Source of the DNA: Gemmatimonadota bacterium | Lineage (GTDB): Bacteria > Latescibacterota > UBA2968 > GCA-2709665 | Assembly: GCA_028874335.1 (NCBI GenBank) | Contig: JAPPJY010000089.1 | Coordinates: 1-64,000 of the forward strand | Length of the DNA stretch: 64,000 nt | Reading direction: 5' to 3' | Shown here: positions 1-64,000 of the stretch, piece after piece | Numbering within the stretch: position 1 is the first letter of the stretch | Layout: each line of letters begins with the position of its first letter | Made by a program: the position numbers and the translations under genes | The notes under the pieces: model-generated | Seen by the model: the letters and a program-made list of their open reading frames with translations, nothing else | The model's database searches: none | What the model was told of the DNA's origin: nothing

Positions 1-181
1 TGACCAACGCCGACCGGCGCTTTTGCAGCCGTGCGAAGACCGCTGGGAATTTTAAAACAGCTTCTTATCCGTGTTCCGAGGGAAAACCGTACACTGTGCT
101 TTAGACCGGTCAGCGGCGAAGATCGTTCCGCAAGGATTCGCTGGAGATGCGTGGGGAACCGCCCATTTGCGGCCGATGCAT
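1..181. other. Intergenic end of window, no gene seen
   Basis: This stretch lies downstream of the leftward RidA gene. I see no convincing coding frame, tRNA or strong terminator. It contains a 16-base word (positions 53-68) that recurs once near 57,390, but nothing else matches around the two copies. Confidence 0.4.
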
Positions 182-1429
182 TCAAGGGTTGTCCGATTCC
201 GTTGACGAGACGCGACCCACGCGCCGTCCGGCTGTCAGTTCCACCTTGACGTGGCGCGCATCCAGCTCGGGCATTGCAGGGCACGGCAACACGTGCACCG
301 TTTCCTTCGGCACCGCCTGAGAGACGATTTCCGGGAACGCCGCGGCGGCTTCCGGCGAACTGACATAGGCAAACACCAGACAGATTTCTCTCCGTGTAAG
401 CGACAGCCGTTCCAGGACGGTTGCCAGCTGTTCCGCAACCAGTTCCGCCTCCCGGCGCGGGTCCGTGCCGCCGGGCGCCCGCAGCTCGCCCACCTGGATC
501 AGTTCCCAGCCCTGGGCGCGGCAGCGGCGAATCCTCAAGGCGCCGTCATCCGGGATTTCCGAAGGAATCCGCGTCTCCGAGTGCCGCACCTCGTTATCGT
601 TGTCGGACAGCACTCCCATGACCTGTATTTCCGCGTACAGGCGGGGCGGATCGCCGAAACACCGGCTGTCCGACATCATCACCACGGGTCGCGGGTGACC
701 TGACCAGCGCCGGTTGACTTCCTTACGGATGAGGTGCGCGATCCTCGTACAGTGGGCGAACGGACGGAGACGCACGACGTCGCTCAACGAGCCGCCCCCC
801 TCCTCGAAAACGTCCTGGATGAGGTCGAACACGTGCCGGATCTGGCGCTCCGGTTGTCCTTCGAACAGCGGATTGATGCCTTCGTCCCACGCGACAACGC
901 CCGACAGATGGATCTGCCGGCCGCCGCCGAAGCGCGTCACGACCGCGGGGGCAAGCGCCATGAACTCGGTATCGTACAATGACTCCGGACGCCACACGGC
1001 CTGCTGGAACGCCGCGCCGGGTCTCGGCACATAACCCACTGCCTGAATACACGTGGAGAGGCGGGTCCTCGAATGCGCCCAGCCAAGCGTCGTGATCGCG
1101 GCGCGGTACCCGCGGCTGAACCGGGCCCGCCGTTCACCGCGCATGTGGGTGCCGTCGTACCGCTTGTTGTGCAGAACCGTCCATTCGGCGAAGGAATCAA
1201 AACCCCCGCCGGACACGGCGGCGACCTCCGTCATCGTGTCGCAGAGCGCCACATTCTGGGATTCGGACCATTCGTCGCGCAATGCCTCGCCGGCTGCCTC
1301 CGACCATGTTGCGCCCTGGATGCCGCGGGCGGGCAGCTGCGAACCCAGTTGATTGAGATCGATACGCACGGCGTCGCCCCAATCCGTGTGCCGGACCCGC
1401 ATGTTTCGCCGTACGTCCGGGTGAGACAT
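182..1429 (-). CDS. Tandem RidA/YjgF-like protein
   Basis: A 415-residue protein that looks like two RidA/YjgF/YER057c-type domains in one chain. The central half carries a RidA-like stretch (IHLSGVVAWDEG, then a helix with QIRHVFDLIQDVFEEGGGSLSDVVRLR). The C-terminal quarter repeats the pattern in diverged form (WELIQVGEL, then EQLATVLERLSLTRREI). RidA proteins hydrolyse reactive enamines and imines made by PLP and flavin enzymes. The ATG at 1429 is preferred over an upstream in-frame codon at 1513 because AGGGGG sits about nine bases before it and the longer form would overlap the neighbour. It is last in the leftward block, directly after a DAO-type amine oxidase whose imine products are a natural substrate (inference). 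The N-terminal 100 residues match nothing I recognise. Confidence 0.7.
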   Translation of the reverse strand: MSHPDVRRNMRVRHTDWGDAVRIDLNQLGSQLPARGIQGATWSEAAGEALRDEWSESQNVALCDTMTEVAAVSGGGFDSFAEWTVLHNKRYDGTHMRGERRARFSRGYRAAITTLGWAHSRTRLSTCIQAVGYVPRPGAAFQQAVWRPESLYDTEFMALAPAVVTRFGGGRQIHLSGVVAWDEGINPLFEGQPERQIRHVFDLIQDVFEEGGGSLSDVVRLRPFAHCTRIAHLIRKEVNRRWSGHPRPVVMMSDSRCFGDPPRLYAEIQVMGVLSDNDNEVRHSETRIPSEIPDDGALRIRRCRAQGWELIQVGELRAPGGTDPRREAELVAEQLATVLERLSLTRREICLVFAYVSSPEAAAAFPEIVSQAVPKETVHVLPCPAMPELDARHVKVELTAGRRVGRVSSTESDNP

Positions 1430-1503
1430 CAGTGAACACCCCCTGTGCCGGCACCCTTCGTGCGCAGCCGGAAAGACCGTGAACCGACGGCACCGGTGAA
1501 GGC

Positions 1504-2841
1504 TCAACTCCACGGGAACGGACTGTTGGACACCGGATGGAGCCTTCCCTCGGCATAACGGGAAAAGCGAAACGGCGCCAGCAGACGCGAGGACCCGCCC
1601 AGGAGTTCCCCCGCCACCAGCCTGCCCACGCCGATCATCTTGTACCCGTGATTCGAGTCCGCAATGAAGTAGCAGTTCTGGTGAAACCGGTCGAACACCG
1701 GAAAACTGTCGGGTGTAAACGCGCCGATGCCGCCGGACGGCTCTTTATTGAAGAGCGATGACTTTCCTTCAAACCGCTTGTGACAGAATGCCAGCGCGGA
1801 ACACCACTGATGGGCGAACTGCTCGCCCACGATGAAATCGGGGGATTCCGGTCCATAGGGGTCCACGGCCACGTCGTCCGGCGGTCTTTCCACCCGGTAG
1901 GGCATCGCCCCCCCTTGTACACCCCCGAAGTGGAAATCGGGCTTGTAATAAATGCCCCACAAACGATCGGTAATCAGCGAACCGTCGACGTCCGAATACA
2001 GCGGCGCATCGGTGTCGAGGTGAATAACAGGGGGCATGCTGCCGTCGTTGGTCTTGAGGTAGTTGGGGTCGACGCCCAGCGTACCTTCCTGCAAACACCA
2101 GTAACTCCACATCGGGAGATCGTGGTGCATCGCCCCGTCCGGACCCTTGATGCTCACCGACGCGGGCAGATCCAGCATATCCCAGAGCAGCTTCGCCCAC
2201 GGCCCCGCGGCGATAACGACCTCGTCTGTCCGGATCACGCCGCGATCCGTTTCCACCGCCGAGACAGCTCCTCCGTCGAACCGGAATCCGGTGACCGCGA
2301 CGCCTTCCAGAATCCTGACGCCCTCGCTCCTGGCCTTGTCTGCCAGGCCCACCATCGACGCGCGGTTGTTGGCGTACCCCCCTCTTTTTTCGTGAAGAAC
2401 GGATGTGATTCCCTTCGCCTGCCAGTCGTGAAACAAACGCCGCATATATTTCGTGCAGTCTGCATCGCCTTCTATAAACTCCGATTCGTAACCGATCTCG
2501 CGCTGCTGTTGTGCGATGCTGGCGACGTCCTCATGCATGGACTCGGGGCTGATCTGCATGTAACCGACGGGATGGTAGCTGAACGTCTCCGGATCGGTCT
2601 CCCACAAATCGACGCTGTGCGCCATCAATTCGCGCATGGCCGGCTGGAAGTAGTTATTGCGGATGACGCCGCAGGCGATGCCGGAAGCGCCCGCAGCCAC
2701 GCCCTTCTTGTCCACGATCAGCACCTCGGATCCGGAAACGCCTTGGCGTCTCTTCAGCTCCCTCGCCAGGTGATAGCCGGTACTCAGACCGTGAACGCCG
2801 GCGCCGATAATCAGATATGGCGTATGTTCGGGTATGCGCAT
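1504..2841 (-). CDS. DAO-family FAD-dependent amine oxidoreductase
   Basis: A 445-residue flavoprotein of the D-amino-acid oxidase/sarcosine oxidase beta family. The N-terminus has the dinucleotide fold YLIIGAGVHGLSTGYHLA (about residues 9-26). It is followed by an acidic strand end (VLIVDKKGVAAGASG) and, later, the family segment VVIAAGPWA. Relatives oxidise sarcosine, dimethylglycine or other secondary and tertiary amines. They release an imine or formaldehyde and pass electrons to oxygen or an electron-transfer chain. The substrate cannot be read from the sequence. The neighbours are a ThDP enzyme 36 bases upstream and a RidA protein downstream. This fits an amine-catabolic unit in which RidA clears the imine (inference). 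Confidence 0.8.
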   Translation of the reverse strand: MRIPEHTPYLIIGAGVHGLSTGYHLARELKRRQGVSGSEVLIVDKKGVAAGASGIACGVIRNNYFQPAMRELMAHSVDLWETDPETFSYHPVGYMQISPESMHEDVASIAQQQREIGYESEFIEGDADCTKYMRRLFHDWQAKGITSVLHEKRGGYANNRASMVGLADKARSEGVRILEGVAVTGFRFDGGAVSAVETDRGVIRTDEVVIAAGPWAKLLWDMLDLPASVSIKGPDGAMHHDLPMWSYWCLQEGTLGVDPNYLKTNDGSMPPVIHLDTDAPLYSDVDGSLITDRLWGIYYKPDFHFGGVQGGAMPYRVERPPDDVAVDPYGPESPDFIVGEQFAHQWCSALAFCHKRFEGKSSLFNKEPSGGIGAFTPDSFPVFDRFHQNCYFIADSNHGYKMIGVGRLVAGELLGGSSRLLAPFRFSRYAEGRLHPVSNSPFPWS

Positions 2842-2877
2842 GGTTGCCTCATATCTATAACTCCGGCGTCGAAAACG

Positions 2878-4599
2878 CTAGTATTCCATCCCCGTGTATA
2901 AATTCTCCTCCACCCGGGCAGCCACGACCGTCAATTCCGGTTTGGCCAGCCACGCCTCGCCGGCCCGCCGCATTTCCTCCAGGGTGGTCACCGGCACGCC
3001 CGTTGCGCCGAAGCCGCCCGCGACCCGCGCCCAATCCACCGGCTTGAAATCAACGCCCCGGTAAGGCAGGTTGCGCATGGCCTGAGCGACCTTGACAATG
3101 GCCAGGGACCGGTCGCACATCACCACGAGCAACGGCCGCAGCCCCAGCCTGCGTGCGGTTTCCAATTCCTGGACCATCATCGCGAAACCGGCGTCGCCGA
3201 ACACGCCCGCCACCGGATGACCTGGCCGCAGGAGCGACGCCGCCAGCGCCGACGGCAGACCGTAACCCATCGCGGAAAGGCCGTTTGACGTCAGAAACGT
3301 CCCCGGCGAACGCGGCCGCCAGACCTGCGAAACCAGCATCTTGTGCGCGCCGACGTCGACAGAAAGAATGGCTTCCGCGGGCAGTGTTTCGCGTATTTCA
3401 CGTATCAGATGAAACGGCGAGAGTCCATTTTCACCGGCTTCCTCATCGGGACAGATCGAATCCGCGACGCCGGCTATTGCGCAGCGGATTTCAGCGGCCG
3501 TCCACAGCGGGCGGGCCTTGTATCGGGTCAGCAAGCGATCCAGCAGGATTGTAACGTCGCCCACGCACTCGTAAGCCGGCCTGAAGCCGCCAAAGGCAAT
3601 CGGGTAATTGGCCAGGGAGTAAACCGCCTGGCGAAGATGCCAGTCCTGCGCCGATTCCACCGGATCGAAGCCCACGCCCAGGATACAATCGCTCCGACTG
3701 ATAAGGTCCACGAGAACGGCGTCTCCCGCGGCCGATGCGACCGTGCCCAGATAGCCCGGTCCGAACTCATCGGGAATTCCCTTTGCTTGCGGAAGCACGA
3801 CATAGGGAATCTGAGACTCGGAAAAGAACCGGCGCACCGCGGCCGAATCCCGATGGGCGTCCAGTGCGATGCCCACCACGCCGACCGGACGTTCAGCCCT
3901 GTTCAGCGCCGCCGCTATCCCGTCGAGACTGCCGCTGCACGCGCGAGTCGGGTCCGGCGTCGACGCGCCCTCGCCGGGCGCCGCGTCGGCCACGGCGACG
4001 TCATTCGGTATCGAGAGGTATACCGGACCGGCGGGAGCCGCGGTCGAAACCTTCAAGGCGGACCGCACAGTCGCCTGTATACCTCTCCTCTCAAGGGGGA
4101 CCGACCATTTGCAGACGGGATCGAACAATTCATTGAGAGGCAGATTCTGCTTCTGGCTCACCCGTGACCGGGATACCGGGCTGACCGCGGACAGGGCCAC
4201 GATCGGGTCCCGGTCGAGGTATGCGGCGCCGACGCCCAGCACCAGATTGCAAGCGCCCGGGCCAAGCGTCGCCAGGCAGACCCCCGGCGTGCCCGAAAGG
4301 CGCCCCACCGCGCTGGCCATAAAGGCGGCGGCGGCCTCGTGACCGGTCAGTATAAACCGGATTCCGGTCGTCTCCAGCGCGTCGATCAGATCCACAACCT
4401 CGCCGCCTGGGTGGCCGAATACGAACCTTACACCGCCTTCGTGCAGGGTTTCCGCGATGGCTGTCGCGCAGGATGGCACGGACTCGACGGCTTCCAGGTC
4501 GGCTTTCAAATCAGGCAGGTTCGTGCCCCTTCCGGTAAACCCTTTGGAAGCGCCGGTCCATTCACTGACGTCCTGCCGGGTACGAGGCGGCGCCCGCAA
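2878..4599 (-). CDS. Thiamine-diphosphate-dependent enzyme, acetolactate synthase-like
   Basis: A large-subunit-type ThDP enzyme of up to 573 residues. The pyrimidine-binding domain has the catalytic glutamate in LTGHEAAAAFMASA and the turn TLGPGACNL. A central FAD/DHAP-type domain follows. The C-terminal domain has GDAGFAMMVQELETARR in place of the usual GDG...NN metal motif. Relatives include acetolactate synthase, sulfopyruvate decarboxylase and benzoylformate decarboxylase, and I cannot choose between them. The start is uncertain. The frame opens at a TTG (4599), and a second TTG at the DLKADLEAV segment, with AAGGGG upstream, would give a more usual N-terminus. It lies between a homocysteine methyltransferase and an amine oxidase in the same leftward run. 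Confidence 0.8.
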   Translation of the reverse strand: MRAPPRTRQDVSEWTGASKGFTGRGTNLPDLKADLEAVESVPSCATAIAETLHEGGVRFVFGHPGGEVVDLIDALETTGIRFILTGHEAAAAFMASAVGRLSGTPGVCLATLGPGACNLVLGVGAAYLDRDPIVALSAVSPVSRSRVSQKQNLPLNELFDPVCKWSVPLERRGIQATVRSALKVSTAAPAGPVYLSIPNDVAVADAAPGEGASTPDPTRACSGSLDGIAAALNRAERPVGVVGIALDAHRDSAAVRRFFSESQIPYVVLPQAKGIPDEFGPGYLGTVASAAGDAVLVDLISRSDCILGVGFDPVESAQDWHLRQAVYSLANYPIAFGGFRPAYECVGDVTILLDRLLTRYKARPLWTAAEIRCAIAGVADSICPDEEAGENGLSPFHLIREIRETLPAEAILSVDVGAHKMLVSQVWRPRSPGTFLTSNGLSAMGYGLPSALAASLLRPGHPVAGVFGDAGFAMMVQELETARRLGLRPLLVVMCDRSLAIVKVAQAMRNLPYRGVDFKPVDWARVAGGFGATGVPVTTLEEMRRAGEAWLAKPELTVVAARVEENLYTGMEY

Positions 4600-4638
4600 T
4601 TGCTCAACATTCCGGGCGGGATCAGGCCGCCTGACTCC

Positions 4639-5706
4639 TCACAGCTTATCGACGAACTCCTGATTGTGACGCCTGAGCGTGGCATCGCTGCCCAGCGCAT
4701 AGTGCCTGGACATATCCGGAGAGTACCGGCTGGCAGGCGGGCGTCGACCCAACGCTTCCGCGATCGACCTGACGTGATGCGGCCCGGCTCCGCAGCAGGC
4801 GCCCAGGTACCGGACTCCCATTTCGAACGCTGTACGCGCGAACGCAGCCATTTCGTACCTGTGACATGCAAACGGATCCAGCGCCGTGGGAAAGGAACGT
4901 CCTCCGGGCGGGGCGGGGGCGCCCGTTTCCCCCAGCGACTGAAACGTCGGTTGATCGTCCGTCGTGCGGTAAGGCACCGGCAGTGCCGCCACGTGGCAGG
5001 ACACCGAACGCCGTATTCGTTCAACATCGGGCAGCATCGTCTGCGGACCCCTAGTGCAATTCACCCCCACGACGTCGACGCCTGCCTGTTCAAGGCGTCT
5101 TGCGGCCTCGTCCAGCATGACGCCATCCCTTAGCCCCTCCTCGCGATGGTGGGCAAAGGTGACGACAGCCGGCAAGCCGGCGCGTCTGATGGACGCCAGC
5201 GCCAGCGCGGCCTCGCCGAAGAAGGAAAATGTCTCCGCGATCATGAAATCGACGTTCGCCTCAGCCGCCCAGGCCACCTGCTCGTCGAACATCGCCGCAA
5301 TCTGCGTATCCGTTGCGCCATCGGCCGGGTCCCATATGTTGGTATTGCAAATGTTGCCGGCAACGAGCGGGCGTTCTCCGTCCACGGATCCGGCAACCGA
5401 TTGCGCGATGGACAATGCGCTTTTCTGCAGGGGTTCCAGAAGGTGTTCACTTCCAATGAGACGCATCTTTTCACGGTGCCCGTAATAGGTAAACGCTTCG
5501 ATCACGTCGGTGCCCGCGCGCCAGAATTCGAGATGCAGACCGGCCACGACCTCGGGATGCTCGAGCACGACCTCCGGCACGTATGGGCCCGCCTGCAGAT
5601 ACCCCCGGCGCTCGAGTTCGAACAGGTAGCCCTCTGCGCATATCACCGCGTCTTCGTCAAGGCGCTGCAACAGGCCCCGGGGGGTTGCCGACGCATCTGC
5701 TTTCAT
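4639..5706 (-). CDS. Homocysteine S-methyltransferase family protein (BMT)
   Basis: A 355-residue TIM-barrel methyltransferase of the betaine-homocysteine/S-methylmethionine methyltransferase family (Pfam S-methyl_trans). The zinc-binding cysteines are visible: one in VVGVNCTRGP and the adjacent pair in LGACCGAGPHH near the C-terminus. Family members move a methyl group from betaine, S-methylmethionine, DMSP or a similar donor to homocysteine or another thiol. The ATG at 5706 follows AAGGA at a good distance. A second family member, fused to a SAM-type methyltransferase domain, lies at 9766-11514 in the same block, so two different donors or acceptors are likely (inference). Confidence 0.85.
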   Translation of the reverse strand: MKADASATPRGLLQRLDEDAVICAEGYLFELERRGYLQAGPYVPEVVLEHPEVVAGLHLEFWRAGTDVIEAFTYYGHREKMRLIGSEHLLEPLQKSALSIAQSVAGSVDGERPLVAGNICNTNIWDPADGATDTQIAAMFDEQVAWAAEANVDFMIAETFSFFGEAALALASIRRAGLPAVVTFAHHREEGLRDGVMLDEAARRLEQAGVDVVGVNCTRGPQTMLPDVERIRRSVSCHVAALPVPYRTTDDQPTFQSLGETGAPAPPGGRSFPTALDPFACHRYEMAAFARTAFEMGVRYLGACCGAGPHHVRSIAEALGRRPPASRYSPDMSRHYALGSDATLRRHNQEFVDKL

Positions 5707-5736
5707 CAGAATCGTTCCTTCGGTTTTCCCGACTGA

Positions 5737-8022
5737 TTATCGGGACGACACATTCGCCGGCGGCGTCGGGTTGGCGTCTCCCAGCACCGTGCGTCCGGCG
5801 GGGGTGTCCAGAAACCGGCGAATCACGTTGCGTGTGATCATCGAGACGTTGTTTGAATACCCGTTGTGAGAGAGGCTGCCCGTCCACGTTACGGAGCCCG
5901 CGGAAAAGACCGCGCCTCCCCCGGCATAGTCCATAATCGCCACGTCGGCCGCGGGCGTGACGTGTGTGCGCCTGGCGGGGATGAAATCGGGATGCGCCGC
6001 CCGGGCGAGTACGACCGGCTCCGGCGTGAACCGGTCCCACGCCCAGGCCTGAACGGCATCCATTTCAAATCCGGCCGCGCTGCCCAGGTTCAGACCGAAG
6101 TCGCCGATAATCTCGTCCTGCCCGACGCCGTGGAATACCCATGCATATCTGGCGTCCATGCTTGACGGAAGCCGCCGGAATCCCCGTTTATCGTCGGCTT
6201 CGATCCAGGCGTTGGACGCATGTTCCACGCCGACCGTCCGCCGTGGTGGACGTCCGCGCCTGGCCCACAGACCTCCGAGTTCCAGTGTCGTACTGTGTTG
6301 GGATTCCCCGGGCGCAGGATCGTACGTCGGTCCGTAGTCGCCCTCTCCTCCCCTGCGAAGTTCGAGCAGGTGCGTCCGCCGGGTGTCGATGGACGTCACC
6401 CAGTACAGACCGTTGCCGCTCAAATAGACGAGGCGGCCCCCGTTCCGCACGTACGCCGCCAGGCTGTCGACCATGTTTTCGGTGTGGTATTCCGGATGGC
6501 TTCCCATAACCACACATCGATAGCCGGAGAGCAGATCGGCGCCCCCGCGATGAAGGTCTTCGTCCGCAAATGCCTCGTATTCGAACCCCAGCGCCTCCAG
6601 CCAGTCGATCAGGTAGAGGTTCGCCGTTATGTTGTGCGCCCCCCAGTTCTGGAATCCCGCGCCGGGATTCCATCCCCGTGTGGGCTGAAGGCGCGAGTAA
6701 TAGTGAACCATCGAACCGTCGCTGTGAACGTCGTAAGTACACAGCGTTCGGTCCAGGACACCGTCTTCCGTATAGCTGTACGCGGCACGGTTGCTTCCGT
6801 ATGCCTGCCACGTCAGCGTGGGAATCAGACATCCCAATTCGGAACGCGGCGTTTTCGATGTAACGATAAACGGTACGAAGAGCGCGTCCGAAGCGGACCG
6901 TGCCCGCAGTGTGTATATGCCGGATCTCGCGTCGGAAGGCACCGCAACCGTAATCGCCGTCGGCCACCCTGCATCTTCGAGGTCGTCTTCATGCAGGTAG
7001 ATCGCGTTGTAATCATCGGGCCGATCCGTATAAAGCCTGGACGGCATTCCCCCCCAGTACGGCCCCGTCACGGCGCGCCCCGGCGCATTGACGGCAAGCC
7101 CGTGGTTTCTGTTGTCAGAAAGATCGACGACCCGGGGGCCGGTCACGTCCAGGCCAAGATGCCAGTTTCCAATGACGGGGCCGAGGGTTGACGGGTCCTG
7201 TCCGCCAGCAAGCGCCAGGACCGCTTCGCGGTCTAGCGCGGCTCCGAGAATCACGGGGTGCGCGATCTTGCCCGTAAAGTGAGCCCAGTGGCAAGCGCTG
7301 CGATCGGCGTCCTGACACGCGCCGAACAGCAATGGCGCGTTACTTGCGAACACGCAACCCTTCCTGATTTCTTTCGAGGAAAGACTCAACGTATCGCGGG
7401 AAGACCGGGTTTCGACCACGCCGGCCGTATCGCCAATCTGCTGGTAGAGACGGATTTCGCCGGAGTCAGGACGGTGCGAGAACGCCACGAACTGCCAGTT
7501 GCCCACGTGGATGTTCTCTCTGGCCGTCGCCCAGTGCGCCGTCCTTCCGTCGTGAGAAACCGCAGCCGTCAGAAAGCGCTCGCCCGCGAAGAAAATACCG
7601 TAGCCCAGGTTTTCGCTTGTCCACTTCACGGCAAGGGCGCGCCAGCCGCCACCGCCCAGCGTTGGCTGGAACCAGAGGGCGACGGTAAACGGACCTTTCG
7701 GATTCAGGGTATCGGAGTGGGGAATCTCTATGTACGAACCATAATCCGTAGGTTGTTCGAAAACCTCGATGCGGTCCGGCTGCCCCCATGAGACACGTTC
7801 TTCCCGGTAGCCCGGACCGGCGGGATTGGGATCGCCATGAATCAATCGCGACAGGTTCACGTCCACCGTACCTGGAGGGCCGCCCAGTTTGAATGCGATC
7901 TCCGCTCCGGCCGGCACGGTCATTTCATCCGCGTAGCCCTCCAGCCCGAGTCCCGGGACGGGCGACGATTTCTCGAATCGGGGATTGGACAATATTCGTG
8001 CCTTCGCTTTGGACATCTCCAT
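5737..8022 (-). CDS. N,N-dimethylformamidase large-subunit-like protein with LamG domain
   Basis: A 761-residue protein. Residues around 90-220 look like a LamG/concanavalin-type fold (GPFTVALWFQPTLGGGGW, VAFSHRPDSGEIRLYQQ). From about residue 400 the sequence matches the catalytic region of the N,N-dimethylformamidase beta subunit family, with LIPTLTWQAYGSNRAAYSY, a glutamine-amidotransferase-like core and GGRLVYLSGNGLYWVTSI. The characterised enzyme uses mononuclear iron to hydrolyse dimethylformamide to dimethylamine and formate. No small alpha subunit is seen here. Most relatives have unknown substrates, probably N-substituted amides. Formate dehydrogenase genes a few kilobases upstream in the same orientation would suit a formate-releasing reaction (inference). 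The start could be the first ATG (8022) or the one two codons later. Confidence 0.75.
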   Translation of the reverse strand: MEMSKAKARILSNPRFEKSSPVPGLGLEGYADEMTVPAGAEIAFKLGGPPGTVDVNLSRLIHGDPNPAGPGYREERVSWGQPDRIEVFEQPTDYGSYIEIPHSDTLNPKGPFTVALWFQPTLGGGGWRALAVKWTSENLGYGIFFAGERFLTAAVSHDGRTAHWATARENIHVGNWQFVAFSHRPDSGEIRLYQQIGDTAGVVETRSSRDTLSLSSKEIRKGCVFASNAPLLFGACQDADRSACHWAHFTGKIAHPVILGAALDREAVLALAGGQDPSTLGPVIGNWHLGLDVTGPRVVDLSDNRNHGLAVNAPGRAVTGPYWGGMPSRLYTDRPDDYNAIYLHEDDLEDAGWPTAITVAVPSDARSGIYTLRARSASDALFVPFIVTSKTPRSELGCLIPTLTWQAYGSNRAAYSYTEDGVLDRTLCTYDVHSDGSMVHYYSRLQPTRGWNPGAGFQNWGAHNITANLYLIDWLEALGFEYEAFADEDLHRGGADLLSGYRCVVMGSHPEYHTENMVDSLAAYVRNGGRLVYLSGNGLYWVTSIDTRRTHLLELRRGGEGDYGPTYDPAPGESQHSTTLELGGLWARRGRPPRRTVGVEHASNAWIEADDKRGFRRLPSSMDARYAWVFHGVGQDEIIGDFGLNLGSAAGFEMDAVQAWAWDRFTPEPVVLARAAHPDFIPARRTHVTPAADVAIMDYAGGGAVFSAGSVTWTGSLSHNGYSNNVSMITRNVIRRFLDTPAGRTVLGDANPTPPANVSSR

Positions 8023-8029
8023 GAACGGC

Positions 8030-8812
8030 TCAAATGTACCTCACCAGCCCGCCGTCCACGTCTATAGATGCGCCGGTAACGTAGCTTGCCCGTTTGCTGG
8101 CCAGGAAAGTCACGACCGCCGCGATCTCTTCCGCTTCCCCCACCCTGCCCAGCGGTGTCTCCCGGCCTGCCTGTGCGTAATACGCCTCCAGTTCCGCGTC
8201 CGGCGCGAAATAGTCCAGCGTACTGCCCCAGGCCTGGCTCTTCACGTTGCCGGGATTGACACTGTTTACAAGAATACCGTATTGTGCAAGATTGTCCGCG
8301 AGACCCTTGCTGAATGCCAGACACGCGGCTCTGTCCGTGCTGTTGGCGATGTATTCCGGCGCAATCTGGCGCCCGACGATTGAGTTGATGTTGACAATCC
8401 TGGCCTGCGTGCTTTGTTTCAGATAGGGCAGTGCGGCCCGCACACAGCGCATCGCCGCAAACAGCTTCACGTCGAGGTCCGCGCGCCAGCGGACCTCCTC
8501 CACCTCTTCGAACGTACCGGGAAGCGCACTGCCGGCATTGTTCACCAGAATATCCAGGCCGCCCAGCGCGGTGGCTGCCGCTACCACGAACGCCAGGATC
8601 CGGTCGTTGTCCGTTACATCGGCAGTGTCGGCGAATACGTCGGCACCGGTTTCCTTCCGGAGCGCCGCCGCCGTATCGTCAAGATCACGGGACCCTCGGG
8701 CGCAGATCGCAAGGTCGGCGCCTTCCCGTGCGAGTTCAAATGCAATTGCACGGCCGATACCCTTGCTGCCGCCCGTAACCAGCGCACGGCGGCCTTTCAG
8801 CCCAAGGTCCAT
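8030..8812 (-). CDS. SDR-family oxidoreductase with altered catalytic residues
   Basis: A 260-residue short-chain dehydrogenase/reductase. The cofactor motif TGGSKGIG is near residue 14, and LVNNAG near residue 90 is intact. The active-site region reads SIVGRQIAPEYIANSTDRAACLAF. Aligned with the usual S...YxxxK pattern, this puts Asn at the catalytic Tyr position and Arg at the Lys position. I checked this against the bases at 8320-8400. A known subset of SDRs annotated as ketoacyl reductases shows similar losses. The ATG at 8812 is chosen because AGGAGG lies five bases before it. The dimethylformamidase-like gene follows after seven bases, so the two are probably co-transcribed. Confidence 0.82.
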   Translation of the reverse strand: MDLGLKGRRALVTGGSKGIGRAIAFELAREGADLAICARGSRDLDDTAAALRKETGADVFADTADVTDNDRILAFVVAAATALGGLDILVNNAGSALPGTFEEVEEVRWRADLDVKLFAAMRCVRAALPYLKQSTQARIVNINSIVGRQIAPEYIANSTDRAACLAFSKGLADNLAQYGILVNSVNPGNVKSQAWGSTLDYFAPDAELEAYYAQAGRETPLGRVGEAEEIAAVVTFLASKRASYVTGASIDVDGGLVRYI

Positions 8813-8881
8813 CAAACCCTCCTGCGTGCCGGACGACGTGTCATAACCATGCCCGGAACGTGTTCCGAAACCCTTATGTTC

Positions 8882-9712
8882 TCAGTACATCGCACCCGTT
8901 GTCACGCGAATGTCCTCCCCGTTGATGCCCCGCGCTTCGTCCCGGCACAAAAAAACCACGAGATCGGCGATTTCCTCCGGTCGGAGGAACCTGCCCTGCG
9001 GATAGGTTTTCATGACCTCCTCGCGCATGGCTTCACGGGAGAGTCCCTGGTCTTCCGCCCACCGCCGCAGATGCATTTCCCCCGATGGCGTCTCGATCGT
9101 AGCCGGGCTGACGGTATTGGCCGTTATGCCATGGGGAGCCGCTTCCAGCGCAAGAGACCTGCTGAACCCCAACAACCCGTGCTTGGATGCCGCATAGGCG
9201 CTGTAATTCGACGTGCCGATATGGGAATTGGTGGAGCCGATGGATACGATACGCCCCCAACCGTTTTCAATCATATGGGGAAGTGCATATCTGGCGCAGA
9301 GGTAGGGTCCGAACAGATTCACGTCAACCACGCGCCTCCACGCCCGGTCGTCGTGGTTCAGAATCGGATGTATTACATTCGTTGCAGCATTATTCACCAG
9401 AACGTCCAACCTGCCGAAGGTCCTGATGGTCCGGCCGATCATGTCCTCAACGTCCGTCGTGGAACTCACGTCTCCGTCCAGACCGATGCACCGTACGCCC
9501 GTTTCCCGGATTTCCCCCCGGGTTGCTTCGATCTCGTCGGCGCCCGCGAAATATTTCACCTCGCCTTCCACCCGCTTCACGCGCACGCTGCTCAAGGACA
9601 TGATGCAGACGTCCGCGCCCCGACCCGCCAGACGCAGCGCGATAGCCCTGCCCAGCCCGCTCGCGCCACCCGTGACAATTGCGGCGCGTCCTTTCAGGAA
9701 TCGATCTTCCAT
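8882..9712 (-). CDS. SDR-family oxidoreductase
   Basis: A 276-residue classical SDR. It has TGGASGLG near residue 15, LVNNAATN in the middle, serine in IVSIGSTNSH and the full YAASK catalytic motif (NYSAYAASKHGLLGFSRSLA). It is expected to be an NAD(P)-dependent alcohol/ketone oxidoreductase, substrate unknown. The ATG at 9712 has GGAAG seven bases upstream and is preferred over an in-frame codon at 9763. The gene lies between the fused methyltransferase and the second SDR. The two SDRs may act in sequence, or one may be non-catalytic. Confidence 0.85.
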   Translation of the reverse strand: MEDRFLKGRAAIVTGGASGLGRAIALRLAGRGADVCIMSLSSVRVKRVEGEVKYFAGADEIEATRGEIRETGVRCIGLDGDVSSTTDVEDMIGRTIRTFGRLDVLVNNAATNVIHPILNHDDRAWRRVVDVNLFGPYLCARYALPHMIENGWGRIVSIGSTNSHIGTSNYSAYAASKHGLLGFSRSLALEAAPHGITANTVSPATIETPSGEMHLRRWAEDQGLSREAMREEVMKTYPQGRFLRPEEIADLVVFLCRDEARGINGEDIRVTTGAMY

Positions 9713-9765
9713 ATTGCAACTTCCGCTGGCGTATGGGAGCGCACCACGTTCCAGAACCGGCACGG

Positions 9766-11514
9766 CTATGGATTCCGTCCGGCAGCCCTTATTTCCAGCA
9801 GGTACATCACCATCACGTTTTCCTGACCAAAACTCAGGTGGAAGGCGTCCGACAATTCGGCGACCCGCCGGATCTGGTCCGAGTTTTCATCGAATAACGG
9901 TCCAAAATGAAAAAAGCTGAAGTCGATGACCTTCGCTTCCAACCCGGCGGCCGAAACCAGCTCCGACGTCCGAATCTGGCTCAACGCCGAAATCTGCATC
10001 AGGTAGGCGATGCCCTCGTCGGCCAGCATCTCCGGCAGCAGGGCGACCAGGTGATCGAGTAGATTCCTGCCCCAAAAATCCGCGGGCCGGTGTCCGGTTG
10101 CCTGGCGGACCGGATCCACCGGCATCTGATAGAGGCTGCCGATCACCAGGTCATGGCGCTCTTCCGGAATATAAGTGTAGAGGTCCACAACCCGTCCGGA
10201 AATACGGTCGGCCACGCCGTTGCGAAACGCGTTCGTCATTGTATTGCCGATGGCTTCTTTCTGAATATCGATTGCAAGGACCTGCTCCGCTCCGTTCAAT
10301 GCGAGCTGTACCGAGAGGATTCCGGTACCGCACCCCACGTCCAGACAGCGTTTGCCCCGACCGGCGCCCGTTCGAAAGAGGTGCTTCCAGATCAGAAAGC
10401 TCCCCTGCGTGGGAGCGAATACGCCAGGATCGCAAGCAATTTCAGGAAATGGCAGCGGAAAGAGCGACCTCCCGGCCTCGTCCGCCCATGGACCCTGGAC
10501 GACCGCTGCATCCTTCCGGCTTCCGCGCAGCGGTGACGCCTGCTCACGCACGCGCTTTCGGCCGGGCCGGGTGCAGGCGAGCGTTTTTCCGGCTTTGGCA
10601 ATGTGATCCGGCGTGACGCCACAGCACCCGCCAATGATCTGCGCGCCCTCGTCCCGCCAGCCCCTGGCCAGCGCGGCAAAGCGCCGGGGGCCCACGGACT
10701 CGTCAAATTTCCAACCCGGATCCAGGTAGCGTCCCAGGTTCGGGTAAACGCCCAACGGCAGATCCGTAAAATCCCGCAGCCACGAGATCATCCCCGGAAC
10801 GTGATCCACCGGCAGACAATTGATCAGCAGGGCGCCAATCCCCAACCGTTGAAACCGGTGGGCCAGCCTGCCGAAATAATCGCCCTCAGGCCCACCCCAG
10901 TGCTGTCCGTGTACGCCACACAGACCCTCTCTGCAACGCCGAAAGCTCAGCCACACCGGAAGGCCGGTCTGGATCATCATTTCGATTGCGGGAAGCGTAA
11001 GGTCGTCCCGGACGATTGACATCGTCTCCATCAAGACAAGGTCGGGCGGTTCGTCCGCAAATACCCTTGCCAGCAGTTGCAAGCGCTCCAGCCGCTGAGG
11101 CGTATCGATGTCTCCGTTCATGCTGAACGCGACGGCGCATTCGTCGTCCCTGCCCAGCTCCTGATTCGCCTGGCGCGCCAGTCCGACGCCGCGTCGCGCC
11201 ACATCCATCCAATGCGATATACCCACGTCCGGCGTCGGTCCTCCCCCGCCAATCTCCGATCCCTCGAGGATTCCCCAGGTATTGGTTGAAATGACGTCAC
11301 ACCCGACTTCTGCAAAGCGCCGGTGCATATCGAGAACGGTATAGGGTTCATGGTACAACGCCCAGGTGCCCCAAAGGCTGTGATCGCTTATGGCGTGATC
11401 CTGAAGGCCCATGCGATCCAGTTCGGTTGCAACACCGCCATCCAGAATGACACAACGGTCCTCGACGATAGATCGCTGGATGCGGCGGTAGGCTTTCGAG
11501 AAGATGCGGCCCAT
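9766..11514 (-). CDS. Fused homocysteine S-methyltransferase / class I SAM-methyltransferase
   Basis: A 582-residue fusion in a single open frame. Residues 1 to about 310 form an S-methyl_trans TIM barrel (CVILDGGVATELDRMG; zinc cysteines in LLINCLPVDHV and IIGGCCGVTPDH, about residue 295). After a basic linker, residues 350-582 form a Rossmann methyltransferase with CLDVGCGTGILSVQLALNGA (about residue 390) and an acidic strand end AIDIQ. The fold resembles PrmA/HemK-type enzymes. One half would methylate a thiol and the other would use SAM. Whether a methyl group is relayed between them is speculation. The ATG at 11514 has GGAG ten bases upstream, but an ATG at 11607 is also possible. It is first in the catabolic run. 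Confidence 0.75.
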   Translation of the reverse strand: MGRIFSKAYRRIQRSIVEDRCVILDGGVATELDRMGLQDHAISDHSLWGTWALYHEPYTVLDMHRRFAEVGCDVISTNTWGILEGSEIGGGGPTPDVGISHWMDVARRGVGLARQANQELGRDDECAVAFSMNGDIDTPQRLERLQLLARVFADEPPDLVLMETMSIVRDDLTLPAIEMMIQTGLPVWLSFRRCREGLCGVHGQHWGGPEGDYFGRLAHRFQRLGIGALLINCLPVDHVPGMISWLRDFTDLPLGVYPNLGRYLDPGWKFDESVGPRRFAALARGWRDEGAQIIGGCCGVTPDHIAKAGKTLACTRPGRKRVREQASPLRGSRKDAAVVQGPWADEAGRSLFPLPFPEIACDPGVFAPTQGSFLIWKHLFRTGAGRGKRCLDVGCGTGILSVQLALNGAEQVLAIDIQKEAIGNTMTNAFRNGVADRISGRVVDLYTYIPEERHDLVIGSLYQMPVDPVRQATGHRPADFWGRNLLDHLVALLPEMLADEGIAYLMQISALSQIRTSELVSAAGLEAKVIDFSFFHFGPLFDENSDQIRRVAELSDAFHLSFGQENVMVMYLLEIRAAGRNP

Positions 11515-11635
11515 GCAGAATACGCTCCGGTGCGCCGGCGGCACGGCCGGCCGTCGACCGTTCCTGTTTGTCCGAAACGACAGAAAAGCGTCGCGATGAG
11601 GATCCATATGACCCGGTAATGAACCAACTCCGCCA

Positions 11636-11664
11636 AAGATAGCCCGGAATGGCGGGATGCACAA
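11636..11664 (-). promoter_or_regulatory. Possible promoter of the fused methyltransferase run
   Basis: On the leftward strand TTGTGC and TATCTT are separated by 17 bases. The -10 box matches consensus at 4 of 6 positions and the -35 is weaker. Transcription would start near 11,629. That would put either candidate ATG of the fused methyltransferase gene (11607 or 11514) within the first 120 bases. Confidence 0.3.
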
Positions 11665-11753
11665 ATGCAATTCTCACAACCTTCACGTCCCGGACCACCC
11701 GCAGGAACATCGGCCACGTTCGAATATCACGTTGATCTCGCGTGTGTATGTAC

Positions 11754-11782
11754 AAAAAAATCCCGGTGTTCCGAACCGGGAT
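11754..11782 (-). terminator. Rho-independent terminator, leftward
   Basis: An 8-bp stem (arms 11760-11767 and 11775-11782, loop of seven) is followed on the leftward strand by a run of T (11754-11760). It would end transcripts from fdhD-fmdB after they cross the MITE-like element, separating that operon from the methyltransferase run. Confidence 0.75.
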
Positions 11783-11791
11783 CCACAAGCC

Positions 11792-11943
11792 TAACAGTCC
11801 GTTGAGAAGGTCGCTCTGCAGGCGAGGTCGAAGGAAAGGCGTGCGACCGAGTCCCATCCTGCGATTCGGCGAGGGAGCGAAACGCAGGTTTTCGACCGCA
11901 AGGGCCGGCCGCAGCCCGGATGGACTATTTCAACGGGCTGCTA
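11792..11943. mobile_element. MITE-like element with TA-bounded inverted repeats
   Basis: The ends form an imperfect terminal inverted repeat. Positions 11792-11812 match the reverse complement of 11923-11943 at 16 of 21 bases, and both ends finish in TA, as expected for IS630/Tc1-type target duplication. The 110-base interior has no convincing gene. The interior (CGCTCCCTCGCCGAATCGCA-like on the leftward strand) resembles, from memory, small dispersed repeats in other bacterial genomes. The right end contains the TAG stop codon of fmdB (11941-11943), so the element abuts or has trimmed that gene. Confidence 0.55.
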
Positions 11944-12168
11944 ATTCAGTGAACATGCGCCGGGGCCTCTGGGGTCTCCGCAGGTTCCGCATGGTCCCGG
12001 GAGCGCACTCGCATCGGTTTGACCGCTGCCGCCGTTTACTGCAAAAACCGATAGCTGTTTCTCGAGATCGCTGCTGCCGCAGGACGGGCAGCAGGGTTCC
12101 TGGTCGCCCTGAATCAGCGTCTCGAACGGATGACAGCAACGGCTGCATATGAATTCGAATATAGGCAT
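11941..12168 (-). CDS. FmdB-family zinc-ribbon protein
   Basis: A 75-residue protein beginning MPIFEFICSRCCHPFE, the hallmark of the FmdB/CxxC_CxxC_SSSS family. Two CxxC knuckles are present (CSRC and CPSC). FmdB was named for a putative regulatory role near formamidase/formylmethanofuran genes, and its function is not settled. The start at 12168 has AAGGAG immediately upstream. The ribosome site overlaps the stop of fdhD, so the two are translated as a pair. The stop codon is supplied by the end of a MITE-like element. The tail (GPCGTCGDPRGPGACSLN) is short and cysteine-rich, as is usual in the family. Confidence 0.85.
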   Translation of the reverse strand: MPIFEFICSRCCHPFETLIQGDQEPCCPSCGSSDLEKQLSVFAVNGGSGQTDASALPGPCGTCGDPRGPGACSLN

Positions 12169-12178
12169 CGCTCTCTCC

Positions 12179-13009
12179 TTATTGCGCGACACGTTCGGGG
12201 TGCGCATACAGGTTGAAACCCTTCCGTCGAACGAATCCCGCAAGGGTAATACCCACATCGGATGCAAGATCCACCGCAAGCGAACTGGCCGCGGAAACGC
12301 TTGCAACAACGGGTATTCGCGCGACCGCTGCTTTCTGTACGATTTCAAAACTCGCTCTGCCGCTTACGGCCAGTAAGACGGCACCCGAAGACGCGCCCAC
12401 CAGACGGTCGAAAAGCAGGGCGCCCACGGTCTTGTCCACGGCATTGTGGCGGCCGACGTCTTCGGAGCACACAAGCGCACGGCCATCCCGGTCGAACGCG
12501 GCGGCGGCGTGTACGCCGCCGGTATGTGCGAATGTGGGTTGAATCCGCCTCATACCGTCTATCGATTCAATGAGCAATGTTGCGGGAATCTTCGGCCCGG
12601 GCGGCAACACGGAACAGCGCGCCACCAGGTCCGCAACGTCCTGCCGACCGCAGACACCGCACGCCGACGTCGTGAGTGTGCCGCGCCGGCTGGCGCTCAC
12701 CCGTTCAATATCCAGGCTGTGCCCGGGCGCGGGGAGCACGTCGATGGCGTTGCCGTATCCTTCGGTCCCCGGTCTTCCGCAGTGAAAGACTCTCCCCACG
12801 TCCTCGATTGACCCGATTATCCCTTCCGAGAACAGAAAACCCGCCGCCAGCCGCGCATCTTCTCCCGGCGAACGCATGGTAACGGCAACGGGGTCCCCCG
12901 CAACGCGGATTTCCAGGGGTTCTTCAATTGCGAGTTCGTCGCGGACAGAACGCGGCGGACAGCCGTCATCCATCCTCGAAACGACGCGCTGTGTAATCCC
13001 CGGGTTCAA
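12179..13009 (-). CDS. fdhD: Formate dehydrogenase accessory sulfurtransferase FdhD
   Basis: A 276-residue FdhD. The protein transfers sulfur from IscS to the molybdenum cofactor of formate dehydrogenase and is required for its activity. The conserved cysteine loop is present (TTSACGVCGRQ, about residue 110). So are the family segments RMIQPTFAHTGGVHAA-like and EDVGRHNAVDKTVGALL. The frame opens with TTG at 13009, preceded by GAGG at six bases. An ATG at 12973 is the alternative. It starts nine bases after the stop of fdhA and leads into fmdB, forming one leftward operon. Confidence 0.92.
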   Translation of the reverse strand: MNPGITQRVVSRMDDGCPPRSVRDELAIEEPLEIRVAGDPVAVTMRSPGEDARLAAGFLFSEGIIGSIEDVGRVFHCGRPGTEGYGNAIDVLPAPGHSLDIERVSASRRGTLTTSACGVCGRQDVADLVARCSVLPPGPKIPATLLIESIDGMRRIQPTFAHTGGVHAAAAFDRDGRALVCSEDVGRHNAVDKTVGALLFDRLVGASSGAVLLAVSGRASFEIVQKAAVARIPVVASVSAASSLAVDLASDVGITLAGFVRRKGFNLYAHPERVAQ

Positions 13010-13017
13010 CGTTAACC

Positions 13018-15756
13018 TCAGGGTGTATGTGGTTCCGGCACAATCGCTTCAATACGAACCGGACATACCTTTAGTTCGGCTGTTTCCGTCACCGGATCGT
13101 AGCCGGATCCTGTAAGTACATTTACCGGAACGTCATTGAAACCAAAACTCGCGAACACGGTGCCTCGGGGTGACTGCCGGGTCGCCTTCACCTTGATCCT
13201 GATGGACCCCCGCGCGCTTGACATCTGACACCAGCCGCCGTCGGTAAGACCCCATGCCGACACGTCCGTTGGATTCACCTCCAGCGTCTCTTCGGAAAGA
13301 AAATAGTCGATCCCCGCCGCCCTGCCGGTCTGGGTCCGCGTATGGTAGGCATGCAGCCTGCGACCGGTCGTCAGCCATACCGGAAAGTCGTCGCTGACTG
13401 TCTCCGCCGGATTGCGGTAGCGATGCTTCGTGAAAATACCCCGGCCGTTTGCAAATTCGCCTTCGTGCAACATCGGTGTGCCTGGATGTTCAAAGTCAGG
13501 GACCGGCCAGTGGTACTCGCCGTGCTCTATCCGATCCCAATCCAGCCCGGCGTATATTGGAGACAAGCTGCACAGCTCGTTGAATACATCTTCGGCGGAA
13601 GCGTACTCGAATCCGGGCGTTCCCATCCGTTTGGCAATCTCACTGATGATCCACCAGTCAGGACGGGCTTCGCCGGGGGGCGGGACCGCGGCACGCAGCC
13701 GCTGGACGCGCCGCTCGGTATTGGTACACGTCCCGTCCGTTTCGCCCCAGGCCGTTGCCGGCAGCACCACGTCGGCGAGTTCTGCGGTTTCGGTCAGGAA
13801 AATGTCGATAACCACCAGATGGTCGAGGCTCTGCAATGCGTGCGTGCAATGCGCCCTGTCCGGATCGGACACGACCGTGTTCTCCCCGTCGATCAGCATG
13901 GCGTGGATCCGGTCTCCGCACAGGTTCAACGCCGCCACCTTCGTAATGCCCGTTTCCGCTTCCAGACGCTTGCCGTAGAGCCGTGAGAATCTCGCCGCAT
14001 TCTCCGGGTCGTCACAGGGCTGGAAGCCGGGGAATTTATCCGGAATGGCTCCTGAATCGCCGGCGCCCTGGATATTGTTCTGGCCGCGCATTGGATTGAT
14101 GCCCGTGCCCTCCCGCCCCACGTTTCCCGTCATCAGCGCGAGATTGCACAGGCTCTGGACATTGTCGACGCCGCAGATATGCTCGGTTATTCCCAGCGTA
14201 TAGTAGATCGCGCCCCGGTCCGCCATACCGTACCAGATCGCGGCGAGTTCGATATCCTTCGCAGGCACCCCCGTAATCCGCTCGGCCCACTCCGGGGGAT
14301 ATTCCTTGACATGCTCGAGCAAGTCTTCAGACTTCACGGTCCGGCTATTGACAAAGTCCCTGTCAACGAGTCCTTCCCGCGCAATGACGTGGGCCATTGC
14401 CAGCAGTAGAGCGACATCCGACCCGACCCGCAACGGAAGATAGAGATCCGCCATCTCCGCCAGCGGAATGCGCCGCGGGTCCGCGACGATCAGCTTTGCG
14501 CCGCCCCGTATTGCTTTCTTCAGTCGCGTCGCCGCCACCGGATGACACTCGGTCATGTTCGTCCCGATGCAGAAGAACACATCGGGCTTGTCCATATCGA
14601 CCAGCGGATTCGACATCGCGCCCCTTCCGACCGTGGCTGCCAGACCGGCAACCGTTGGGGCGTGTCAGGCACGGCTGCAGTTGTCTATGTAATTGGTACC
14701 GAATCCGGCGCGGATAAATTTCCCCATCACGTACGCGGCCTCGGTAGGCGCGCGACCCGACGCCACTCCGTACGCGCTGAATTTCCCGTGCTTCGCTCGA
14801 GCATCGCTGAAACCCCCAGCAGCGCGATCCAGTGCCTCCTCCCAGCCGGCTTCGTGCAGCTTACCGTCTCCACGGCGCACGAGCGGCGCCTTCAGGCGAT
14901 CGCGGTGATGCACGAAGTCGAACGCGAATTGCCCCTTTACACAAAGCGCGCCCTCGTTCGCCGGGCCGTCCATCGCGGGCTGGATGCCCACGATCCGCTC
15001 CCCTTTGGTCATCAGGTCCACGGAACACCCCACCCCACAATACGGGCAGGTCGTTCGGGTCTTTTCAATCTTCCCCGGTTCGCCGGAGGCCCTCAATGCC
15101 TTCCTGTCAGCAAGCGCGCCCGTGGGGCAGGTCTGAATACACTGCCCGCAGAACGTACAGGACGACTCCTTCAGCAGGCCGTCGAACTCGGTTACGATCT
15201 GCGTCTCGAACCCACGGCCCATCACGCTGATCGCGTCGTCTCCCTCCTGTTCGGCACACACGCGGACGCAACGGTAGCAGGAGATACATCTGTCGTAGTC
15301 CCGCAACAGAAACGGATTGTCGTCCTCCATCTTGCTGCGTCCGGAAAGAGCGCCACTGAACCTGCCGGTGCGCGCGCCGTATCGATCCGCAAGCGTGGAC
15401 AGTTCCTGCGAGGCATATCCGCAGAGGGGATCCACATCGATCTCGGGGTTTTCGGACGCCACCATCTCCAGCAACACCTTTCGATACTTCCGTATCTCAT
15501 CCGTTTCCGAACGAACGACCATACCGGGCGTCACGGGTGTGGTGCAGGAAGCCACGGGAGTTTGTGCCCCTTCCACGTCGACCACGCAGAGGCGGCAACC
15601 TCCGAAGGGCTTCAGCCGCGCGTCGTAACACAGGGTCGGCACGGATATCGAGTGCCTTTGCGCAACGTCGAAAATGGTTTCTCCGTGGGAGAACCGGACC
15701 GTCTCGCCGTCAAGGGTCATTGTGGCTGTCTTGCCGCTATCCATGTCTTCGACCAT
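13018..15756 (-). CDS. fdhA: Formate dehydrogenase alpha subunit, selenocysteine-containing (TGA read-through)
   Basis: A 912-residue molybdopterin oxidoreductase whose frame is interrupted only by a TGA at 14665-14667, codon 364. The surrounding peptide DNCSRA-(TGA)-HAPTVAGL aligns exactly with the formate dehydrogenase active site, where the residue is Sec or Cys. The N-terminus is NuoG-like: a plant-type 2Fe-2S domain (CYDARLKPFGGCRLC), 4Fe-4S sites (CISCYRCVRVC, CTFCGQCIQTCP), then the Mo-domain cluster TTCPYCGVGC. The C-terminus is a molydop-binding domain. It oxidises formate to CO2 and passes electrons to the NAD-reducing beta subunit. The ATG at 15756 has AAGGGGAG upstream. A normal stop would truncate the protein just before the catalytic residue, leaving two meaningless halves. 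Confidence 0.93.
14635..14664 (-). promoter_or_regulatory. Bacterial SECIS element in fdhA
   Basis: Starting 11 bases after the TGA, the mRNA can form a seven-pair hairpin (GGTTGCC / GGCAGCC, one U-G pair) closed by the loop GGTCT at 14635-14653. Spacing, stem and loop agree with the Escherichia coli fdhF SECIS, whose apical loop also contains GGUCU 11 bases from its UGA. This is the SelB-binding signal that recodes UGA as selenocysteine. Confidence 0.88.
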
Positions 15757-15803
15757 CACTCTCCCCTTCCCGGATTCTGGCGTCGCGTCAGCACCGACGC
15801 GGG

Positions 15804-17468
15804 CTACTGCCGCAACACGTGCCGTTCGACCTGATCCGGAAAATACTTCATCAGGCTCTCCGTCACCAGAGGAGCCGCCGTGCCCAGACCGCACGCGCTG
15901 GTGGCCATCATGGCCAGGCCGATATCATGTACCTCCGCCCGCCATTGCCCCACCTGCCCCGGCCCGTTAACGCCGTTCAGCCGCTCCACCAGCCGGCGCG
16001 TGCCGATGCGGCACGGAAAACACTTGCCGCAGGACTCGTCGGCAAAAAAGGCCATCGCGCCGTGGGCAACTTCGACCATGTCCCTGCTGTCGTCGAAGAC
16101 GATGATGCCCCCGGCGCCGAGAAAGGACCCGTAACCTCGGAGGCTGGGTTCATCGAGCGTCGCTTCCAGCGCGTCACCCGCTACAAAGCCACCCGACAAT
16201 CCCGCCATGGTGACCGCCTGGATGTCCCGGCCGCCGGGGGCGCCGCCGCCCCAATCGTAAAGCAGTGTTCTCAGTGGCAGGCCGAAGGGGACTTCGTAGT
16301 TGCCCGGACTCTCGATATCGCCCGACAGACTGATGACTTTCGTGCCTGGCTGGCCGTTCAATCCAAGACTCCGGTACCAATCCGCGCCTTTTCGGATGAT
16401 CTGAGGTACGGCAACCAGGGTTTCAACGTTGTTCACCGCAGTCGGCAGGTCCTCAAACCCATGGGTAACCGGATAAGGCGGCCGGTTTCTTGGGAACGGA
16501 TGCCTGCCTTCCAGGCTGTTCAGTAACGATCCCTCTTCGCCGCACACATACGCCCCTCCGCCGCGCCGGATGTGTATCCGGAAATCGAAATCCGTCCCCA
16601 GAATGCCATCGCCAACCAAACCGGCGGCCTCCGCTTCTTCGATGGCGCTTTCCAGAATGCTCAGTGTTTGCGGATATTCGTACCTCAGGTAGATGAACCC
16701 CCGCGTGGCGCCGGTTGCGTACGCGGCGATGACCATGCCCTCCAGTACCGCATGCGGATCATAGTCCAGCAGGGCCCGATCCTTGAAGCAGCCGGGTTCT
16801 CCCTCGTCTGCGTTGCAGACAACCGTTTTCGGACCGCCCGCGGCTTCAGATACCGCCTCCCACTTCGCGCCTGTGGGAAAGCCCGCGCCTCCGCGGCCGG
16901 CCAGCCCGCTTTCCGTGACCCGCTCCACGACCTCTGCCGGCTCCATCCCGGATATCGCTCTCTTCAGTCCGCAGTACCCCTTTGAGGCGCGATACCCTTC
17001 GAGGTTCGAGCGGTTCGGCGCGCGAATATGTCGAAAGACGCACTCCTCCAGCCGGCCGGGGTTTTCCGCCGGCAGCGGCGTCGGGTCCTCCCTCATGCGC
17101 CGTGCATCCGTCCCCACGAGAACCCTGTGGTTCTGTATTACCGGGACCGGTTCATCGCACCTGCCCGCACACGCCATCGGGGCGCCATTCAGGGTATCGC
17201 ACATCTCCTGCGCGCCGCGAAGCGCGCATATCGGCCCGGTGCAAACGCGGAATCCATCAAGTCCGCCGGGCTTGCGGGAAATGTGATGATAGAACGTTAC
17301 GGTACCGAACAAGTCTGCCAGCGGCGTTTTCAACCCGGCGGAAATGGCCCCGATGGCCTCATCGGAGACATACCCGTCCCGATCGTGGAACGCGTGCAAC
17401 AGCGGCAACAGCGGCGCAGGTTCGTCTTTCCAGCGTCGAACCAGTTCGGCGTCCGAAGGGTCCGCCAT
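15804..17468 (-). CDS. NAD-dependent formate dehydrogenase beta subunit (NuoE-NuoF fusion)
   Basis: A 554-residue fusion. Residues 1 to about 150 are a thioredoxin-like 2Fe-2S domain of NuoE type, with the four cysteines in CTGPIC and CAGRC. The rest is NuoF-like: the FMN/NADH site GRGGAGFPTGAKW, a SLBB segment and the C-terminal 4Fe-4S ligands ESCGKCFPC plus a distal Cys in TSACGLG. It takes electrons from the alpha subunit and reduces NAD+. The ATG at 17468 has GGGAG at six bases, and an upstream in-frame codon at 17513 lacks this. It is the first gene of the formate dehydrogenase operon, 47 bases ahead of fdhA. It could be misnamed complex I NuoF, but no other complex I genes are nearby. 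Confidence 0.88.
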   Translation of the reverse strand: MADPSDAELVRRWKDEPAPLLPLLHAFHDRDGYVSDEAIGAISAGLKTPLADLFGTVTFYHHISRKPGGLDGFRVCTGPICALRGAQEMCDTLNGAPMACAGRCDEPVPVIQNHRVLVGTDARRMREDPTPLPAENPGRLEECVFRHIRAPNRSNLEGYRASKGYCGLKRAISGMEPAEVVERVTESGLAGRGGAGFPTGAKWEAVSEAAGGPKTVVCNADEGEPGCFKDRALLDYDPHAVLEGMVIAAYATGATRGFIYLRYEYPQTLSILESAIEEAEAAGLVGDGILGTDFDFRIHIRRGGGAYVCGEEGSLLNSLEGRHPFPRNRPPYPVTHGFEDLPTAVNNVETLVAVPQIIRKGADWYRSLGLNGQPGTKVISLSGDIESPGNYEVPFGLPLRTLLYDWGGGAPGGRDIQAVTMAGLSGGFVAGDALEATLDEPSLRGYGSFLGAGGIIVFDDSRDMVEVAHGAMAFFADESCGKCFPCRIGTRRLVERLNGVNGPGQVGQWRAEVHDIGLAMMATSACGLGTAAPLVTESLMKYFPDQVERHVLRQ

Positions 17469-17539
17469 TCCACACTCCCTATCGATGCCAGATTGGCAGA
17501 AAATAACGCCCACCGGCTTCCTGCCGGCGGGAGACGATC

Positions 17540-17583
17540 ATATTAACCCGGGATAATATAGACAAGATAAATGTAGCTGTCAA
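17540..17583 (-). promoter_or_regulatory. Sigma-70 promoter and palindromic operator of the fdh operon
   Basis: On the leftward strand TTGACA (17583-17578) and TATATT (17560-17555) are separated by 17 bases, a near-consensus promoter about 80 bases before the beta-subunit start. A 20-base near-perfect palindrome at 17540-17559 (half site ATATTA around CCCGGG) overlaps the -10 box and the likely start point. This is typical of a repressor operator. The regulator is unknown. Confidence 0.7.
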
Positions 17584-17832
17584 GGCGGGTTACGGCAGGT
17601 CGAGTCCTTCCGCTTCGAGTCGAATTTTAAGTCATGAACGCTTACTCAAGCGCACCGTCGTGCCTTAGAAGCTCGACCTCCCGCGGCCGGCGGCGGTTTC
17701 GTTCACGAAAGGCTTGAATAAAGCCAGTCCTGGAATTACCATTGTGGATGAACCGGAACTCGCGGCCACGCAGCCCGATTGTCGCCGGTCGATTCCATTC
17801 AATTGCGTTCAACGACATTCCAGGAGGTTCAG

Positions 17833-19047
17833 GTGAACTTGCGCCGCAAGAATCGGCCGACTTCCACGGACGAGGAAGTCTACTGGCAGAAGATTCGCAC
17901 AGCCTATATGATCGCCGACGATGAGATCTATCTCAATACCGGCTCCGTTGGCGTGCAGCCCAAGCGTGTCTTCGACAGGATGATTGCAATCCTGACGGAT
18001 GTGGAACGCAGCCCGATCCGGAATCGGGCGAAACATGCGTACGCGGTGGATGAAAGCCGCCGCCGGTTGAGCGACTTTCTTAACGCCCCGGTGGAGGACA
18101 TCGCGTTCACCTGCAACGTCACCGTATCCATCAATATGGTGGTTAACGGGCTGGACTGGCGACCCGGTGATGAGATACTGGCCTCGAACCATGAATACGG
18201 CGCAATCGACCATTGCCTCCATCAGGCGGAACGACGGTACGGGGTTGTGGTCAAGCGCGCCAGAATCCCGCCGGTTGCCGACAATCCCGATGTGATACTG
18301 GATGCGTTCGAACCGGAATTTACCGCTCGCACCCGGCTGGTACTCTGTAGCCACATCTTTACCCGCACCGGCCTGATAACGCCAGTCGGAGCACTGGCCC
18401 GCCTCGCCCACCGGCGTGGCGCAATGATCGCGGTCGATGGGGCCCACGCTCCGGGCATGATCCCACTGGACCTGGATGCCCTCGAATGTGACTTCTACGG
18501 CGGCAACTGCCACAAGTGGCTGTGCGCGCCCAAGGGTACGGGATTCCTTTACGCGTCGCCACACGCACAGGAGCGGTTGAATCACGTCATTGTAAGTTGG
18601 GGATACAGCCGCGAGGGTCCGATACGATGCGGGGACGGAACGCTTCGGATCAACGACCGTCCGTTTATGTGGGGAATCGAGAACTGGGGCACCCGGGATC
18701 AGGCCGCTTTTGCAGCGGTCGGTGAAGCCGTCGATTTCCAGGAACAGGTTGGCAAACGCCGAATCCTGCGTAGAGGCAGTAAACTGGCTGCTTATCTGAG
18801 GGAACGCGTGGCGTCAACCGGCTGGGCAAGACTTCTCACACCGTCCAGGGCCGATATGTCCGGTTCAATCTCGGCATTTCACGTCACGGGATTCGAAAGC
18901 CTCGACCTTTATGAGCGATATCGGATCACCGTGCCGGCGGAACGAATTGACGGTGCACACTGGATCCGTGTGTCCACCCACATTTGCAACGGTTTCGACC
19001 ATGTCGACCGGCTCATCGAAGCCCTTAACGATCAACGACGCGGCTGA
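17833..19047 (+). CDS. Class V aminotransferase, isopenicillin-N-epimerase-like
   Basis: A 404-residue PLP-dependent fold-type I enzyme. The PLP-binding aspartate is in IAVDGAHAPGMIPLDL. The Schiff-base lysine is in GGNCHKWLCAPKGTGFLYA, a segment close to isopenicillin N epimerases and cysteine desulfurase-like lyases. The N-terminal YLNTGSVGVQP is typical of the same group. Substrate unknown. GTG at 17833 is chosen because AGGAGG sits five bases before it. An in-frame ATG at 17779 has no such site. It diverges from the fdh operon across about 360 bases. Confidence 0.82.
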   Translation: MNLRRKNRPTSTDEEVYWQKIRTAYMIADDEIYLNTGSVGVQPKRVFDRMIAILTDVERSPIRNRAKHAYAVDESRRRLSDFLNAPVEDIAFTCNVTVSINMVVNGLDWRPGDEILASNHEYGAIDHCLHQAERRYGVVVKRARIPPVADNPDVILDAFEPEFTARTRLVLCSHIFTRTGLITPVGALARLAHRRGAMIAVDGAHAPGMIPLDLDALECDFYGGNCHKWLCAPKGTGFLYASPHAQERLNHVIVSWGYSREGPIRCGDGTLRINDRPFMWGIENWGTRDQAAFAAVGEAVDFQEQVGKRRILRRGSKLAAYLRERVASTGWARLLTPSRADMSGSISAFHVTGFESLDLYERYRITVPAERIDGAHWIRVSTHICNGFDHVDRLIEALNDQRRG

Positions 19048-19552
19048 GTTTCGAAACACAGCATGGTTTTCAGAAATCAGCGGGGAACCCCGGACCTTTT
19101 CGCATGGGTTGACGATACCGCCCCGGTTGCGTTCAACCTGCCCTTTCACCGACCTTACCGCCACTGCCTGTCCAATCGCGAGTCAACACCGCCAAAGGAG
19201 ATCTCCACGTACTTCGCACGACGCCGTCGACCTGCAGCAACACCGAAATATCAGCATGGGGATCGCCTGTTCCCTATTAGCGGATCGAGCCGGATACAGT
19301 GTTCGCGCGACGCCGAAAACTTAGAATGCGAATGAAGATAATTCGTGTAAGTGTCTAAAATTCAATAAAATAGATGAATTTACGCGCAAGATCATTAAAA
19401 ACAATAGATTATGGAAATACCCAGGCCTTGAATTCCGAATCCCGCCGGGCGAAAATTCGTGTAACTTCTAGTAAATTTTTTCCTTGCGGCAATCGGCACT
19501 TTGGGTCTATATTATGTTTCGGCGCGATCGGGCGTGTCAAACGGGAGGAGAA
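19048..19552 (+). promoter_or_regulatory. AT-rich intergenic region with likely HU promoter
   Basis: There is no gene here. The last 220 bases are much richer in A+T than the surroundings. An 11-base word (AATTCGTGTAA) occurs twice, at 19340 and 19454, each followed by an AT-rich tract. TTGCGG (19484-19489) and TATATT (19508-19513), 18 bases apart, form a plausible sigma-70 promoter for the HU gene. The paired words could be regulator sites. Confidence 0.45.
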
Positions 19553-19882
19553 ATGACAACAACCAAAAAGGATCTGGCGCTCGAAATTTCCGAACGGCTG
19601 GGCGTCAAGAAGCAACTCGCCTACGAGGTTGTAGACACGCTTTTCAAGGCTATGCGCGAGAGCCTGATTTCCGGCGACCGCATCGAGATTCGGGGTTTTG
19701 GTGTACTTGGCGTAAAAGACACCAAGCCCAAGCCCGCGGCGCGGAACCCCCGGACAGGTGAAATCGTTTACGTGCCCGCACGAAAGAAGAGCTACTTTAA
19801 AGCGGGCGTACTCATCAAGAAAGCACTCCACCAGCCGCTGGAACCCTCGGGCCAGGAGGAATCCGAACCACTGCACGGGTGA
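19553..19882 (+). CDS. HU/IHF-family DNA-binding protein
   Basis: A 109-residue histone-like protein. The N-terminal helices (KKDLALEISERLGVKKQLAYEVVDTLFKA) and the DNA-contacting arm IEIRGFGVLGVKDTKPKPAARNPRTGE are diagnostic. It has a short acidic C-terminal extension beyond the usual 90 residues. It bends DNA and organises the nucleoid. The ATG at 19553 follows GGGAGGAG. It is monocistronic, with an AT-rich promoter region upstream and a hairpin terminator downstream. HU and IHF cannot be told apart from the sequence alone. Confidence 0.93.
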   Translation: MTTTKKDLALEISERLGVKKQLAYEVVDTLFKAMRESLISGDRIEIRGFGVLGVKDTKPKPAARNPRTGEIVYVPARKKSYFKAGVLIKKALHQPLEPSGQEESEPLHG

Positions 19883-19985
19883 CAGGATCCCGGCCGGTAC
19901 CGCTGATGAATTTTCAACCATCGGGTCGGCCCTTACAGCAGTTTGCAGACCCGGTATTCCAACCACAGTCCCACAGTAAATGCCA

Positions 19986-20020
19986 AAAGCGGAGCGCCAA
20001 TGACGCCACTCCGCTTTCTT
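19986..20020 (+). terminator. Rho-independent terminator after HU
   Basis: A 9-bp perfect stem AAAGCGGAG / CTCCGCTTT (arms 19986-19994 and 20009-20017, loop of 14) is followed by a T-rich tract. It lies about 100 bases after the HU stop. The rest of 19883-20189 shows no gene. Confidence 0.7.
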
Positions 20021-20189
20021 TCTGTCCAAAATGCCCCTGAACGGTTGGACGCGACCTTCACGCACGGGCCGCCCCCGATCACCGGCCTTCCGCCTGCGTC
20101 CGGGGGTTTTCGTTTTTCATCCGCGGTCGTGTATCGCGAGACTTCCCGATCAACGTGCGTTTCGCGTCTCGTGCGCCCGCCCGTCACGG

Positions 20190-21599
20190 CTAATGGAATA
20201 CCACCATCTTCAATTCCGTCATCTCCTCCACCGCGTACTTCGGCCCTTCCTTGCCCATCCCGCTGTCTTTCAATCCACCGTAAGGCATCAGGTCCGCCCG
20301 CCATTGAGGGCCCCAGTTCACCATAATGTTGCCCGACTGCACCCTGTTTACGAACTGCATCGCGTGGTCGAGGTTCTCCGTGAACAGCGCGGCCGACAAA
20401 CCGTAATTGGTGTCGTTGGCCGAGGCGATGGCCTCATCGATGGTATCAAATCGGGTCAGTCCGACGGCCGGACCGAAGAGTTCGTCGCATGAGATCCGCA
20501 TCTTGGGATCGACGTCCGCCACCACCGTAGGCGCGTGCAATGTGCCGTCCCGGTCTCCGCCCACGATTACCCTTGCGCCGCCGTCACTGGCCTCGCGTAT
20601 CCAGGCGCCAACCCGCTCGGCGTCTCTCTCACGGATCATCGGCCCCATCGCAACCGATTCATCCAGCTGATTCCCGATTTTCATGGCCTCCACCTGAGGC
20701 TTGAGTACGTCAATGAATTCCTCATACACGTCCTTGTTGACCATGACGCGCTGCGCCGAGATGCATACCTGCCCGGCGTTTGCAAACCCTGTCGCAGTCG
20801 TGGCGGCGGCCACCTTGTCCAGATCGGCGTCGGGCATTACGATCAGTGGGGAATTGGACCCCAGTTCCATCGTCACTTTCTTCAGCCCCGCTGTCCTGCA
20901 AATCTGTTCGCCCACGTCTCTGCTGCCGGTGAACGAGATCTTGCGCACCCGGGAATCGGACGAGAGCAGTTCGCCGATTTCGCCTCCCGGCCCCGTGATG
21001 CACTGCACGGCTTCAGCCGGCGCGCCCGCATCCAGAAGAACATCCACGAGTTTAATGGCGGAAAGTGGCGTGTCGGTGGCCGGTTTAATGATAACCGAAT
21101 TTCCGGCCGCCAGTGCGGGTCCCACCTTGTGACAGACCAGATTCAGAGGAAAATTGAAGGGCGTAATCGCCACGACAACGCCACAGGGTACTCGAACGGT
21201 AAATCCGAATTTACCCTCCGCACCGGTTGCGCCGTCCAGCGGGACGGTCTCGCCGTATAGTCGTTTTGCCTCTTCGGCCGATAGTGTCATCGTATCAACC
21301 GCCCGTGCGGCCTCCCCCCGTCCTTCAGAAATGACCTTCCCCTCTTCGGCGGAAATGGTCTGCCCGAAATCCTCCTGGCGTTCCGCCATCAATTCAGCGG
21401 CACGGTGCAGCACCCGATATCTTTCGTGGGCCGGCATCGCCGCCATGATTTCGGCGCCCCTGGCCGCAGTCGCAAGGGCGGCCTGTACGTCACCGCTGTC
21501 GGCGCGAGGTACCGTATCGATAACCGAGCCATCGTACGGGTTCAACACCTCGACTTTCTCGTCCTTGTCCATCCAGCGGGAATTGACGAACATCTTCAT
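20190..21599 (-). CDS. Aldehyde dehydrogenase family protein
   Basis: A 469-residue NAD(P)-dependent aldehyde dehydrogenase. The cofactor region ITPFNFPLNL and FTGSRDVG is present. So are the general base in VTMELGSNSPLIV and the catalytic cysteine in NAGQVCISAQR. The closest groups by eye are lactaldehyde, glyceraldehyde-3-phosphate and sulfoacetaldehyde-type dehydrogenases. The substrate is not determinable. The ATG at 21599 has a perfect AGGAGG seven bases upstream. It stands alone, ending close to the HU terminator on the opposite strand, with the phosphatase gene 78 bases upstream. Confidence 0.87.
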   Translation of the reverse strand: MKMFVNSRWMDKDEKVEVLNPYDGSVIDTVPRADSGDVQAALATAARGAEIMAAMPAHERYRVLHRAAELMAERQEDFGQTISAEEGKVISEGRGEAARAVDTMTLSAEEAKRLYGETVPLDGATGAEGKFGFTVRVPCGVVVAITPFNFPLNLVCHKVGPALAAGNSVIIKPATDTPLSAIKLVDVLLDAGAPAEAVQCITGPGGEIGELLSSDSRVRKISFTGSRDVGEQICRTAGLKKVTMELGSNSPLIVMPDADLDKVAAATTATGFANAGQVCISAQRVMVNKDVYEEFIDVLKPQVEAMKIGNQLDESVAMGPMIRERDAERVGAWIREASDGGARVIVGGDRDGTLHAPTVVADVDPKMRISCDELFGPAVGLTRFDTIDEAIASANDTNYGLSAALFTENLDHAMQFVNRVQSGNIMVNWGPQWRADLMPYGGLKDSGMGKEGPKYAVEEMTELKMVVFH

Positions 21600-21676
21600 G
21601 ATCTTGCCTCCTGCGAAATGACAACTGAGTCGGATCCAGGCCGCTTTTCAACGGCCCACGGCCGGTGCGCACACCG

Positions 21677-22597
21677 TTATGTTCTCTTGATAACGACAAG
21701 ACTGATATCGTCGTGAGGTTGGCCGAAGTCGAGTACGTCCACTTTGATGGCTTCGAATATCCCGTGGGCCGAGAGCCCCTTGACCCCGCGGATAATGTCC
21801 TCGAGCCGGTCGGGGAAATATTCCTCGTCGCCCCGGCGATGGTCCGCCAGACCGTCCGTATACAGCAATAGAATGTCGCCGGATCCTTCGAGCGTCCACA
21901 CGTTGATCTCGTATTTTTTCTTGAAGCCCAGCACACTCTGGATCGCCTGCCTGTCTATATCCTCCTGTGACGGCAAAGTCCCGATTGGCGGGAAATTCAC
22001 AAACAGCTCCTCGCTGACGTCCACAATTCGATCATGCAGACTGGAGAACACGATCGGCATGGGGTGACCTGCGGAAAGAAACGTAAAAGCGTGTTCCTCG
22101 CTGATCTCTCCATAGATCATCGTCAGGAATTTACTTACGCTGGAAGAATTGTAGATCCGGGTATTCAGATTCTCGAACAGTTTCTCGGTGATCGTGCCGA
22201 ACTGGTCGAGTTCGTAGGTGGCGCCGAGCAGGAATGCCTCGTGCAGCATTCCTGCCAGCATCGCGTCCGTTATCTGATGTCCGGACACGTCGACGAGGGC
22301 GACCCCGGCCATTCGTTGGCATCTCCTGAGGTTCGCACCGACGGTTCCGCGGCCTTCTTGCTCCGCCTTTTGTATCCGTGCCTCGAGATCGTACCGTTTC
22401 TTGAAATCGACGTAGATGATGTGATCACCGCCGATCAGGCCGTCAAGCGGAATCGTCTCTCCGTAGATGTCGATTCCCTTTAACTCCGGGATTTCACCCG
22501 AAGGCGGCTTGATATGCTTGACGATTTCCTGAAAATTCTGCAATTCGCCCGTAAGGCGGTGCAGAGACTTTATGACATCGATCGACGACTCTTCCAT
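21677..22597 (-). CDS. PP2C/SpoIIE-type serine phosphatase (RsbU-like)
   Basis: A 306-residue protein with a short N-terminal helix region and a SpoIIE/PPM phosphatase domain. Metal-binding motifs are visible: GGDHIIYVDF (about residue 57), VALVDVSGHQITDAM, ILLLYTDGLADH and the terminal PHDDISLVVIKR. Such enzymes dephosphorylate anti-anti-sigma or other switch proteins in stress and partner-switching pathways. No kinase or STAS partner is adjacent. The ATG at 22597 has GGAG seven bases before it. A recognisable sensor domain is missing, so the input may come through a partner protein. Confidence 0.85.
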   Translation of the reverse strand: MEESSIDVIKSLHRLTGELQNFQEIVKHIKPPSGEIPELKGIDIYGETIPLDGLIGGDHIIYVDFKKRYDLEARIQKAEQEGRGTVGANLRRCQRMAGVALVDVSGHQITDAMLAGMLHEAFLLGATYELDQFGTITEKLFENLNTRIYNSSSVSKFLTMIYGEISEEHAFTFLSAGHPMPIVFSSLHDRIVDVSEELFVNFPPIGTLPSQEDIDRQAIQSVLGFKKKYEINVWTLEGSGDILLLYTDGLADHRRGDEEYFPDRLEDIIRGVKGLSAHGIFEAIKVDVLDFGQPHDDISLVVIKRT

Positions 22598-22690
22598 GAA
22601 CGAACTCCAGACTTACCGGGAACCGCGGAAATCGCGTTCAGATGAAGATACGAAAAGTCTCCTGTCGAAACAACAGCAGAACGGCAACAA

Positions 22691-22729
22691 CGTGAAAGAG
22701 GGACAGCCGTTGAATGACGGCTGTCCCTC
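22691..22729 (-). terminator. Rho-independent terminator after the small conserved gene
   Basis: A 13-bp perfect stem (arms 22698-22710 and 22717-22729, loop of six) is followed on the leftward strand by TTTCACGTTGTT. It lies 25 bases after the stop of the 86-residue gene. Confidence 0.72.
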
Positions 22730-22754
22730 GTCGGATGCTGCCGTGTATACCCGC

Positions 22755-23015
22755 TCAGCTTTCGGCTTCTTCCTCGACTTCCGCGTGACCGTTGGACGTC
22801 ATGTATTCATACGCTTTGTTCAGGACCAGAATCGCTTTGGGAATGTCGTTCACCCTCAGGCTGCTGGAACGTTGCCACTCGCCCTGCTTGTCCCGGTAGC
22901 TTCTCTGGAACGAAACTGTACGGACGTTGAAGCTGTCCTTGCCGCGGCTGTATTCGTTGTCGAATACGGAAGCGCTGCATGAACCGTGTCTGAACGTGAT
23001 CTCCGGCTGCGCCAT
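22755..23015 (-). CDS. Small conserved protein of unknown function
   Basis: An 86-residue protein, MAQPEITFRHG onward. The core VSFQRSYRDKQGEWQRSSSLRVNDIPKAILVLNKAYEYM resembles, from memory, a family of short uncharacterised proteins in bacteria and methanogens ending in the same LRVND(I/L)PKAILVL segment. The strand-rich first half and single C-terminal helix recall ssDNA-binding PC4-like folds, but that is only an impression. The ATG at 23015 has a very strong site (AAGGAGGTGG). It is monocistronic with its own terminator, which suggests high expression. Confidence 0.75.
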   Translation of the reverse strand: MAQPEITFRHGSCSASVFDNEYSRGKDSFNVRTVSFQRSYRDKQGEWQRSSSLRVNDIPKAILVLNKAYEYMTSNGHAEVEEEAES

Positions 23016-23197
23016 GGTTTCCACCTCCTTTCCTTGGTTGTTCCCATTCCCGCCGCGACGATCTGGCCGGCGTTGCGCGCCAGACCGTCTACATTGCCGT
23101 GAGAATGGATTCTTGCACGTATTCGTAGCGTGCCGCCCGCCGACGTCTACTGTGATTCTGTTCGGCCGTGGTCGTTTGCTCAAGGCGTTCAGACGGG

Positions 23198-26100
23198 TCA
23201 TTTAACCAGAACCACACGCATGGTTCGGACGCGTGTTCCGTTGCGCAGGCGAATCAGATATATGCCCGTTCCAACCGATCGCCCCAGATCGTCGCGCCCG
23301 TCCCATACCTGTTGATGGTAACCCGCAACCGCCGCAATCGAAAAACGCCTGACGGGTTGCCCGAGAACATTATAGACCGTCAGGTCCGCCGGGTCGCCGG
23401 TGCTTAGAAACCCGATGGTCGTGTGTACATTGAACGGGTTCGGGAACGGGCGCTCCTGGTAGGCATTTCCGTTATCTGCAGAGACTCCCGTGGAGTCGGC
23501 AAAGGCGGAGTCCGCAATTGGCGTCGCCCACCCCGGCGAGAACGGCAGATTCGAAACGCGGCTGTGCGCTAACCATTCTCCGGGCATGTACGGGTGGGGC
23601 ACCAGTGACGCACCAAGCCGGCCCTTCGCATATCGCACGTCCACCAGCGTATCCGGCCCTGCCGGTACGATCAACAGGATCCGGTCCTCGGCATCCAGAC
23701 CGTTCCCGATAAGCCCCCCAGCTGAAAAACAGCCTCTTGCGCCCCCGCGCGTTCCCCTGCCGAACAGGACGAAGCGTTCGCCGCCATCCAGGACCGAGCC
23801 TTCCGGGAACATAAACGACCTTCCATCGTCGTCGCCAAGTGTCCAGCCCGACAGATCCACCGCGGACTCGGCGGTGTTAACCAATTCGATGAATTGATCT
23901 CCATGCCGGTCCATCGTTCCATCTCCACTGACATCTGTTGTCGGATCCGCCAGAATCTCGTCAACTACAACGAGCGGCCCCGGACGTACCGTAATCAGAA
24001 ACGTCAGGATCAGACTCTCGACGTCGTTTCGACTCATGGACACCCTTATCACGCGGGGGCCCTCGTCTCCGCGACGGGGACGCCATACGAGAGATTCACC
24101 CGTGTCGTCTAAAACAGGTCCGCCATCTACCTGGGTCTGAATGCCTTCGCTGGTATCCATTGACATCCTCCAGGTCAAGCCAACGTACGCAACGCTGTCC
24201 GGGCGGCTTGCCTGACGAAGGCCGGGCGCCACGACGTCTATGGTGAACGACTGAACGGTCGTGTCGCTCCGGTCCGTGGCCGTGATGACGACCGGCCAGG
24301 GTCCGGTATGCTCCGGCACACCCTCCAGATCGGTTTCCGTCCAATTCAGCCATGCAGGCCGCCGTGGCACCGAAATGGACACATGGTGGCCATCGGGGTC
24401 TACAGCCGACGGCGTGTAAGCGTACGATAAACCTCGTATGGCCAGCGTGTCGGGCGTTGAGATAAACACAGGGGGACGATTGGATGGGGGGTACTCGCCG
24501 CCAGTTTTTCCGTCGTTCCGGTCCCCGGAGTCGGCGCCATCGCCATCGATACTGGAATGAACCCGGACGAGGGCGCTGGATGTAAAGCGTCCGTGTCGTG
24601 CATGCACGACCGTCTCCCCCGGCGCAACGCCCCGTAACCGCGGGAGCGGATCGAGCCGCGCGACATCAGCGTCCTCAACACGCCACGTCAGTTGTTCGGT
24701 GACAACCGTCACGGTTTCCGAATCGAAAAAACCGTCTGCAGCAACCGTATGGCTGGAATCCGAGTATATGTCCAACGTGTCGGGGACGATCTGGATGGCA
24801 ACCAGCATCGGCGCGGCACGTCCGGGCGAGGACAGGCCTGTGAATGGCAACAGATCATGTCGTTGCAGCGCGGCGCCCTCCCTGCGGACGAGTGAGGTGC
24901 CGTCAGGCGCTGCGTCATAGGTGATGATGTCGAGCGTGTCCGCGCCGCCGGGCGACAGAAACACAACCGTGTCGCCTGAATTCGAGAGCCCGTCGCCGAT
25001 CCGGCCATCATCCACGAGTGCGCTTTCCGTAAACCCCGACGAAGACCCGCCGCCGAACAGGACCAGGAAACCTCCGGGAGGAAGCAACGTGCCGGCGGGA
25101 AACTCAAAAAGACGGCCGATCGGTGCATCGTCGTCTCCCAGCCTGCACCCTTCGAGCCTGGCCGTGTCGGATCGGGGATTCCAGAGCTCCACAAACTCGT
25201 CCTGGAAACCGTGGCGTACGCCATCGGCATTTGTGTCGCCGGCTGCCCCCGGTGCGGGGTTCGCGAGGATTTCGCTGATGATTACACCCACCGGAATTGT
25301 AGCCGGAGTATACCCGTCTCTCTCCTCTCCGTCATCCGACCCCGCATCCTTCCCAACGACGGTACCCTTCTCGCTGGGCAAACCGGGGGAAAAAACCCCG
25401 CGCCCGGGAGGGGTCTCATGGGGGACCCAAACGGTGCCGTTCCACACCAGCGACTGGTCAATGTCTCCCTCTGCGGTGTATTCGGCCCTGGCGAGCGTAT
25501 CGTTCAGAACGGAATCGATCAGCAGAATCACATCGGACCTGTCGGTCAAACCGTTACCGATACTGCCGTCATCCACGAAAACCTGGCCCTCGATTCCTTC
25601 CGGCCGCCCACCTCCGAATAACACGGCGCGTTCTCCAGGGTGAAGCCTGGTGAAACCGGGAAACCTGAACTGCCTGCGTGCTGAAACATCATCGTCGCTC
25701 AACCGCCAGTCCGATATCCAGACGGTGTCAGGACCAATGTTCAGAATCTCGACGAATTCGTCCGACTGGCTGCCGCGCGATCCGTCGCCATTCACGTCTC
25801 CGTTCAGGCCGGGAGGCGGGTCCGCCAGAATCTCGACAATTGCAATCTTCGGACGGGGTTCGACCCACACGTCAAATTGCCGCACGGTCTTCTCTCCAGA
25901 GCCACTTACCGCAGTTTGCCAGAAGCGAAAACGACCTTCCTGATCAGGCCTCCATGAGATTTCTCCGGAAGCACGGTCCCACCGGACGCCCTGTACCTGG
26001 GTTTCCAGATGCACGAATCCCCCGTCCAGATTGCGGATGCTGGGCGTGAATCTGCAAAGCGCGCCAACCCTGCACCACGATGGCGGCGCGTCCAGAAACT

Positions 26101-27568
26101 CCGGCCGTGGAGCTTTCGCCGCTTCCGCGGGGGCCGAGGGCTTCGGGTGAGGCCGGCCTGGCGAGATGGCCCCGCCGTTCGGCAAGTCGGCGTGCGGGAC
26201 GTAAACGCCCTCGGCGAACCGCACCACGGACCGGTTCAGGTTCCCAGTCACCTGAAAGTCGGCCACAGCCACCGTATCGTCCGCGGCGGGGTCGACGAGC
26301 AACACGCGGTCCCCCTTATTGGTCAATCCATTGCCGATGCTGCCGTCGTCTACGAATACATGTCCGGGGATATCCTGAGGATTACCACCACCAAACAGGA
26401 CCGCGCGCATTCCCGGTGCAAGCGTCATGCCGACGGGAAAGTGAAATCGCCCACTTGACCCGACGTCGTCGTCGCTGAGCCACCATCCGCCGATAGCCAC
26501 CGGTTCCGAATCGACATTTCGTATTTCAACAAACTCGTCCGCCTTGCCGTCCCTCACCCCGTCCCGATTGGCGTCGCCGTCCGGACCGGGAGCCGGATCC
26601 GCCAACACTTCGTCAATGACTACCCGGGCCCCGAACCGTATTGTGGGACCGGGGTCCACCGGGGTATCGCCGGGGATGACTTCCGGCCGTTCCGTCACCT
26701 TGCGGGCACGACCGGGAGAAAACAGGACGCCGTCACCGGGTGATTCGCTGTGGAGCAGAAAGGGACCGCGCCCTTGCGGATGGCGCACGATCGATTGATT
26801 CTGGTTCCCTGTCTTGCCTTCGTATTGTGCAGCCGCCACTGTATCCATCGCAGATGGATCGATCAGGAATACGGAGTCGCCCCCGTTTCTCAGGCCCCCG
26901 CCGATTGCCCCGTCGTCCACGAACACGAGCCCCGGAATACCCGACGGAGAGCCACCGCCAAAGAGAACCAGTCGCTGACCCGGCTTCATTTCGGTGTTTT
27001 CAGGGAACGTGAACCTGGACGCGGGCGCTGTCCCCGCGTCGCTCAACTGCCAGCCGTCCAACCTGACCGGCTTGAGTCCGATATTGAGCAGTTCCACGAA
27101 TTCATCCTGACTGTGGTGGCGCGTCCCGTCGCCGTTGGCGTCGCCCTGTACGCCTGCCGGCGGGTCTGCAAGAATCTCCTGAATGACGACGACTTCCCGG
27201 ACGCCTTCGCCGGCAAGCGGCGTCTTCAGCGCGCCGCTGCTGGTTGCGACGGTCAGAACTCCGGAATAAACAGCCATGTCCTCGGGCTCAAATCGGACCG
27301 TCAGGCTCGCGGCCCGGTCCCGCGGCAATACGATACCTGTGTCGGCAAAGAGATCGTCAGGCAGATGGAACGCGTTCCCTTCAATGCTGGCGGAAGTCAG
27401 GACGAGATCGCGCTGACCTCCATTTGCGACAACGACGCTATCCACGACGGAAGACCCTGCTCGCACCGGACCGAAGCGGAGCGTATCCGGCGTGACGACC
27501 GCCTGCGCCCAGAGCCCTGTCCGGTCAGGGACGAGAAACACGAGGAAAACCACGAGGACCTGTTTCAC
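23198..27568 (-). CDS. Large secreted protein with five lamin-tail domains and FlgD-like C-terminal sorting domain
   Basis: A 1456-residue exported protein. GTG at 27568 follows AAGGAG at six bases and begins a signal peptide (VKQVLVVFLVFLVPDRTGLWAQA-like). An ASPM/SPD-2/Hydin-type domain follows (DTLRFGPVRAGSSVVDSV). Then come five lamin-tail repeats starting near 27190, 26625, 25845, 25290 and 23970, each opening (V/I)EILADP and carrying a GDxNxDG loop that looks calcium-binding. Ig/cadherin-like and Big2-like spacers separate them. The last 80 residues (PFPNPFNVHTTIGF, LTVYNVLGQPVRRF, GTGIYLIRL) match the FlgD-like/T9SS type A sorting domain. It is probably a cell-surface or extracellular adhesin or nuclease-associated scaffold. 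No catalytic domain is seen. Confidence 0.85.
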   Translation of the reverse strand: MKQVLVVFLVFLVPDRTGLWAQAVVTPDTLRFGPVRAGSSVVDSVVVANGGQRDLVLTSASIEGNAFHLPDDLFADTGIVLPRDRAASLTVRFEPEDMAVYSGVLTVATSSGALKTPLAGEGVREVVVIQEILADPPAGVQGDANGDGTRHHSQDEFVELLNIGLKPVRLDGWQLSDAGTAPASRFTFPENTEMKPGQRLVLFGGGSPSGIPGLVFVDDGAIGGGLRNGGDSVFLIDPSAMDTVAAAQYEGKTGNQNQSIVRHPQGRGPFLLHSESPGDGVLFSPGRARKVTERPEVIPGDTPVDPGPTIRFGARVVIDEVLADPAPGPDGDANRDGVRDGKADEFVEIRNVDSEPVAIGGWWLSDDDVGSSGRFHFPVGMTLAPGMRAVLFGGGNPQDIPGHVFVDDGSIGNGLTNKGDRVLLVDPAADDTVAVADFQVTGNLNRSVVRFAEGVYVPHADLPNGGAISPGRPHPKPSAPAEAAKAPRPEFLDAPPSWCRVGALCRFTPSIRNLDGGFVHLETQVQGVRWDRASGEISWRPDQEGRFRFWQTAVSGSGEKTVRQFDVWVEPRPKIAIVEILADPPPGLNGDVNGDGSRGSQSDEFVEILNIGPDTVWISDWRLSDDDVSARRQFRFPGFTRLHPGERAVLFGGGRPEGIEGQVFVDDGSIGNGLTDRSDVILLIDSVLNDTLARAEYTAEGDIDQSLVWNGTVWVPHETPPGRGVFSPGLPSEKGTVVGKDAGSDDGEERDGYTPATIPVGVIISEILANPAPGAAGDTNADGVRHGFQDEFVELWNPRSDTARLEGCRLGDDDAPIGRLFEFPAGTLLPPGGFLVLFGGGSSSGFTESALVDDGRIGDGLSNSGDTVVFLSPGGADTLDIITYDAAPDGTSLVRREGAALQRHDLLPFTGLSSPGRAAPMLVAIQIVPDTLDIYSDSSHTVAADGFFDSETVTVVTEQLTWRVEDADVARLDPLPRLRGVAPGETVVHARHGRFTSSALVRVHSSIDGDGADSGDRNDGKTGGEYPPSNRPPVFISTPDTLAIRGLSYAYTPSAVDPDGHHVSISVPRRPAWLNWTETDLEGVPEHTGPWPVVITATDRSDTTVQSFTIDVVAPGLRQASRPDSVAYVGLTWRMSMDTSEGIQTQVDGGPVLDDTGESLVWRPRRGDEGPRVIRVSMSRNDVESLILTFLITVRPGPLVVVDEILADPTTDVSGDGTMDRHGDQFIELVNTAESAVDLSGWTLGDDDGRSFMFPEGSVLDGGERFVLFGRGTRGGARGCFSAGGLIGNGLDAEDRILLIVPAGPDTLVDVRYAKGRLGASLVPHPYMPGEWLAHSRVSNLPFSPGWATPIADSAFADSTGVSADNGNAYQERPFPNPFNVHTTIGFLSTGDPADLTVYNVLGQPVRRFSIAAVAGYHQQVWDGRDDLGRSVGTGIYLIRLRNGTRVRTMRVVLVK

Positions 27569-28065
27569 CAATCTCTCCTTCCAGAAGCGCCGGCACGTCA
27601 TACCGGCCGCTGCAATCTGTATGCCAATTTCGGATTTAGGATATAAATTTCTTTTTATCAATATGTTATATAATAAAGTCTGTCGGTCTGATATGCCATG
27701 GATGAATACAATTTTCAGTACGGGTGCTTGAAATTGAAACCTCGCTCGCGGACAAAAAAAACCCCGGCGGAGATGGAGCCGGGGAACTGAGCATGGTCAC
27801 GCTTGTGTGTTGTGCCTGCTGTGGGGCGGCGACCGGACCGCCGGGCGGCGTGTGATTCCTGCTGCGGGGATTCAGCGCGTCAGAAATACACGATGTCGAT
27901 CTCTGTTCGCCTCCCCAAGCCGAATTCCCCTTGACACCGCGGATACCGCACGCGATTTTACGCGGGAAGGTCGGTGTCTTTCCGTTCAGCGCCTGCCGGC
28001 CGGTCTCTTCGCAACGTCAACACAAACCATCGATCGGGATCGTCCTTGCCATGAAGGAGACCGGG
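27569..28065. other. Divergent intergenic region
   Basis: There is an AT-rich segment at 27630-27720, probably holding the promoter of the lamin-tail gene. A leftward terminator sits at 27754-27784. On the rightward strand TTGACA (27931-27936) and GATTTT (27954-27959), 17 bases apart, may be the promoter of the 28066 gene. No other gene is supported. Confidence 0.4.
27754..27784 (-). terminator. Orphan leftward rho-independent terminator
   Basis: A 7-bp GC stem (27762-27768 / 27778-27784, loop of nine) is followed on the leftward strand by eight T (27754-27761). No leftward gene precedes it. The nearest upstream leftward gene is rpoN, more than 1 kb away and already terminated. Confidence 0.75.
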
Positions 28066-28851
28066 ATGCCCCAGAACGTCATCCTGCCGGACAATTTCAA
28101 TGATCAGCTCGACATCCCCAATGCACCCGAACGGCTCGGCGAGGCGCTCGACGTCGCACGAAAGATCACCGACGCGGGCGTGCCGCTGCTGCCGAATCCG
28201 GACCACGCGGCCATTTTCGTCGATCCCCCGCATCTCCTTTCCGGCAGGTTGAAACGCATCGGTTACATTGCCGGCTGGGACACCCGCTGCTATCCGTCTC
28301 CGGTTGACGGACACGACTACATGAACGTGCCATCCGGGCTGCCCGAAGACAGCCCCGCTCGAGGCAAGGGCTGGTTCGACTACGTCGCGGTCGTCCATCC
28401 CGTTGACGAGGCCGCCCGCGACCATATGCTTGCCCAGGGTCACGGTAATCCATTCGTACACCATATGACCTGGGGTATCGTACCACCCGTACGGGATAAT
28501 GAAGACGACTTCGAATACGCGGGAAGGGTGATTCCCTATCTTGCGAGGATACGAAAAACCATCGGAGAGGCGCTGGGCGAATCGCCGGGAGCGCTGGTCA
28601 TGGCGCTACCGCAGACCGTATGTGCGGATGCCCGCTTGCGGGCATGTCTTCCGGAATGGGTCGGCGGATTGGACCCTGCTGACTATCAGGTCGAGCCGAT
28701 GCAGGGCGGAGGCTTTCTGCTGCAGTTTTTCGTCCTGACCGGCGGACGAATCGAGGTCGCACTGCGGTCGGGCACACGTCAGACATTCAATCCAATGAGC
28801 GTACACAAGATCTCGAAGGACGAAATCAGCGCGGTTCAATCCGGCGGGTAG
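28066..28851 (+). CDS. Uncharacterised protein
   Basis: A 261-residue soluble protein I do not recognise. There is no signal peptide or membrane segment. It is rich in His, Asp and Gly turns (FVDPPHLL, IAGWDTRCYPSPVDGHDYMN, NPFVHHMTWGIVPP) and ends in a strand-rich region (GGGFLLQFFVLTGGRIEVALRSG). The HHMTWG pattern and alternating strands weakly recall vicinal-oxygen-chelate (glyoxalase/dioxygenase) proteins, but I would not assign that. The ATG at 28066 has AAGGAG six bases before it, better than the ATG at 28051 that contains that site. It is monocistronic, with a possible promoter at 27931 and a strong terminator downstream. Confidence 0.75.
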   Translation: MPQNVILPDNFNDQLDIPNAPERLGEALDVARKITDAGVPLLPNPDHAAIFVDPPHLLSGRLKRIGYIAGWDTRCYPSPVDGHDYMNVPSGLPEDSPARGKGWFDYVAVVHPVDEAARDHMLAQGHGNPFVHHMTWGIVPPVRDNEDDFEYAGRVIPYLARIRKTIGEALGESPGALVMALPQTVCADARLRACLPEWVGGLDPADYQVEPMQGGGFLLQFFVLTGGRIEVALRSGTRQTFNPMSVHKISKDEISAVQSGG

Positions 28852-28893
28852 TCTTTTCGGGTCCCGGCACGGCCGACCACACGCACACACAAT

Positions 28894-28956
28894 AAACAAC
28901 CGGCGGAATCTTTCGCATTTGCCAATCTGCGCATCGATTCCGCCGGTTGTTTTTTT
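28894..28956. terminator. Bidirectional rho-independent terminator
   Basis: A 17-bp perfect stem (28894-28910 / 28936-28952, loop of 25) has a T run on the rightward side and a mirror A-rich tract on the other. It can end both the 28066 gene and rpoN, which converge here. Confidence 0.88.
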
Positions 28957-28976
28957 AAACCCTTGGATTTGCAACC

Positions 28977-30446
28977 TCAAATTGATTTCCTGTACCTCGC
29001 GGGATTGATATTCAACTGATCTCTATACTTGGCAACCGTACGGCGGGCGATGGCGATACCTTCGCCTTTCAGCAAATCGGCGATTTTCTGATCACTCAAA
29101 GGTTTCCTGGTGTTCTCTTCCGCAATCAACCTGGAGATCTTCTGTTTTACGCTCCTAGCGGCGATGTCTTCGCCGTCGTTGCGGGTCAGCCCGCCGTCGA
29201 AAAAGTATTTCAATTCAAACACACCGTGCGGCGTCTGTACGTATTTCCCGTTGCTCACCCGGCTGATGGTTGAAACGTGCATATTCACCCGGTCCGCGAC
29301 CTCCTGAAGCACCATGGGCTTGAGAAAGCCAACTCCCTTGTCGAAGAATGCGCGTTGGCTGTCGACAATACACCGCATAACCTTGAGCATTGTGGTCCGG
29401 CGCTGGTTGATCGCGCTGATGAACCAGCGGGCGGAATTGAGGCGATCCACGACGAATTTCCTGGCCTGACTCCCCGGTTTACCTGACTTGCTCAGCAGCG
29501 TTCTGTATGCAGGGCTGACCCGCAGGGCGGGAAGATTGCGGTCGATCAGCGATACGACATACTCGTCGCCCACCTTCTGCACCTCGAGATCGGGTACAAC
29601 CAGATTGTGATTGATACGGCCTTCCCTGTAAATCATCGGTTTGGGGTTAAGGCCCGATATCACGCTTTCGGCGTGGGCAATCGCCGCCCGGTCCACACCG
29701 AGCGCTCGACTGATCTTCATGTATCGACGGTTCACCAGATCGTCCCAATAGCCGCGTACGATACCCATCGCGAGAGAATCTGCCAGCCCCTGCTCGCGAA
29801 GCTGAATAGCCAGGCATTCCTGGAGATCCCTTGCGCCCACACCCGGCGGATCGAACGTCTGGATAACTTCCAGGATCTGCTCCACAGATTCCGGCTCACA
29901 CCCGAAAACAGCAACAATATCCTCGATCTGCGCCTGCAAAAAGCCGTCTTCGTCGATATTGCCGATGATGTACTCGCCGATCTTCCGTTCACCGGCATCC
30001 AGATCGGTAAGCGAGAGCTGGGCGCGCAATTCGGCCTCCAATGACTGCTGCCCGGGACCGTCGTACTCCCACTCTTCAGCATTGGGATCGAACTCATGCC
30101 GTGGCACGGTATACCCGGCATCGTTCGGGAGTTCGTTCCACTGATTCTCGTCCAACCGTCCATCGGCCAATGCTGTGTCGCCGAATTCCAGGTCCGGCGA
30201 GTCCGCATCGTCAACTTCCTTTCGTTCCGAGTCGATATCGTCCGATTCCGTACCGTCCGACTCCAGACCCCATTCGTCGTCTTCGCGACCTGTCTCTTCC
30301 GATACCTCCAGGAGTGGATTGGTCTGCAGTTCCTGCTGAATCAACTGTTCCAATTCGAGCGACGGCATCTTCAGCAGCCGCAACGACTGGATCAGTTGTG
30401 GCGCCAGCTTCTGCTGCAGGGAGACGGTCTGGGTCAGTTGAATCAT
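28977..30446 (-). CDS. rpoN: RNA polymerase sigma-54 factor RpoN
   Basis: A 489-residue sigma-54. Region I is the Gln/Leu-rich activator-responsive N-terminus (QTVSLQQKLAPQLIQSLRLLKMP). An acidic linker (about residues 45-110) follows, then the core-binding domain and a helix-turn-helix. The C-terminus carries the RpoN box region ARRTVAKYRDQLNINPARYR. It directs transcription from -24/-12 promoters and needs enhancer-binding ATPases. None of these is encoded in this window. Gene order lptB-rpoN is common in Gram-negatives. It begins at the ATG at 30446, about 230 bases after lptB. Confidence 0.97.
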   Translation of the reverse strand: MIQLTQTVSLQQKLAPQLIQSLRLLKMPSLELEQLIQQELQTNPLLEVSEETGREDDEWGLESDGTESDDIDSERKEVDDADSPDLEFGDTALADGRLDENQWNELPNDAGYTVPRHEFDPNAEEWEYDGPGQQSLEAELRAQLSLTDLDAGERKIGEYIIGNIDEDGFLQAQIEDIVAVFGCEPESVEQILEVIQTFDPPGVGARDLQECLAIQLREQGLADSLAMGIVRGYWDDLVNRRYMKISRALGVDRAAIAHAESVISGLNPKPMIYREGRINHNLVVPDLEVQKVGDEYVVSLIDRNLPALRVSPAYRTLLSKSGKPGSQARKFVVDRLNSARWFISAINQRRTTMLKVMRCIVDSQRAFFDKGVGFLKPMVLQEVADRVNMHVSTISRVSNGKYVQTPHGVFELKYFFDGGLTRNDGEDIAARSVKQKISRLIAEENTRKPLSDQKIADLLKGEGIAIARRTVAKYRDQLNINPARYRKSI

Positions 30447-30675
30447 ATGCCTTTGAAGAACCCTTGTAAAACGTACGAAACGGGAATGAGCGAAACCTGC
30501 GGCCGGTTGAATGTGCGAAAGGGAAACGCCGTCAAGTCATATGTTATCGGTTGTTATGAAACTGAAAATTCCCGGTGGAAAAGCATCGATGTCCGCTCAA
30601 CCCCGGTTCGACCATCCATTTGCTTCGTGAAAAATAATAAGGAAAACAGGACCGGGTCACAATCCCAATTTTGGG

Positions 30676-31398
30676 TCAGTCCAATCGAAATCTGTCCCCC
30701 AGATAAACGCGTCGCACTTCCGGATTTTCCGCCAGCTCAGTCGGACTGCCGGAGGTCAGGATCTTTCCGTCGGAGAGGATGTACGATCTGTCGGTTATCG
30801 CCAGGGTTTCGCGGACATTGTGATCGGTAATGAGGAGTCCGATACGTCGGTCCTTCAATGTGCGGACGATGGCCTGGATATCCTCTACGGCCTTTGGGTC
30901 GATACCTGCGAAGGGCTCGTCCAGCAGGAGAAATCGGGGATGCCTTGCCAGCGCGCGCGTAATCTCCAGTCTGCGCGCTTCGCCGCCCGATAGCCCGTCC
31001 GCCCTGCGAGACGCGAGACTCGAGAGTCCCAGTTCGTGCAGAAGCGACTCCAGGCGGGCCTCCTGTTCCATGCGTGACAGTCGAAGTGTTTCCAGCACAG
31101 CGAGGATGTTCTGCTTCACGGTCAGTTTTCTGAAAACAGAGGGTTCTTGGGCCAAATAGCCGATGCCTTTCCTCGCCCGAATGTACATCGGCAACCCTGT
31201 AATGTCCTCGCCTCCGAGGAAGATCTCGCCCTGCCTGCATGGAATCAGGCCCACAATCAGGTGAAAGGTGGTCGTCTTTCCGGCTCCATTCGGGCCCAGT
31301 AGGCCAACGACCTCACCCGGATTCACCTCAAGGCAAACGCCGTCCACCACCCGCCGGCGCTGGTACGCCTTGACCAGGTCTCGTGTCTTCAGTATCAC
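30676..31398 (-). CDS. lptB: LPS export ABC transporter ATP-binding protein LptB
   Basis: A 240-residue ABC ATPase. Walker [18 protein letters not shown], signature [12 protein letters not shown], Walker [14 protein letters not shown] and the switch histidine in [12 protein letters not shown] are all present and typical of LptB. It powers extraction of LPS from the inner membrane with LptFG, which are not in this window. GTG at 31398 is chosen: GGAG lies seven bases upstream and it overlaps the stop of the lptA-like gene as GTGA. This indicates translational coupling. Confidence 0.95.
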
Positions 31399-32720
31399 GG
31401 CGCATCTCCGGATTCCGCCGGCCTGTATCGGCCGCGAACCCCGCCCTCCGCCTGAACGTCGGTGAGCCTGTCGCCGTCGAACGTCAGTTTCACGGAATCG
31501 CCCGATAGCTGGATATCGCCGGTCCGTTCGGTTTCGGACCGATGGGTACATCGGGCGCTCCCCGTAATCAGGACCTCATTAACGGCGCCGTTTTCGAAGT
31601 CAATCGCAATTGAACCGCCCGATATTCGACTGACGGCGGCGCTGTCGGACGAGACGTACGCACCGATGCCCTTCCCGTGAACCGTCAGGCTGTCCAGGTT
31701 CCCGTCCATAAGGTCCATGCAGATTCGACCGCCCGTGAGGTCCACGCTGGCGCCATCGCGCGTGGTCAACATCGCCGAAGCCTCCCCGGACGCATCGATG
31801 GTGGCGATCCGTCCTTCTGTCAAGCCTAGGACAACCGAATCGGCCTGGACCTCCTGCTCTCCGTCAAATTCCGGTTGCACCGCTTGCTTATGCAGTCTTG
31901 CGTCGCCAATGAGGACGATGCTATCGAGCGAATCGGCGCCTGCGCCATGCACGCGCATCCGTTCGGCGTTCAACGTTATCGAGTCAGCCCGTGTTGCATG
32001 GTTCCGGATCCAGAAGGCAGATGTCCCGCCGCCCAGTTCCAGCCTGTCCGCGGGCCTGAAGTAGCGTCCACGGGGGGCACGTGCCCGCATCCCGGCGTGT
32101 TCCATGCGGACCCGACCTGAAAATCGCATGCGATCCCCCAGATCGGCGAATTGCATCGAATCCGAGTGAACGTGAAGCGAATCTTCAGGTGTTTCGGGGA
32201 ATCGTACGGCCTGAACGCCGCCTGAACCCGATCCAGAATCCGCCAGCACATGATACGTCATTGCAGGTGCGCGAAACGAAATCCGCTTCCGGCTGTAGTT
32301 CAGTGTAACCGCGCCTTCGGCCTCCAGCAGGTTCGCCTTCTTGCGGTACGTCACTCGGCGGGCGTAAAGCAATCGGTGCCGTTCAATGACCCGGACCCCG
32401 CCCCGAAAGCTGGCCAGTCCACTTCGAGGGTGATACGTCAGGGCATCGGCTGTCAGCGTTCTTGCCGAATCCCGGTATGTCACCCGCCCAAAGAACCTCG
32501 CTCGTGACAGTCCGCCATCCGGAATCCACAGGCGCGCCGAATCCGCATTCACGCTGAACGCGCGTTCAGTGTGCCGGTAGGATACGCCGCCCGCTTCAAT
32601 CCGCAAGACGCCAGCATCCCGCAGCATGGTTTCACTGCGGTCGGCACGGATGAATTCTGTTGCGTCAACAGGAAGCGCCGTCGCCTGGAGATACAACTGT
32701 AAGAGCAGGGAGAAGAACAT
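31395..32720 (-). CDS. Long LptA/OstA-like periplasmic protein
   Basis: A protein of about 441 residues made of repeated beta strands of the OstA/LptA type (for example [41 protein letters not shown]). LptA forms a periplasmic bridge for LPS, but E. coli LptA is about 185 residues. This one is more than twice that and is strand-rich throughout, resembling the long OstA-like proteins of Bacteroidetes relatives. The ATG at 32720 opens a signal-peptide-like stretch ([18 protein letters not shown]) but lacks a clear ribosome site. The frame stays open to 32819. It sits between lptC and lptB, overlapping lptB by four bases. Confidence 0.8.
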
Positions 32721-32761
32721 ACAAGAGGCAGGAAAGGCGACGATTGCAGATCGACAGAAAG

Positions 32762-33328
32762 TTACCGGAGGGAATCCGCCCAGCCCAGCCGCGTTGAAAC
32801 CTGACGCATCCGCCACCACTTGAGATCTGAAGATGCCTCGAACCCTTCGCCAGTCTCCTCGCCGTCGGGTCGCCGGAGGGTCATCCTTCCGTTTCCCGTA
32901 ATCATCTCGGTCTCGCGGTTCCAGCGCAATGTATCGGTCTCCAGGCGGGTTCCGTTGGTAGCGACCACGGCCACGTCTCCCGTGACCACCATATCCCCGG
33001 ATTCTTCGTGAATCTCCGCCTGCCGCGCCGTCAATACCGACACTCGCTTCAGCCCGGATCCGTTGTAAAAGGAGACAATCACGCCGCTATCGAGGAGGGC
33101 TGTAAACGTCCGATCAAATTTCCTGAAATGTCCCGCCTCGACTTCGGCGCGCTTGCGACCGTTCCGGGTAACAACCGTGTTCCATCCCCACGCCTCCTGG
33201 TCCGGAGGTTTGGGGACTGCAGGCTGATTGGTTGAGGGCTCGGACGACGGCGAACAGCCTGCCGCAAGAAAAATGAGCAGGCAAACCCCGTACGTGTACG
33301 AAATCGGGGACGCCCGGCCCGGCTTCAC
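32762..33328 (-). CDS. lptC: LPS export protein LptC, lipoprotein form
   Basis: A 188-residue LptC-like protein. The N-terminus is a signal peptide ending in the lipobox LAAGC (about residue 25), so it is probably a lipoprotein rather than the transmembrane form of E. coli. The body shows LptC-type beta strands (VSVLTARQAEIHEESGDMVVTGDV, TLRWNRETEMITGNGRM). LptC hands LPS from LptBFG to LptA. Its ATG overlaps the pyrG stop by four bases (ATGA), and the lptA-like gene follows closely. This makes pyrG-lptC-lptA-lptB one coupled run. Confidence 0.88.
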   Translation of the reverse strand: MKPGRASPISYTYGVCLLIFLAAGCSPSSEPSTNQPAVPKPPDQEAWGWNTVVTRNGRKRAEVEAGHFRKFDRTFTALLDSGVIVSFYNGSGLKRVSVLTARQAEIHEESGDMVVTGDVAVVATNGTRLETDTLRWNRETEMITGNGRMTLRRPDGEETGEGFEASSDLKWWRMRQVSTRLGWADSLR

Positions 33329-35112
33329 GTCTCCAACTCGATCTGCACGGAATCCTCACGACCCGCTCCGGAACAGTGTATGGACGCATTGATGAGGCCA
33401 AAAAACAGGGGCGCCGGACGTTCCAGCCGGGATTTAAACTCCGGATGTGACTGGGTTGCAATGAAATACGGATGATTGGGCAGTTCCACGAACTCCATCA
33501 GCTTGGTACCGTCTTCCCTGCGGTGGAATCCTGAAAACACCAGCCCGTACTCCTCCAAAAGGTCCACATATTTCGGCGCAACTTCATAACGGTGCCGATG
33601 CCGTTCGACCACCGCGTTCTCGCTTGGCAGGATCACACCGCACCTGAACATCTGATCGGGAAGCTGCCGGAGTTGCTGAATTCTCCATGAATCCTCCTCC
33701 AGCCGTCCCGTCTGTTCGTAGAGGTCCAATACACGGGATTCCCGCCGTAATACAGCAGCGTACCCACCCAGCCTCATGGTGCCGCCGTACCGGTTTTCTT
33801 CGATAATCTGTCGCTGTGCGTACTGAATGTCGATTACGGCGTGGGGCGTATCGGGATCCATCTCGACGGAATTCGCGTCGTCCAGTCCAACGACGTTTCG
33901 GGAGTATTCAACCACGACCATCTGCAGCCCGTAGCACAGGCCAAGGAACGGAACCTGATTCTCCCTGGCGTAGCGGACGGCATTGATGGCGCCCTCAGCG
34001 CCCCCTTCACCAAATGCTCCCGGTACGATAATACCGTGATATCCGGCGAGGAACTCCTCGACGTCGTGACGTTCGAGGCGGGTGGAGTCGATCCAGTCGA
34101 TCTCAACCTTCGTATCCAACAGTGCGCCGGCGTGTTCCAGGGATTGATTGACGGAGATGTAGGAATCCTGAAATTCATAGTCTCCGATTCCGACATATTT
34201 GCCCACCATGGCCACACGCACGCGTTCTCTGGGAGCTCGAATCATTTGCAACAGTTCACACCAGCGATCCCAGTCCGGCGTATTTTTCGGAGCCAGGCCA
34301 AACTCATCGAGTATCTTCTCGCCCAATCGGTCCTTTTCGTATTCCAGCGGTACCTGATAGATGCTGTCGACGTCGGGCGCCGAAATGATCCGGTCTGCCG
34401 AGATATTCGCCGAAATCTCGATTTTACGCTTCCGCACGTCGTCCAGCGCTTCCACGGCGCGGCAGATGATAAAGTCCGCGAATATCCCGTTCTCGCTCAA
34501 GGACCGGATCGCATGCTGGGTGGGCTTGGTCTTCATCTCGCCGACGTGGCCGGGTACCGGCAGGTAGGTGACCAGCACATAGATCACGTTTTCCTCGCCG
34601 ACTTCCCGTTCGAGGCTCTTCATTGCAAACAGAAAAGGGCGGTTTTCGTCATCGCCGATTGTGCCGCCAATCTCTACCAGCGCAATATCGAATCCCTTTG
34701 CCGAGTCGGTAATTCGCTGTTTGATTTCGTCGGTGATATGGGGAATCGGTTGAACTGTCTTGCCCAGATATTCTCCGCGACGTTCCCGCTCTATTACGGT
34801 ATGGTAAATCTGTCCGGTGGTCAGGTTGTTGGTCCGCGGAAGATCGATTCCAAGGAATCTCTCGTAGTTTCCGAGGTCGAGATCGATTTCGCCGCCGTCG
34901 TCCGTTACCCACACTTCTCCGTGTTCCGTGGGACGCAGGGTGCCGGCGTCGTAATTGAGGTAAGGATCGATCTTGATGCCCGTCGCCTTGTATCCGTGCT
35001 GCTGCAGAATTTTTCCGATGGACGCCGTAGCAAGGCCCTTGCCCACACCGCTCATTACGCCGCCGGCGACGACGATGTATCTGGGTCCATTGTAATCACG
35101 CCGCTTGACCAT
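33325..35112 (-). CDS. pyrG: CTP synthase
   Basis: A 595-residue CTP synthase making CTP from UTP, ATP and glutamine. The synthetase half begins YIVVAGGVMSGVGKGLATASIG and has DPYLNYDAGT. The glutamine amidotransferase half has the catalytic cysteine in FLGLCYGLQMVVVEYSRN and the HPEF histidine/glutamate. Between MRLGGY and ERHRHRYE there are about 50 residues, against about 22 in E. coli, so a roughly 30-residue insertion lies in the amidotransferase domain. The ATG at 35112 has GGAGG five bases upstream, and a longer frame to 35154 would run into the gatC terminator. Confidence 0.96.
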   Translation of the reverse strand: MVKRRDYNGPRYIVVAGGVMSGVGKGLATASIGKILQQHGYKATGIKIDPYLNYDAGTLRPTEHGEVWVTDDGGEIDLDLGNYERFLGIDLPRTNNLTTGQIYHTVIERERRGEYLGKTVQPIPHITDEIKQRITDSAKGFDIALVEIGGTIGDDENRPFLFAMKSLEREVGEENVIYVLVTYLPVPGHVGEMKTKPTQHAIRSLSENGIFADFIICRAVEALDDVRKRKIEISANISADRIISAPDVDSIYQVPLEYEKDRLGEKILDEFGLAPKNTPDWDRWCELLQMIRAPRERVRVAMVGKYVGIGDYEFQDSYISVNQSLEHAGALLDTKVEIDWIDSTRLERHDVEEFLAGYHGIIVPGAFGEGGAEGAINAVRYARENQVPFLGLCYGLQMVVVEYSRNVVGLDDANSVEMDPDTPHAVIDIQYAQRQIIEENRYGGTMRLGGYAAVLRRESRVLDLYEQTGRLEEDSWRIQQLRQLPDQMFRCGVILPSENAVVERHRHRYEVAPKYVDLLEEYGLVFSGFHRREDGTKLMEFVELPNHPYFIATQSHPEFKSRLERPAPLFFGLINASIHCSGAGREDSVQIELET

Positions 35113-35130
35113 CCGCTCCTCCAAGTACCC

Positions 35131-35164
35131 AAAAAACAACGGCGGCGCTGACATACCCGCCGCC
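35131..35164 (-). terminator. Rho-independent terminator after gatC
   Basis: The leftward RNA forms GGCGGCG / CGCCGCC (35158-35164 / 35141-35147, loop of ten), followed by GTTGTTTTTTGG. It falls between gatC and pyrG, so pyrG either relies on read-through or has its own promoter. Confidence 0.78.
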
Positions 35165-35169
35165 GGATC

Positions 35170-35469
35170 CTAATCAATGACTTTCGGAACCCTGAAATGG
35201 CCGAAGCCTGAACTCGGCGCATTTGAAAGCGCCTCTACCTGTGACAGAGATGCAACGGGCGTATCCTCGCGAAACACGTTACTGACCGGCAGTACATGCG
35301 ACGTTGGCGCAACGTCGGTCGTGTTCAGTTTCTCGAGAGCAGCCGCATAGTCAAGCATCTGATTCAGGTCGGCAACCAGCCGATCCATCTCTTCCGTGTC
35401 GAACCTGAGCCGGGCGAGTTGCGCAACCTTTCGGACGTCTTCATGCGTAACTGACACAAAAAAACCCAT
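35170..35469 (-). CDS. gatC: Asp-tRNA(Asn)/Glu-tRNA(Gln) amidotransferase subunit C
   Basis: A 99-residue GatC. The sequence VTHEDVRKVAQLARLRFDTEE, the LNQMLDYAAALEKLNTTDVAPTSHV segment and the C-terminal HFRVPKVID are diagnostic. It stabilises the GatA amidase in the complex that converts misacylated Glu-tRNA(Gln) or Asp-tRNA(Asn). gatA and gatB are not in the window, although gatCA are often adjacent in other genomes. The ATG at 35469 has no strong ribosome site. A terminator follows immediately. Confidence 0.95.
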   Translation of the reverse strand: MGFFVSVTHEDVRKVAQLARLRFDTEEMDRLVADLNQMLDYAAALEKLNTTDVAPTSHVLPVSNVFREDTPVASLSQVEALSNAPSSGFGHFRVPKVID

Positions 35470-35589
35470 GAAAATGGATTGAGGGTTTTCCCGGAATTCA
35501 CTTTGTTGTTAATATGGGTCAAACCAGGTGCGAAATCAAGAAGATTCTGGCAAAGGAGGCGACCCGCCGGATGTTCGTACGGCTCAGGT

Positions 35590-37845
35590 TCATCCCGGTC
35601 GGAGGCCGGCATAACGGACGATCACCTTTTTTGTGGAACCGTTCTGAAAGCATACCGTGAGTTTGGTATCCGGGCCGCTTCCGGTCCGATCCAGAATGTG
35701 CCCCCTTCCCAGGGTTGGATGGAGAACGGCGGCGCCCGCTTCCATGGGGAACGGGTCGTCGTCATTCGGTTTTTTCGCGGGCCTGATCGTCGGCGAAACT
35801 TCCTGAACGGCGATGCCCGCTTTCAGGTGGACAGGCCCGCCGTCATTCGATTTGTTCGTCGACTTGATTGTCGGAGTAACCTCTCGAACGGCTCCCCCTC
35901 GAACGATCAGTTCATCCGGAATCTCCCGCAGGAATCTGGATTCTGCATTGACCGTCGCTCCTCCGTAACGCCGGCGCTGTTCGGCGCAGGTGAGATGGAG
36001 CCGGTCCTGTGCTCTGGTGACACCCACATAGAACAGCCGCCGCTCCTCTTCTACGGCCGCGTCTTCGGCTGCCGGATCGTCCTGGTCCCTCAGGATGGGG
36101 AACAAGCCTTCCTCCAGGCCCGCAATGAATACCGCGGGAAACTCAAGCCCCTTAGCGCTGTGCAGCGTCATCAACGTCACCGCGTCGGCCTCTTCGCGCC
36201 ACTGGTCGACGTCCGTGACCAGCGCGACCTCGCGCAGAAATGCCGACAGCGAAGAGGTGTCGGATCGTTGCGCGAAATCCTCTATGGCCACCAGCAGTTC
36301 CTTCACATTCTCCGAGCGGGAGAGGGTCTCGGCCGGCGTCAATTCCTGGAGTGTCTGCAGATATCCGGTTTCCTCCACGACGCTGGCCGCCAGTTCGTGG
36401 GCGGGCTCATCCTCCACGCGGTTCCGGAATCCATCAATCATGCTGTGAAACGCGCCCATCGCACTTCTCGCGCGGGTGGTGAGGCCGTCAATGCTGTTGG
36501 CGCGGGACAACGCCTCATACGGTGCGATTCCCTCGCCCGTTGCAAACGAATCCAGTCTTTCAAGCGAGGTCTGGCCGATACCGCGCTTCGGGGTATTGAC
36601 AATCCGGTAGAGGCTGACCGAGTCGCAGGGATTCACGATCAGCCTCAGGTATGCGAGTATGTCCTTGACTTCCAGGCGTTCGTAGAATCGAACGCCCCCC
36701 ACGATCACATATGGAATCGCCCGGTATCGAAGCCCGTCTTCCAGCGCGCGGGATTGTGCGTTCGTTCGATACAATACGGCGATCTGCCCGTAGCTGTATT
36801 GCGTTCTCAGACGTTTCAGTTCACGAGCGATCCGCCGGGCCTCGTCCACTTCGTCCGAGCATCGGAACAGCTGAATCGGTTCCCCGCGGTCCCGGTTCGT
36901 CCAGAGTTCCTTCCCCTTCCGCCCGAGATTGTTGCGAATCACCGCGTTTCCCGCATCGAGTATCACCTGTGACGACCTGTAGTTCTGTTCGAGACGGATG
37001 ACGCGGGCATCGGGAAAATCCCGTTCGAAATTCAGGATGTTTCCCAGGTCCGCGCCCCGCCAGGCATAGATGCTCTGGTCGTCGTCGCCAACCACGAAGA
37101 TGCGGCCGTGTTCTTCCGCCAGCATACGCGTGAAGAGGTACTGCGGCCGGTTGGTATCCTGATACTCGTCGATCAGACAGTGCTCAAACCGTTCCCGGTA
37201 CCGCGCCAGAACCTCCGGATCCTCCCGGAAGACCTGCACGGTCAGCATCAGGAGATCGTCGAAATCCACCGCGTTATTCTGTTGCAGCGCCGACTGGTAC
37301 TGCCGGTAGACCCGTGCGACCTGCTGCTCGTAAAAGGAACCGGCGCGACTGGCGAAAGAGACCGGATCGACCATCCGGCTTTTCTCGGAACTGATCCGGG
37401 CGCGAATCTGCCGTGGCGGAAACTGCCGCTCGGATATCTCCTGATCCCGAATGACCTGTCGCATCAATGCAAGCTGGTCGGCCGCGTCGTAAATTGCGAA
37501 GTTGGAGTCCAGCCCGGCAGCCCCGGATTCCCTCCGCAGAATGCGCGCACACAGGGAGTGGAACGTCCCCAGCCACATGCCCCTGCTGCTGCGGTTCAAC
37601 AGTTTTTCCACCCGGCCGTTCATCTCACCCGCGGCCTTGTTGGTGAACGTCATGGCCAGGATCGCACCCGGATGGACGCCGCAAACCTCGATCAGGTACG
37701 CGAGCCGGTGGGTCAGCACGCGCGTTTTTCCGGATCCGGCCCCCGCCAGCACCAGAACCGGGCGGTCCACAACGCTCACCGCCTCCTGCTGCTGTTCGTT
37801 CAAACCGTCCAGTATCGACCGTATTTTCTCGGTTTCCGGTTTCAA
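35590..37845 (-). CDS. UvrD/PcrA-type superfamily 1 DNA helicase
   Basis: A 751-residue 3'-5' helicase. Walker A AGAGSGKTRVLTHR, motif Ia TFTNKAAGEM, DEYQDTNRPQY, VGDDDQSIYAWRGAD, QNYRSS and the C-terminal VTLMTLHSAKGLEFP and RRLFYVGVTRA are all intact. It acts in repair and replication restart. The C-terminus has a typical PcrA-type tail with a Tudor-like AGAAVLHPTLGRGHILDRTG. It starts at TTG 37845 after AGGGG, overlapping the mltG stop by four bases. UvrD and PcrA cannot be separated by eye, though the length and tail favour PcrA. Confidence 0.93.
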   Translation of the reverse strand: MKPETEKIRSILDGLNEQQQEAVSVVDRPVLVLAGAGSGKTRVLTHRLAYLIEVCGVHPGAILAMTFTNKAAGEMNGRVEKLLNRSSRGMWLGTFHSLCARILRRESGAAGLDSNFAIYDAADQLALMRQVIRDQEISERQFPPRQIRARISSEKSRMVDPVSFASRAGSFYEQQVARVYRQYQSALQQNNAVDFDDLLMLTVQVFREDPEVLARYRERFEHCLIDEYQDTNRPQYLFTRMLAEEHGRIFVVGDDDQSIYAWRGADLGNILNFERDFPDARVIRLEQNYRSSQVILDAGNAVIRNNLGRKGKELWTNRDRGEPIQLFRCSDEVDEARRIARELKRLRTQYSYGQIAVLYRTNAQSRALEDGLRYRAIPYVIVGGVRFYERLEVKDILAYLRLIVNPCDSVSLYRIVNTPKRGIGQTSLERLDSFATGEGIAPYEALSRANSIDGLTTRARSAMGAFHSMIDGFRNRVEDEPAHELAASVVEETGYLQTLQELTPAETLSRSENVKELLVAIEDFAQRSDTSSLSAFLREVALVTDVDQWREEADAVTLMTLHSAKGLEFPAVFIAGLEEGLFPILRDQDDPAAEDAAVEEERRLFYVGVTRAQDRLHLTCAEQRRRYGGATVNAESRFLREIPDELIVRGGAVREVTPTIKSTNKSNDGGPVHLKAGIAVQEVSPTIRPAKKPNDDDPFPMEAGAAVLHPTLGRGHILDRTGSGPDTKLTVCFQNGSTKKVIVRYAGLRPG

Positions 37846-38933
37846 CGCGTCCCCTGCCTCCGCCAGGTGCGTCTCCTGGCCGATCTGGTCTTTCGCTTCG
37901 CATCTTCATGTTCGTGGACGGTTCTGCTGAACACGTGCGATCCGTCTCCCCTCGCCACAAAATAGAGAAAATCGACATCTGCCGGGTTCAGCGCCGCCCT
38001 CAGCGACGCTGCCCCCGGATTCATGACGGGACCCGGGGGCAGCCCGCGATGGCGATAGGTATTGTAGGGAGAGTCAATCTTGTAGTCCTTGTAAAACAGC
38101 CTGCGGGGTCCGTCCTCGATGACATACTGAACCGTCGGATCGGCCTGGAGGTACATCCCTTGCTCTAACCGGTTGTGGTACACAGCCGAAATTGTTGCGC
38201 GTTCCCTGTCCAAAAGCGCTTCACCTTCGATAATCGAGGCCAGCGTAACGACTTCATGCGCCGACAGGCCTGTCTGATGTGCTCGTTCCGCCATCGTACT
38301 GTCAAAAACCGTGAAGAAATGCCGTACGAGCATCCGTATGACCTGCTCTTCATCCTTGGTCAGCGGAATCTGGTATGTTTCAGGAAACAGGTAACCTTCA
38401 AGGTTGTCCGCGGGCACACCCAACCGGCGGCAATATCCCGGATCGGATGCGAGCTGCCGCATCTTCTTATGGTCCAGGTCCAGTTCCGACGCAAGGACCG
38501 CGAGGGTCCGGGCGAGGGTCATGCCCTCAGGGAGGGTCACACTTCGATACTCGTCTCTGGAATAGGCAAGTTTCTTGAGAGCTTCCCAGGTGCTGAGGTT
38601 TTCGGGGAACCGGTGTATTCCAGCCTTGAGGCGTCTGCTGGTTCCTTCGAACAGTGAAAACAGGACGAGTAGCCGGGGACTTCTGATGACTCCTTCCCTG
38701 TGCAGCAGTTCTCCGATCTGTAGAACCGTCATTCCTTTCGGGATGACGACATCCTTTGCGCCCGACCCCGTGGGCCGGTTCAGGGCAAGAACTGCCAGCA
38801 ACAGGCCTGCAACGCCAACGCCGAAAAGCACGAATATCGAACGAAAAATCGCAGACCCGAACCTGTCGGGCTTCCGGGATCCGGGGCCATCCGAATCGTT
38901 CGACGCAAGGCCGCTTTCGTCCTCGGTATGCAT
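37842..38933 (-). CDS. mltG: Endolytic transglycosylase MltG
   Basis: A 363-residue YceG/MltG protein. A single membrane segment lies at about residues 30-50 (IFVLFGVGVAGLLLAVLAL). A LysM-like region follows, then the catalytic core with glutamate in LASIIEGEALLDRE. The substrate motifs PTVQYVIEDG and YNTYRHRGLPPGPVMNPG are present. It cleaves nascent peptidoglycan strands and sets glycan length. It overlaps ruvX by one base and the helicase gene by four bases. The basic tail (RKTRSARRRTWRR) is unusual but short. Confidence 0.94.
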   Translation of the reverse strand: MHTEDESGLASNDSDGPGSRKPDRFGSAIFRSIFVLFGVGVAGLLLAVLALNRPTGSGAKDVVIPKGMTVLQIGELLHREGVIRSPRLLVLFSLFEGTSRRLKAGIHRFPENLSTWEALKKLAYSRDEYRSVTLPEGMTLARTLAVLASELDLDHKKMRQLASDPGYCRRLGVPADNLEGYLFPETYQIPLTKDEEQVIRMLVRHFFTVFDSTMAERAHQTGLSAHEVVTLASIIEGEALLDRERATISAVYHNRLEQGMYLQADPTVQYVIEDGPRRLFYKDYKIDSPYNTYRHRGLPPGPVMNPGAASLRAALNPADVDFLYFVARGDGSHVFSRTVHEHEDAKRKTRSARRRTWRRQGTR

Positions 38934-39367
38934 CAGGGTTCCGCCGAATCCCGCGCCTGCAGGTAGTTGTTCAGGAGCAAGACCGCCGCCATTCGATCCA
39001 GAGCTCCCTCTTTATTTCGATCCCTGAGACCGGTCTCACGCATCGTACGGCGCGCGGCAACCGTGGTAAGCCGCTCATCCCAGAGGCGAACAGGCAGCCC
39101 CGTCGTACGATTCAGCGCGTCGGCGAACGATGCTGCCGCTTCAGCCATGGGGCCTTTGCTGCCGTCCATATTGAGCGGCAGACCCACGAGGAATTCCACG
39201 GCACCGACATCCGCTGCCGCCTGTGCCACCGAATCGAGGGCGGAACGCCGTGAATTCGCCCTTACCGTCGGCAGTCCGCGCGCGGCCAATCCCAATTCGT
39301 CGGAGACCGCCAATCCTACACGGCGCCGGCCGTAGTCTACCGCGAGAATTCGCTTTTCATTGCGCAT
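38933..39367 (-). CDS. ruvX: Holliday junction resolvase-like RNase YqgF/RuvX
   Basis: A 144-residue YqgF-fold nuclease. The RNase H-like first strand ILAVDYGRRRVGLAVSDE carries the metal-binding Asp. Family blocks FLVGLPLNMDGSKG, LWDERLTTVAARRTM and DRMAAVLLLNNYL are present. In E. coli it takes part in 16S rRNA 5' processing. A resolvase role is suggested in other bacteria. The ATG at 39367 lacks a good ribosome site and follows a T-rich tract. It leads directly into mltG, a very common pairing. Confidence 0.95.
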   Translation of the reverse strand: MRNEKRILAVDYGRRRVGLAVSDELGLAARGLPTVRANSRRSALDSVAQAAADVGAVEFLVGLPLNMDGSKGPMAEAAASFADALNRTTGLPVRLWDERLTTVAARRTMRETGLRDRNKEGALDRMAAVLLLNNYLQARDSAEP

Positions 39368-39398
39368 GGATTAAAAAAAGGCGAAACATGCGGCACGA

Positions 39399-39418
39399 CT
39401 CCCGGTAACTTCCGGGAG
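39399..39418 (-). terminator. Possible hairpin upstream of ruvX
   Basis: CTCCCGG / CCGGGAG pair around a six-base loop, extendable by flanking GGCA/TGCC. On the leftward strand seven T occur about 20 bases later (39372-39378). It may end the two small genes or act as an attenuator for ruvX. Confidence 0.35.
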
Positions 39419-39454
39419 CATGCCCGCCATATTCCGCTCGACCTTACCCAACCT

Positions 39455-39637
39455 TCAGCCATCCTGCCTATACAGGCCTTTGAGGCGATGCCGCTTGTTC
39501 ATCACCTCACGATGCACGTGAACCAGCCGTTCCCTGGCCTCCTGATTTCCGGATCGCGCGTGTACAAGCATCGCCTCAACGAGTTCTTCCAGTTCGTGAA
39601 TGTGTACCCGCAGCGCCTGTCGGTTTTCCTGCATCAT
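39455..39637 (-). CDS. Small uncharacterised helical protein
   Basis: A 60-residue protein (MMQENRQALRVHIHELEEL onward) predicted by eye to be two alpha helices, with heptad-like Leu/Val spacing and many charged residues. Its ATG-ATG start overlaps the TGA stop of the preceding gene, so it is probably translated by coupling. A longer in-frame reading to 39802 would overlap that gene by half and has no ribosome site. Function unknown. The composition suggests a small coiled-coil adaptor or regulator. Confidence 0.55.
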   Translation of the reverse strand: MMQENRQALRVHIHELEELVEAMLVHARSGNQEARERLVHVHREVMNKRHRLKGLYRQDG

Positions 39638-39981
39638 CGTTTGGGCTTCTGTCCGTTCCGTCCCGGCACGTGCGGCCGGTCGGGGGGTGAATAGATTGAC
39701 TGAAAACTTACCGTCTCCGGATCCTTCGCCGGGCGCCCCCACAGGTTCCTGGCGATCGAGGACAATCTTGCACGCAGCGTCTGCTTCCTGTCTTTCAGAC
39801 AAAGCCGCCGGATCGCCTTTCTCGACGTTCGCTCGGGCACTTCACGAATGAAATCCGCGGCGCTCATACCCCTCTGATGAGCGTGTTCCATCAGATTCGA
39901 AAATGCCTCGGCGTCGACCGGGTCCTCGAGGCGCGCCATTATCCGATCGTCTTCAAGATATTCGCGAGGTCGTTGGGACAT
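39634..39981 (-). CDS. Uncharacterised small protein
   Basis: A 115-residue protein. The N-terminal 50 residues (REYLEDDRIMARLEDPVDAEAFSNLMEHA, then MSAADFIREVPERTSRKA) look like a small helical bundle. The C-terminal half is basic, Pro-rich and probably disordered (SIYSPPDRPHVPGRNGQKPKR). The ATG at 39981 has GGGAGGAG upstream, a strong site. It is coupled to the 60-residue gene by a stop/start overlap and precedes ruvX by about 270 bases. I recognise no family. A DNA- or RNA-binding role would suit the charge (inference). Confidence 0.6.
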   Translation of the reverse strand: MSQRPREYLEDDRIMARLEDPVDAEAFSNLMEHAHQRGMSAADFIREVPERTSRKAIRRLCLKDRKQTLRARLSSIARNLWGRPAKDPETVSFQSIYSPPDRPHVPGRNGQKPKR

Positions 39982-40364
39982 CCTACTCCTCCCGATCTTT
40001 CATTGCATCCGGGGGAGACCAAAACGCGACGTTCTTACAACAAATCGAGCTGAAACTGTTCACCCGTCGAGCGGGACCGACGGTGCAAGGAACGGCTGCC
40101 GTCCGATCAAATAGTATGGCATTCAAAGACTGATGTCAACCCCTTTGCCCACCGCGACCCGGTTGGTTCCTGGACCGCGAAGGAACCGGAAGACTTGCTC
40201 CCGGGGATCGTGCAACAGAACCGCCTCATTGATCTGAAAGCCCACGACGACCTGTTCCGGGAGCATGCTGGACGCCGGCACCGAACGCGTTTCGACGTAG
40301 GGTTCCGCAGGCCAGGGATGAATGATCCGGACACCGGGCAGCGTCCGGCTGCGGTAGAAGCAAA

Positions 40365-40437
40365 TGCCCCTGGCAGGACTCGAACCTGCGACCAACGGAT
40401 TAGGAATCCGCTACTCTATCCTCTGAGCTACAGGGGC
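40365..40437 (-). tRNA. tRNA-Arg (anticodon CCT)
   Basis: The leftward strand folds as a full cloverleaf. The acceptor GCCCCTG pairs with CAGGGGC. The D arm is GCTC...GAGT, the anticodon stem GCGGA/TCCGT has loop TTCCTAA, and the T arm is GCAGG-TTCGAGT-CCTGC. Anticodon CCT reads AGG. CCA is not encoded. It lies between apt and the small-gene pair on the same strand. Confidence 0.96.
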
Positions 40438-40449
40438 ACAAATACTATG

Positions 40450-40965
40450 CTAACACGAAACAAGCGCGGTCACGTTTTCTCCCTTCAGCCTCGAGCGCCC
40501 GTCCAGCGCCGTCAGTTCGATGAGAAAGGAAATGCCGAGAATCTGACCGCCGAGCCCTTTAACCAGACGGACAGCCGCCTCCATGGTACCCCCCGTCGCC
40601 AGCAGATCATCGAGGAGAAGCACGGGCTGACCGGGTACGACCGCGTCGGTATGAATTTCGATGCTGTCCGTTCCGTACTCAAGCACGTAGCTCGCAGAAG
40701 CGGTCTGCGATGGCAGTTTTCCGGATTTTCGGATCGGTACGAATCCGGCGCCCAGGTCGCGGGCGACGGCGGCACCCAGAATGAAACCTCTGGACTCGAT
40801 CCCCGCCACGACGGACACCTCCTCATTCCGGTACGGGTCCGCAAGCCGCCGAACGGCAGTGTCGAGGGCCGCGGGGTCCTTCAACAGGGTTGTGATGTCT
40901 TTGAAGAGGATGCCCGGTTTCGGAAAATCAGGTACTTCACGGATGTAATCCAACAGATTCACCAC
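40450..40965 (-). CDS. apt: Adenine phosphoribosyltransferase
   Basis: A 171-residue purine salvage enzyme converting adenine and PRPP to AMP. The N-terminus has IREVPDFPKPGILFKDITTLL, the centre AGIESRGFILGAAVA, and the PRPP loop is VLLLDDLLATGGTMEAA. All are diagnostic for Apt. It starts at GTG 40965 after a GCGGGG site, with a second GTG next to it. The tRNA-Arg follows 12 bases after its stop, so the two may share a transcript. Confidence 0.96.
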   Translation of the reverse strand: MVNLLDYIREVPDFPKPGILFKDITTLLKDPAALDTAVRRLADPYRNEEVSVVAGIESRGFILGAAVARDLGAGFVPIRKSGKLPSQTASASYVLEYGTDSIEIHTDAVVPGQPVLLLDDLLATGGTMEAAVRLVKGLGGQILGISFLIELTALDGRSRLKGENVTALVSC

Positions 40966-41066
40966 GTGCCCCGCTTTCTACCATCGTTTGTCGAATTCGG
41001 ACTCAGGACCCGGAACAGGACGCGGCTACGCGCATGGTTCCCGGACATGGATTCGCCGGCGGGAAT

Positions 41067-43934
41067 TCATTCTTTCTCTTCGGGCGCCACCGCCTCCCAC
41101 AGAAATTGAATCGGATGCCGCGCGGCCCGTCCCGTGGCATGGAAAATCTGTTGTCTGCACGACAGTCCGGCGGCGGCGACTTCCGTCTCCGGCCCCGCCT
41201 GCCGGATGACCTTCAGAAGCCGGTCCTCGCCCATCTTCAGGGAAACGTCGTAGTGTTCCGCCTGATACCCGAATGCGCCGGCCATGCCGCAGCAGGCCGA
41301 ATCGATAGCCGATGCAGAGTATCCAGGCGGTAGATTCAACACCTCGACAGACGGAGCGACACCCCAAAGCGCCTTCTGATGGCAGTGTCCGTGGACGAGT
41401 ATCTCCTTCTTCAGGTCCGAAAAGGCCACCTGCAACTCGCCGCGTTCCGCCAGCAGGCTCAAATAGGACTCCAACGTATAGCACCGCTCGGAAACCTCCC
41501 TGACACGGGTATCCGTATTGAGCTCGGGGTAGTCGTCCGTCAACATGGAAACGCAACTGGGTTCGAAGCCCACGATATCGTACCCCTGCGCAACGTACGC
41601 ATGGAGGCGCCGCGTATTGAATGCCAGATTCTCCTTAACCTGTTCCATCATGCCGCTGGACAGGAGCGGCCGGCCGCAGCACCGCTTCTCAGGAAGGATG
41701 ACTTCATACCCCGCGGCCTCGAGAAAACGCGTTGCCGAAATGCCGATATCGGGTTCATTGAAGGTAAGGTAGGTGTCATTGAAAAGCACCACCTTGCGTT
41801 CGCGCGGCCGCTTCTCGCGTCGGGCGAACCAGTCGGTGAACGTCTGCCGTGCGAACGGGGGCAATGCCCTTTTCGGCGCGATGCCAAGGAAACCCATTCC
41901 CATCCTCGCGAGCCCGGTACCGGCGAACCAGTTCGAAAGCGGCGCCAGCGCGCATCCGACTCGGTTCAGGGTCTCGATATTGCCGAACAACCACTCCCGC
42001 AGCGGTCTTCCGTGTTTGCCGTAGTAGTGTGCGAGAAATTCATATTTGATCTTGGCCATGTCCACATTTGACGGGCACTCGGACTTGCACGCTTTACACT
42101 CCAGGCACAGGTCCAGGATCTCGTAGACCCGCTCGTCGGCCAGCCCGCCCTCGAGTCCGCCGGATATGGCCGCCCGGAGCGCGTTTGCTCTTCCGCGGGT
42201 TGAATGGGCCTCGTCGAGCGTCGCCATGTACGAAGGACACATCGTCCCGTGAAGCTTCTTTCTGCACGCGCCGACGCCGTTGCACATCTCCACCGCGCGA
42301 TGGAATCCTCCGTCGGCCGAGAAATCGAAGTGGGTGCGCGGCTCCTGAGCCCTGTACGCGGGACCGAACCGCAGATTTTCCGTCATCATGGGCGCGTCAA
42401 CGATCTTTCCCGGATTCATCAACCCCAGCGGGTCGAACGCGCGTTTGATTTCCCGAAACGCATTGTACAGCGTGGTACCAAATACCCGTTCATTCCAGCA
42501 GCTTCGCGCCAGGCCGTCACCGTGCTCGCCGCTCATCGCTCCGCCGTATCTCAGCACCAGTTCCCTTACGGCCTCCGCGATCCCCCGCATTTTCGCCACG
42601 CCCGCCGCGGTCTTCAGGTTCACCATCGGACGGATGTGGAGCAGGCCCACGCTGGCATGCGCGTAGTAGCCGGCCGTGGTATCGTACTCTCGCACGATGC
42701 GCTCGAAGTCGCCGATGTAATCGGGCAGCTTTTCCGGCGACACGGCGGAGTCCTCGACGAATGCCACCGGTTTCGTATCCCCTTTGACCCCCATCAGCAA
42801 TCCCAGGCCTGATTTGCGCACGTTCCAGACATCAGCCTGTTCCCCGGCCGACACGGCCCGTCGAAAGCCATAGCCCAGACCGTGCTTCGACATAGCGGCG
42901 TCAAGCGCGTCAAGCCGCGGCGTCAACACGTCGGGCGAATCTCCGAAATATTCCACGATAAGCACCGCCCTTGGGTCTCCTTCAACCCATCCCCGCTGCC
43001 TGGACAGTGCGATCGATCCGCGGGTCTGCTCCAGAATCATGCGATCCACCAGTTCCACCGCCGCCGGTCCGGTTTCGAGGATGGGTGAGACGGCCGCCAT
43101 CGACTCGATCAGGTCCTCGAATTGCACGACGCCCAACACCCGGGCGCGAGGAAGCGGGACTACGCGCAGCCTGGCTTCCAGCACGGTGGCGAGGGTGCCC
43201 TCGGATCCAACGACCATACGGCACATATTGAACGGCTGCGGCTTCGTGAATTCATCGAGATTGTAACCACCCACGCGACGCAGGATCTTCGGGTACCGGC
43301 GATCGATTTCGGACCGATGGATCCGTGCGAGCCTCCGGACCTCCCGGTACGTCTCGCCTTCGAGGTCCGTCTGTGCCGCCTTCCCGACGACTTCCTCTTC
43401 GGACAATTCCCTCAACAGGGTTTCCGTACCGTCCGCGAGAGCCACCTCAAGCTCGAGAACGTGGTCGATGGTCTTCCCGTAGATCACCGAATGCGCCCCC
43501 GCCGAATTGTTGCCGATCATCCCTCCGATCGTCGCGCGACTGCTCGTGGCCACGTCCGGGGCGAATTGCAGACCGTATGGCTTCAGGTACGAATTCAATT
43601 CGTCCAGAACCACGCCGGGCTGTACCCGAACCCATCCCTCTTCCTCATTCAATTCCAGAATCTGGTTCATGAATTTGGACAAATCCATAATCACGCCGGG
43701 GCCGACGCACTGTCCTGCAAGCGCCGTCCCGCCGCCGCGCGGCAAAACGGGTACTCCGAATTCCCTGGCACGTCGAAGGACCCGCAGGACGTCCTGCCGG
43801 TGCCTGGGCAGAACCACCCCCAACGGTTCGATCTGATACATGCTCGCATCGGTGCTGTACAGTATCCGCGAGGCCTTGTCGAACCGCACCTCGCCGGACA
43901 GTTCCCGTTCGAGCGCCGATAGCAGGGCTTTCAT
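41067..43934 (-). CDS. Fused GlcD-GlcF-type FAD/Fe-S oxidoreductase (YdiJ-like)
   Basis: A 955-residue fusion of a PCMH-type flavin oxidase and an Fe-S/CCG-domain protein. The FAD domain has RGGGTALAGQCVG and IGGMIGNNSAGAHS. The FAD-oxidase C domain ends near residue 530. The Fe-S part has CNGVGACRKK...MCPSYMAT and CLECKACKSECP. Two CCG modules follow (EKRCCGRPLLSSGM and DSACCGMAGAFGYQAEHY). Relatives oxidise D-2-hydroxyacids such as glycolate, D-lactate or 2-hydroxyglutarate and feed the quinone pool. The ATG at 43934 has AAGGGGG five bases before it. A longer open frame to 44138 is unlikely to be coding. Substrate unknown. Confidence 0.9.
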   Translation of the reverse strand: MKALLSALERELSGEVRFDKASRILYSTDASMYQIEPLGVVLPRHRQDVLRVLRRAREFGVPVLPRGGGTALAGQCVGPGVIMDLSKFMNQILELNEEEGWVRVQPGVVLDELNSYLKPYGLQFAPDVATSSRATIGGMIGNNSAGAHSVIYGKTIDHVLELEVALADGTETLLRELSEEEVVGKAAQTDLEGETYREVRRLARIHRSEIDRRYPKILRRVGGYNLDEFTKPQPFNMCRMVVGSEGTLATVLEARLRVVPLPRARVLGVVQFEDLIESMAAVSPILETGPAAVELVDRMILEQTRGSIALSRQRGWVEGDPRAVLIVEYFGDSPDVLTPRLDALDAAMSKHGLGYGFRRAVSAGEQADVWNVRKSGLGLLMGVKGDTKPVAFVEDSAVSPEKLPDYIGDFERIVREYDTTAGYYAHASVGLLHIRPMVNLKTAAGVAKMRGIAEAVRELVLRYGGAMSGEHGDGLARSCWNERVFGTTLYNAFREIKRAFDPLGLMNPGKIVDAPMMTENLRFGPAYRAQEPRTHFDFSADGGFHRAVEMCNGVGACRKKLHGTMCPSYMATLDEAHSTRGRANALRAAISGGLEGGLADERVYEILDLCLECKACKSECPSNVDMAKIKYEFLAHYYGKHGRPLREWLFGNIETLNRVGCALAPLSNWFAGTGLARMGMGFLGIAPKRALPPFARQTFTDWFARREKRPRERKVVLFNDTYLTFNEPDIGISATRFLEAAGYEVILPEKRCCGRPLLSSGMMEQVKENLAFNTRRLHAYVAQGYDIVGFEPSCVSMLTDDYPELNTDTRVREVSERCYTLESYLSLLAERGELQVAFSDLKKEILVHGHCHQKALWGVAPSVEVLNLPPGYSASAIDSACCGMAGAFGYQAEHYDVSLKMGEDRLLKVIRQAGPETEVAAAGLSCRQQIFHATGRAARHPIQFLWEAVAPEEKE

Positions 43935-44122
43935 CAAATCCCCCTTGCGTCGTCCTGTGCCGCCTGCTCTGAAACACTCATCTGCGCCGGTTTGAAGCCG
44001 ATCCCGTCCGCGGAACCATTCGCGTAGCGGCCATACCGGCGGGGACAAGGCGATAATGTAACCCATGCCGGCGGATACGTCAAGATCCAAGGCCCGGAAA
44101 GGCGGGCATGCCACGAAATGGC

Positions 44123-44151
44123 TTGACGCCCCCGGCAAATTGCGCTATCAA
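44123..44151 (+). promoter_or_regulatory. Sigma-70 promoter of the ceramidase-like gene
   Basis: TTGACG (44123-44128) and TATCAA (44146-44151) are separated by exactly 17 bases, about 42 bases before the GTG start of the rightward gene. Both boxes match consensus at 4-5 of 6 positions. Confidence 0.6.
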
Positions 44152-44192
44152 TGGAACACGTACTTACATGAATCGCAACACGGGGGCTGATC

Positions 44193-45428
44193 GTGCTGGA
44201 AACCGGTTTTGGCGCTCAGGACTTCACGCCCGAACAACCGTCTGACGGCTCATTCCGGGTGTACGATCCGATCTCGTTCCGCGCGCTGATCCTTCGGAAG
44301 GGGGATACCAACGTCACCTTCCTGGCCGGTGACTGCTTCAGCATCGAAGAAGAACTCATGGCCCGCGTGAGGGAGAGGGTGAAGGACATCGCCTGGCTGA
44401 ATCCCGGTCACATCCTCCCCTGCGCGTCCCACGTCGGCACTACGCCCATCCTCTTTCAATCCTATGTAAGCATTCCCTGCGAAGCGCTCAAGTTTTACGG
44501 CAGGGAGGACTATTTCGCGGACAATATGGCGGCCGCCATCCGTGCGGCCGCCGATGCGATGGCGCCGTCGCGGCTGGGCATTGGCGCCGGTTCCGCTCCC
44601 AACATACTTTATAACCGGCGTTCATACGACCGGGACGGCAAACTGGTCATGAGCAACTTCAAATTCCCCTACCCCCGTCCCGAACTCACCTACGCCGAAG
44701 TGGACGACAACGTCTACGTCATCCGAATTGACGATACGGAGGGCAATCCGACCCACTGCGCAATCGTGTTCGGCTGCCACGCCCTTTGCAGCACGGACAA
44801 ATACGGGCATATTTCCGCAGACTATCCGGGCGTCGTCCGCAAGGTGGTGGAATCAGCGGGAGTCAATGCGCTGTTTCTTCCCGGCAGTATCGGAAACGTG
44901 GTACCAGTGAGCCGCGCCGGTCGTACCTACAGGCGCGTGGGGAACAGCGTCGGAGGCGCGGCGCTCCATGCGCTGGAACAGGCGGGGATGAACGGTCCGG
45001 GCGACCTGCGCGTCACGCAGAAAACCGTTCAGGTGCCTACGTTTGCGCACGAGGATCCCGATGCCGTCGAGGCCGAGCTTGCAGCAACGCCGAACCGGTC
45101 GGACGGGCACCAGCGATTTCAGGCCTACGGCAGCCGGCATTATGCAACCGGCAGGCGGTTTCTGGACTATACGATCACGCGGGTCTCCGTGTCCGGTTTC
45201 AATATTGTGCATCTGCCGGGCGAAATCTTCGTCGAGACCGCGTCCGCAATCAGGTCGGCGGCGCGGGGCGCGCTCACGGTCGTCCTGTCGGGTCCAACCG
45301 CCGACGTCGGTTACCTGAGCACCTCCCGGGCCCACCGGGAAGGGGGCATGGAACCCAGATATGCCGGGCTTGCGGTGGACGGCGAGAGACGGGTCCGTGC
45401 CGCCGCGTGCGAACTCGTGACCGATTGA
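44193..45428 (+). CDS. Neutral/alkaline ceramidase N-terminal-like protein
   Basis: A 411-residue protein resembling the N-terminal catalytic domain of neutral ceramidases (Pfam PF04734) and the related hypothetical proteins common in catabolic clusters of environmental bacteria. Supporting segments are the early LAGDCFSIEEELM, the metal/catalytic-like HILPCASHVGTTPI and FGCHALCSTDKYGHISADYPG. The usual C-terminal Ig-like domain and signal peptide are missing, so it is probably cytoplasmic with a different amide or ester substrate. It starts at GTG 44193 after GGGGG. It reads away from the GlcD-GlcF gene, and the DegT aminotransferase follows 153 bases later. Confidence 0.65.
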   Translation: MLETGFGAQDFTPEQPSDGSFRVYDPISFRALILRKGDTNVTFLAGDCFSIEEELMARVRERVKDIAWLNPGHILPCASHVGTTPILFQSYVSIPCEALKFYGREDYFADNMAAAIRAAADAMAPSRLGIGAGSAPNILYNRRSYDRDGKLVMSNFKFPYPRPELTYAEVDDNVYVIRIDDTEGNPTHCAIVFGCHALCSTDKYGHISADYPGVVRKVVESAGVNALFLPGSIGNVVPVSRAGRTYRRVGNSVGGAALHALEQAGMNGPGDLRVTQKTVQVPTFAHEDPDAVEAELAATPNRSDGHQRFQAYGSRHYATGRRFLDYTITRVSVSGFNIVHLPGEIFVETASAIRSAARGALTVVLSGPTADVGYLSTSRAHREGGMEPRYAGLAVDGERRVRAAACELVTD

Positions 45429-45581
45429 ATCTCCCCTGCGGGTGCGGCCGGTTCCCAGCTTCGTGCGCCTATTCCGTGTGTGCCCCCGTCGTTCCGGCGT
45501 CAGGCTTTTTTCTCATACGCAAATTCCAATTGACATGGCCGGAAATGCAGGGAAGATCCCGGTCCGCTCGTTGGAGAACCC

Positions 45582-46829
45582 ATGCCGAATGTGATTTCTG
45601 CAGACCGGTTGGCGGTGAAGGGAGGCACGCCCGTACGCGATCGGCGCACGAATCCGTGGCCTTCCTGGCCCGTCAACACCGAGTCGGAGTGGAAACGGGA
45701 AATCGAGCCGGCGCTTCGGGAAGTCTACCTTGAAAAGACAGAAGGGCTTCCGGCAAGCAGGAGCAACCGGTTCGGTAACGCGTTCGCGGCCTATTGCGGC
45801 GCCCGATTCGGCCTGATGATGCCGCACGGCACCGACGCGATTTCCGCATCCGTAGCGGGAGCGCTCGATCTCGACGGCCTCCGTGAAGGCGGGGAAATCA
45901 TCATTCCGAACTATACCTTTATAGCTACTGCCAGCGCTGCCCTTTCGGTGCGCTGCAGGCTGGCGCTGGCGGATATCGATCCGGTGAGCTTTACGCTCGA
46001 CCCGAATGCGGTTCAGGCGGCCATAACCGATCGGACAGTTGGCATACTTCCCGTGCACATGGGGGGGCACCCCGCCGATATGGACGCCCTGAACGCCATC
46101 GCCGAGAAACATGGCCTGGTGGTCGTTGAAGATGCCGCTCAGGCCCACGGCGCCGAACATAACGGGCGGAAAGTCGGTCCGCTCGGCGATGTTGGCGCCT
46201 ACAGCTTTCAGTCGAGCAAGAACCTGACGTCCGGCGAAGGGGGCTGTCTCGTCACCGACCATCCGCACATCTACGAACGGGCGTGCGCGTTCAGGGACGT
46301 TGGCAGGCGCCCCGGCGGCGAACGGTGGGAATACCCGCGGCACGGTTGGAACTACAGGACGTCCGAATACCTTGCGTGCCTCCTTCTGGTCAGGCTCAGA
46401 AGCCTTCAGCTTCAGACCGAGGTTCGAAGCAGGAACGCGTCCTATCTGACCGGGGAACTGCGAAGAATCGGCGGCGTCACCCCGCCCGCGACACGGCCCT
46501 GGGTCACGCTGCACGGGTACCATCTCTACATGACGCGCTACGACCCGGAGCAATTCGGCGGTCGAAGCCGAGACGAATTCGTCACGGCCCTGACCGCGGA
46601 AGGCATCGACTGCACCCCGGGTTACCGGCGACCGCTCACGGACGAGGGCGCCCTGAAGAGCGTCTCGCACAAATATCCCGAATACGTCCGCCGGCTGCCG
46701 TGTCCGAACGCGGAGTCCGTGTGCAGGCACAGCGTATGGTTCTATCAGTCCATGCTCCTGGGCGCCCGGGACGACCTGGACGACATTGTGGAGGCCGTGG
46801 ACAAGATCAAGCGTGCGTTTACCCGCTGA
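45582..46829 (+). CDS. DegT/DnrJ/EryC1/StrS-family aminotransferase
   Basis: A 415-residue PLP enzyme. The family is clear from MPHGTDAISASVAGAL, IIIPNYTFIATASAAL, VVEDAAQAHGAEHNGRKVG and the Schiff-base lysine in SFQSSKNLTSGEGG. Family members usually transaminate nucleotide-linked ketosugars, but many environmental homologues sit in catabolic clusters with unknown substrates. The ATG at 45582 has GGAG five bases before it. A nucleotidyltransferase gene related to rmlA lies 4 kb away on the other strand. A shared sugar pathway is possible but not shown. Confidence 0.88.
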   Translation: MPNVISADRLAVKGGTPVRDRRTNPWPSWPVNTESEWKREIEPALREVYLEKTEGLPASRSNRFGNAFAAYCGARFGLMMPHGTDAISASVAGALDLDGLREGGEIIIPNYTFIATASAALSVRCRLALADIDPVSFTLDPNAVQAAITDRTVGILPVHMGGHPADMDALNAIAEKHGLVVVEDAAQAHGAEHNGRKVGPLGDVGAYSFQSSKNLTSGEGGCLVTDHPHIYERACAFRDVGRRPGGERWEYPRHGWNYRTSEYLACLLLVRLRSLQLQTEVRSRNASYLTGELRRIGGVTPPATRPWVTLHGYHLYMTRYDPEQFGGRSRDEFVTALTAEGIDCTPGYRRPLTDEGALKSVSHKYPEYVRRLPCPNAESVCRHSVWFYQSMLLGARDDLDDIVEAVDKIKRAFTR

Positions 46830-46963
46830 CTCCCTGCGTTGCCGACGATCCTGTTGACTGCCGCGATCGTCGATTGCCCTTTCCGTTGACGTCATGCCGT
46901 CCGCAACCCGCGGATGAACCCGGCAGGATACGCGCGTTCCTCGCTGCCGGCGGGCAATAAACC

Positions 46964-46991
46964 GGGGTCGCCCCTCGAGCGGGGCGACCCC
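46964..46991. terminator. Convergent hairpin terminator
   Basis: An 11-bp perfect stem GGGGTCGCCCC / GGGGCGACCCC (loop of six) lies between the convergent DegT and ArsS genes. It has no strong T run rightward and TTTATT leftward, so it probably serves both strands weakly. Confidence 0.6.
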
Positions 46992-47028
46992 AACGTACCT
47001 CCTGAGACCGCAAGCGGGCTGTCGACCT

Positions 47029-48042
47029 TCAAGCCAGCTCACCGCCGCAGCTGCTTCCCGCTCCGGCAGTACAACCGTAACAATGGTCGGCGATTCGGAT
47101 CCGTCTGTCGACCAACCACCCCGGCGGCACCTCCCACAGCTTTTTCGGCCGGCCTGACAGATGCATGTCCAGCATCTGATTGAAGTCGCAGTCGTAGATA
47201 TTGCCTTCCCAGTCTACGCTCACGAGAAAACGACACATCAGGCGGTCGATTGTGTGCGCGTTGAACCGATCCCGCAACGTCTGCGTGTAGCCATCGTACT
47301 CCCCGCGACGCCGCAGATAGTCGTTAAACCGGCTGATCGGCATGTTTGTGATCGTAAAGAGCCGGTTGAACGAAATACCATAGCGCTCGCCGAGGACCCG
47401 TTTGTAATCGGCCTCGAGTTCAGCCTGGGGCGGCGGGAGCGACGCTCCGACCGGATTGTATACGAGGTGCAGCAACAGGCCCGAATCCGGCTTTCCGTAT
47501 CCGATTGCATTCAGGCGTTTGAGCGCCTCGATGCTGTCGAAGAATACGCCCTTTCCACGCTGCTGGTCGACGTTTTCCTCGAGATAACACGGCAATGAAC
47601 AGACCAGTTCCACCTCGTGCTCGCCGTAGAAGTCAGGCAGGTCTTCCAGGCCCTGCTCAAATATCACGGTCAGGTTGCACCGTACCATCACGCTGCGGCC
47701 AAGCCGCCGGATCTGTTTCACCAGATACCTGAAGTCGGGGTTCACCTCAGGCGCGCCCCCGGTGATATCCACCAGGGGAATATCCGTGGCGGCGAGAAAC
47801 GTCAAAATGGACTGCATCGTTTCCCGGGTCATCACCTCCGTCCGGTGGGGACCGGCATCGACGTGACAGTGCCTGCACGCCTGGTTGCACAGTTTCCCGA
47901 CATTGATCTGAAGCGTCTCCAAAGCCTCCCGCCGCAGAACGACACCCTCCCGCCGCAGACGCGCCCCGAACGACAACGGTTCGACGGGCGCTTCACCCTG
48001 AAATCGGGGCTGAATCGCGAGCAGTTCCGACGGCCCTCCCAT
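47029..48042 (-). CDS. arsS: ArsS-type radical SAM protein (arsenosugar biosynthesis)
   Basis: A 337-residue radical SAM enzyme. The cluster motif is LCNQACRHCHVDAGPHRTEVM (C-x3-C-x2-C), and it has the DUF3641 C-terminal domain ending CYGCTAGAGSSCGGE. This matches the ArsS family, where the C-terminal site is Cys or Sec; here it is Cys. ArsS is proposed to join a deoxyadenosyl group to dimethylarsenic in arsenosugar synthesis. The usual partner arsM (arsenite methyltransferase) is not adjacent. The start at 48042 is an ATG following a GGAG-like site. The neighbours, DegT downstream and a DUF547 gene upstream, are not arsenic genes, but DUF547 next to ArsS recurs in some genomes as far as I recall. 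Confidence 0.85.
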   Translation of the reverse strand: MGGPSELLAIQPRFQGEAPVEPLSFGARLRREGVVLRREALETLQINVGKLCNQACRHCHVDAGPHRTEVMTRETMQSILTFLAATDIPLVDITGGAPEVNPDFRYLVKQIRRLGRSVMVRCNLTVIFEQGLEDLPDFYGEHEVELVCSLPCYLEENVDQQRGKGVFFDSIEALKRLNAIGYGKPDSGLLLHLVYNPVGASLPPPQAELEADYKRVLGERYGISFNRLFTITNMPISRFNDYLRRRGEYDGYTQTLRDRFNAHTIDRLMCRFLVSVDWEGNIYDCDFNQMLDMHLSGRPKKLWEVPPGWLVDRRIRIADHCYGCTAGAGSSCGGELA

Positions 48043-48175
48043 GGGCTTCTCCTTTGCGTAAACGACAGACGGGCGGATTTTCTTAATTCAGGCAGTGGTA
48101 CCCGTCGGACGGCCCGTCACGGCGCAATTGCCGAAGACCCGGCTCCGAGCGCCGTTTTACGGGATTTTTGCCGGG

Positions 48176-49039
48176 TTAACGGACTGCATCCTTGTGCAGC
48201 GCCCGGTCGTTGAGCGTCCAATTGTACGGAAGGTATTTGATGGTGATCTGAGGATGTGAGCGAAGATATGCACGATCTTTCTCGTCGAGATGGATATTCA
48301 GATAGTCTGTTATGCGAACGTCATCGACCCGATATGCGCGCTTATACCAGTCGGTGAAATCACTCCCGAACCAATCTAGAATCTTCGAGAGTACAAGTCT
48401 CCCGGTTTTCCGGTCCACCCTGACGTGCTGCGGATTGCGGATAAACTCCCGAACGGCGGCATCCAACTGCGTCTCCAGCCGATCGGGAAGAAAGACTTCC
48501 GGTCGCAGCCTCGGGCAGGACGCCGCAGCGCAGTTCAGCGCGGCGTGGATACGGGGATCGCCGAACTCCTTGCGTATGATTTTGTGCTCGATGTCGTCAA
48601 GCGATCTGGATTTGCCGCCGACGACGTGGAATACCTTGAAGAATCCCGGCTGCGGATGGATGTTCATCACGCTCGTCGCGGGATACGCATTGACCACCCC
48701 GGCGATGACAAGCGCGTTGTAAGCGTTGATCCAATAGGCCAGCCTGTCTTCCCGCTCGGGAAACATGGCAGGGTGGCTCTCCGGGCTTGCTTCCCGCAGA
48801 CGCGCCAGGATCATCCGGAGGTCGGCTGGCTCAGCCTTGATTCCTGCGTAATCGACCCAGCCTCGCGAGTCCACGAACCTGCCCAACATGCGGTTGAGAG
48901 GCCCGAAGTCGAACGGCGTCGGTTCGCTGCTCCTCGCCGGCGCCGACCAAAGCGCGACAAGCATGAGGAGCAGGATCGCGTATCCGTATGTCTTCCAGTA
49001 CGGTTTCCGTGAGAAAACAGATTTCGTTTTCAGATTCAT
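48176..49039 (-). CDS. DUF547-domain exported protein
   Basis: A 287-residue protein with an N-terminal membrane/signal segment (YGYAILLLMLVALWSAPARS, about residues 17-36) and a DUF547 domain. The domain shows WVDYAGIKAEPADL, REDRLAYWINAYNALVIAGVV, RIHAALNCAAASCPRL and, near the end, YLPYNWTLND. The conserved Asn/Cys/His set suggests a hydrolase, but no function is established. The ATG at 49039 is taken as start. An in-frame TTG at 49066 overlaps the stop of the neighbouring hydrolase gene. It is likely cotranscribed with that gene. Confidence 0.85.
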   Translation of the reverse strand: MNLKTKSVFSRKPYWKTYGYAILLLMLVALWSAPARSSEPTPFDFGPLNRMLGRFVDSRGWVDYAGIKAEPADLRMILARLREASPESHPAMFPEREDRLAYWINAYNALVIAGVVNAYPATSVMNIHPQPGFFKVFHVVGGKSRSLDDIEHKIIRKEFGDPRIHAALNCAAASCPRLRPEVFLPDRLETQLDAAVREFIRNPQHVRVDRKTGRLVLSKILDWFGSDFTDWYKRAYRVDDVRITDYLNIHLDEKDRAYLRSHPQITIKYLPYNWTLNDRALHKDAVR

Positions 49040-49062
49040 CGGTGGATCCCGCCTGAATGCAT

Positions 49063-50427
49063 TCAATCGAAGAATGTCAAATACGGCTTCCCTTCAATTT
49101 CACGCTTCAGCAGCACCGCCAGTTCCAGCGCGTGATAATCTCCCCACATCGAGGCTTCACCGTTTGGCACGTTCCGACCCTCCCGGCGCCGGTCCCAACC
49201 ATTGGGCCGGTGATAAACCGAATGCAGGATCAGCCCCTCGTGGTTCGCATCGTCCGACAGGTACGGCGCGTCGAACAACGTTCGCGCGACCGTCAACGCC
49301 GCCTTCGTGTACGTCGCGCCCGCCACTTCGCCCAGGTACCTGCCCAGACGGTACAGTCCCTGTGCCACAATCGCGGCGGCCGAACTGTCCACGGGCTCGA
49401 ATTCATTGAACGGGTCCGCGTTTCTGCCCAGATAGTCTCCCATCTTCGTCAATCCCGGCGCCCCGGTATCCCAGTAAGGGATGCCATCCGCCGCGGACGC
49501 GCCGTCAACGTAGTAGTCCGCCGCGGCCGTTGCCGCCCGGGTCATAAATTCCGTAACGAGGCCGCGACCACCGCACCCCGAAAGGTCTTCATCATCGACG
49601 ACCTCCAGGAATTCCAGCAATTCGGAAAATCCAGCGACGATCCATGCAAGGCCCCGCGTCCACGTGGAAAAGGGCGAGTATCCCTGCTGTGTGCCCGGAC
49701 ATCTGTAATTGCCGTCATCGACGTTGAAAATGGACTCGTGCGCCACCCGACCCCTGACGTCGTATGAATCACGGCCGTCGCCGTAATACACATTGAACCT
49801 GGCGGTTGTTTCCGCGTGTTCGATCATGCGATCGAGAAGCGAAATCGCCCGGTCGTTCTCTCCCATCAGGACGTGGCCCAATTCGTGCGCGAGTCCGAGG
49901 GACCTGCAGGTGCGGATCGTGTCGGAAAAAAGCGAATGGGCGCCGTTAAATGACGGAATATAGCCCTTTCCGTCCCGGATGGTCGTCCAGCGCGCCCCCT
50001 GCACCGCACCGGATGCTTTCAGGGCAAGCTCATAGAACCGCTGTTCCCAGGAATCGCCCGGGATGGCGCCTTCAAGCATCAGCCGCCTGAGGTTGCCGTA
50101 CGTCGATATGTTGTTGAATCCGTGGTCGTGCACGCCCGTGTGGGTCACGTGCGGCGCCATACGGTCTACGGTTCCCCGGCGACCGATTTCCAGAAACCGT
50201 TTATCTCCAAGGGCATCGAACAGCAGGATCGGGCACCCGTACTGGAATCCCTGCGTCCATTCCGTCCAGCCCCGGGTGGCGTACTTCCCGTCCACCGTAT
50301 AGACCGGCGCGCCGCGGCAGGGATCCCACGTCTCGGATATGGACGTGACTTTGTCCCCCGCGAGTTCGAAACACCGATCGAGTCCGGAATTCAGGTCCCC
50401 CGGGCGAATGGAAGGATCAACGCGCAT
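49063..50427 (-). CDS. GH88-like glycoside hydrolase (six-hairpin family)
   Basis: A 454-residue alpha/alpha-barrel protein resembling unsaturated glucuronyl hydrolases (GH88). Supporting segments are HDHGFNNISTYGNLRRL, the substrate-site-like GTQQGYSPFSTWTRGLAW, PYWDTGAPG, DSSAAAIVAQGLYRLGRYL and the ending NGEASMWGDYHALELAVLL. GH88 enzymes cleave unsaturated uronic acids left by polysaccharide lyases. No signal peptide is seen, as expected for a cytoplasmic enzyme. It could also belong to the related GH105 group. The BNR_4 protein nearby may act on the same polysaccharide (inference). Confidence 0.72.
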   Translation of the reverse strand: MRVDPSIRPGDLNSGLDRCFELAGDKVTSISETWDPCRGAPVYTVDGKYATRGWTEWTQGFQYGCPILLFDALGDKRFLEIGRRGTVDRMAPHVTHTGVHDHGFNNISTYGNLRRLMLEGAIPGDSWEQRFYELALKASGAVQGARWTTIRDGKGYIPSFNGAHSLFSDTIRTCRSLGLAHELGHVLMGENDRAISLLDRMIEHAETTARFNVYYGDGRDSYDVRGRVAHESIFNVDDGNYRCPGTQQGYSPFSTWTRGLAWIVAGFSELLEFLEVVDDEDLSGCGGRGLVTEFMTRAATAAADYYVDGASAADGIPYWDTGAPGLTKMGDYLGRNADPFNEFEPVDSSAAAIVAQGLYRLGRYLGEVAGATYTKAALTVARTLFDAPYLSDDANHEGLILHSVYHRPNGWDRRREGRNVPNGEASMWGDYHALELAVLLKREIEGKPYLTFFD

Positions 50428-50583
50428 TGCCTGTCCTGTTGTCGTCCGTCGACGCCCGTTCCTCTCTTTCGCGGCGCAATGCGTGCGTGCGCCGCGTGCC
50501 GTTACCGATGCGTCGTCGCATTCGTTACGATACCCTTCGGCGCGGCGGTTTTCCGAACCAATATTCGGAGATCCCGTAGGGTG

Positions 50584-50967
50584 CTACTGTCTCGCATAGA
50601 CGAACACCGTGCGATCCGTCGCGTAGAGCGTAAGTTCATCGTTGTCAATGGAGTACCCGAAGTCCAGCGCGTCCAGAAACAGGGCCCCCTGTTCGATTCG
50701 CCAACTGCCGGTCGACGTGATCTGACTTCCGTCGAAGATTGTATTAATGAACGTGTAAACGCCGTTTTCTTCGAAAACCAGCGTATAGTTCACCGTCACC
50801 GGCTCGCCTCTTGCGTGGGTCAGTTTCCACGTTCCCAGAATCGCTTCCTCAGGCGACAATGGATCCCCGCCGCAGCCCGGGAGTGATGCAAGAAGGGCTG
50901 CCGTGCAGATCGCATTGATCATGCCGATGCGCGCATTAATTCGCGCGGTCCGATACCCTCGGATCAT
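50584..50967 (-). CDS. Small lipocalin-like lipoprotein
   Basis: A 127-residue lipoprotein. The signal peptide ends in LLASLPGC, giving a lipidated cysteine near residue 32 after a long basic N-region. The mature part is a small beta barrel of the lipocalin-like type: [19 protein letters not shown], then [25 protein letters not shown] and a final [13 protein letters not shown]. Such proteins often serve as outer-membrane-associated sensors or stabilisers, function unknown. Its ATG overlaps the stop of the rmlA-like gene (ATGA), so it is translated by coupling. An internal ATG at 50922 has no ribosome site. Confidence 0.75.
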
Positions 50968-51836
50968 ATTCGTGACTCCAGAAGACGTTTCAGGTACCGG
51001 CAATACGCATTCTCTTCCGAATAGTCCGCGATTTCCTCGAGCTGCCCCGCGCTGATGTATCCTTTTCGAAGCGCGATTTCTTCCAGGCACGCGATTTTCA
51101 ACCCCTGCCGGTGTTCGATGATCCGCACGAAATTGCTTGCTTCCAGCAGGCTATCGTGGGTACCCGTGTCGAGGTACGCGATTCCCCTTCCCAGCAGCTG
51201 GACCCGCAATTCGCCCCGCGTGAGGTACTCGTTGTTCACGTCGGTGATTTCCAGTTCCCCCCGGTCCGAAGGCTTCAATCTCTTCGCGATATCAACCACC
51301 CCGCCGTCGTAGAAATAGAGACCGGTAACCGCGTAATTCGACCTGGGACGTTTCGGCTTTTCTTCGATGCCAACGACGTTCATATGGTCATCGAACTCAA
51401 CCACGCCGTATCTCTCCGGGTCCTGGACGTAGTACGCGAAAACCAACCCGCCGGCGTCGTGTTCGCCCGCCTCCTCGAGCAATCCGGAAAGTCCGTGGCC
51501 GTAGAAGAAATTATCGCCGAATATAAGCGCGCATGGCTCGCCGCCGATGAAGTCCTCTCCGATGAGGAACGACTGCGCGACGCCTTCCGGGCGGGGCTGA
51601 ATCGCGTAGTCGAACCGCAAACCCAGACGGCTGCCGTCACCCAACAGGTTCCTGTAGAGTTCGATATGTTCAGGCGACGAAATAATCAGGAATTCCCGGA
51701 TGTTGGCCAGCATCAGAACCGAAAGCGGGTAATAGATCATCGGTTTGTCAAAGATCGGCAGGAGCTGCTTTGAAATCGACGTGGTGAGCGGATACAGCCG
51801 GGTAGCCAGCCCGCCTGAGAGTACGATTCCCTTCAT
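50964..51836 (-). CDS. rmlA: Glucose-1-phosphate thymidylyltransferase (RmlA-like)
   Basis: A 290-residue sugar nucleotidyltransferase. [42 protein letters not shown] is the RmlA N-terminus, in two overlapping motifs. [38 protein letters not shown] and [16 protein letters not shown] follow as expected. It makes dTDP-glucose from dTTP and glucose-1-phosphate. The nucleotide loop reads GGLATRLYP instead of GGSGTRLYP, a mild deviation. It overlaps both neighbours by four bases. rmlBCD are absent from the window, so it may supply a distant pathway. Confidence 0.88.
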
Positions 51837-53227
51837 CGAAAGGCCCTTCCCGATCGATGACGACGTCCCGGGTCGCCTGCGGCTTCGGCTTTGTCGTTCT
51901 CCGCGAATGGGACGACCCTTTCGGGACTCTGTTGGTCCCCCGTCATCAGTACAGGAAGGCGGAACACGCGTTCTCCGCTCCTGTCGCAGAAATAGAGGCG
52001 GGAATCGGAAGGTCGACGCGTATGACCATCGGCCCAGAAGGCATAGAAATCCGGATGTGCGTTTACCGGCCTTCGCACGTACGTATGGTTATATATGCTC
52101 CCCCGCGTTGCCATGCGGGTTTTCTCCCACGCGGCCCCCTCGTCAACGCTGGTCCACACGGCCACCTCCCCTCCCGTATTGTACGGCTGAGGTCCCGTCC
52201 CGGTGGGCGCGATGATCCGCCAGGCTCCGTCCGGTTCGATATGCAGCCCTCCCGCGTCGTAGTTATTATCGGACGGGAATGCCTCGCGTACATCCCAGGC
52301 GTAGCCCGTCCAACGGGCCGTGGTCCAGATGCGCGGATCGTTCCTGGGGCCGGTCTCCATCCCCCTGCTGGTCAGAATCAGGACGACAGGATTGCCATGA
52401 ACGTCGAAATTCAAATCCTTGACGAACACCTGCAGGCCCTCACTCTCGTAGTCATGTACGATCGCGCCGTTGCGGGTGCGCGCCAGCGGGAGAACCATGT
52501 CCTCTCCCGCGGCATTCTTCCAGGTTTCGCCGAAATCGTCGGTCTGAAGATAGTACAGATTGGTCCTGGGCGGGCCTGGCGCTTTGACCGGATGATAGTT
52601 GAACGCGGTACCGACGCGTTTGCCGGATCGCCAGCTGACCTGGTAGTGACCGTGGCGGATTCTCGCCAGGATCCTGGGTGGAGACCAGTCCGTTCCGTCG
52701 GGACTGGTTTGAGCGTAGAGGAACCGGCCGCCGAGGTACCGGGTGTGCAGAAACAGAAATCCATGGTCCCGAACATACCAGGGTTGGGGATAGGAGAAAT
52801 TCGTCTCCTGCAAACACTCGAATGCATCCACGGAATAGGGCTTGTCGCTCTTGAAGACATACGCCGGTCTGGCGGTTCCGTGCGCGCTTACGAAGACCCA
52901 GATGTATCCCCGGTCGTCCAGCATCAGGACAGGGTTGTCGTGCGCGTCGGCCGTGCCCTTGTCCATCAGGATGGTCGGTCTCGGGACCGTCCCGGTGGCG
53001 TGATCGTAACATGAGACCATCGCCAGGATCCGGTTCCTGTCCCTGTACGTCCCTCCGTAACAGAAATACGTCTTGTGCGCCGTGTCGGAATAGTATGCCA
53101 GCGGGACATGTTTGGCGGTGTAGGTCGCAAAACCGCCGCTGTAGTAGACGTATTTGTACTCGTCGTCAGCGGGCGTGTCCCACCACCAGATGCCCCGGTA
53201 ACCGTCGTCGGTCTCGCATTTACCCAC
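51833..53227 (-). CDS. BNR_4 repeat (beta-propeller) protein
   Basis: A 464-residue protein of the BNR_4 type. It opens [26 protein letters not shown], and sialidase-like Asp-box strands recur ([36 protein letters not shown]). Related seven-bladed propellers include polysaccharide lyases (for example ulvan lyases of PL24/PL25) and sialidase-like hydrolases. I cannot identify catalytic residues with confidence. No signal peptide is seen at the ATG at 53227. Its stop overlaps the rmlA-like start, an odd coupling of a propeller with a nucleotidyltransferase. Confidence 0.75.
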
Positions 53228-53337
53228 AGATATTCCCGCGTAACAAATTACGTTCCAGTTGGTTTTGAATCTCTATTAACGTGTTGGTTCAACAACGCCG
53301 CGAATCCCGACGCGTGGAGTGCAACTGCGGATCCGAA

Positions 53338-55053
53338 TCACTCGGGACGCCTTGCGGTCGCTTTCCTGAGTGCTTCCGTGGCGGCCCGGTCAATCTCCCG
53401 GTTCAGGTTGTCCACCACCACGCCGTACTCGTCACGGGCCGCCTCGAGCGATACGCGTCCCTGTCGAACGTCGTTCAGCACCAGATCGGGATCGCGAGTA
53501 CGTGGAGAAAAGTAGCCGCCGCCGCCGGGAAGCCTCAGGGTGACCGTCTGTCCCGGTTGAAGATCGTACTTTCCCTTCGGGTGCGGGCGGGACCCGTCTG
53601 AAAGGACAACCTCGCCGACGGCGCCGTTACCGCCGCCCGCGAAACCGCGCGCCGGGCTCCTGGTGCGGTCATACATACACGAATGCAGTACTGCCGAATC
53701 GGTGTCCATTCGAAGCACCATTTCCTGACCCAGACCTCCGCGGAATCGGCCCGCGCCGCCGGAATCCGGGCGTAGCTCTCGCTTGAGCATCAGAACCGGC
53801 GAAACCGCCTCGATGGCCTCTGCGGGCACGCCTTTTATTCCGCTTGGAAAGGCCGTGGCCGACAGTCCGTCCGATGCGGACCCGGCGCCCATGCCGCCGG
53901 CCGAAAAGAAGATATAGGAAAACACCCGTCCTTCCCGGTCATGCCCTTCCAGTTGCGTATTCCACAGCCCGGCCGAACCGTCGGCCAGAACCCGGTCGGG
54001 AATCGCCCCGGACAGGGCGCCGAATACCGCCTGAGAGAGAAAGTGCCCGATCAGGTGGCGGGCGCCGACGGCACATGGAAACGTGGCATTCAGAACGGTG
54101 CCCGGCGGAGCGGTTACCTGAACCGGCCGGAAGCTACCGGCGTTATTCGGGACGGCGGGGCTGATCGAACACGCCAGCGGGTAGGTCGTATAGGCGTGGG
54201 TATAGTTGTAGACCACGTTGATACCACGGTCCACCTGCGGTGACGTGCCATCGTAGTCGACGACAAGGTCATTTTCCTTTACCTGAATGGAAATCGCGAT
54301 TTTCAGAGGATGGTCGAAACCGTCGATCACCACTTCATCCCTGTAGGTGCCGTCGGGTATCTCCGCGATCGCCTCCCGCGTGGCCGTCTCAGACCGGTCA
54401 AGGATCAGTGACGCGAGGAACTCGATGTCCTCCATTCCGTATTCCGACATCATTTCCGATAGCTTCGCGGCGCCCACGTCGTTGCCGGCCTGCTGGGCAT
54501 GGAGGTCTCCCACGACGGCATCCGGCGTGCGGACATTGGCGCGGACGATTTCAAGCAGATCGCGATTGAGGTGTCCTTCACGGAAGAGGAACATGATCGG
54601 AATATGGAGTCCCTCTTCAAACACCTCGCGGGCGTCCGCACCCAGCGTCCTGCCTCCGATATCCATGGCGTGGCAGGTATTGGCGAACCAGCCGACGGCC
54701 TTTCCGCGATGAAACACGGGAGTGACCACGGTGATGTCGTGCAGATGCCCCGAACCCAGCCAGGGATCGTTGGTAAGCAGGCTGTCGCCGGGTTTCAGAC
54801 TGTCTATCGGATGCGCTTTCGCGAAGTGTCCGACACAGGTTGCCATGGTGTTGATATGGCCCGGAGTGCCGGTCACGGCCTGAGCGACCATATCGCCGGT
54901 ACGGTTGAAGATTCCCGCGGAAAGGTCGCCCGCTTCCCTGACCACGGTCGTGAACGAGGCGTGCATCAACGCGGCGGCCTGCTCGTTCACGATGGATATG
55001 AGCCGGTTCCACAACACCTCAAGGAGAACGGCGTCCAGCTCTTCCTCGAACAT
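53338..55053 (-). CDS. hyuB: Hydantoinase B / oxoprolinase-type subunit
   Basis: A 571-residue hydantoinase B/HyuB family protein. The N-terminus LEVLWNRLISIVNEQAAALMHASFT and segments SLLTNDPWLGSGHLHDITVVTPVF, GWFANTCHAMDIGG and GDLHAQQAGNDVGAAKL are diagnostic. With HyuA it forms an ATP-dependent cyclic-amide hydrolase (N-methylhydantoin, 5-oxoproline) or an acetone/acetophenone carboxylase-like enzyme. The ATG at 55053 overlaps the hyuA stop by one base, and a longer open frame to 55371 would lie inside hyuA. The substrate is not evident. Confidence 0.9.
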   Translation of the reverse strand: MFEEELDAVLLEVLWNRLISIVNEQAAALMHASFTTVVREAGDLSAGIFNRTGDMVAQAVTGTPGHINTMATCVGHFAKAHPIDSLKPGDSLLTNDPWLGSGHLHDITVVTPVFHRGKAVGWFANTCHAMDIGGRTLGADAREVFEEGLHIPIMFLFREGHLNRDLLEIVRANVRTPDAVVGDLHAQQAGNDVGAAKLSEMMSEYGMEDIEFLASLILDRSETATREAIAEIPDGTYRDEVVIDGFDHPLKIAISIQVKENDLVVDYDGTSPQVDRGINVVYNYTHAYTTYPLACSISPAVPNNAGSFRPVQVTAPPGTVLNATFPCAVGARHLIGHFLSQAVFGALSGAIPDRVLADGSAGLWNTQLEGHDREGRVFSYIFFSAGGMGAGSASDGLSATAFPSGIKGVPAEAIEAVSPVLMLKRELRPDSGGAGRFRGGLGQEMVLRMDTDSAVLHSCMYDRTRSPARGFAGGGNGAVGEVVLSDGSRPHPKGKYDLQPGQTVTLRLPGGGGYFSPRTRDPDLVLNDVRQGRVSLEAARDEYGVVVDNLNREIDRAATEALRKATARRPE

Positions 55054-57140
55054 TATCCCAATCCCTCCACGCGCGTCAGGAGCAGGCTGCCGCACGCCTC
55101 CACGGCAAACGACCAGCCGTGGGGCACGACGGCGGTGGACTCGGCTTCTTCCACGATTGCGGGTCCGGTCGCTCGAAATCCCGGATCGATCCTGTACCTG
55201 TCGAAAACCGGCGCCGGTTCCGGACCGGTTTCCGCATCGAACAAGACCGGGCGAACGCCCTTTACCGCGTCCCCGCCCGTTGAAGCCGGCAGTTCCGGAT
55301 CCCCGATATCGGGCTTCGGCCCGGACATCCGCACACGCCAGTGAACGGACTCGATTTCCACGCCCTCGCACGTGCGCGTGAACTTGCGGATATATTCCGT
55401 ATCGAATCCCTCACGGATTTCATCCATACTGTCGGGGCCGATTCTGCCACCGGGAATCGGAATCCTGATTTCGTGGCCCTGTCCCACGTACCGCATGTCG
55501 GCCGTGCGTTCAATCCGCATTTGGGACGGCGCCACGCCGGCCTCCCGCAAAACGCCCGCGCCCTCGGTTTCCATTGCTTCGAAAAGCGTGTTCAGCCTCG
55601 CGTAATTCAGGGCCTCCAGCCGTGCTACGTAACTCCTCGCGAAATCAAACGAAATCGGCGCAAGCATCAGTCCGAACGCGGAACTCACGCCCGCCGTGGG
55701 CGGCACGATCACCGTGCCTATTCCGAGTCGTTCGGCCACGCCGCAGGCATGCACGGGTCCCGCGCCTCCGGTAGCGACCATGGCATAGCCCCGGATGTCG
55801 ATGCCGCGCTCGGCCGCGTGAACGCGTGCCGCGTTCGCCATGTTTTCGTTGACCATCCGGTGAATGCCCCACGCCATACGATCGATGCCCGTGCCCAGCC
55901 GCTTCGAAAGCCGGTGGACCGCGCTGCTTGCGCGGTCCAGGTCCAGCGCCATCTTACCGCCCAGGAAGTAGCCGGGATTCAGCATCCCCAGAACCAGGTC
56001 GGCGTCGGTCACCGTGGGCGTCGATCCCCCGTTCCCGTAGCAGGCGGGCCCCGGAACCGATCCCGCGCTTTCCGGACCGACGGCCGGCAGCCCCATCTCG
56101 TTAAGGCGCGCAATACTGCCGCCGCCGGCACCAATTTCGATCATATCCAGTACGGGAACAAGGAGCGGCAGCCCGCTCCCGCGTTTGAATCGATAGACAC
56201 GCGCCACCTCGGACTCGGTTGTAACGGGAAAAACGCCGTCATTGCCAAGCACGGCCTTTGCCGTCGTGCCTCCCATATCGAATGCGAGCACGTCTCTCAG
56301 GCTTGAACGGCCGCCCCAATATGCGGCGGACAGCGCGCCGCCGCTCGGACCGGACTCGACAAGACGGACGGGAAACGCCGCGGCCGTCTCGGCCGAGCAA
56401 ACGCCGCCGTTGGACAGCATGATATGCAATGGCGCTGCAATCCCCTTTGCCTCCAGACCCCTGGACAGACCGGCCAGATACCGTCGGGCGAGAGGCTGGA
56501 CGTATGCATTGGCGACGGTCGTTGACGTCCTGTCGTATTCCCGCAGTTCGGGCGACACCTGGTGGGACACCGAAACCGTTACGCCGGGCATCGCTTTCCC
56601 GACAATTCGCGCCGCCTGTCGTTCGTGTTCCGGGTTGGCGTATGCGTGCAGAAAGCAGATGGCAACTGCTTCCACCTCTTCTTCGATAAACGTACTGCAT
56701 GCCTCCCGGATCGACGATTCATCCAGGCATTGGAGTACTTCTCCTCTCACGTTCATCCGCTCGAGCGCGCCGAATCTCAGTCTCCGTTCCACCAGAGGTT
56801 CGGGCAACTCCAGGCGGAGATCATAGATATCGTACCGACCCTCGCGCCCAATCTCCAGCGCATCCCGAAACCCCGCCGTCGTGATCAGTCCGGTTCTCGC
56901 GCCCTTGCGCTCGATCAGCGTGTTGGTCACCAGCGTCGTACCGTGGATGACGCGTTGAACGGCGCCGGCGTCGCGGAAATCCGGCAATGAGTCGATTCCG
57001 TTCAACACGGCATCGGAAGGATCCGGATAGGTCGTAGGCACCTTGGCAACCGACTGGCGGCCGGTACGGCAGTCCAGAAGGACGAGATCCGTGAACGTGC
57101 CGCCGATGTCAATTGCCAGGACCCTCTGTTCTTCCGTCAT
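55053..57140 (-). CDS. hyuA: Hydantoinase A / oxoprolinase-type ATPase subunit
   Basis: A 695-residue hydantoinase A family ATPase. The phosphate-binding motif VLAIDIGGTFTDLVLLD is at the N-terminus. It is followed by VIHGTTLVTNTLIERKGARTGLITT and, in the hydantoinase core, MLSNGGVCSAETAAAFPVRLVESGPSGG, AFDMGGTTAKAVL and IGAGGGSIARLNEMG. It binds ATP in the heteromeric enzyme with HyuB. The ATG at 57140 has GGAG plus GGCGGG upstream, and an open frame to 57239 is less likely. It is the first gene of a two-gene leftward operon. Confidence 0.92.
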   Translation of the reverse strand: MTEEQRVLAIDIGGTFTDLVLLDCRTGRQSVAKVPTTYPDPSDAVLNGIDSLPDFRDAGAVQRVIHGTTLVTNTLIERKGARTGLITTAGFRDALEIGREGRYDIYDLRLELPEPLVERRLRFGALERMNVRGEVLQCLDESSIREACSTFIEEEVEAVAICFLHAYANPEHERQAARIVGKAMPGVTVSVSHQVSPELREYDRTSTTVANAYVQPLARRYLAGLSRGLEAKGIAAPLHIMLSNGGVCSAETAAAFPVRLVESGPSGGALSAAYWGGRSSLRDVLAFDMGGTTAKAVLGNDGVFPVTTESEVARVYRFKRGSGLPLLVPVLDMIEIGAGGGSIARLNEMGLPAVGPESAGSVPGPACYGNGGSTPTVTDADLVLGMLNPGYFLGGKMALDLDRASSAVHRLSKRLGTGIDRMAWGIHRMVNENMANAARVHAAERGIDIRGYAMVATGGAGPVHACGVAERLGIGTVIVPPTAGVSSAFGLMLAPISFDFARSYVARLEALNYARLNTLFEAMETEGAGVLREAGVAPSQMRIERTADMRYVGQGHEIRIPIPGGRIGPDSMDEIREGFDTEYIRKFTRTCEGVEIESVHWRVRMSGPKPDIGDPELPASTGGDAVKGVRPVLFDAETGPEPAPVFDRYRIDPGFRATGPAIVEEAESTAVVPHGWSFAVEACGSLLLTRVEGLG

Positions 57141-57638
57141 CCCGCCAAGCTCCAATTGACCCCAATTCGAGAAAAACGGCAACCGGGCGTCGTGATAAAA
57201 CCCTCCGAAACGGGGCATAATCGTCGTCCCGAAGGACATTATTTCCGTTCACGTCCAGTGACCTGGTGTATCCTGGTAATCCGCCGTCTAATCGCCTTTA
57301 TAAACTAGCATATATCTGATTTAACGTCCACGAAAACTTACGAATCAAGGTTAAACGTCCAACGGCCTCGACCGTGCCATAAACTCCTTAAAACAGCTTC
57401 TTAGACGCCGGAGACGTAAATATGCGCCTCGCTGACATGAATGTCAACTCCAACGCGGGTTCCTCAGCCGTAGACGCCAACCGGTCTTCATCCCTTGAAA
57501 CGAGGAGTCCTTCATTAAAGCGAAAACCTCCCCGCTCGAATCCGCATCGCTGAAAGGTGTTCCATTGGCGCATTATGCCTTGACATCGTGCAGTCCATTA
57601 TTTAATTTTCAACTCACTTGGCGCCGTAGAACATCGGG
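57141..57638. other. Intergenic region between hyuA and tRNA-Gly
   Basis: About 500 bases, AT-richer than its surroundings (57290-57340 and 57590-57612). A leftward promoter for hyuAB probably lies near 57,300 (TTAAAT/TATAAA-like boxes 16 bases apart), but the match is weak. A possible 61-codon leftward frame at 57388-57573 has no supporting features. Confidence 0.3.
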
Positions 57639-57714
57639 GCGGGAATAGCTCAGCTGGTAGAGCACAACCTTGCCAAGGTTGGGGTCGCGGGTTCGAGTCC
57701 CGTTTCCCGCTCCA
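57639..57714 (+). tRNA. tRNA-Gly (anticodon GCC)
   Basis: A full cloverleaf of 76 bases including encoded CCA. The acceptor GCGGGAA pairs with TTCCCGC. The D arm is GCTC...GAGC, the anticodon stem CAACC/GGTTG has loop TTGCCAA, and the T arm is GCGGG-TTCGAGT-CCCGT. Anticodon GCC reads GGC and GGU. Confidence 0.97.
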
Positions 57715-57730
57715 GTTTTTTCACGCGAAG

Positions 57731-57771
57731 GCCCGTTAAACCTGCCTGTTTAACGGGCGCTGTTGTTGTTT
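57731..57771 (+). terminator. Rho-independent terminator after tRNA-Gly
   Basis: An 11-bp perfect stem GCCCGTTAAAC / GTTTAACGGGC (57731-57741 / 57748-57758) is followed by GCTGTTGTTGTTT. It lies 17 bases after the tRNA. Confidence 0.8.
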
Positions 57772-57817
57772 GTCGTCCACCCGGCCACCCTTGGGATCCG
57801 GCGCCGGAGGCGGTCCA

Positions 57818-58957
57818 GTGAAAACTGCGCTGCACGACGAATTCGCGCAATACCGCCTGCCGGACACCGCCCTGTGGACGCCGGGACCGCACGCGCTTAC
57901 GCCTGCGGTCGAACGTACAATCCGGGCCTATCGGGCGACTTTCTCCCACCGTTCGAACGACTTCAAGTCCCTGTACACGCAGGCGGTAGCCCTCCTGCGT
58001 GAAGCATTCCACGCGCCGGAAGCGTACACGCCACTCATCTTCGGCCACACAGGCAGCTACGACTGGGAGATGGTCGCTGTCAATACACCGCCCGATTCCC
58101 GGGCGGTGGGTCTCGATATAGGCGCGTTCTCCGCCCGATGGGCAGAGTTATTCGTGCGCCATGACCGCGCCGTCGACGTGCTTCGTGTACCATGGGGATA
58201 TGGAATCGAACCGGACAGGTGGCGCACCGCGCTGCGCAGTGGCTACGACGTCGCGCTGCTGACACACAACGAGACCGCCACCGGGGTCATGCTCCCCGTC
58301 GACGCCCTCTGCCGGGACGCGCGCCTCCGGTCGCCGGAAATGCTCGTCGCCATCGACGGCGTAAGTATCGCCGGTGCGGTTGAAGTTGACATTGGTACGA
58401 TGCGACCGGACTACTATCTCTGGAGCCTGCAGAAGGACTTCGGGATTCCCGCCGTCGGGTCGGTGATGATCGTCTCGAATCGAGCGCTTGAGACGGCCGG
58501 AGGTGTCGCGAAACGCGGATACGTGCTGGACCTGATCGAATGGCATACCCGCGCCGCTGACGCGCAGACGCCCGTAACCGTATCCGATCTCATGTTGCGC
58601 TGCCTGATCGCCCGTCTCGAGGAAATGCTGGACGAGGGCGATGCCCGCTTCCGGCGACACAGGAATCTCGCGCGAATGCAGAGGGACTGGGCGGCGAAAC
58701 ACGGCCTGGGTCTGCTCGCGCAGCCGGAATTCTGCAGCCCCACCGTCACCGCCGTTCTGATGCCCGATTCCATCCCGGCGACGGAACTCGTCCACGCGGC
58801 GAAAAACGTGCTGAACGTACAGATCGCGCCGGGTTACGGCCCCATGCAGAATACCGCCATACGGATCGCCGCAATGGGAAGCACTTCGGAATCGGAAATG
58901 GAGCGGTTTCTGGCGGGGCTTTCGCTGATGATCAGGAACTGGTCGGCCGCAACTTGA
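57818..58957 (+). CDS. Class V aminotransferase (alanine-glyoxylate aminotransferase-like)
   Basis: A 379-residue fold-type I PLP enzyme. The segments TPGPHALTPAVERTI (substrate phosphate/carboxylate region), LIFGHTGSYDWEMVAVN, LLTHNETATGVMLPV, VAIDGVSIAGAVEVDIG and LWSLQKDFGIPAVGSVMIVS (Schiff-base Lys in QK) place it near serine-pyruvate/alanine-glyoxylate aminotransferases. Substrate uncertain. GTG at 57818 is chosen because GGAGG lies seven bases before it, whereas the open frame to 57770 runs into the tRNA terminator. The rhomboid gene follows 13 bases later, so the two are probably cotranscribed. Confidence 0.85.
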   Translation: MKTALHDEFAQYRLPDTALWTPGPHALTPAVERTIRAYRATFSHRSNDFKSLYTQAVALLREAFHAPEAYTPLIFGHTGSYDWEMVAVNTPPDSRAVGLDIGAFSARWAELFVRHDRAVDVLRVPWGYGIEPDRWRTALRSGYDVALLTHNETATGVMLPVDALCRDARLRSPEMLVAIDGVSIAGAVEVDIGTMRPDYYLWSLQKDFGIPAVGSVMIVSNRALETAGGVAKRGYVLDLIEWHTRAADAQTPVTVSDLMLRCLIARLEEMLDEGDARFRRHRNLARMQRDWAAKHGLGLLAQPEFCSPTVTAVLMPDSIPATELVHAAKNVLNVQIAPGYGPMQNTAIRIAAMGSTSESEMERFLAGLSLMIRNWSAAT

Positions 58958-58970
58958 ACAGAGGGTCGCA

Positions 58971-59786
58971 ATGCCTCCTACCTCGATGGTCTGTCCGGGC
59001 TGCCGCAACCTGATCAGCACGGAAGAAAAAAAATGTCCGTACTGCGGCGCCTATCGCCCGGGTCTCTGGGGGCTCGGCCCCGCCCTGAGCCGGCTGTTCG
59101 GATCGAGAATCGACGTTCTCACCCTCATTCCCACGGCATGTATCGTCCTTTTCCTGCTCAGTCTGCTCCTGGACCTGGAATCGGCGCTGTCGCTGCACGG
59201 CGGCTTCTTCGGCATGCTTTCGCCCGGTTTTCATGCGACCGCGATCCTGGGAATGACAGACGGAAACGCGCCGTGGTGGACACTGTTCACGGCCATCTAT
59301 CTGCACGGCGGGTTGTTACATATCCTCTTCAACGTGCTGTGGATACGGCAACTGGGCCCGGAAGTCGGCAATCTATACGGCCCGGCGCGCTATTTCATCA
59401 TTTTTACGACTGGCGGCGTCGTTGGCTTTTTCCTTTCCAACGCCGTTTCCGGCTATCCCACGCTGGGCGCCTCCGGCTCGATTTTCGGACTTCTGGCCGC
59501 CCTCATCGTCTATGGCCGAAGCCAGAAGACCAGCTTCGCCGCCCTGATGACGCGTCAGATCTGGCAGTGGGCAATCATGCTCTTCATCTTCGGCTTTCTC
59601 ATGCAGGGTGTCAACAACTGGGCCCACTTCGGCGGATTCGCCGGGGGATGGATCGCTTCACGGCTCCTCGTCTCGAGCGCGCGCTGGCGCGAGGGGCGCC
59701 TCACCGTGGTGGTCGCCCTGCTCCTTCTCATGATCACCGGAGCCGGTTTCGTGCTGTCGATATACAGCGCGATCCGCGGCTTGTAG
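58971..59786 (+). CDS. Rhomboid intramembrane serine protease with N-terminal zinc ribbon
   Basis: A 271-residue membrane protein. Residues 1-25 carry two CxxC knuckles (VCPGCRNL and KCPYCGAY), a zinc ribbon not found in E. coli GlpG. Six or so membrane segments follow. The rhomboid motifs are intact: HGGLLHILFNVLWIRQLG in the early helices, the catalytic serine in TLGASGSIFGLLAAL and the histidine in VNNWAHFGGFAGGW. It cleaves helical membrane substrates, target unknown. The ATG at 58971 follows a GAGGG site. It is joined to the aminotransferase gene upstream and ends near the convergent dioxygenase gene. Confidence 0.93.
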   Translation: MPPTSMVCPGCRNLISTEEKKCPYCGAYRPGLWGLGPALSRLFGSRIDVLTLIPTACIVLFLLSLLLDLESALSLHGGFFGMLSPGFHATAILGMTDGNAPWWTLFTAIYLHGGLLHILFNVLWIRQLGPEVGNLYGPARYFIIFTTGGVVGFFLSNAVSGYPTLGASGSIFGLLAALIVYGRSQKTSFAALMTRQIWQWAIMLFIFGFLMQGVNNWAHFGGFAGGWIASRLLVSSARWREGRLTVVVALLLLMITGAGFVLSIYSAIRGL

Positions 59787-59846
59787 TTTCCGGGTACAGT
59801 TCCGCCCCGTCTCCGCCACGGACGGACCGGAGTCCGCGGCAACGGC

Positions 59847-60698
59847 CTACTGGAATTTCCGTTCCGCCCAGTCCTTCCGATCCCTGACGACGTTTTCAGG
59901 TGCCTTCCCGCTTCTGGCCATATGCCCCAGTTGGGCACGCATTGTAGGCTGAGTCGCGTCCTGGTACCGCCAGTCCATGCTCCAGCGCACCTTACGGGTC
60001 CTGTTGGGCAGTCCGCAATGGAACATCAGGTTATGAAACAGGACCACGTCGCCTGGGTCCACTTCGATAGAGACCGCCTGTCCCAGACGCGGATCCAGCT
60101 CCTCCTGTGATATTTCAAGGTAATACTCCCGCTTTTCATGAGGCACGATGCCCAGCCTGTGCGTACCGGGCACAAACTGCATACAGCCGTTTTCCTCCGT
60201 CGCGGGCACGAGGGGGGCCCAGACGTTCAGCATTCTCAGCGTCTCCACGCCATCGGCGGCCTGCGCCGTGTATCCCCCGTCCTGATGCCAAAGGACCAGC
60301 GTTCCCTTCCAATCGGGAAACTTCGGGCGCGCCGTATAATTCGGATATAGCCTGACCTCGGGTCCGAGGAGCAGTTCTGCGACATCCAGGAGACGAGGGT
60401 GAAAGAACAGATCGAAGAGCCTGGGCCCGTGCAATTCAGGCCGGAATGACGTGGGCGCCAGCTCCATGCAGTATTCGAACAACCGCGCAATGCGGGTTTC
60501 GAACGGCGCGTGCCTGAAAGGATCCGTGATTCTTTCCAACGCCAATAACCGCTCCGCCTGACGGTCAACCAGAACGTCGAGTTCCTCTCGGACACCCTCG
60601 ATAACGGTCGATGCCAGAAACGCCTTCAATATCACGTAGCCGTCACGATCGAACGCCTGCTTCAAAGCGTCTTCGTCCACCGGTCTAGCGCTTGACAT
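59847..60698 (-). CDS. Phytanoyl-CoA dioxygenase family protein
   Basis: A 283-residue Fe(II)/2-oxoglutarate-dependent dioxygenase (PhyH family). The early FDRDGYVILKAFL is typical. The iron ligands are in LWHQDGGYTAQAADG (HxD) and FHNLMFHCGLPNRTRKVRWSM (distal His, followed by the 2-oxoglutarate Arg). It hydroxylates an unactivated carbon, substrate unknown. The ATG at 60698 has TAGGAGG upstream. An open frame to 60737 overlaps the alcohol dehydrogenase gene. It is last in the leftward redox operon. Confidence 0.92.
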   Translation of the reverse strand: MSSARPVDEDALKQAFDRDGYVILKAFLASTVIEGVREELDVLVDRQAERLLALERITDPFRHAPFETRIARLFEYCMELAPTSFRPELHGPRLFDLFFHPRLLDVAELLLGPEVRLYPNYTARPKFPDWKGTLVLWHQDGGYTAQAADGVETLRMLNVWAPLVPATEENGCMQFVPGTHRLGIVPHEKREYYLEISQEELDPRLGQAVSIEVDPGDVVLFHNLMFHCGLPNRTRKVRWSMDWRYQDATQPTMRAQLGHMARSGKAPENVVRDRKDWAERKFQ

Positions 60699-60706
60699 GT
60701 GACCTC

Positions 60707-61825
60707 CTACAGGACAGACAGGTAAAGCATCCGGCACGCGGCTTCATCCAGCGGCCTCGGGTTTGTCGGGCTGCAATGGTCCGCTGCCGCCTTCGCCGCC
60801 AGCGGTTCCAGCTCCTCCCGGGTAACACCCAGGTCCGAAAGCGACTCCGGCATCCCAATCCGCCTGTTCATCGCTTCGAAATAATCCGGCAGATCGGATC
60901 CCTTTCTCAGGCGCAGCCGTTGCGCCATCGTCTCAAATTTGCCGGCGCAAAAGTCGAAGTTGAATCTCAGGACGGCGGGAAGAAACAGGCCGTTGAGCGT
61001 ACCGTGATGCAGTGACCTGCCCAGAGACCCCAACGGATGACTCAGGCTGTGCACGGCGCCCAGGCTCTTCTGAAACGCGAGGCCGCCCTGCAACGCGCAC
61101 ATCAGCATCTCCTTCCTGGCCTCCCGGTCCGTCCCGTCCAGGCATGCGGTGGAAATGTGACGACAGCCTCGTTCCAGCCCGTCGAGCGCGATCGCGTCGG
61201 CAACGGGGTTGACGCGCGTGCTGCAGAAGGTCTCCACGCAATGTGAAATGGCGTCCATTCCCGTGCCGGCGCTCAGAGAAGGCGGCATCGTCATTGTCAG
61301 TTCCGGATCGCATACCGCGGCCGCGGGCGTTAAATAGCGGCTCAGGATTCCCACCTTGTCGCCGGAACTCAACGTCACCAGGGCGGCTCTGCCCACCTCG
61401 CTCCCGCTGCCAGCGGTGGTTGGTACGGCGACAATGGGCGGCACCCGGCGCGTGACGCGTATCGTGCCGCCACACCGCATCGTATATGACTCGAGCGGTC
61501 CTGCGTGCCCCGCCAGAATCCCCGCGCATTTCGCGAGATCCAAGGAGGAACCGCCTCCGACCGCGACCAATCCGTCGCACCGCCCTTTCCGGTAGACCTG
61601 CAGCGCTTTCAGTACCTGCGGTTCCGACGGATTGGGTTTAACGCCGCTGTACACGGCCGCGTCGCGCAGGCCAACGCGATTCGCAATACCCAGATCCTTC
61701 AGACCGGGGTCGGTCACCAGGAGCGGCCGGCGTATGCCGATCTCAGCGAGCAGGTCGGGGACGACGCGGGAGACGCCGAACCCGAAATACACGTCGGTCA
61801 GATAGGATATCGAGGGTTGAATCAT
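60707..61825 (-). CDS. Iron-containing alcohol dehydrogenase
   Basis: A 372-residue type III alcohol dehydrogenase. The NAD(P) motif GLVAVGGGSSLDLAKCAGIL is intact, as are PIVAVPTTAGSGSEVG and the metal-site segments TGMDAISHCVETF, GAVHSLSHPLGSLG and LHHGTLNGLFLP, which supply His and Asp ligands. It interconverts an alcohol and aldehyde or ketone. The alcohol may be the product of the dioxygenase encoded eight bases downstream (inference). Its ATG overlaps the stop of the PYROXD2-like gene (ATGA). Confidence 0.92.
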   Translation of the reverse strand: MIQPSISYLTDVYFGFGVSRVVPDLLAEIGIRRPLLVTDPGLKDLGIANRVGLRDAAVYSGVKPNPSEPQVLKALQVYRKGRCDGLVAVGGGSSLDLAKCAGILAGHAGPLESYTMRCGGTIRVTRRVPPIVAVPTTAGSGSEVGRAALVTLSSGDKVGILSRYLTPAAAVCDPELTMTMPPSLSAGTGMDAISHCVETFCSTRVNPVADAIALDGLERGCRHISTACLDGTDREARKEMLMCALQGGLAFQKSLGAVHSLSHPLGSLGRSLHHGTLNGLFLPAVLRFNFDFCAGKFETMAQRLRLRKGSDLPDYFEAMNRRIGMPESLSDLGVTREELEPLAAKAAADHCSPTNPRPLDEAACRMLYLSVL

Positions 61826-63441
61826 AAAAGACCCAGCCGCCTCTCGATCGGCTCAGGCATCCATTCCTGGCGGACCCCCAGGTCGCGGAGAATCACCTGC
61901 GCGCAGTTGTACCCGGGCAGACCGGTAACGTTGCCGCCGGGGTGGCAACTCGAACCGCACAGATACAGCCCCCGAAGGTGCGTCCTGTAGTGACCGGCCC
62001 CGGGAAACGGACGGTTGTAACCGATCTGACCGTGTGTGAACGCGCCAACCAGAAGGTCCCCCTCCCGCATATTCGGAAACGTGCGCTCCACGTCCAGCGG
62101 GCTGTGGGCGAACCATGAGATGAGGTCCTCTTTCAGGTTCGGCGCATATCGGCCCCACGCCTCCAGCATCTCCTGTCCCAGACGGTCACGTTCCGAATCC
62201 CATTTCGCCGGGTCTCCATGCAGCCGGTACGGCGCCTTCTGCCACATGAACGCGGTATGCTTGCCCTCGGGCGCCTGCGACGGATCGAACAGCGTGGGGC
62301 AACTTCCCCACATGATGTTCGGCGGTTTGCGCCCCGCCTGATGGCATGCCACCATTTCCAGATACCGGTCCACGTGATCCAGTCCCAGAATGACCATGAA
62401 CGCCTTTTCAATGGCCGGGTTTGATCGGGCCGCCGAGTAGCGCGGCGGCGCTTTCAGAGTCAGATTCAGCGCGGACAGCGGCGCCACCAGATTGTAACGG
62501 AACGCGCTCGCACGGTCTCGCCATTTCCGCGGCAGCGCGTCGTTGTCCAGGAGGTCCAGAAACGTCTGGTGCGGATTCAGCCCGGATGCGACAAAACGCC
62601 GGGCCATGAAACGCTCGCCCGACGTGGCCTCCACGCCCACAACACGGTTTCCTTCCCGGATGAATCGTCCGGGTTCCGTCTCGAGGCGCACTTCGCCGCC
62701 GCTTTCCTTGACCGCCGACACCAGCGCCCGTGCGAGGACGACCGATCCGCCGCGGCACATCTGCGCCTTGCCGGAACTGGCCAGCAGCGCCGCAATGTGG
62801 TGTCCGAAACCGGGGCACCGCAGATCGACTTCACGCAACCCGTTAAAAAAAAGCAATCCGGCCTGAATCACCGGATGACTGAATTCCCTGCGGACGAATT
62901 CGAGGGGCGACAATCGGCTGACGCCCAGCAGCAACCGGCCCTCCCTGCTTTTTTCGAGCAAGGCGCGCCGCCGGGCCGGTTCCAGCGGGGGCGCCTGTGC
63001 TTCGGGGACGATGATCCGTTCAACGATTGGCAGGAATGCTTCGCGCCACCTCCTCAACGTCGCCGCGTCGCTGTTGCTGAAACGCGCAAAGGATTCGACG
63101 GTTTTTTCAAAGTCCGTCCACCACTCCAGCGCCTCGCCATCCTTTGACAACAGGGCGACGTTCAATGCAGGCTCGAGGTATTCCGCGCCGTGTCGTTCCA
63201 GGTCCAGATCGCGGTACCACGGCATCATGTTCAGCGCACGGTGGTAGAACGAATGGGTATTGTGCAGGAATCCCGGATTTCGCGCGTCCTCGATGGTCGC
63301 CAGCGCACCGCCCGGGACGCTCCGCCGTTCGAGGCACAGCACGCTGAGTCCGGCCCGCCCCAGATAAGCCTGCAGGATCAGACTGTTGTGGCCGGCCCCG
63401 ACGACGATGCCATCATAGGTCTGGGAAGCTCCACTATCCAT
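61822..63441 (-). CDS. PYROXD2-like NAD(P)/FAD-dependent oxidoreductase
   Basis: A 539-residue flavoprotein of the phytoene-desaturase/carotenoid-isomerase superfamily, closest by eye to PYROXD2-type proteins. The FAD motif is YDGIVVGAGHNSLILQAYLG, with the ERRSVPGGALAT strand after it. The C-terminal FAD-contact segment is GLYLCGSSCHPGGNVTGLPG. Related enzymes desaturate or isomerise isoprenoids, and PYROXD2 itself has no settled substrate. The ATG at 63441 has GAGG five bases upstream, and an open frame to 63621 would overlap the reductase gene. It is second in the operon. Confidence 0.85.
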   Translation of the reverse strand: MDSGASQTYDGIVVGAGHNSLILQAYLGRAGLSVLCLERRSVPGGALATIEDARNPGFLHNTHSFYHRALNMMPWYRDLDLERHGAEYLEPALNVALLSKDGEALEWWTDFEKTVESFARFSNSDAATLRRWREAFLPIVERIIVPEAQAPPLEPARRRALLEKSREGRLLLGVSRLSPLEFVRREFSHPVIQAGLLFFNGLREVDLRCPGFGHHIAALLASSGKAQMCRGGSVVLARALVSAVKESGGEVRLETEPGRFIREGNRVVGVEATSGERFMARRFVASGLNPHQTFLDLLDNDALPRKWRDRASAFRYNLVAPLSALNLTLKAPPRYSAARSNPAIEKAFMVILGLDHVDRYLEMVACHQAGRKPPNIMWGSCPTLFDPSQAPEGKHTAFMWQKAPYRLHGDPAKWDSERDRLGQEMLEAWGRYAPNLKEDLISWFAHSPLDVERTFPNMREGDLLVGAFTHGQIGYNRPFPGAGHYRTHLRGLYLCGSSCHPGGNVTGLPGYNCAQVILRDLGVRQEWMPEPIERRLGLL

Positions 63442-63529
63442 CACGGCCTCTGCGAGGACGATCGAGCCTGTCGCCGAACCGCCCGGAAGCCGGTTGCCGG
63501 GCATCACCCCGGTCTGTCGTCCGGCTCCC

Positions 63530-64000
63530 CTACCAGTACCGCTCGATATGCACCTGACCGGGGATCTTTCGCGTCTGCTCGATGAATCCTTCCGCTTCGA
63601 GCAGAGCGAGCATGTCCTCACACATTTTCGGGTTTCCGCACAGGAAGACCTGTGTATCCTCCGGCTTCGGGTGTTTCCCCCAGGCCTCGTCCAGAAAACC
63701 GCCTGCCCAGAGGTCCTGAACGTATCCGGTCATCCCACTCCAGGGGATGTGCTCATTGGCCGGGCGGCTGATCAACGACATATAGGTCAGATTGCTGCAC
63801 AGTTGCTGCATGATTGTCAGTTCCGAACGGTAGCCCAGATCCCACGATTGCCGGACGCCGTGCAGCACGGCGAAGCGGCGTCCGTTGTCGCACGGCAGAC
63901 GGGTCCGTAACATGCTCATATACGGGGCGAGTCCGGTCCCGGTGGCCACAAGCACCACGTCCGTGGTTGGGGGCGCCTGATCCAGCGTAAAGGCTCCTGA
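63530..64000 (-). CDS. fpr: Ferredoxin-NADP+ reductase, Fpr type (partial, 5' end beyond window)
   Basis: The C-terminal 156 residues or so of a plant-type FNR of the short bacterial Fpr class, entering from beyond the right edge. The FAD/NADP features are GAFTLDQAPPT-like, VVLVATGTGLAPYMSML, VFLCGNPKMCEDMLALLE and the end GQVHIERYW. The last aligns with the terminal aromatic of E. coli Fpr, which stacks on FAD. It moves electrons between NADPH and ferredoxin or flavodoxin. As the first gene of the leftward group, it could feed the flavin or dioxygenase steps (inference). Confidence 0.9.
   Translation of the reverse strand, partial: SGAFTLDQAPPTTDVVLVATGTGLAPYMSMLRTRLPCDNGRRFAVLHGVRQSWDLGYRSELTIMQQLCSNLTYMSLISRPANEHIPWSGMTGYVQDLWAGGFLDEAWGKHPKPEDTQVFLCGNPKMCEDMLALLEAEGFIEQTRKIPGQVHIERYW

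Follow-up and report, generated by a model that had tools for sequence, protein, structure and literature searches.

In animals, glycine N-methyltransferase acts beside BHMT, burning excess methyl groups and freeing homocysteine. A bacterial betaine route is described for SAR11: PMC3160333 gives it as BHMT with dimethylglycine and sarcosine dehydrogenases, and treats glxBCD and soxBDAG as a putative N-methylglutamate synthase and dehydrogenase. Here we describe a gene that joins a homocysteine S-methyltransferase (HMT) domain to a SAM-dependent methyltransferase (MT) domain. It lies in a 64,000-nucleotide stretch of contig JAPPJY010000089.1, and we call this whole analysed stretch the window.

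How does this gene compare with the closest described systems? Its first half shares with MmuM and the homocysteine domain of MetH (PF02574) the TIM barrel, the DGG motif, E163 and the Cys...CysCys zinc site. However, the fusion adds a SAM methyltransferase and a CxxxxC-QHWGGP loop, and the copies in Opitutales are without the zinc site. A domain search of the chain found no MetH-type pterin or cobalamin domains. The bifunctional HMT/methylenetetrahydrofolate reductase (PRK08645) likewise fuses an HMT to a C1 enzyme, but its second domain is a reductase; the window fusion scores 72 bits against a cut-off of 453 for that family, and its C-terminus holds a SAM methyltransferase, with no MTHFR domain found there. 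HemK2/N6AMT1 has in common with the MT domain the Rossmann core, motif I and the GR(N/E) helix region, whereas the fusion differs in its SLYQ in place of NPPY, its fused HMT and its C-terminal region. MmtN and the plant methionine S-methyltransferase (PMC9135737) share the SAM-dependent class I fold, and their motif IV region is similar by eye. They are not fused to an HMT, the similarity is weaker, and the fusion shows no sign of MmtN's trimer; the match to MmtN is structural only (TM 0.53), and its methionine-binding residues E127, R132 and E250 have no confidently placed counterparts in the MT domain. The SAR11 pathway resembles the locus in its BHMT-like and sarcosine-oxidase-like genes, and glxBCD-like and sox-like genes lie near some fusion copies, but the passages of PMC3160333 covered here contain no HMT-methyltransferase fusion.

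Both domain families are already known; the HMT-MT fusion, its loop at residues 193-212 and its zinc-less clade have no description in the literature searched, which took in few subscription papers. This agrees with a preliminary description that knew of no established enzyme of this kind.

One chain, two methyltransferase domains

The preliminary description had read one frame joining the two domains, and this reading stands. The frame is unbroken from an ATG at 11514 to a stop at 9766, a GGAG motif resembling a ribosome-binding site lies upstream of the ATG, and both domains score above their Pfam cut-offs. As read from its motifs, the single chain carries a zinc-type HMT domain and an intact SAM-binding MT domain, separated by a variable linker:

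9766..11514, minus strand: fusion protein, HMT plus SAM methyltransferase, 582 aa (unbroken frame, Pfam, same architecture in 15 genomes)
10579..11457, minus strand: N-terminal S-methyl_trans (HMT) TIM-barrel domain, residues 20-312 (Pfam 126 bits; nearest solved structures MmuM 5dml, MetH and BHMT)
10879..10938, minus strand: fusion-specific loop, residues 193-212, RC-x4-CG..GQHWGGPEGD (alignment; low confidence in the structure model)
10816..10818, minus strand: zinc ligand C233 in INCLP, Gly in all three Opitutales copies (alignment)
10621..10626, minus strand: zinc ligands C297-C298 in GGCCG, C298 lost in three of three and C297 in two of three Opitutales copies (alignment)
10489..10578, minus strand: variable interdomain linker, residues 313-342 (alignment)
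9784..10488, minus strand: C-terminal class I SAM methyltransferase domain, residues 343-577, with SLYQMPVDP (460-468) replacing NPPY (Pfam, profile and structure comparison)

Could two genes have been joined during assembly or binning? The window genome is a draft in 96 contigs, and its contamination is estimated at 7%, but the fusion recurs across four phyla (Latescibacterota-type, Poribacteria, Chloroflexota and Opitutales); 15 genomes carry it, 13 of them as a complete copy, including that of the window. The only copy in two pieces, in a member of the window's family (G023), is split over two contigs that share an exact 243-bp overlap at their ends. These independent copies exclude an assembly join, and we regard an artefact of this kind as practically inconceivable. 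The preliminary description had also asked whether many homologues of known function share the architecture; homologues exist, but none has a known function.

The distribution of the fusion is patchy. A scan of contigs gave nine full-length relatives (57-90% identity) and one copy cut by a contig end; the sequences of L010 and L011 match members of the window's own genus. Whole-genome searches added three Chloroflexota copies (G502, G631 and G976) and a contig-truncated copy in the Poribacteria genome G853. Among 64 genomes of the window's phylum, the fusion is carried by all four that belong to its genus and by one further genome of its family. Elsewhere it occurs in 4 of 400 Chloroflexota genomes, 3 of 373 from the Opitutales order and 2 of 85 from the Poribacteria phylum. 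This pattern over four phyla suggests transfer. Most deep, between-phylum forks in the domain trees are weakly supported, so that one fusion with later transfer is no more than a plausible history for these sequences.

The two halves and the loss of a zinc site

The N-terminal half matches S-methyl_trans over residues 22-309 (profile positions 1-280 of 283; cut-off 22 bits), and its profile finds MmuM first among solved structures (5dml, E 1.3e-16), then MetH and BHMT. The window copy retains the active-site residues D25-G26-G27 and E163 and the zinc cysteines C233, C297 and C298; all nine aligned zinc-bearing copies keep the three cysteines, D25 and E163. Where the zinc ligands are kept, the HMT half is probably catalytic.

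The three Opitutales copies (L015-L017) are different. Their frames are open, but they carry C233G, C298L or Y and, in two of the three, C297G, and a barrel so altered is predicted to be one that cannot use zinc-type chemistry. Identity to the window copy in this clade is 56-57% for the N-domain and 65-68% for the MT domain, whereas in other lineages the two values are similar; the Opitutales N-domain has therefore changed faster. dN is nevertheless well below dS, which is indicative only as dS is saturated. Since the zinc site has gone while the rest of the domain stays conserved, we infer a zinc-independent role for the HMT half in these copies. Eighteen positions are invariant in the nine zinc-bearing fusions and altered in all three Opitutales copies; apart from zinc ligands, M464T and H475L of the MT loop are among them. 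Because the Opitutales copies form one clade, zinc loss and the linked MT changes represent one event, not independent covariation.

Two regions are strongly conserved across 12 aligned fusions yet poorly modelled: residues 193-212, with 14 of 20 positions (70%) invariant, and residues 461-483 (52%). Residues 536-567 are also poorly modelled, with 22% invariant, and in the linker none of the 22 positions at residues 319-340 is invariant. Among stand-alone relatives of the N-domain, the nearest (L049 and L050, at about 35% identity) retain the zinc cysteines but have neither the CxxxxC nor the QHWGGP of the loop. With L054 they form a stand-alone HMT subfamily related to the N-domain; the L054 gene lies near an apparent glycine-betaine-type ABC binding protein and a hydantoinase. 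Mean pLDDT of the fusion models is 65.7 and 72.7, so the placement of the two domains relative to each other is not to be trusted.

The C-terminal half matches Pfam PrmA (residues 386-458, 43 bits against a cut-off of 22) and MTS (residues 359-458, 38 bits against 23). Its class I motif I reads LDVGCGTGIL, and strand 2 is followed by the acidic D416; both are conserved. Its profile finds N6AMT1 first among solved chains (E 6.5e-9), and structure comparison gives TM scores of 0.72 for N6AMT1, 0.70 for METTL5 and 0.53 for MmtN. By these measures the predicted MT domain is nearest the HemK2/N6AMT1 branch. The catalytic NPPY of HemK is missing, with SLYQ at that position in the aligned fusions and SLFQ in G976, and we therefore reject membership of HemK itself.

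Genomic setting of the fusion

In the window, the fusion opens a run of minus-strand genes:

11758..11784, minus strand: terminator-like hairpin with T-run, between the FDH/FdhD unit and the fusion operon (sequence)
8882..9763, minus strand: SDR oxidoreductase 1, likely true start 9712 (Pfam; same order in L009-L011)
8030..8815, minus strand: SDR oxidoreductase 2 (Pfam; same order in L009-L011)
5737..8022, minus strand: DMFA2_C (N,N-dimethylformamidase beta-like) protein with an internal LamG-like domain (Pfam)
4639..5706, minus strand: stand-alone BHMT-like homocysteine methyltransferase, HMT2 (match to animal BHMT; orthologues upstream of the fusion in Chloroflexota)
2878..4599, minus strand: ThDP enzyme, acetolactate-synthase-like (sequence match)
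1504..2841, minus strand: FAD oxidoreductase of the DAO family, sarcosine oxidase beta-like (sequence match; orthologues beside the fusion in three Chloroflexota genomes)

HMT2 aligns with animal BHMT along its entire length (residues 8-340, E 7e-54) and is a better candidate for a BHMT than the fusion. Upstream, the intervening hairpin makes it unlikely that FDH belongs to the fusion's transcript; the FDH and FdhD genes probably form a separate one. The formate dehydrogenase alpha subunit (13018-15894, minus strand) is very probably a selenoprotein, as a single in-frame TGA (CSRA-U-HAPTV) is the sole break in its frame; L009 has this break too.

The fusion is linked to BHMT-like and sarcosine-oxidase-like genes in the window's genus and in three Chloroflexota genomes. 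The order from the fusion to HMT2 and the start of the ThDP gene is conserved in L009-L011. In G502, G631 and G976, HMT2 orthologues (58-62% identical) lie just upstream of the fusion and DAO orthologues (50-68%) adjoin it. G502 also has formate-THF ligase and FchA nearby, and G976 has soxBGAD-like genes, read from sequence, 2.4-7.5 kb downstream. In G065/G066, glxBCD-like genes immediately precede the fusion, and a gene for a SoxA-GcvT protein comes after it. Demethylation of betaine-like N-methyl compounds is the likely setting of the fusion.

One member of the window's family (G019) has the operon without the fusion. Here the operon has another SAM methyltransferase, which shows weak similarity to sarcosine/dimethylglycine N-methyltransferase and may be a functional replacement. 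This gene (L062:1927-2706) has no detectable similarity to the fusion's MT domain. The DMFA2_C/LamG-like gene is also kept in the operon where the fusion is absent (L062 and L064).

Other copies have other neighbours. In Poribacteria the surroundings consist either of an SDR with ThuA/GFO and S15 genes or of a stand-alone HMT: an SDR directly follows the fusion in L012, and a stand-alone HMT is nearby in G853. The Opitutales copies are flanked by none of the genes named above and lie outside any such C1 neighbourhood. In G023 the fusion and HMT2 are on different contigs.

All 13 fusion genomes tested encode S-adenosylhomocysteine hydrolase (in two pieces in G065, partial in G502), and by gene content they are able to recycle SAH to homocysteine. 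Full MetH is present in only 4 of the 13. The window genome has split MetH-like genes for corrinoid, pterin and homocysteine binding close together (C64:2258-9413), resembling the split methionine synthase of roseobacters (PMC12478193). Given the full MetH genes and these split modules, the fusion is not required as the only methionine synthase in at least the genomes that carry them, and it is unlikely to be the main one. The window genome also shows a striking expansion of S-methyl_trans genes, with 13 in all and six on contig C19 (e.g. C19:65513-106535).

A possible methyl sink and its alternatives

What might the fusion do? Our leading but tentative reading, to which we would give somewhat less than an even chance, is a bifunctional methionine-cycle enzyme of a betaine or N-methyl-amino-acid demethylation pathway, with the MT half as a methyl sink. 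HMT2 would move the first methyl of a betaine-like compound onto homocysteine, and the methionine so formed would be converted to SAM. The MT domain would use this SAM to methylate a small acceptor. That acceptor may be an amine open to oxidation by the neighbouring sarcosine-type oxidases, so that surplus methyl groups would be burned and homocysteine released. Beside it, the HMT domain would bind homocysteine or methionine, and it may re-methylate homocysteine with a second donor or act as a binding or sensing module. With their zinc site gone, only the binding or sensing role could survive in the Opitutales copies.

Several observations favour the methyl sink: the motifs, the operon in the window and in same-genus genomes, the DAO and HMT2 neighbours in Chloroflexota, the SAH hydrolase, the match of HMT2 to BHMT, the sox-like, glxBCD-like and formate-THF ligase neighbours, and the alternative SAM methyltransferase in the G019 operon. 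Against it stand the Opitutales copies without zinc site or C1 neighbourhood, the differing Poribacteria neighbours, the separate contigs in G023 and an MT domain that resembles HemK2, which methylates protein glutamine or lysine, more than glycine N-methyltransferase. The preliminary description had proposed that the fusion links methionine and SAM chemistry. The operon and the SAH hydrolase in 13 of 13 genomes fit that proposal, but a methyl relay by way of a zinc-homocysteine site cannot be all that the fusion does, because one clade has lost this site.

The sequence losses in that clade speak for another reading, in which the HMT domain is mainly a non-catalytic module that binds homocysteine or methionine to place or regulate the MT, zinc catalysis being ancestral and dispensable. 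The Opitutales copies have lost C233, C298 and mostly C297 but kept the remaining domain, including the loop at 193-212, under the low dN noted above, and the stand-alone HMTs beside many copies could supply catalysis. However, the retention of all catalytic residues in the nine zinc-bearing copies implies that catalysis is probably still selected there, and we find this reading doubtful. A related synthesis, also rather improbable in our view, is a single-chain methyl shunt: a homocysteine-binding barrel would feed, or sense for, an MT that burns surplus methyl in betaine-type catabolism, and in one lineage the barrel would be a zinc-free pseudoenzyme accompanied by putative MT substrate-loop changes, M464T and H475L.

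Two further alternatives turn on the acceptor of the MT half, and we judge both unlikely. The MT might use SAM to form S-methylmethionine (or a different sulfonium), whose methyl the HMT would hand back to homocysteine, a self-contained cycle buffering SAM and methionine like the separate MMT and HMT enzymes of plants. MmuM, the best solved match of the N-domain, is an S-methylmethionine HMT, the MT's structural matches include MmtN (a methionine S-methyltransferase), and VIGSLYQMPVDP by eye resembles IVGCLPQVGEPD of MmtN; yet the MT is closer to N6AMT1 than to MmtN, which is not among the 60 chains listed for the MT profile. Alternatively, the MT might modify a macromolecule (protein Gln/Lys or RNA, as HemK2/N6AMT1 does), with the fused HMT supplying methionine locally: N6AMT1 is the best profile match among solved chains (E about 7e-9), and METTL5 and N6AMT1 head the structure matches. 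The replaced NPPY, the catabolic gene neighbours and a presence as patchy as that in the Opitutales order, which is unlike housekeeping HemK enzymes, all count against it.

Why does the fusion matter? BHMT-type demethylation places a load of methyl groups on the methionine cycle, and their later fate in bacteria is rarely assigned. With an HMT-MT fusion that recurs in uncultured bacteria near BHMT-like and sarcosine-oxidase-like genes, this fate becomes directly testable, and for the barrel domain the zinc-less Opitutales clade is a separation-of-function experiment already made by nature.

Follow-up and report, generated by a model that had tools for sequence, protein, structure and literature searches.

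The formate dehydrogenase alpha gene (fdhA) in the window, the 64,000-nucleotide stretch of DNA analysed here, raises the question of how a UGA codon in the middle of an active site is read. Read through this UGA, the gene (13018–15756, minus strand) runs for 912 codons from the ATG at 15756 to the TGA at 13018, and TGA at codon 364 (14665–14667, minus strand) is the only internal stop in its frame. The initial annotation took this codon for selenocysteine (Sec), placing it in a formate dehydrogenase active-site context within an otherwise open frame, and both the coordinates and the translation agree with that description: read from 14667 to 14665, the codon lies in TNYIDNCSRA-TGA-HAPTVAGLAATVGRGAMSN (context DNCSRA-U-HAPTVAGL). 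As had also been anticipated, a default gene caller would give two ORFs, 15894–14665 and 14616–13018, which break at the active-site residue so that the active site is lost.

We compared this position with the same gene in other genomes. Orthologues found by searching 60 related genomes were 72–94% identical and had an identical TGA, and a search of GTDB contigs recovered the same gene with TGA in metagenome-assembled genomes (MAGs) of Latescibacterota, Gemmatimonadota, Poribacteria, Verrucomicrobiota and Caldilineaceae (Chloroflexota); close relatives among these contig matches include the Latescibacterota isolate 277c_44 and two bins named RHO. When FdhA homologues were aligned, a check that had been proposed beforehand, all close orthologues had the Sec codon: TGA stands at site 364 in 50 of 50 sequences of the non-duplicate codon alignment (66–94% identical), and Cys was found in no orthologue of 66% identity or above. 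Relatives at ~43% identity or less have Cys (TGC/TGT) or Sec at the site, often Cys, in keeping with the earlier statement that the catalytic residue is one or the other, and the in-frame UGA of fdhA lies at this Sec/Cys redox position. A quick tree requires two changes of the Sec/Cys label, and long branches leave its deeper order unsure. An apparent insertion beside Sec in one genome (G015), where the match came in three pieces, was discarded, as at least next to Sec it is a run of N in the assembly. A second, distinct Sec-FdhA (~41% identical, HQCAATUHAPTVAGL) replaces this FdhA in a related genus of the same order (L049, L050 and L051).

Directly 3' of the UGA, at 14635–14653 on the minus strand, we found the hairpin that had been described as seven pairs with a GGTCT loop, 11 bases past the TGA. 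This upper hairpin of a putative bacterial SECIS, GGUUGCC-GGUCU-GGCAGCC, has a stem of 14653–14647 paired with 14641–14635 and a loop at 14646–14642; it covers bases +15 to +33 from the U of the UGA, after a spacer of 11 bases (14664–14654), and its seven pairs include one U-G. The distance from UGA to loop is 18 nt, within the published range of 16–37 nt for bacterial SECIS elements (PMC10778597), and with its conserved GGU loop the hairpin has the position and form expected in a selenoprotein gene. A single-sequence fold of 61 nt around the UGA showed nothing unusual (z -0.59); such a fold is uninformative alone, and comparative tests were used instead. Taken by itself, the 19-nt hairpin (-11.0 kcal/mol) ranks within the three most stable of the gene's 2721 19-mers, and it is the only one of these three with a loop starting GGU. 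Rfam SECIS_3 matched the element over its full length with 47.5 bits (E 4.2e-10; curated gathering score of 63 not reached), and SECIS_2 matched it end to end with 37.7 bits (E 2.5e-6; curated gathering score of 70 not reached). The hairpin would act like SECIS_3 and SECIS_2 elements while falling outside both Rfam families by score. The GGUCU loop is replaced by GGGCU in one of the 50 orthologues, in the Poribacteria MAG KW1-S08_28 (L054:3693–3755), which could be due to an error in sequencing, to decay of the SECIS or to a changed SelB.

The relatives show that the hairpin is under selection as RNA. For the covariation test we used 41 distinct 57-nt stretches, with 500 shuffles as a control. 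The seven pairs stand in 96.5% of pair cells compared to a shuffled mean of 88.3, a level reached by 0 of 500 shuffles; the covariation score is 0.219 vs 0.077 for shuffled sequences, and 22 pair cells are changed on both sides vs a shuffled mean of 6.0. This pairing signal was lost when the partner was slid by 1–3 columns. The strongest pair, 18-30 (UA 28, CG 10, GC 2, AU 1), had zero failures in 41 sequences and connects the wobble positions of a Val and an Ala codon; as changes at both positions are synonymous, its covariation cannot be put down to constraint on the protein. One observation counts against the hairpin: in 10 of the 41 sequences its outermost pair (15-33) does not form. We also measured synonymous variability at 182 conserved fourfold-degenerate sites of fdhA in the 50 non-duplicate sequences. 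The two least variable sites are the third bases of codon +6 (C in 50/50), which sits in the SECIS stem, and codon +7 (U in 49/50), which supplies the U of GGU in the loop. Averages taken over 5 sites point to the same place, the six lowest of them all overlapping the hairpin. This comparative evidence, covariation together with synonymous constraint, excludes chance as the source of the hairpin. The suggested check of the SECIS has thereby been answered at two levels, by matching Rfam models and by RNA-level constraint and covariation among relatives.

Decoding of UGA as Sec requires a dedicated machinery, and the initial annotation had supposed that the organism makes selenoproteins and proposed a genome search for selA, selB, selC and selD. 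The genome of the window is a 5.43 Mb draft in 96 contigs (completeness 97.55%, contamination 6.99), and our genome-wide evidence consists of targeted searches of these contigs. All four genes by which a Sec-decoding bacterium is recognized are present over their curated cut-offs; selB and selC, whose absence had been named as grounds for rejecting Sec, are both among them. On another contig than the window's (C54), selC scored over the cut-off as tRNA-Sec with 73.4 bits and was called by ARAGORN as tRNA-SeC with anticodon TCA; selA (TIGR00474, 550 bits) and selB (TIGR00475, 356.7 bits) lie directly upstream in the order selA-selB-selC, and the best matches of SelB among solved structures are SelB chains (4zu9, 5lzb). 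The selD gene lies on contig C95 (L018:1474–2529; TIGR00476 362.5 bits, protein 368.7 bits) and itself has one in-frame TGA, at codon 19, followed 10–11 nt later by a 7-bp hairpin with a GGUC loop (fold z -2.24; 18-mer -9.9 kcal/mol). An Rfam search of the selD region gave no match to a SECIS family, though folding gives the hairpin. SelD is thus a predicted second, independent selenoprotein of the same organism. A covariance model of the relatives' SECIS, run over the window's genome, returned the fdhA element with 77.4 bits and one weak match (E 3.8), and no further selenoproteins were found with it, 150 of 6114 first-look candidates having been scored. Because bacterial SECIS elements vary between genes and only these candidates were scored, FdhA and SelD need not be the genome's only selenoproteins.

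In a draft with contamination of 6.99, the sel contigs might, in principle, belong to a different organism. However, selC, Sec-type selD and Sec-fdhA also occur in three genomes of the window's genus, which counts against a foreign origin of these contigs. The distribution of tRNA-Sec is in broad agreement, with scores above 65 bits in most of the relatives that encode Sec-FdhA. Three genomes (G031, G033 and G036; L029, L032 and L028) gave no confident tRNA-Sec despite a Sec-type fdhA, probably due to missing contigs, as these are draft assemblies of 73–89% completeness. Another relative (G020) has two tRNA-Sec genes of equal score, on contigs C12 and C31. In one genus (G026, G030, G036 and G039; L148, L127, L126 and L133), selD has no in-frame TGA and fdhA keeps Sec.

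With sel genes in the genome, TGA in 50/50 orthologues and a conserved, covarying SECIS, the sequence evidence supports what had been called very probable, and we find that UGA 364 is almost certainly decoded as selenocysteine. Other readings of the codon have to be weighed against this one. In a metagenome-type draft of 96 contigs, and with Cys (TGC/TGT) here in more distant homologues, the TGA might be a sequencing or assembly error that replaces a Cys codon, or the mark of a pseudogene. But the same TGA stands in all 50 non-duplicate orthologues from many independent assemblies, which excludes the sequencing error that had been raised as a possible objection (TGC or TGT in other reads), and the frame is otherwise open and conserved, with a selected RNA element directly downstream. 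Since the TGA is conserved together with a covarying SECIS, we regard error or gene decay as refuted, the probability left to it being exceedingly small. That a UGA is read through could also reflect an altered genetic code with UGA read as Trp or Gly, the least probable of the readings considered here. UGA is the commonest stop in the window, ending 19 of 28 main genes, fdhA included, tRNA-Sec (anticodon TCA) and SelB are present, and the compared homologues have Sec or Cys at the site, never Trp or Gly. The terminal UGA of fdhA (13018–13020, minus strand) serves as an internal control: it has no hairpin at the SECIS position, where the 19-mer folds with 0 kcal/mol, and the next in-frame stop (TAA) follows one codon on. 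An altered code is ruled out because UGA is a normal stop here and no fold lies past the terminal UGA of fdhA. Lastly, UGA 364 could be a real stop, as the two ORFs of a default gene caller would have it, with the halves functioning as two proteins in their own right or with truncation being regulated. Such a split would, however, take away the cofactor ligand, other stop codons at site 364 occur in no orthologue, and synonymous constraint peaks at the SECIS, as recoding predicts, which leaves a real stop very improbable. Some termination at the UGA is expected under selenium shortage, as for any selenoprotein.

Decoding of UGA 364 as selenocysteine would follow the known bacterial route, with the hairpin downstream of the UGA predicted to be a standard bacterial SECIS. 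SelA would make Sec-tRNA(Sec) with selenophosphate from SelD, and SelB with Sec-tRNA(Sec) would bind the apical GGU loop and deliver Sec as the UGA occupies the A site of the ribosome. By homology, the Sec would be the selenium ligand of Mo or W in the bis-pyranopterin cofactor. FdhA passes the TIGR01591 Fdh-alpha equivalog cut-off (729.7 vs 666.25 bits) and has the Pfam domains Fer2_4, Fer4_Nqo3, Molybdop_Fe4S4, Molybdopterin and Molydop_binding, a layout of a NuoG-like N-terminal part with [2Fe-2S] and [4Fe-4S] clusters followed by a Mo/W-bisPGD catalytic domain. Upstream of fdhA lies a gene for an fdhB/fdsB-like beta subunit, a fused NuoE + NuoF (15804–17513, minus strand; Pfam 2Fe-2S_thioredx, Complex1_51K, SLBB and NADH_4Fe-4S), which has a thioredoxin-like [2Fe-2S] part, an FMN/NAD-binding domain and a [4Fe-4S] part; many relatives, from several phyla, also have the alpha gene close to the beta gene. 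The NuoG-like alpha N-terminus and the adjacent NuoE/NuoF-type subunit are those of the FdhAB/FdsAB type. Downstream of fdhA is fdhD (12179–13009, minus strand; PF02634 215 bits, TIGR00129 above cut-off), for a sulfurtransferase that would mature the FDH cofactor. No other FDH of this family was found in the window's genome, the remaining matches being two pieces of one NuoG-like gene. The enzyme is a cytoplasmic, probably NAD-linked formate dehydrogenase of the FdhAB/FdsA type, for which we infer NAD+ as acceptor, the metal and the reaction direction. Formate electrons would pass from the NuoG-like Fe-S domain of FdhA into the NuoE/NuoF fusion, the subunit that most likely reduces NAD+.

The codon could be Sec and the enzyme nonetheless an electron-bifurcating FDH (NAD + ferredoxin) or mainly a CO2 reductase, and bifurcation has been proposed for related Chloroflexi FdhAB with NuoE/NuoF-like beta subunits (PMC5736913). 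We consider this unlikely. The genes found here make up a two-subunit FdhAB plus FdhD, enzymes that may produce formate are encoded nearby, and the genome contains a haem-copper oxidase subunit I, so that the cell probably can respire oxygen. Plain NAD-linked oxidation of formate is a more parsimonious explanation than bifurcation or CO2 reduction.

Near fdhA, a same-strand run of genes occupies 1504–11670 of the window on the minus strand. It includes an FAD-dependent DAO-type oxidoreductase (1507–2841, minus strand), two homocysteine S-methyltransferases (4642–5706 and 9769–11670, the second of which carries a fused methyltransferase domain) and a dimethylformamidase-beta-like protein (5740–8022, minus strand). 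The enzymes of this run are a possible formate or one-carbon source for the FDH.

Sec-containing FdhAB has already been described in Moorella thermoacetica and deep-sea Chloroflexi (PMC5736913). Compared by description, the NADP-dependent FdhAB of M. thermoacetica (MOTH_2312–2314) is likewise cytoplasmic, with a Sec-containing alpha and a nucleotide-binding beta subunit, but its beta domain set differs from the NuoE+NuoF fusion found here, as does the host phylum (PMC5736913). The NAD-dependent FdhAB of the deep-sea Chloroflexi (SAG An-B22, DscP3), by description, has a beta subunit with thioredoxin-like 2Fe-2S, FMN and NAD(P) binding, SLBB and 4Fe-4S, as here, and An-B22 also has Sec in alpha (PMC5736913). 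However, Sec is reported to set An-B22 apart from DscP3, which is 78% identical (PMC5736913), whereas every orthologue that we found has Sec. The best full-length matches of FdhA among solved structures are FdsA of Rhodobacter capsulatus (6tg9; 627.7 bits) and FDH1 alpha of Methylobacterium/Methylorubrum extorquens (7e5z, 7vw6; 665 bits), which share the NuoG-like and catalytic layout but are Cys enzymes (PMC10779653), the M. extorquens one using W. The catalytic domain also matches E. coli formate dehydrogenase H (fdhF, 1aa6; 485.6 bits), which has the Sec ligand, and in the Rfam alignment the SECIS_2-like element of E. coli fdhF has equal spacing and the GGUCU loop. E. coli FdhF lacks the N-terminal NuoG-like domain and is part of formate hydrogenlyase.

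Sec-FdhA is the commonest bacterial selenoprotein and its mechanism is textbook knowledge, and since one survey (PMC1794560) counted FdhA in 67 of 75 Sec-using bacteria, the principle is not new. The analysis corrects how a gene is annotated which default calling would break in two at its active-site residue, it indicates that these uncultured, little-studied marine bacteria use selenocysteine, and it offers a clean comparative demonstration of a selected RNA element inside a coding sequence. Moreover, the Sec-only orthogroup spans several marine and sponge-associated phyla. Verrucomicrobiota and Caldilineaceae MAGs have the same Sec-FdhA (L061–L076, L077, L078 and L083), and because the Verrucomicrobiota sequences group in the tree among those of the window's class, their placement suggests lateral transfer. 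In the literature on selenocysteine in Latescibacterota or Poribacteria, we found only a remark on SelA/SelB in sponge symbionts. According to that passage, SelA and SelB co-occur in most symbiont bins of various phyla in a sponge metagenome and are absent from most close references, and the passage names no client protein (PMC5649159). The Sec-FdhAB orthogroup is a lead here, as a candidate client for this enrichment. We tentatively hypothesize, while thinking the contrary more probable, that lateral transfer among marine and sponge-associated bacteria spread this Sec-only FdhAB, seen here in MAGs of Latescibacterota, Poribacteria, Verrucomicrobiota and Caldilineaceae, and that it is the chief client for which these bacteria retain the Sec machinery. 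If true, this would explain why, as the passage describes, sponge symbionts are enriched in SelA and SelB (PMC5649159).
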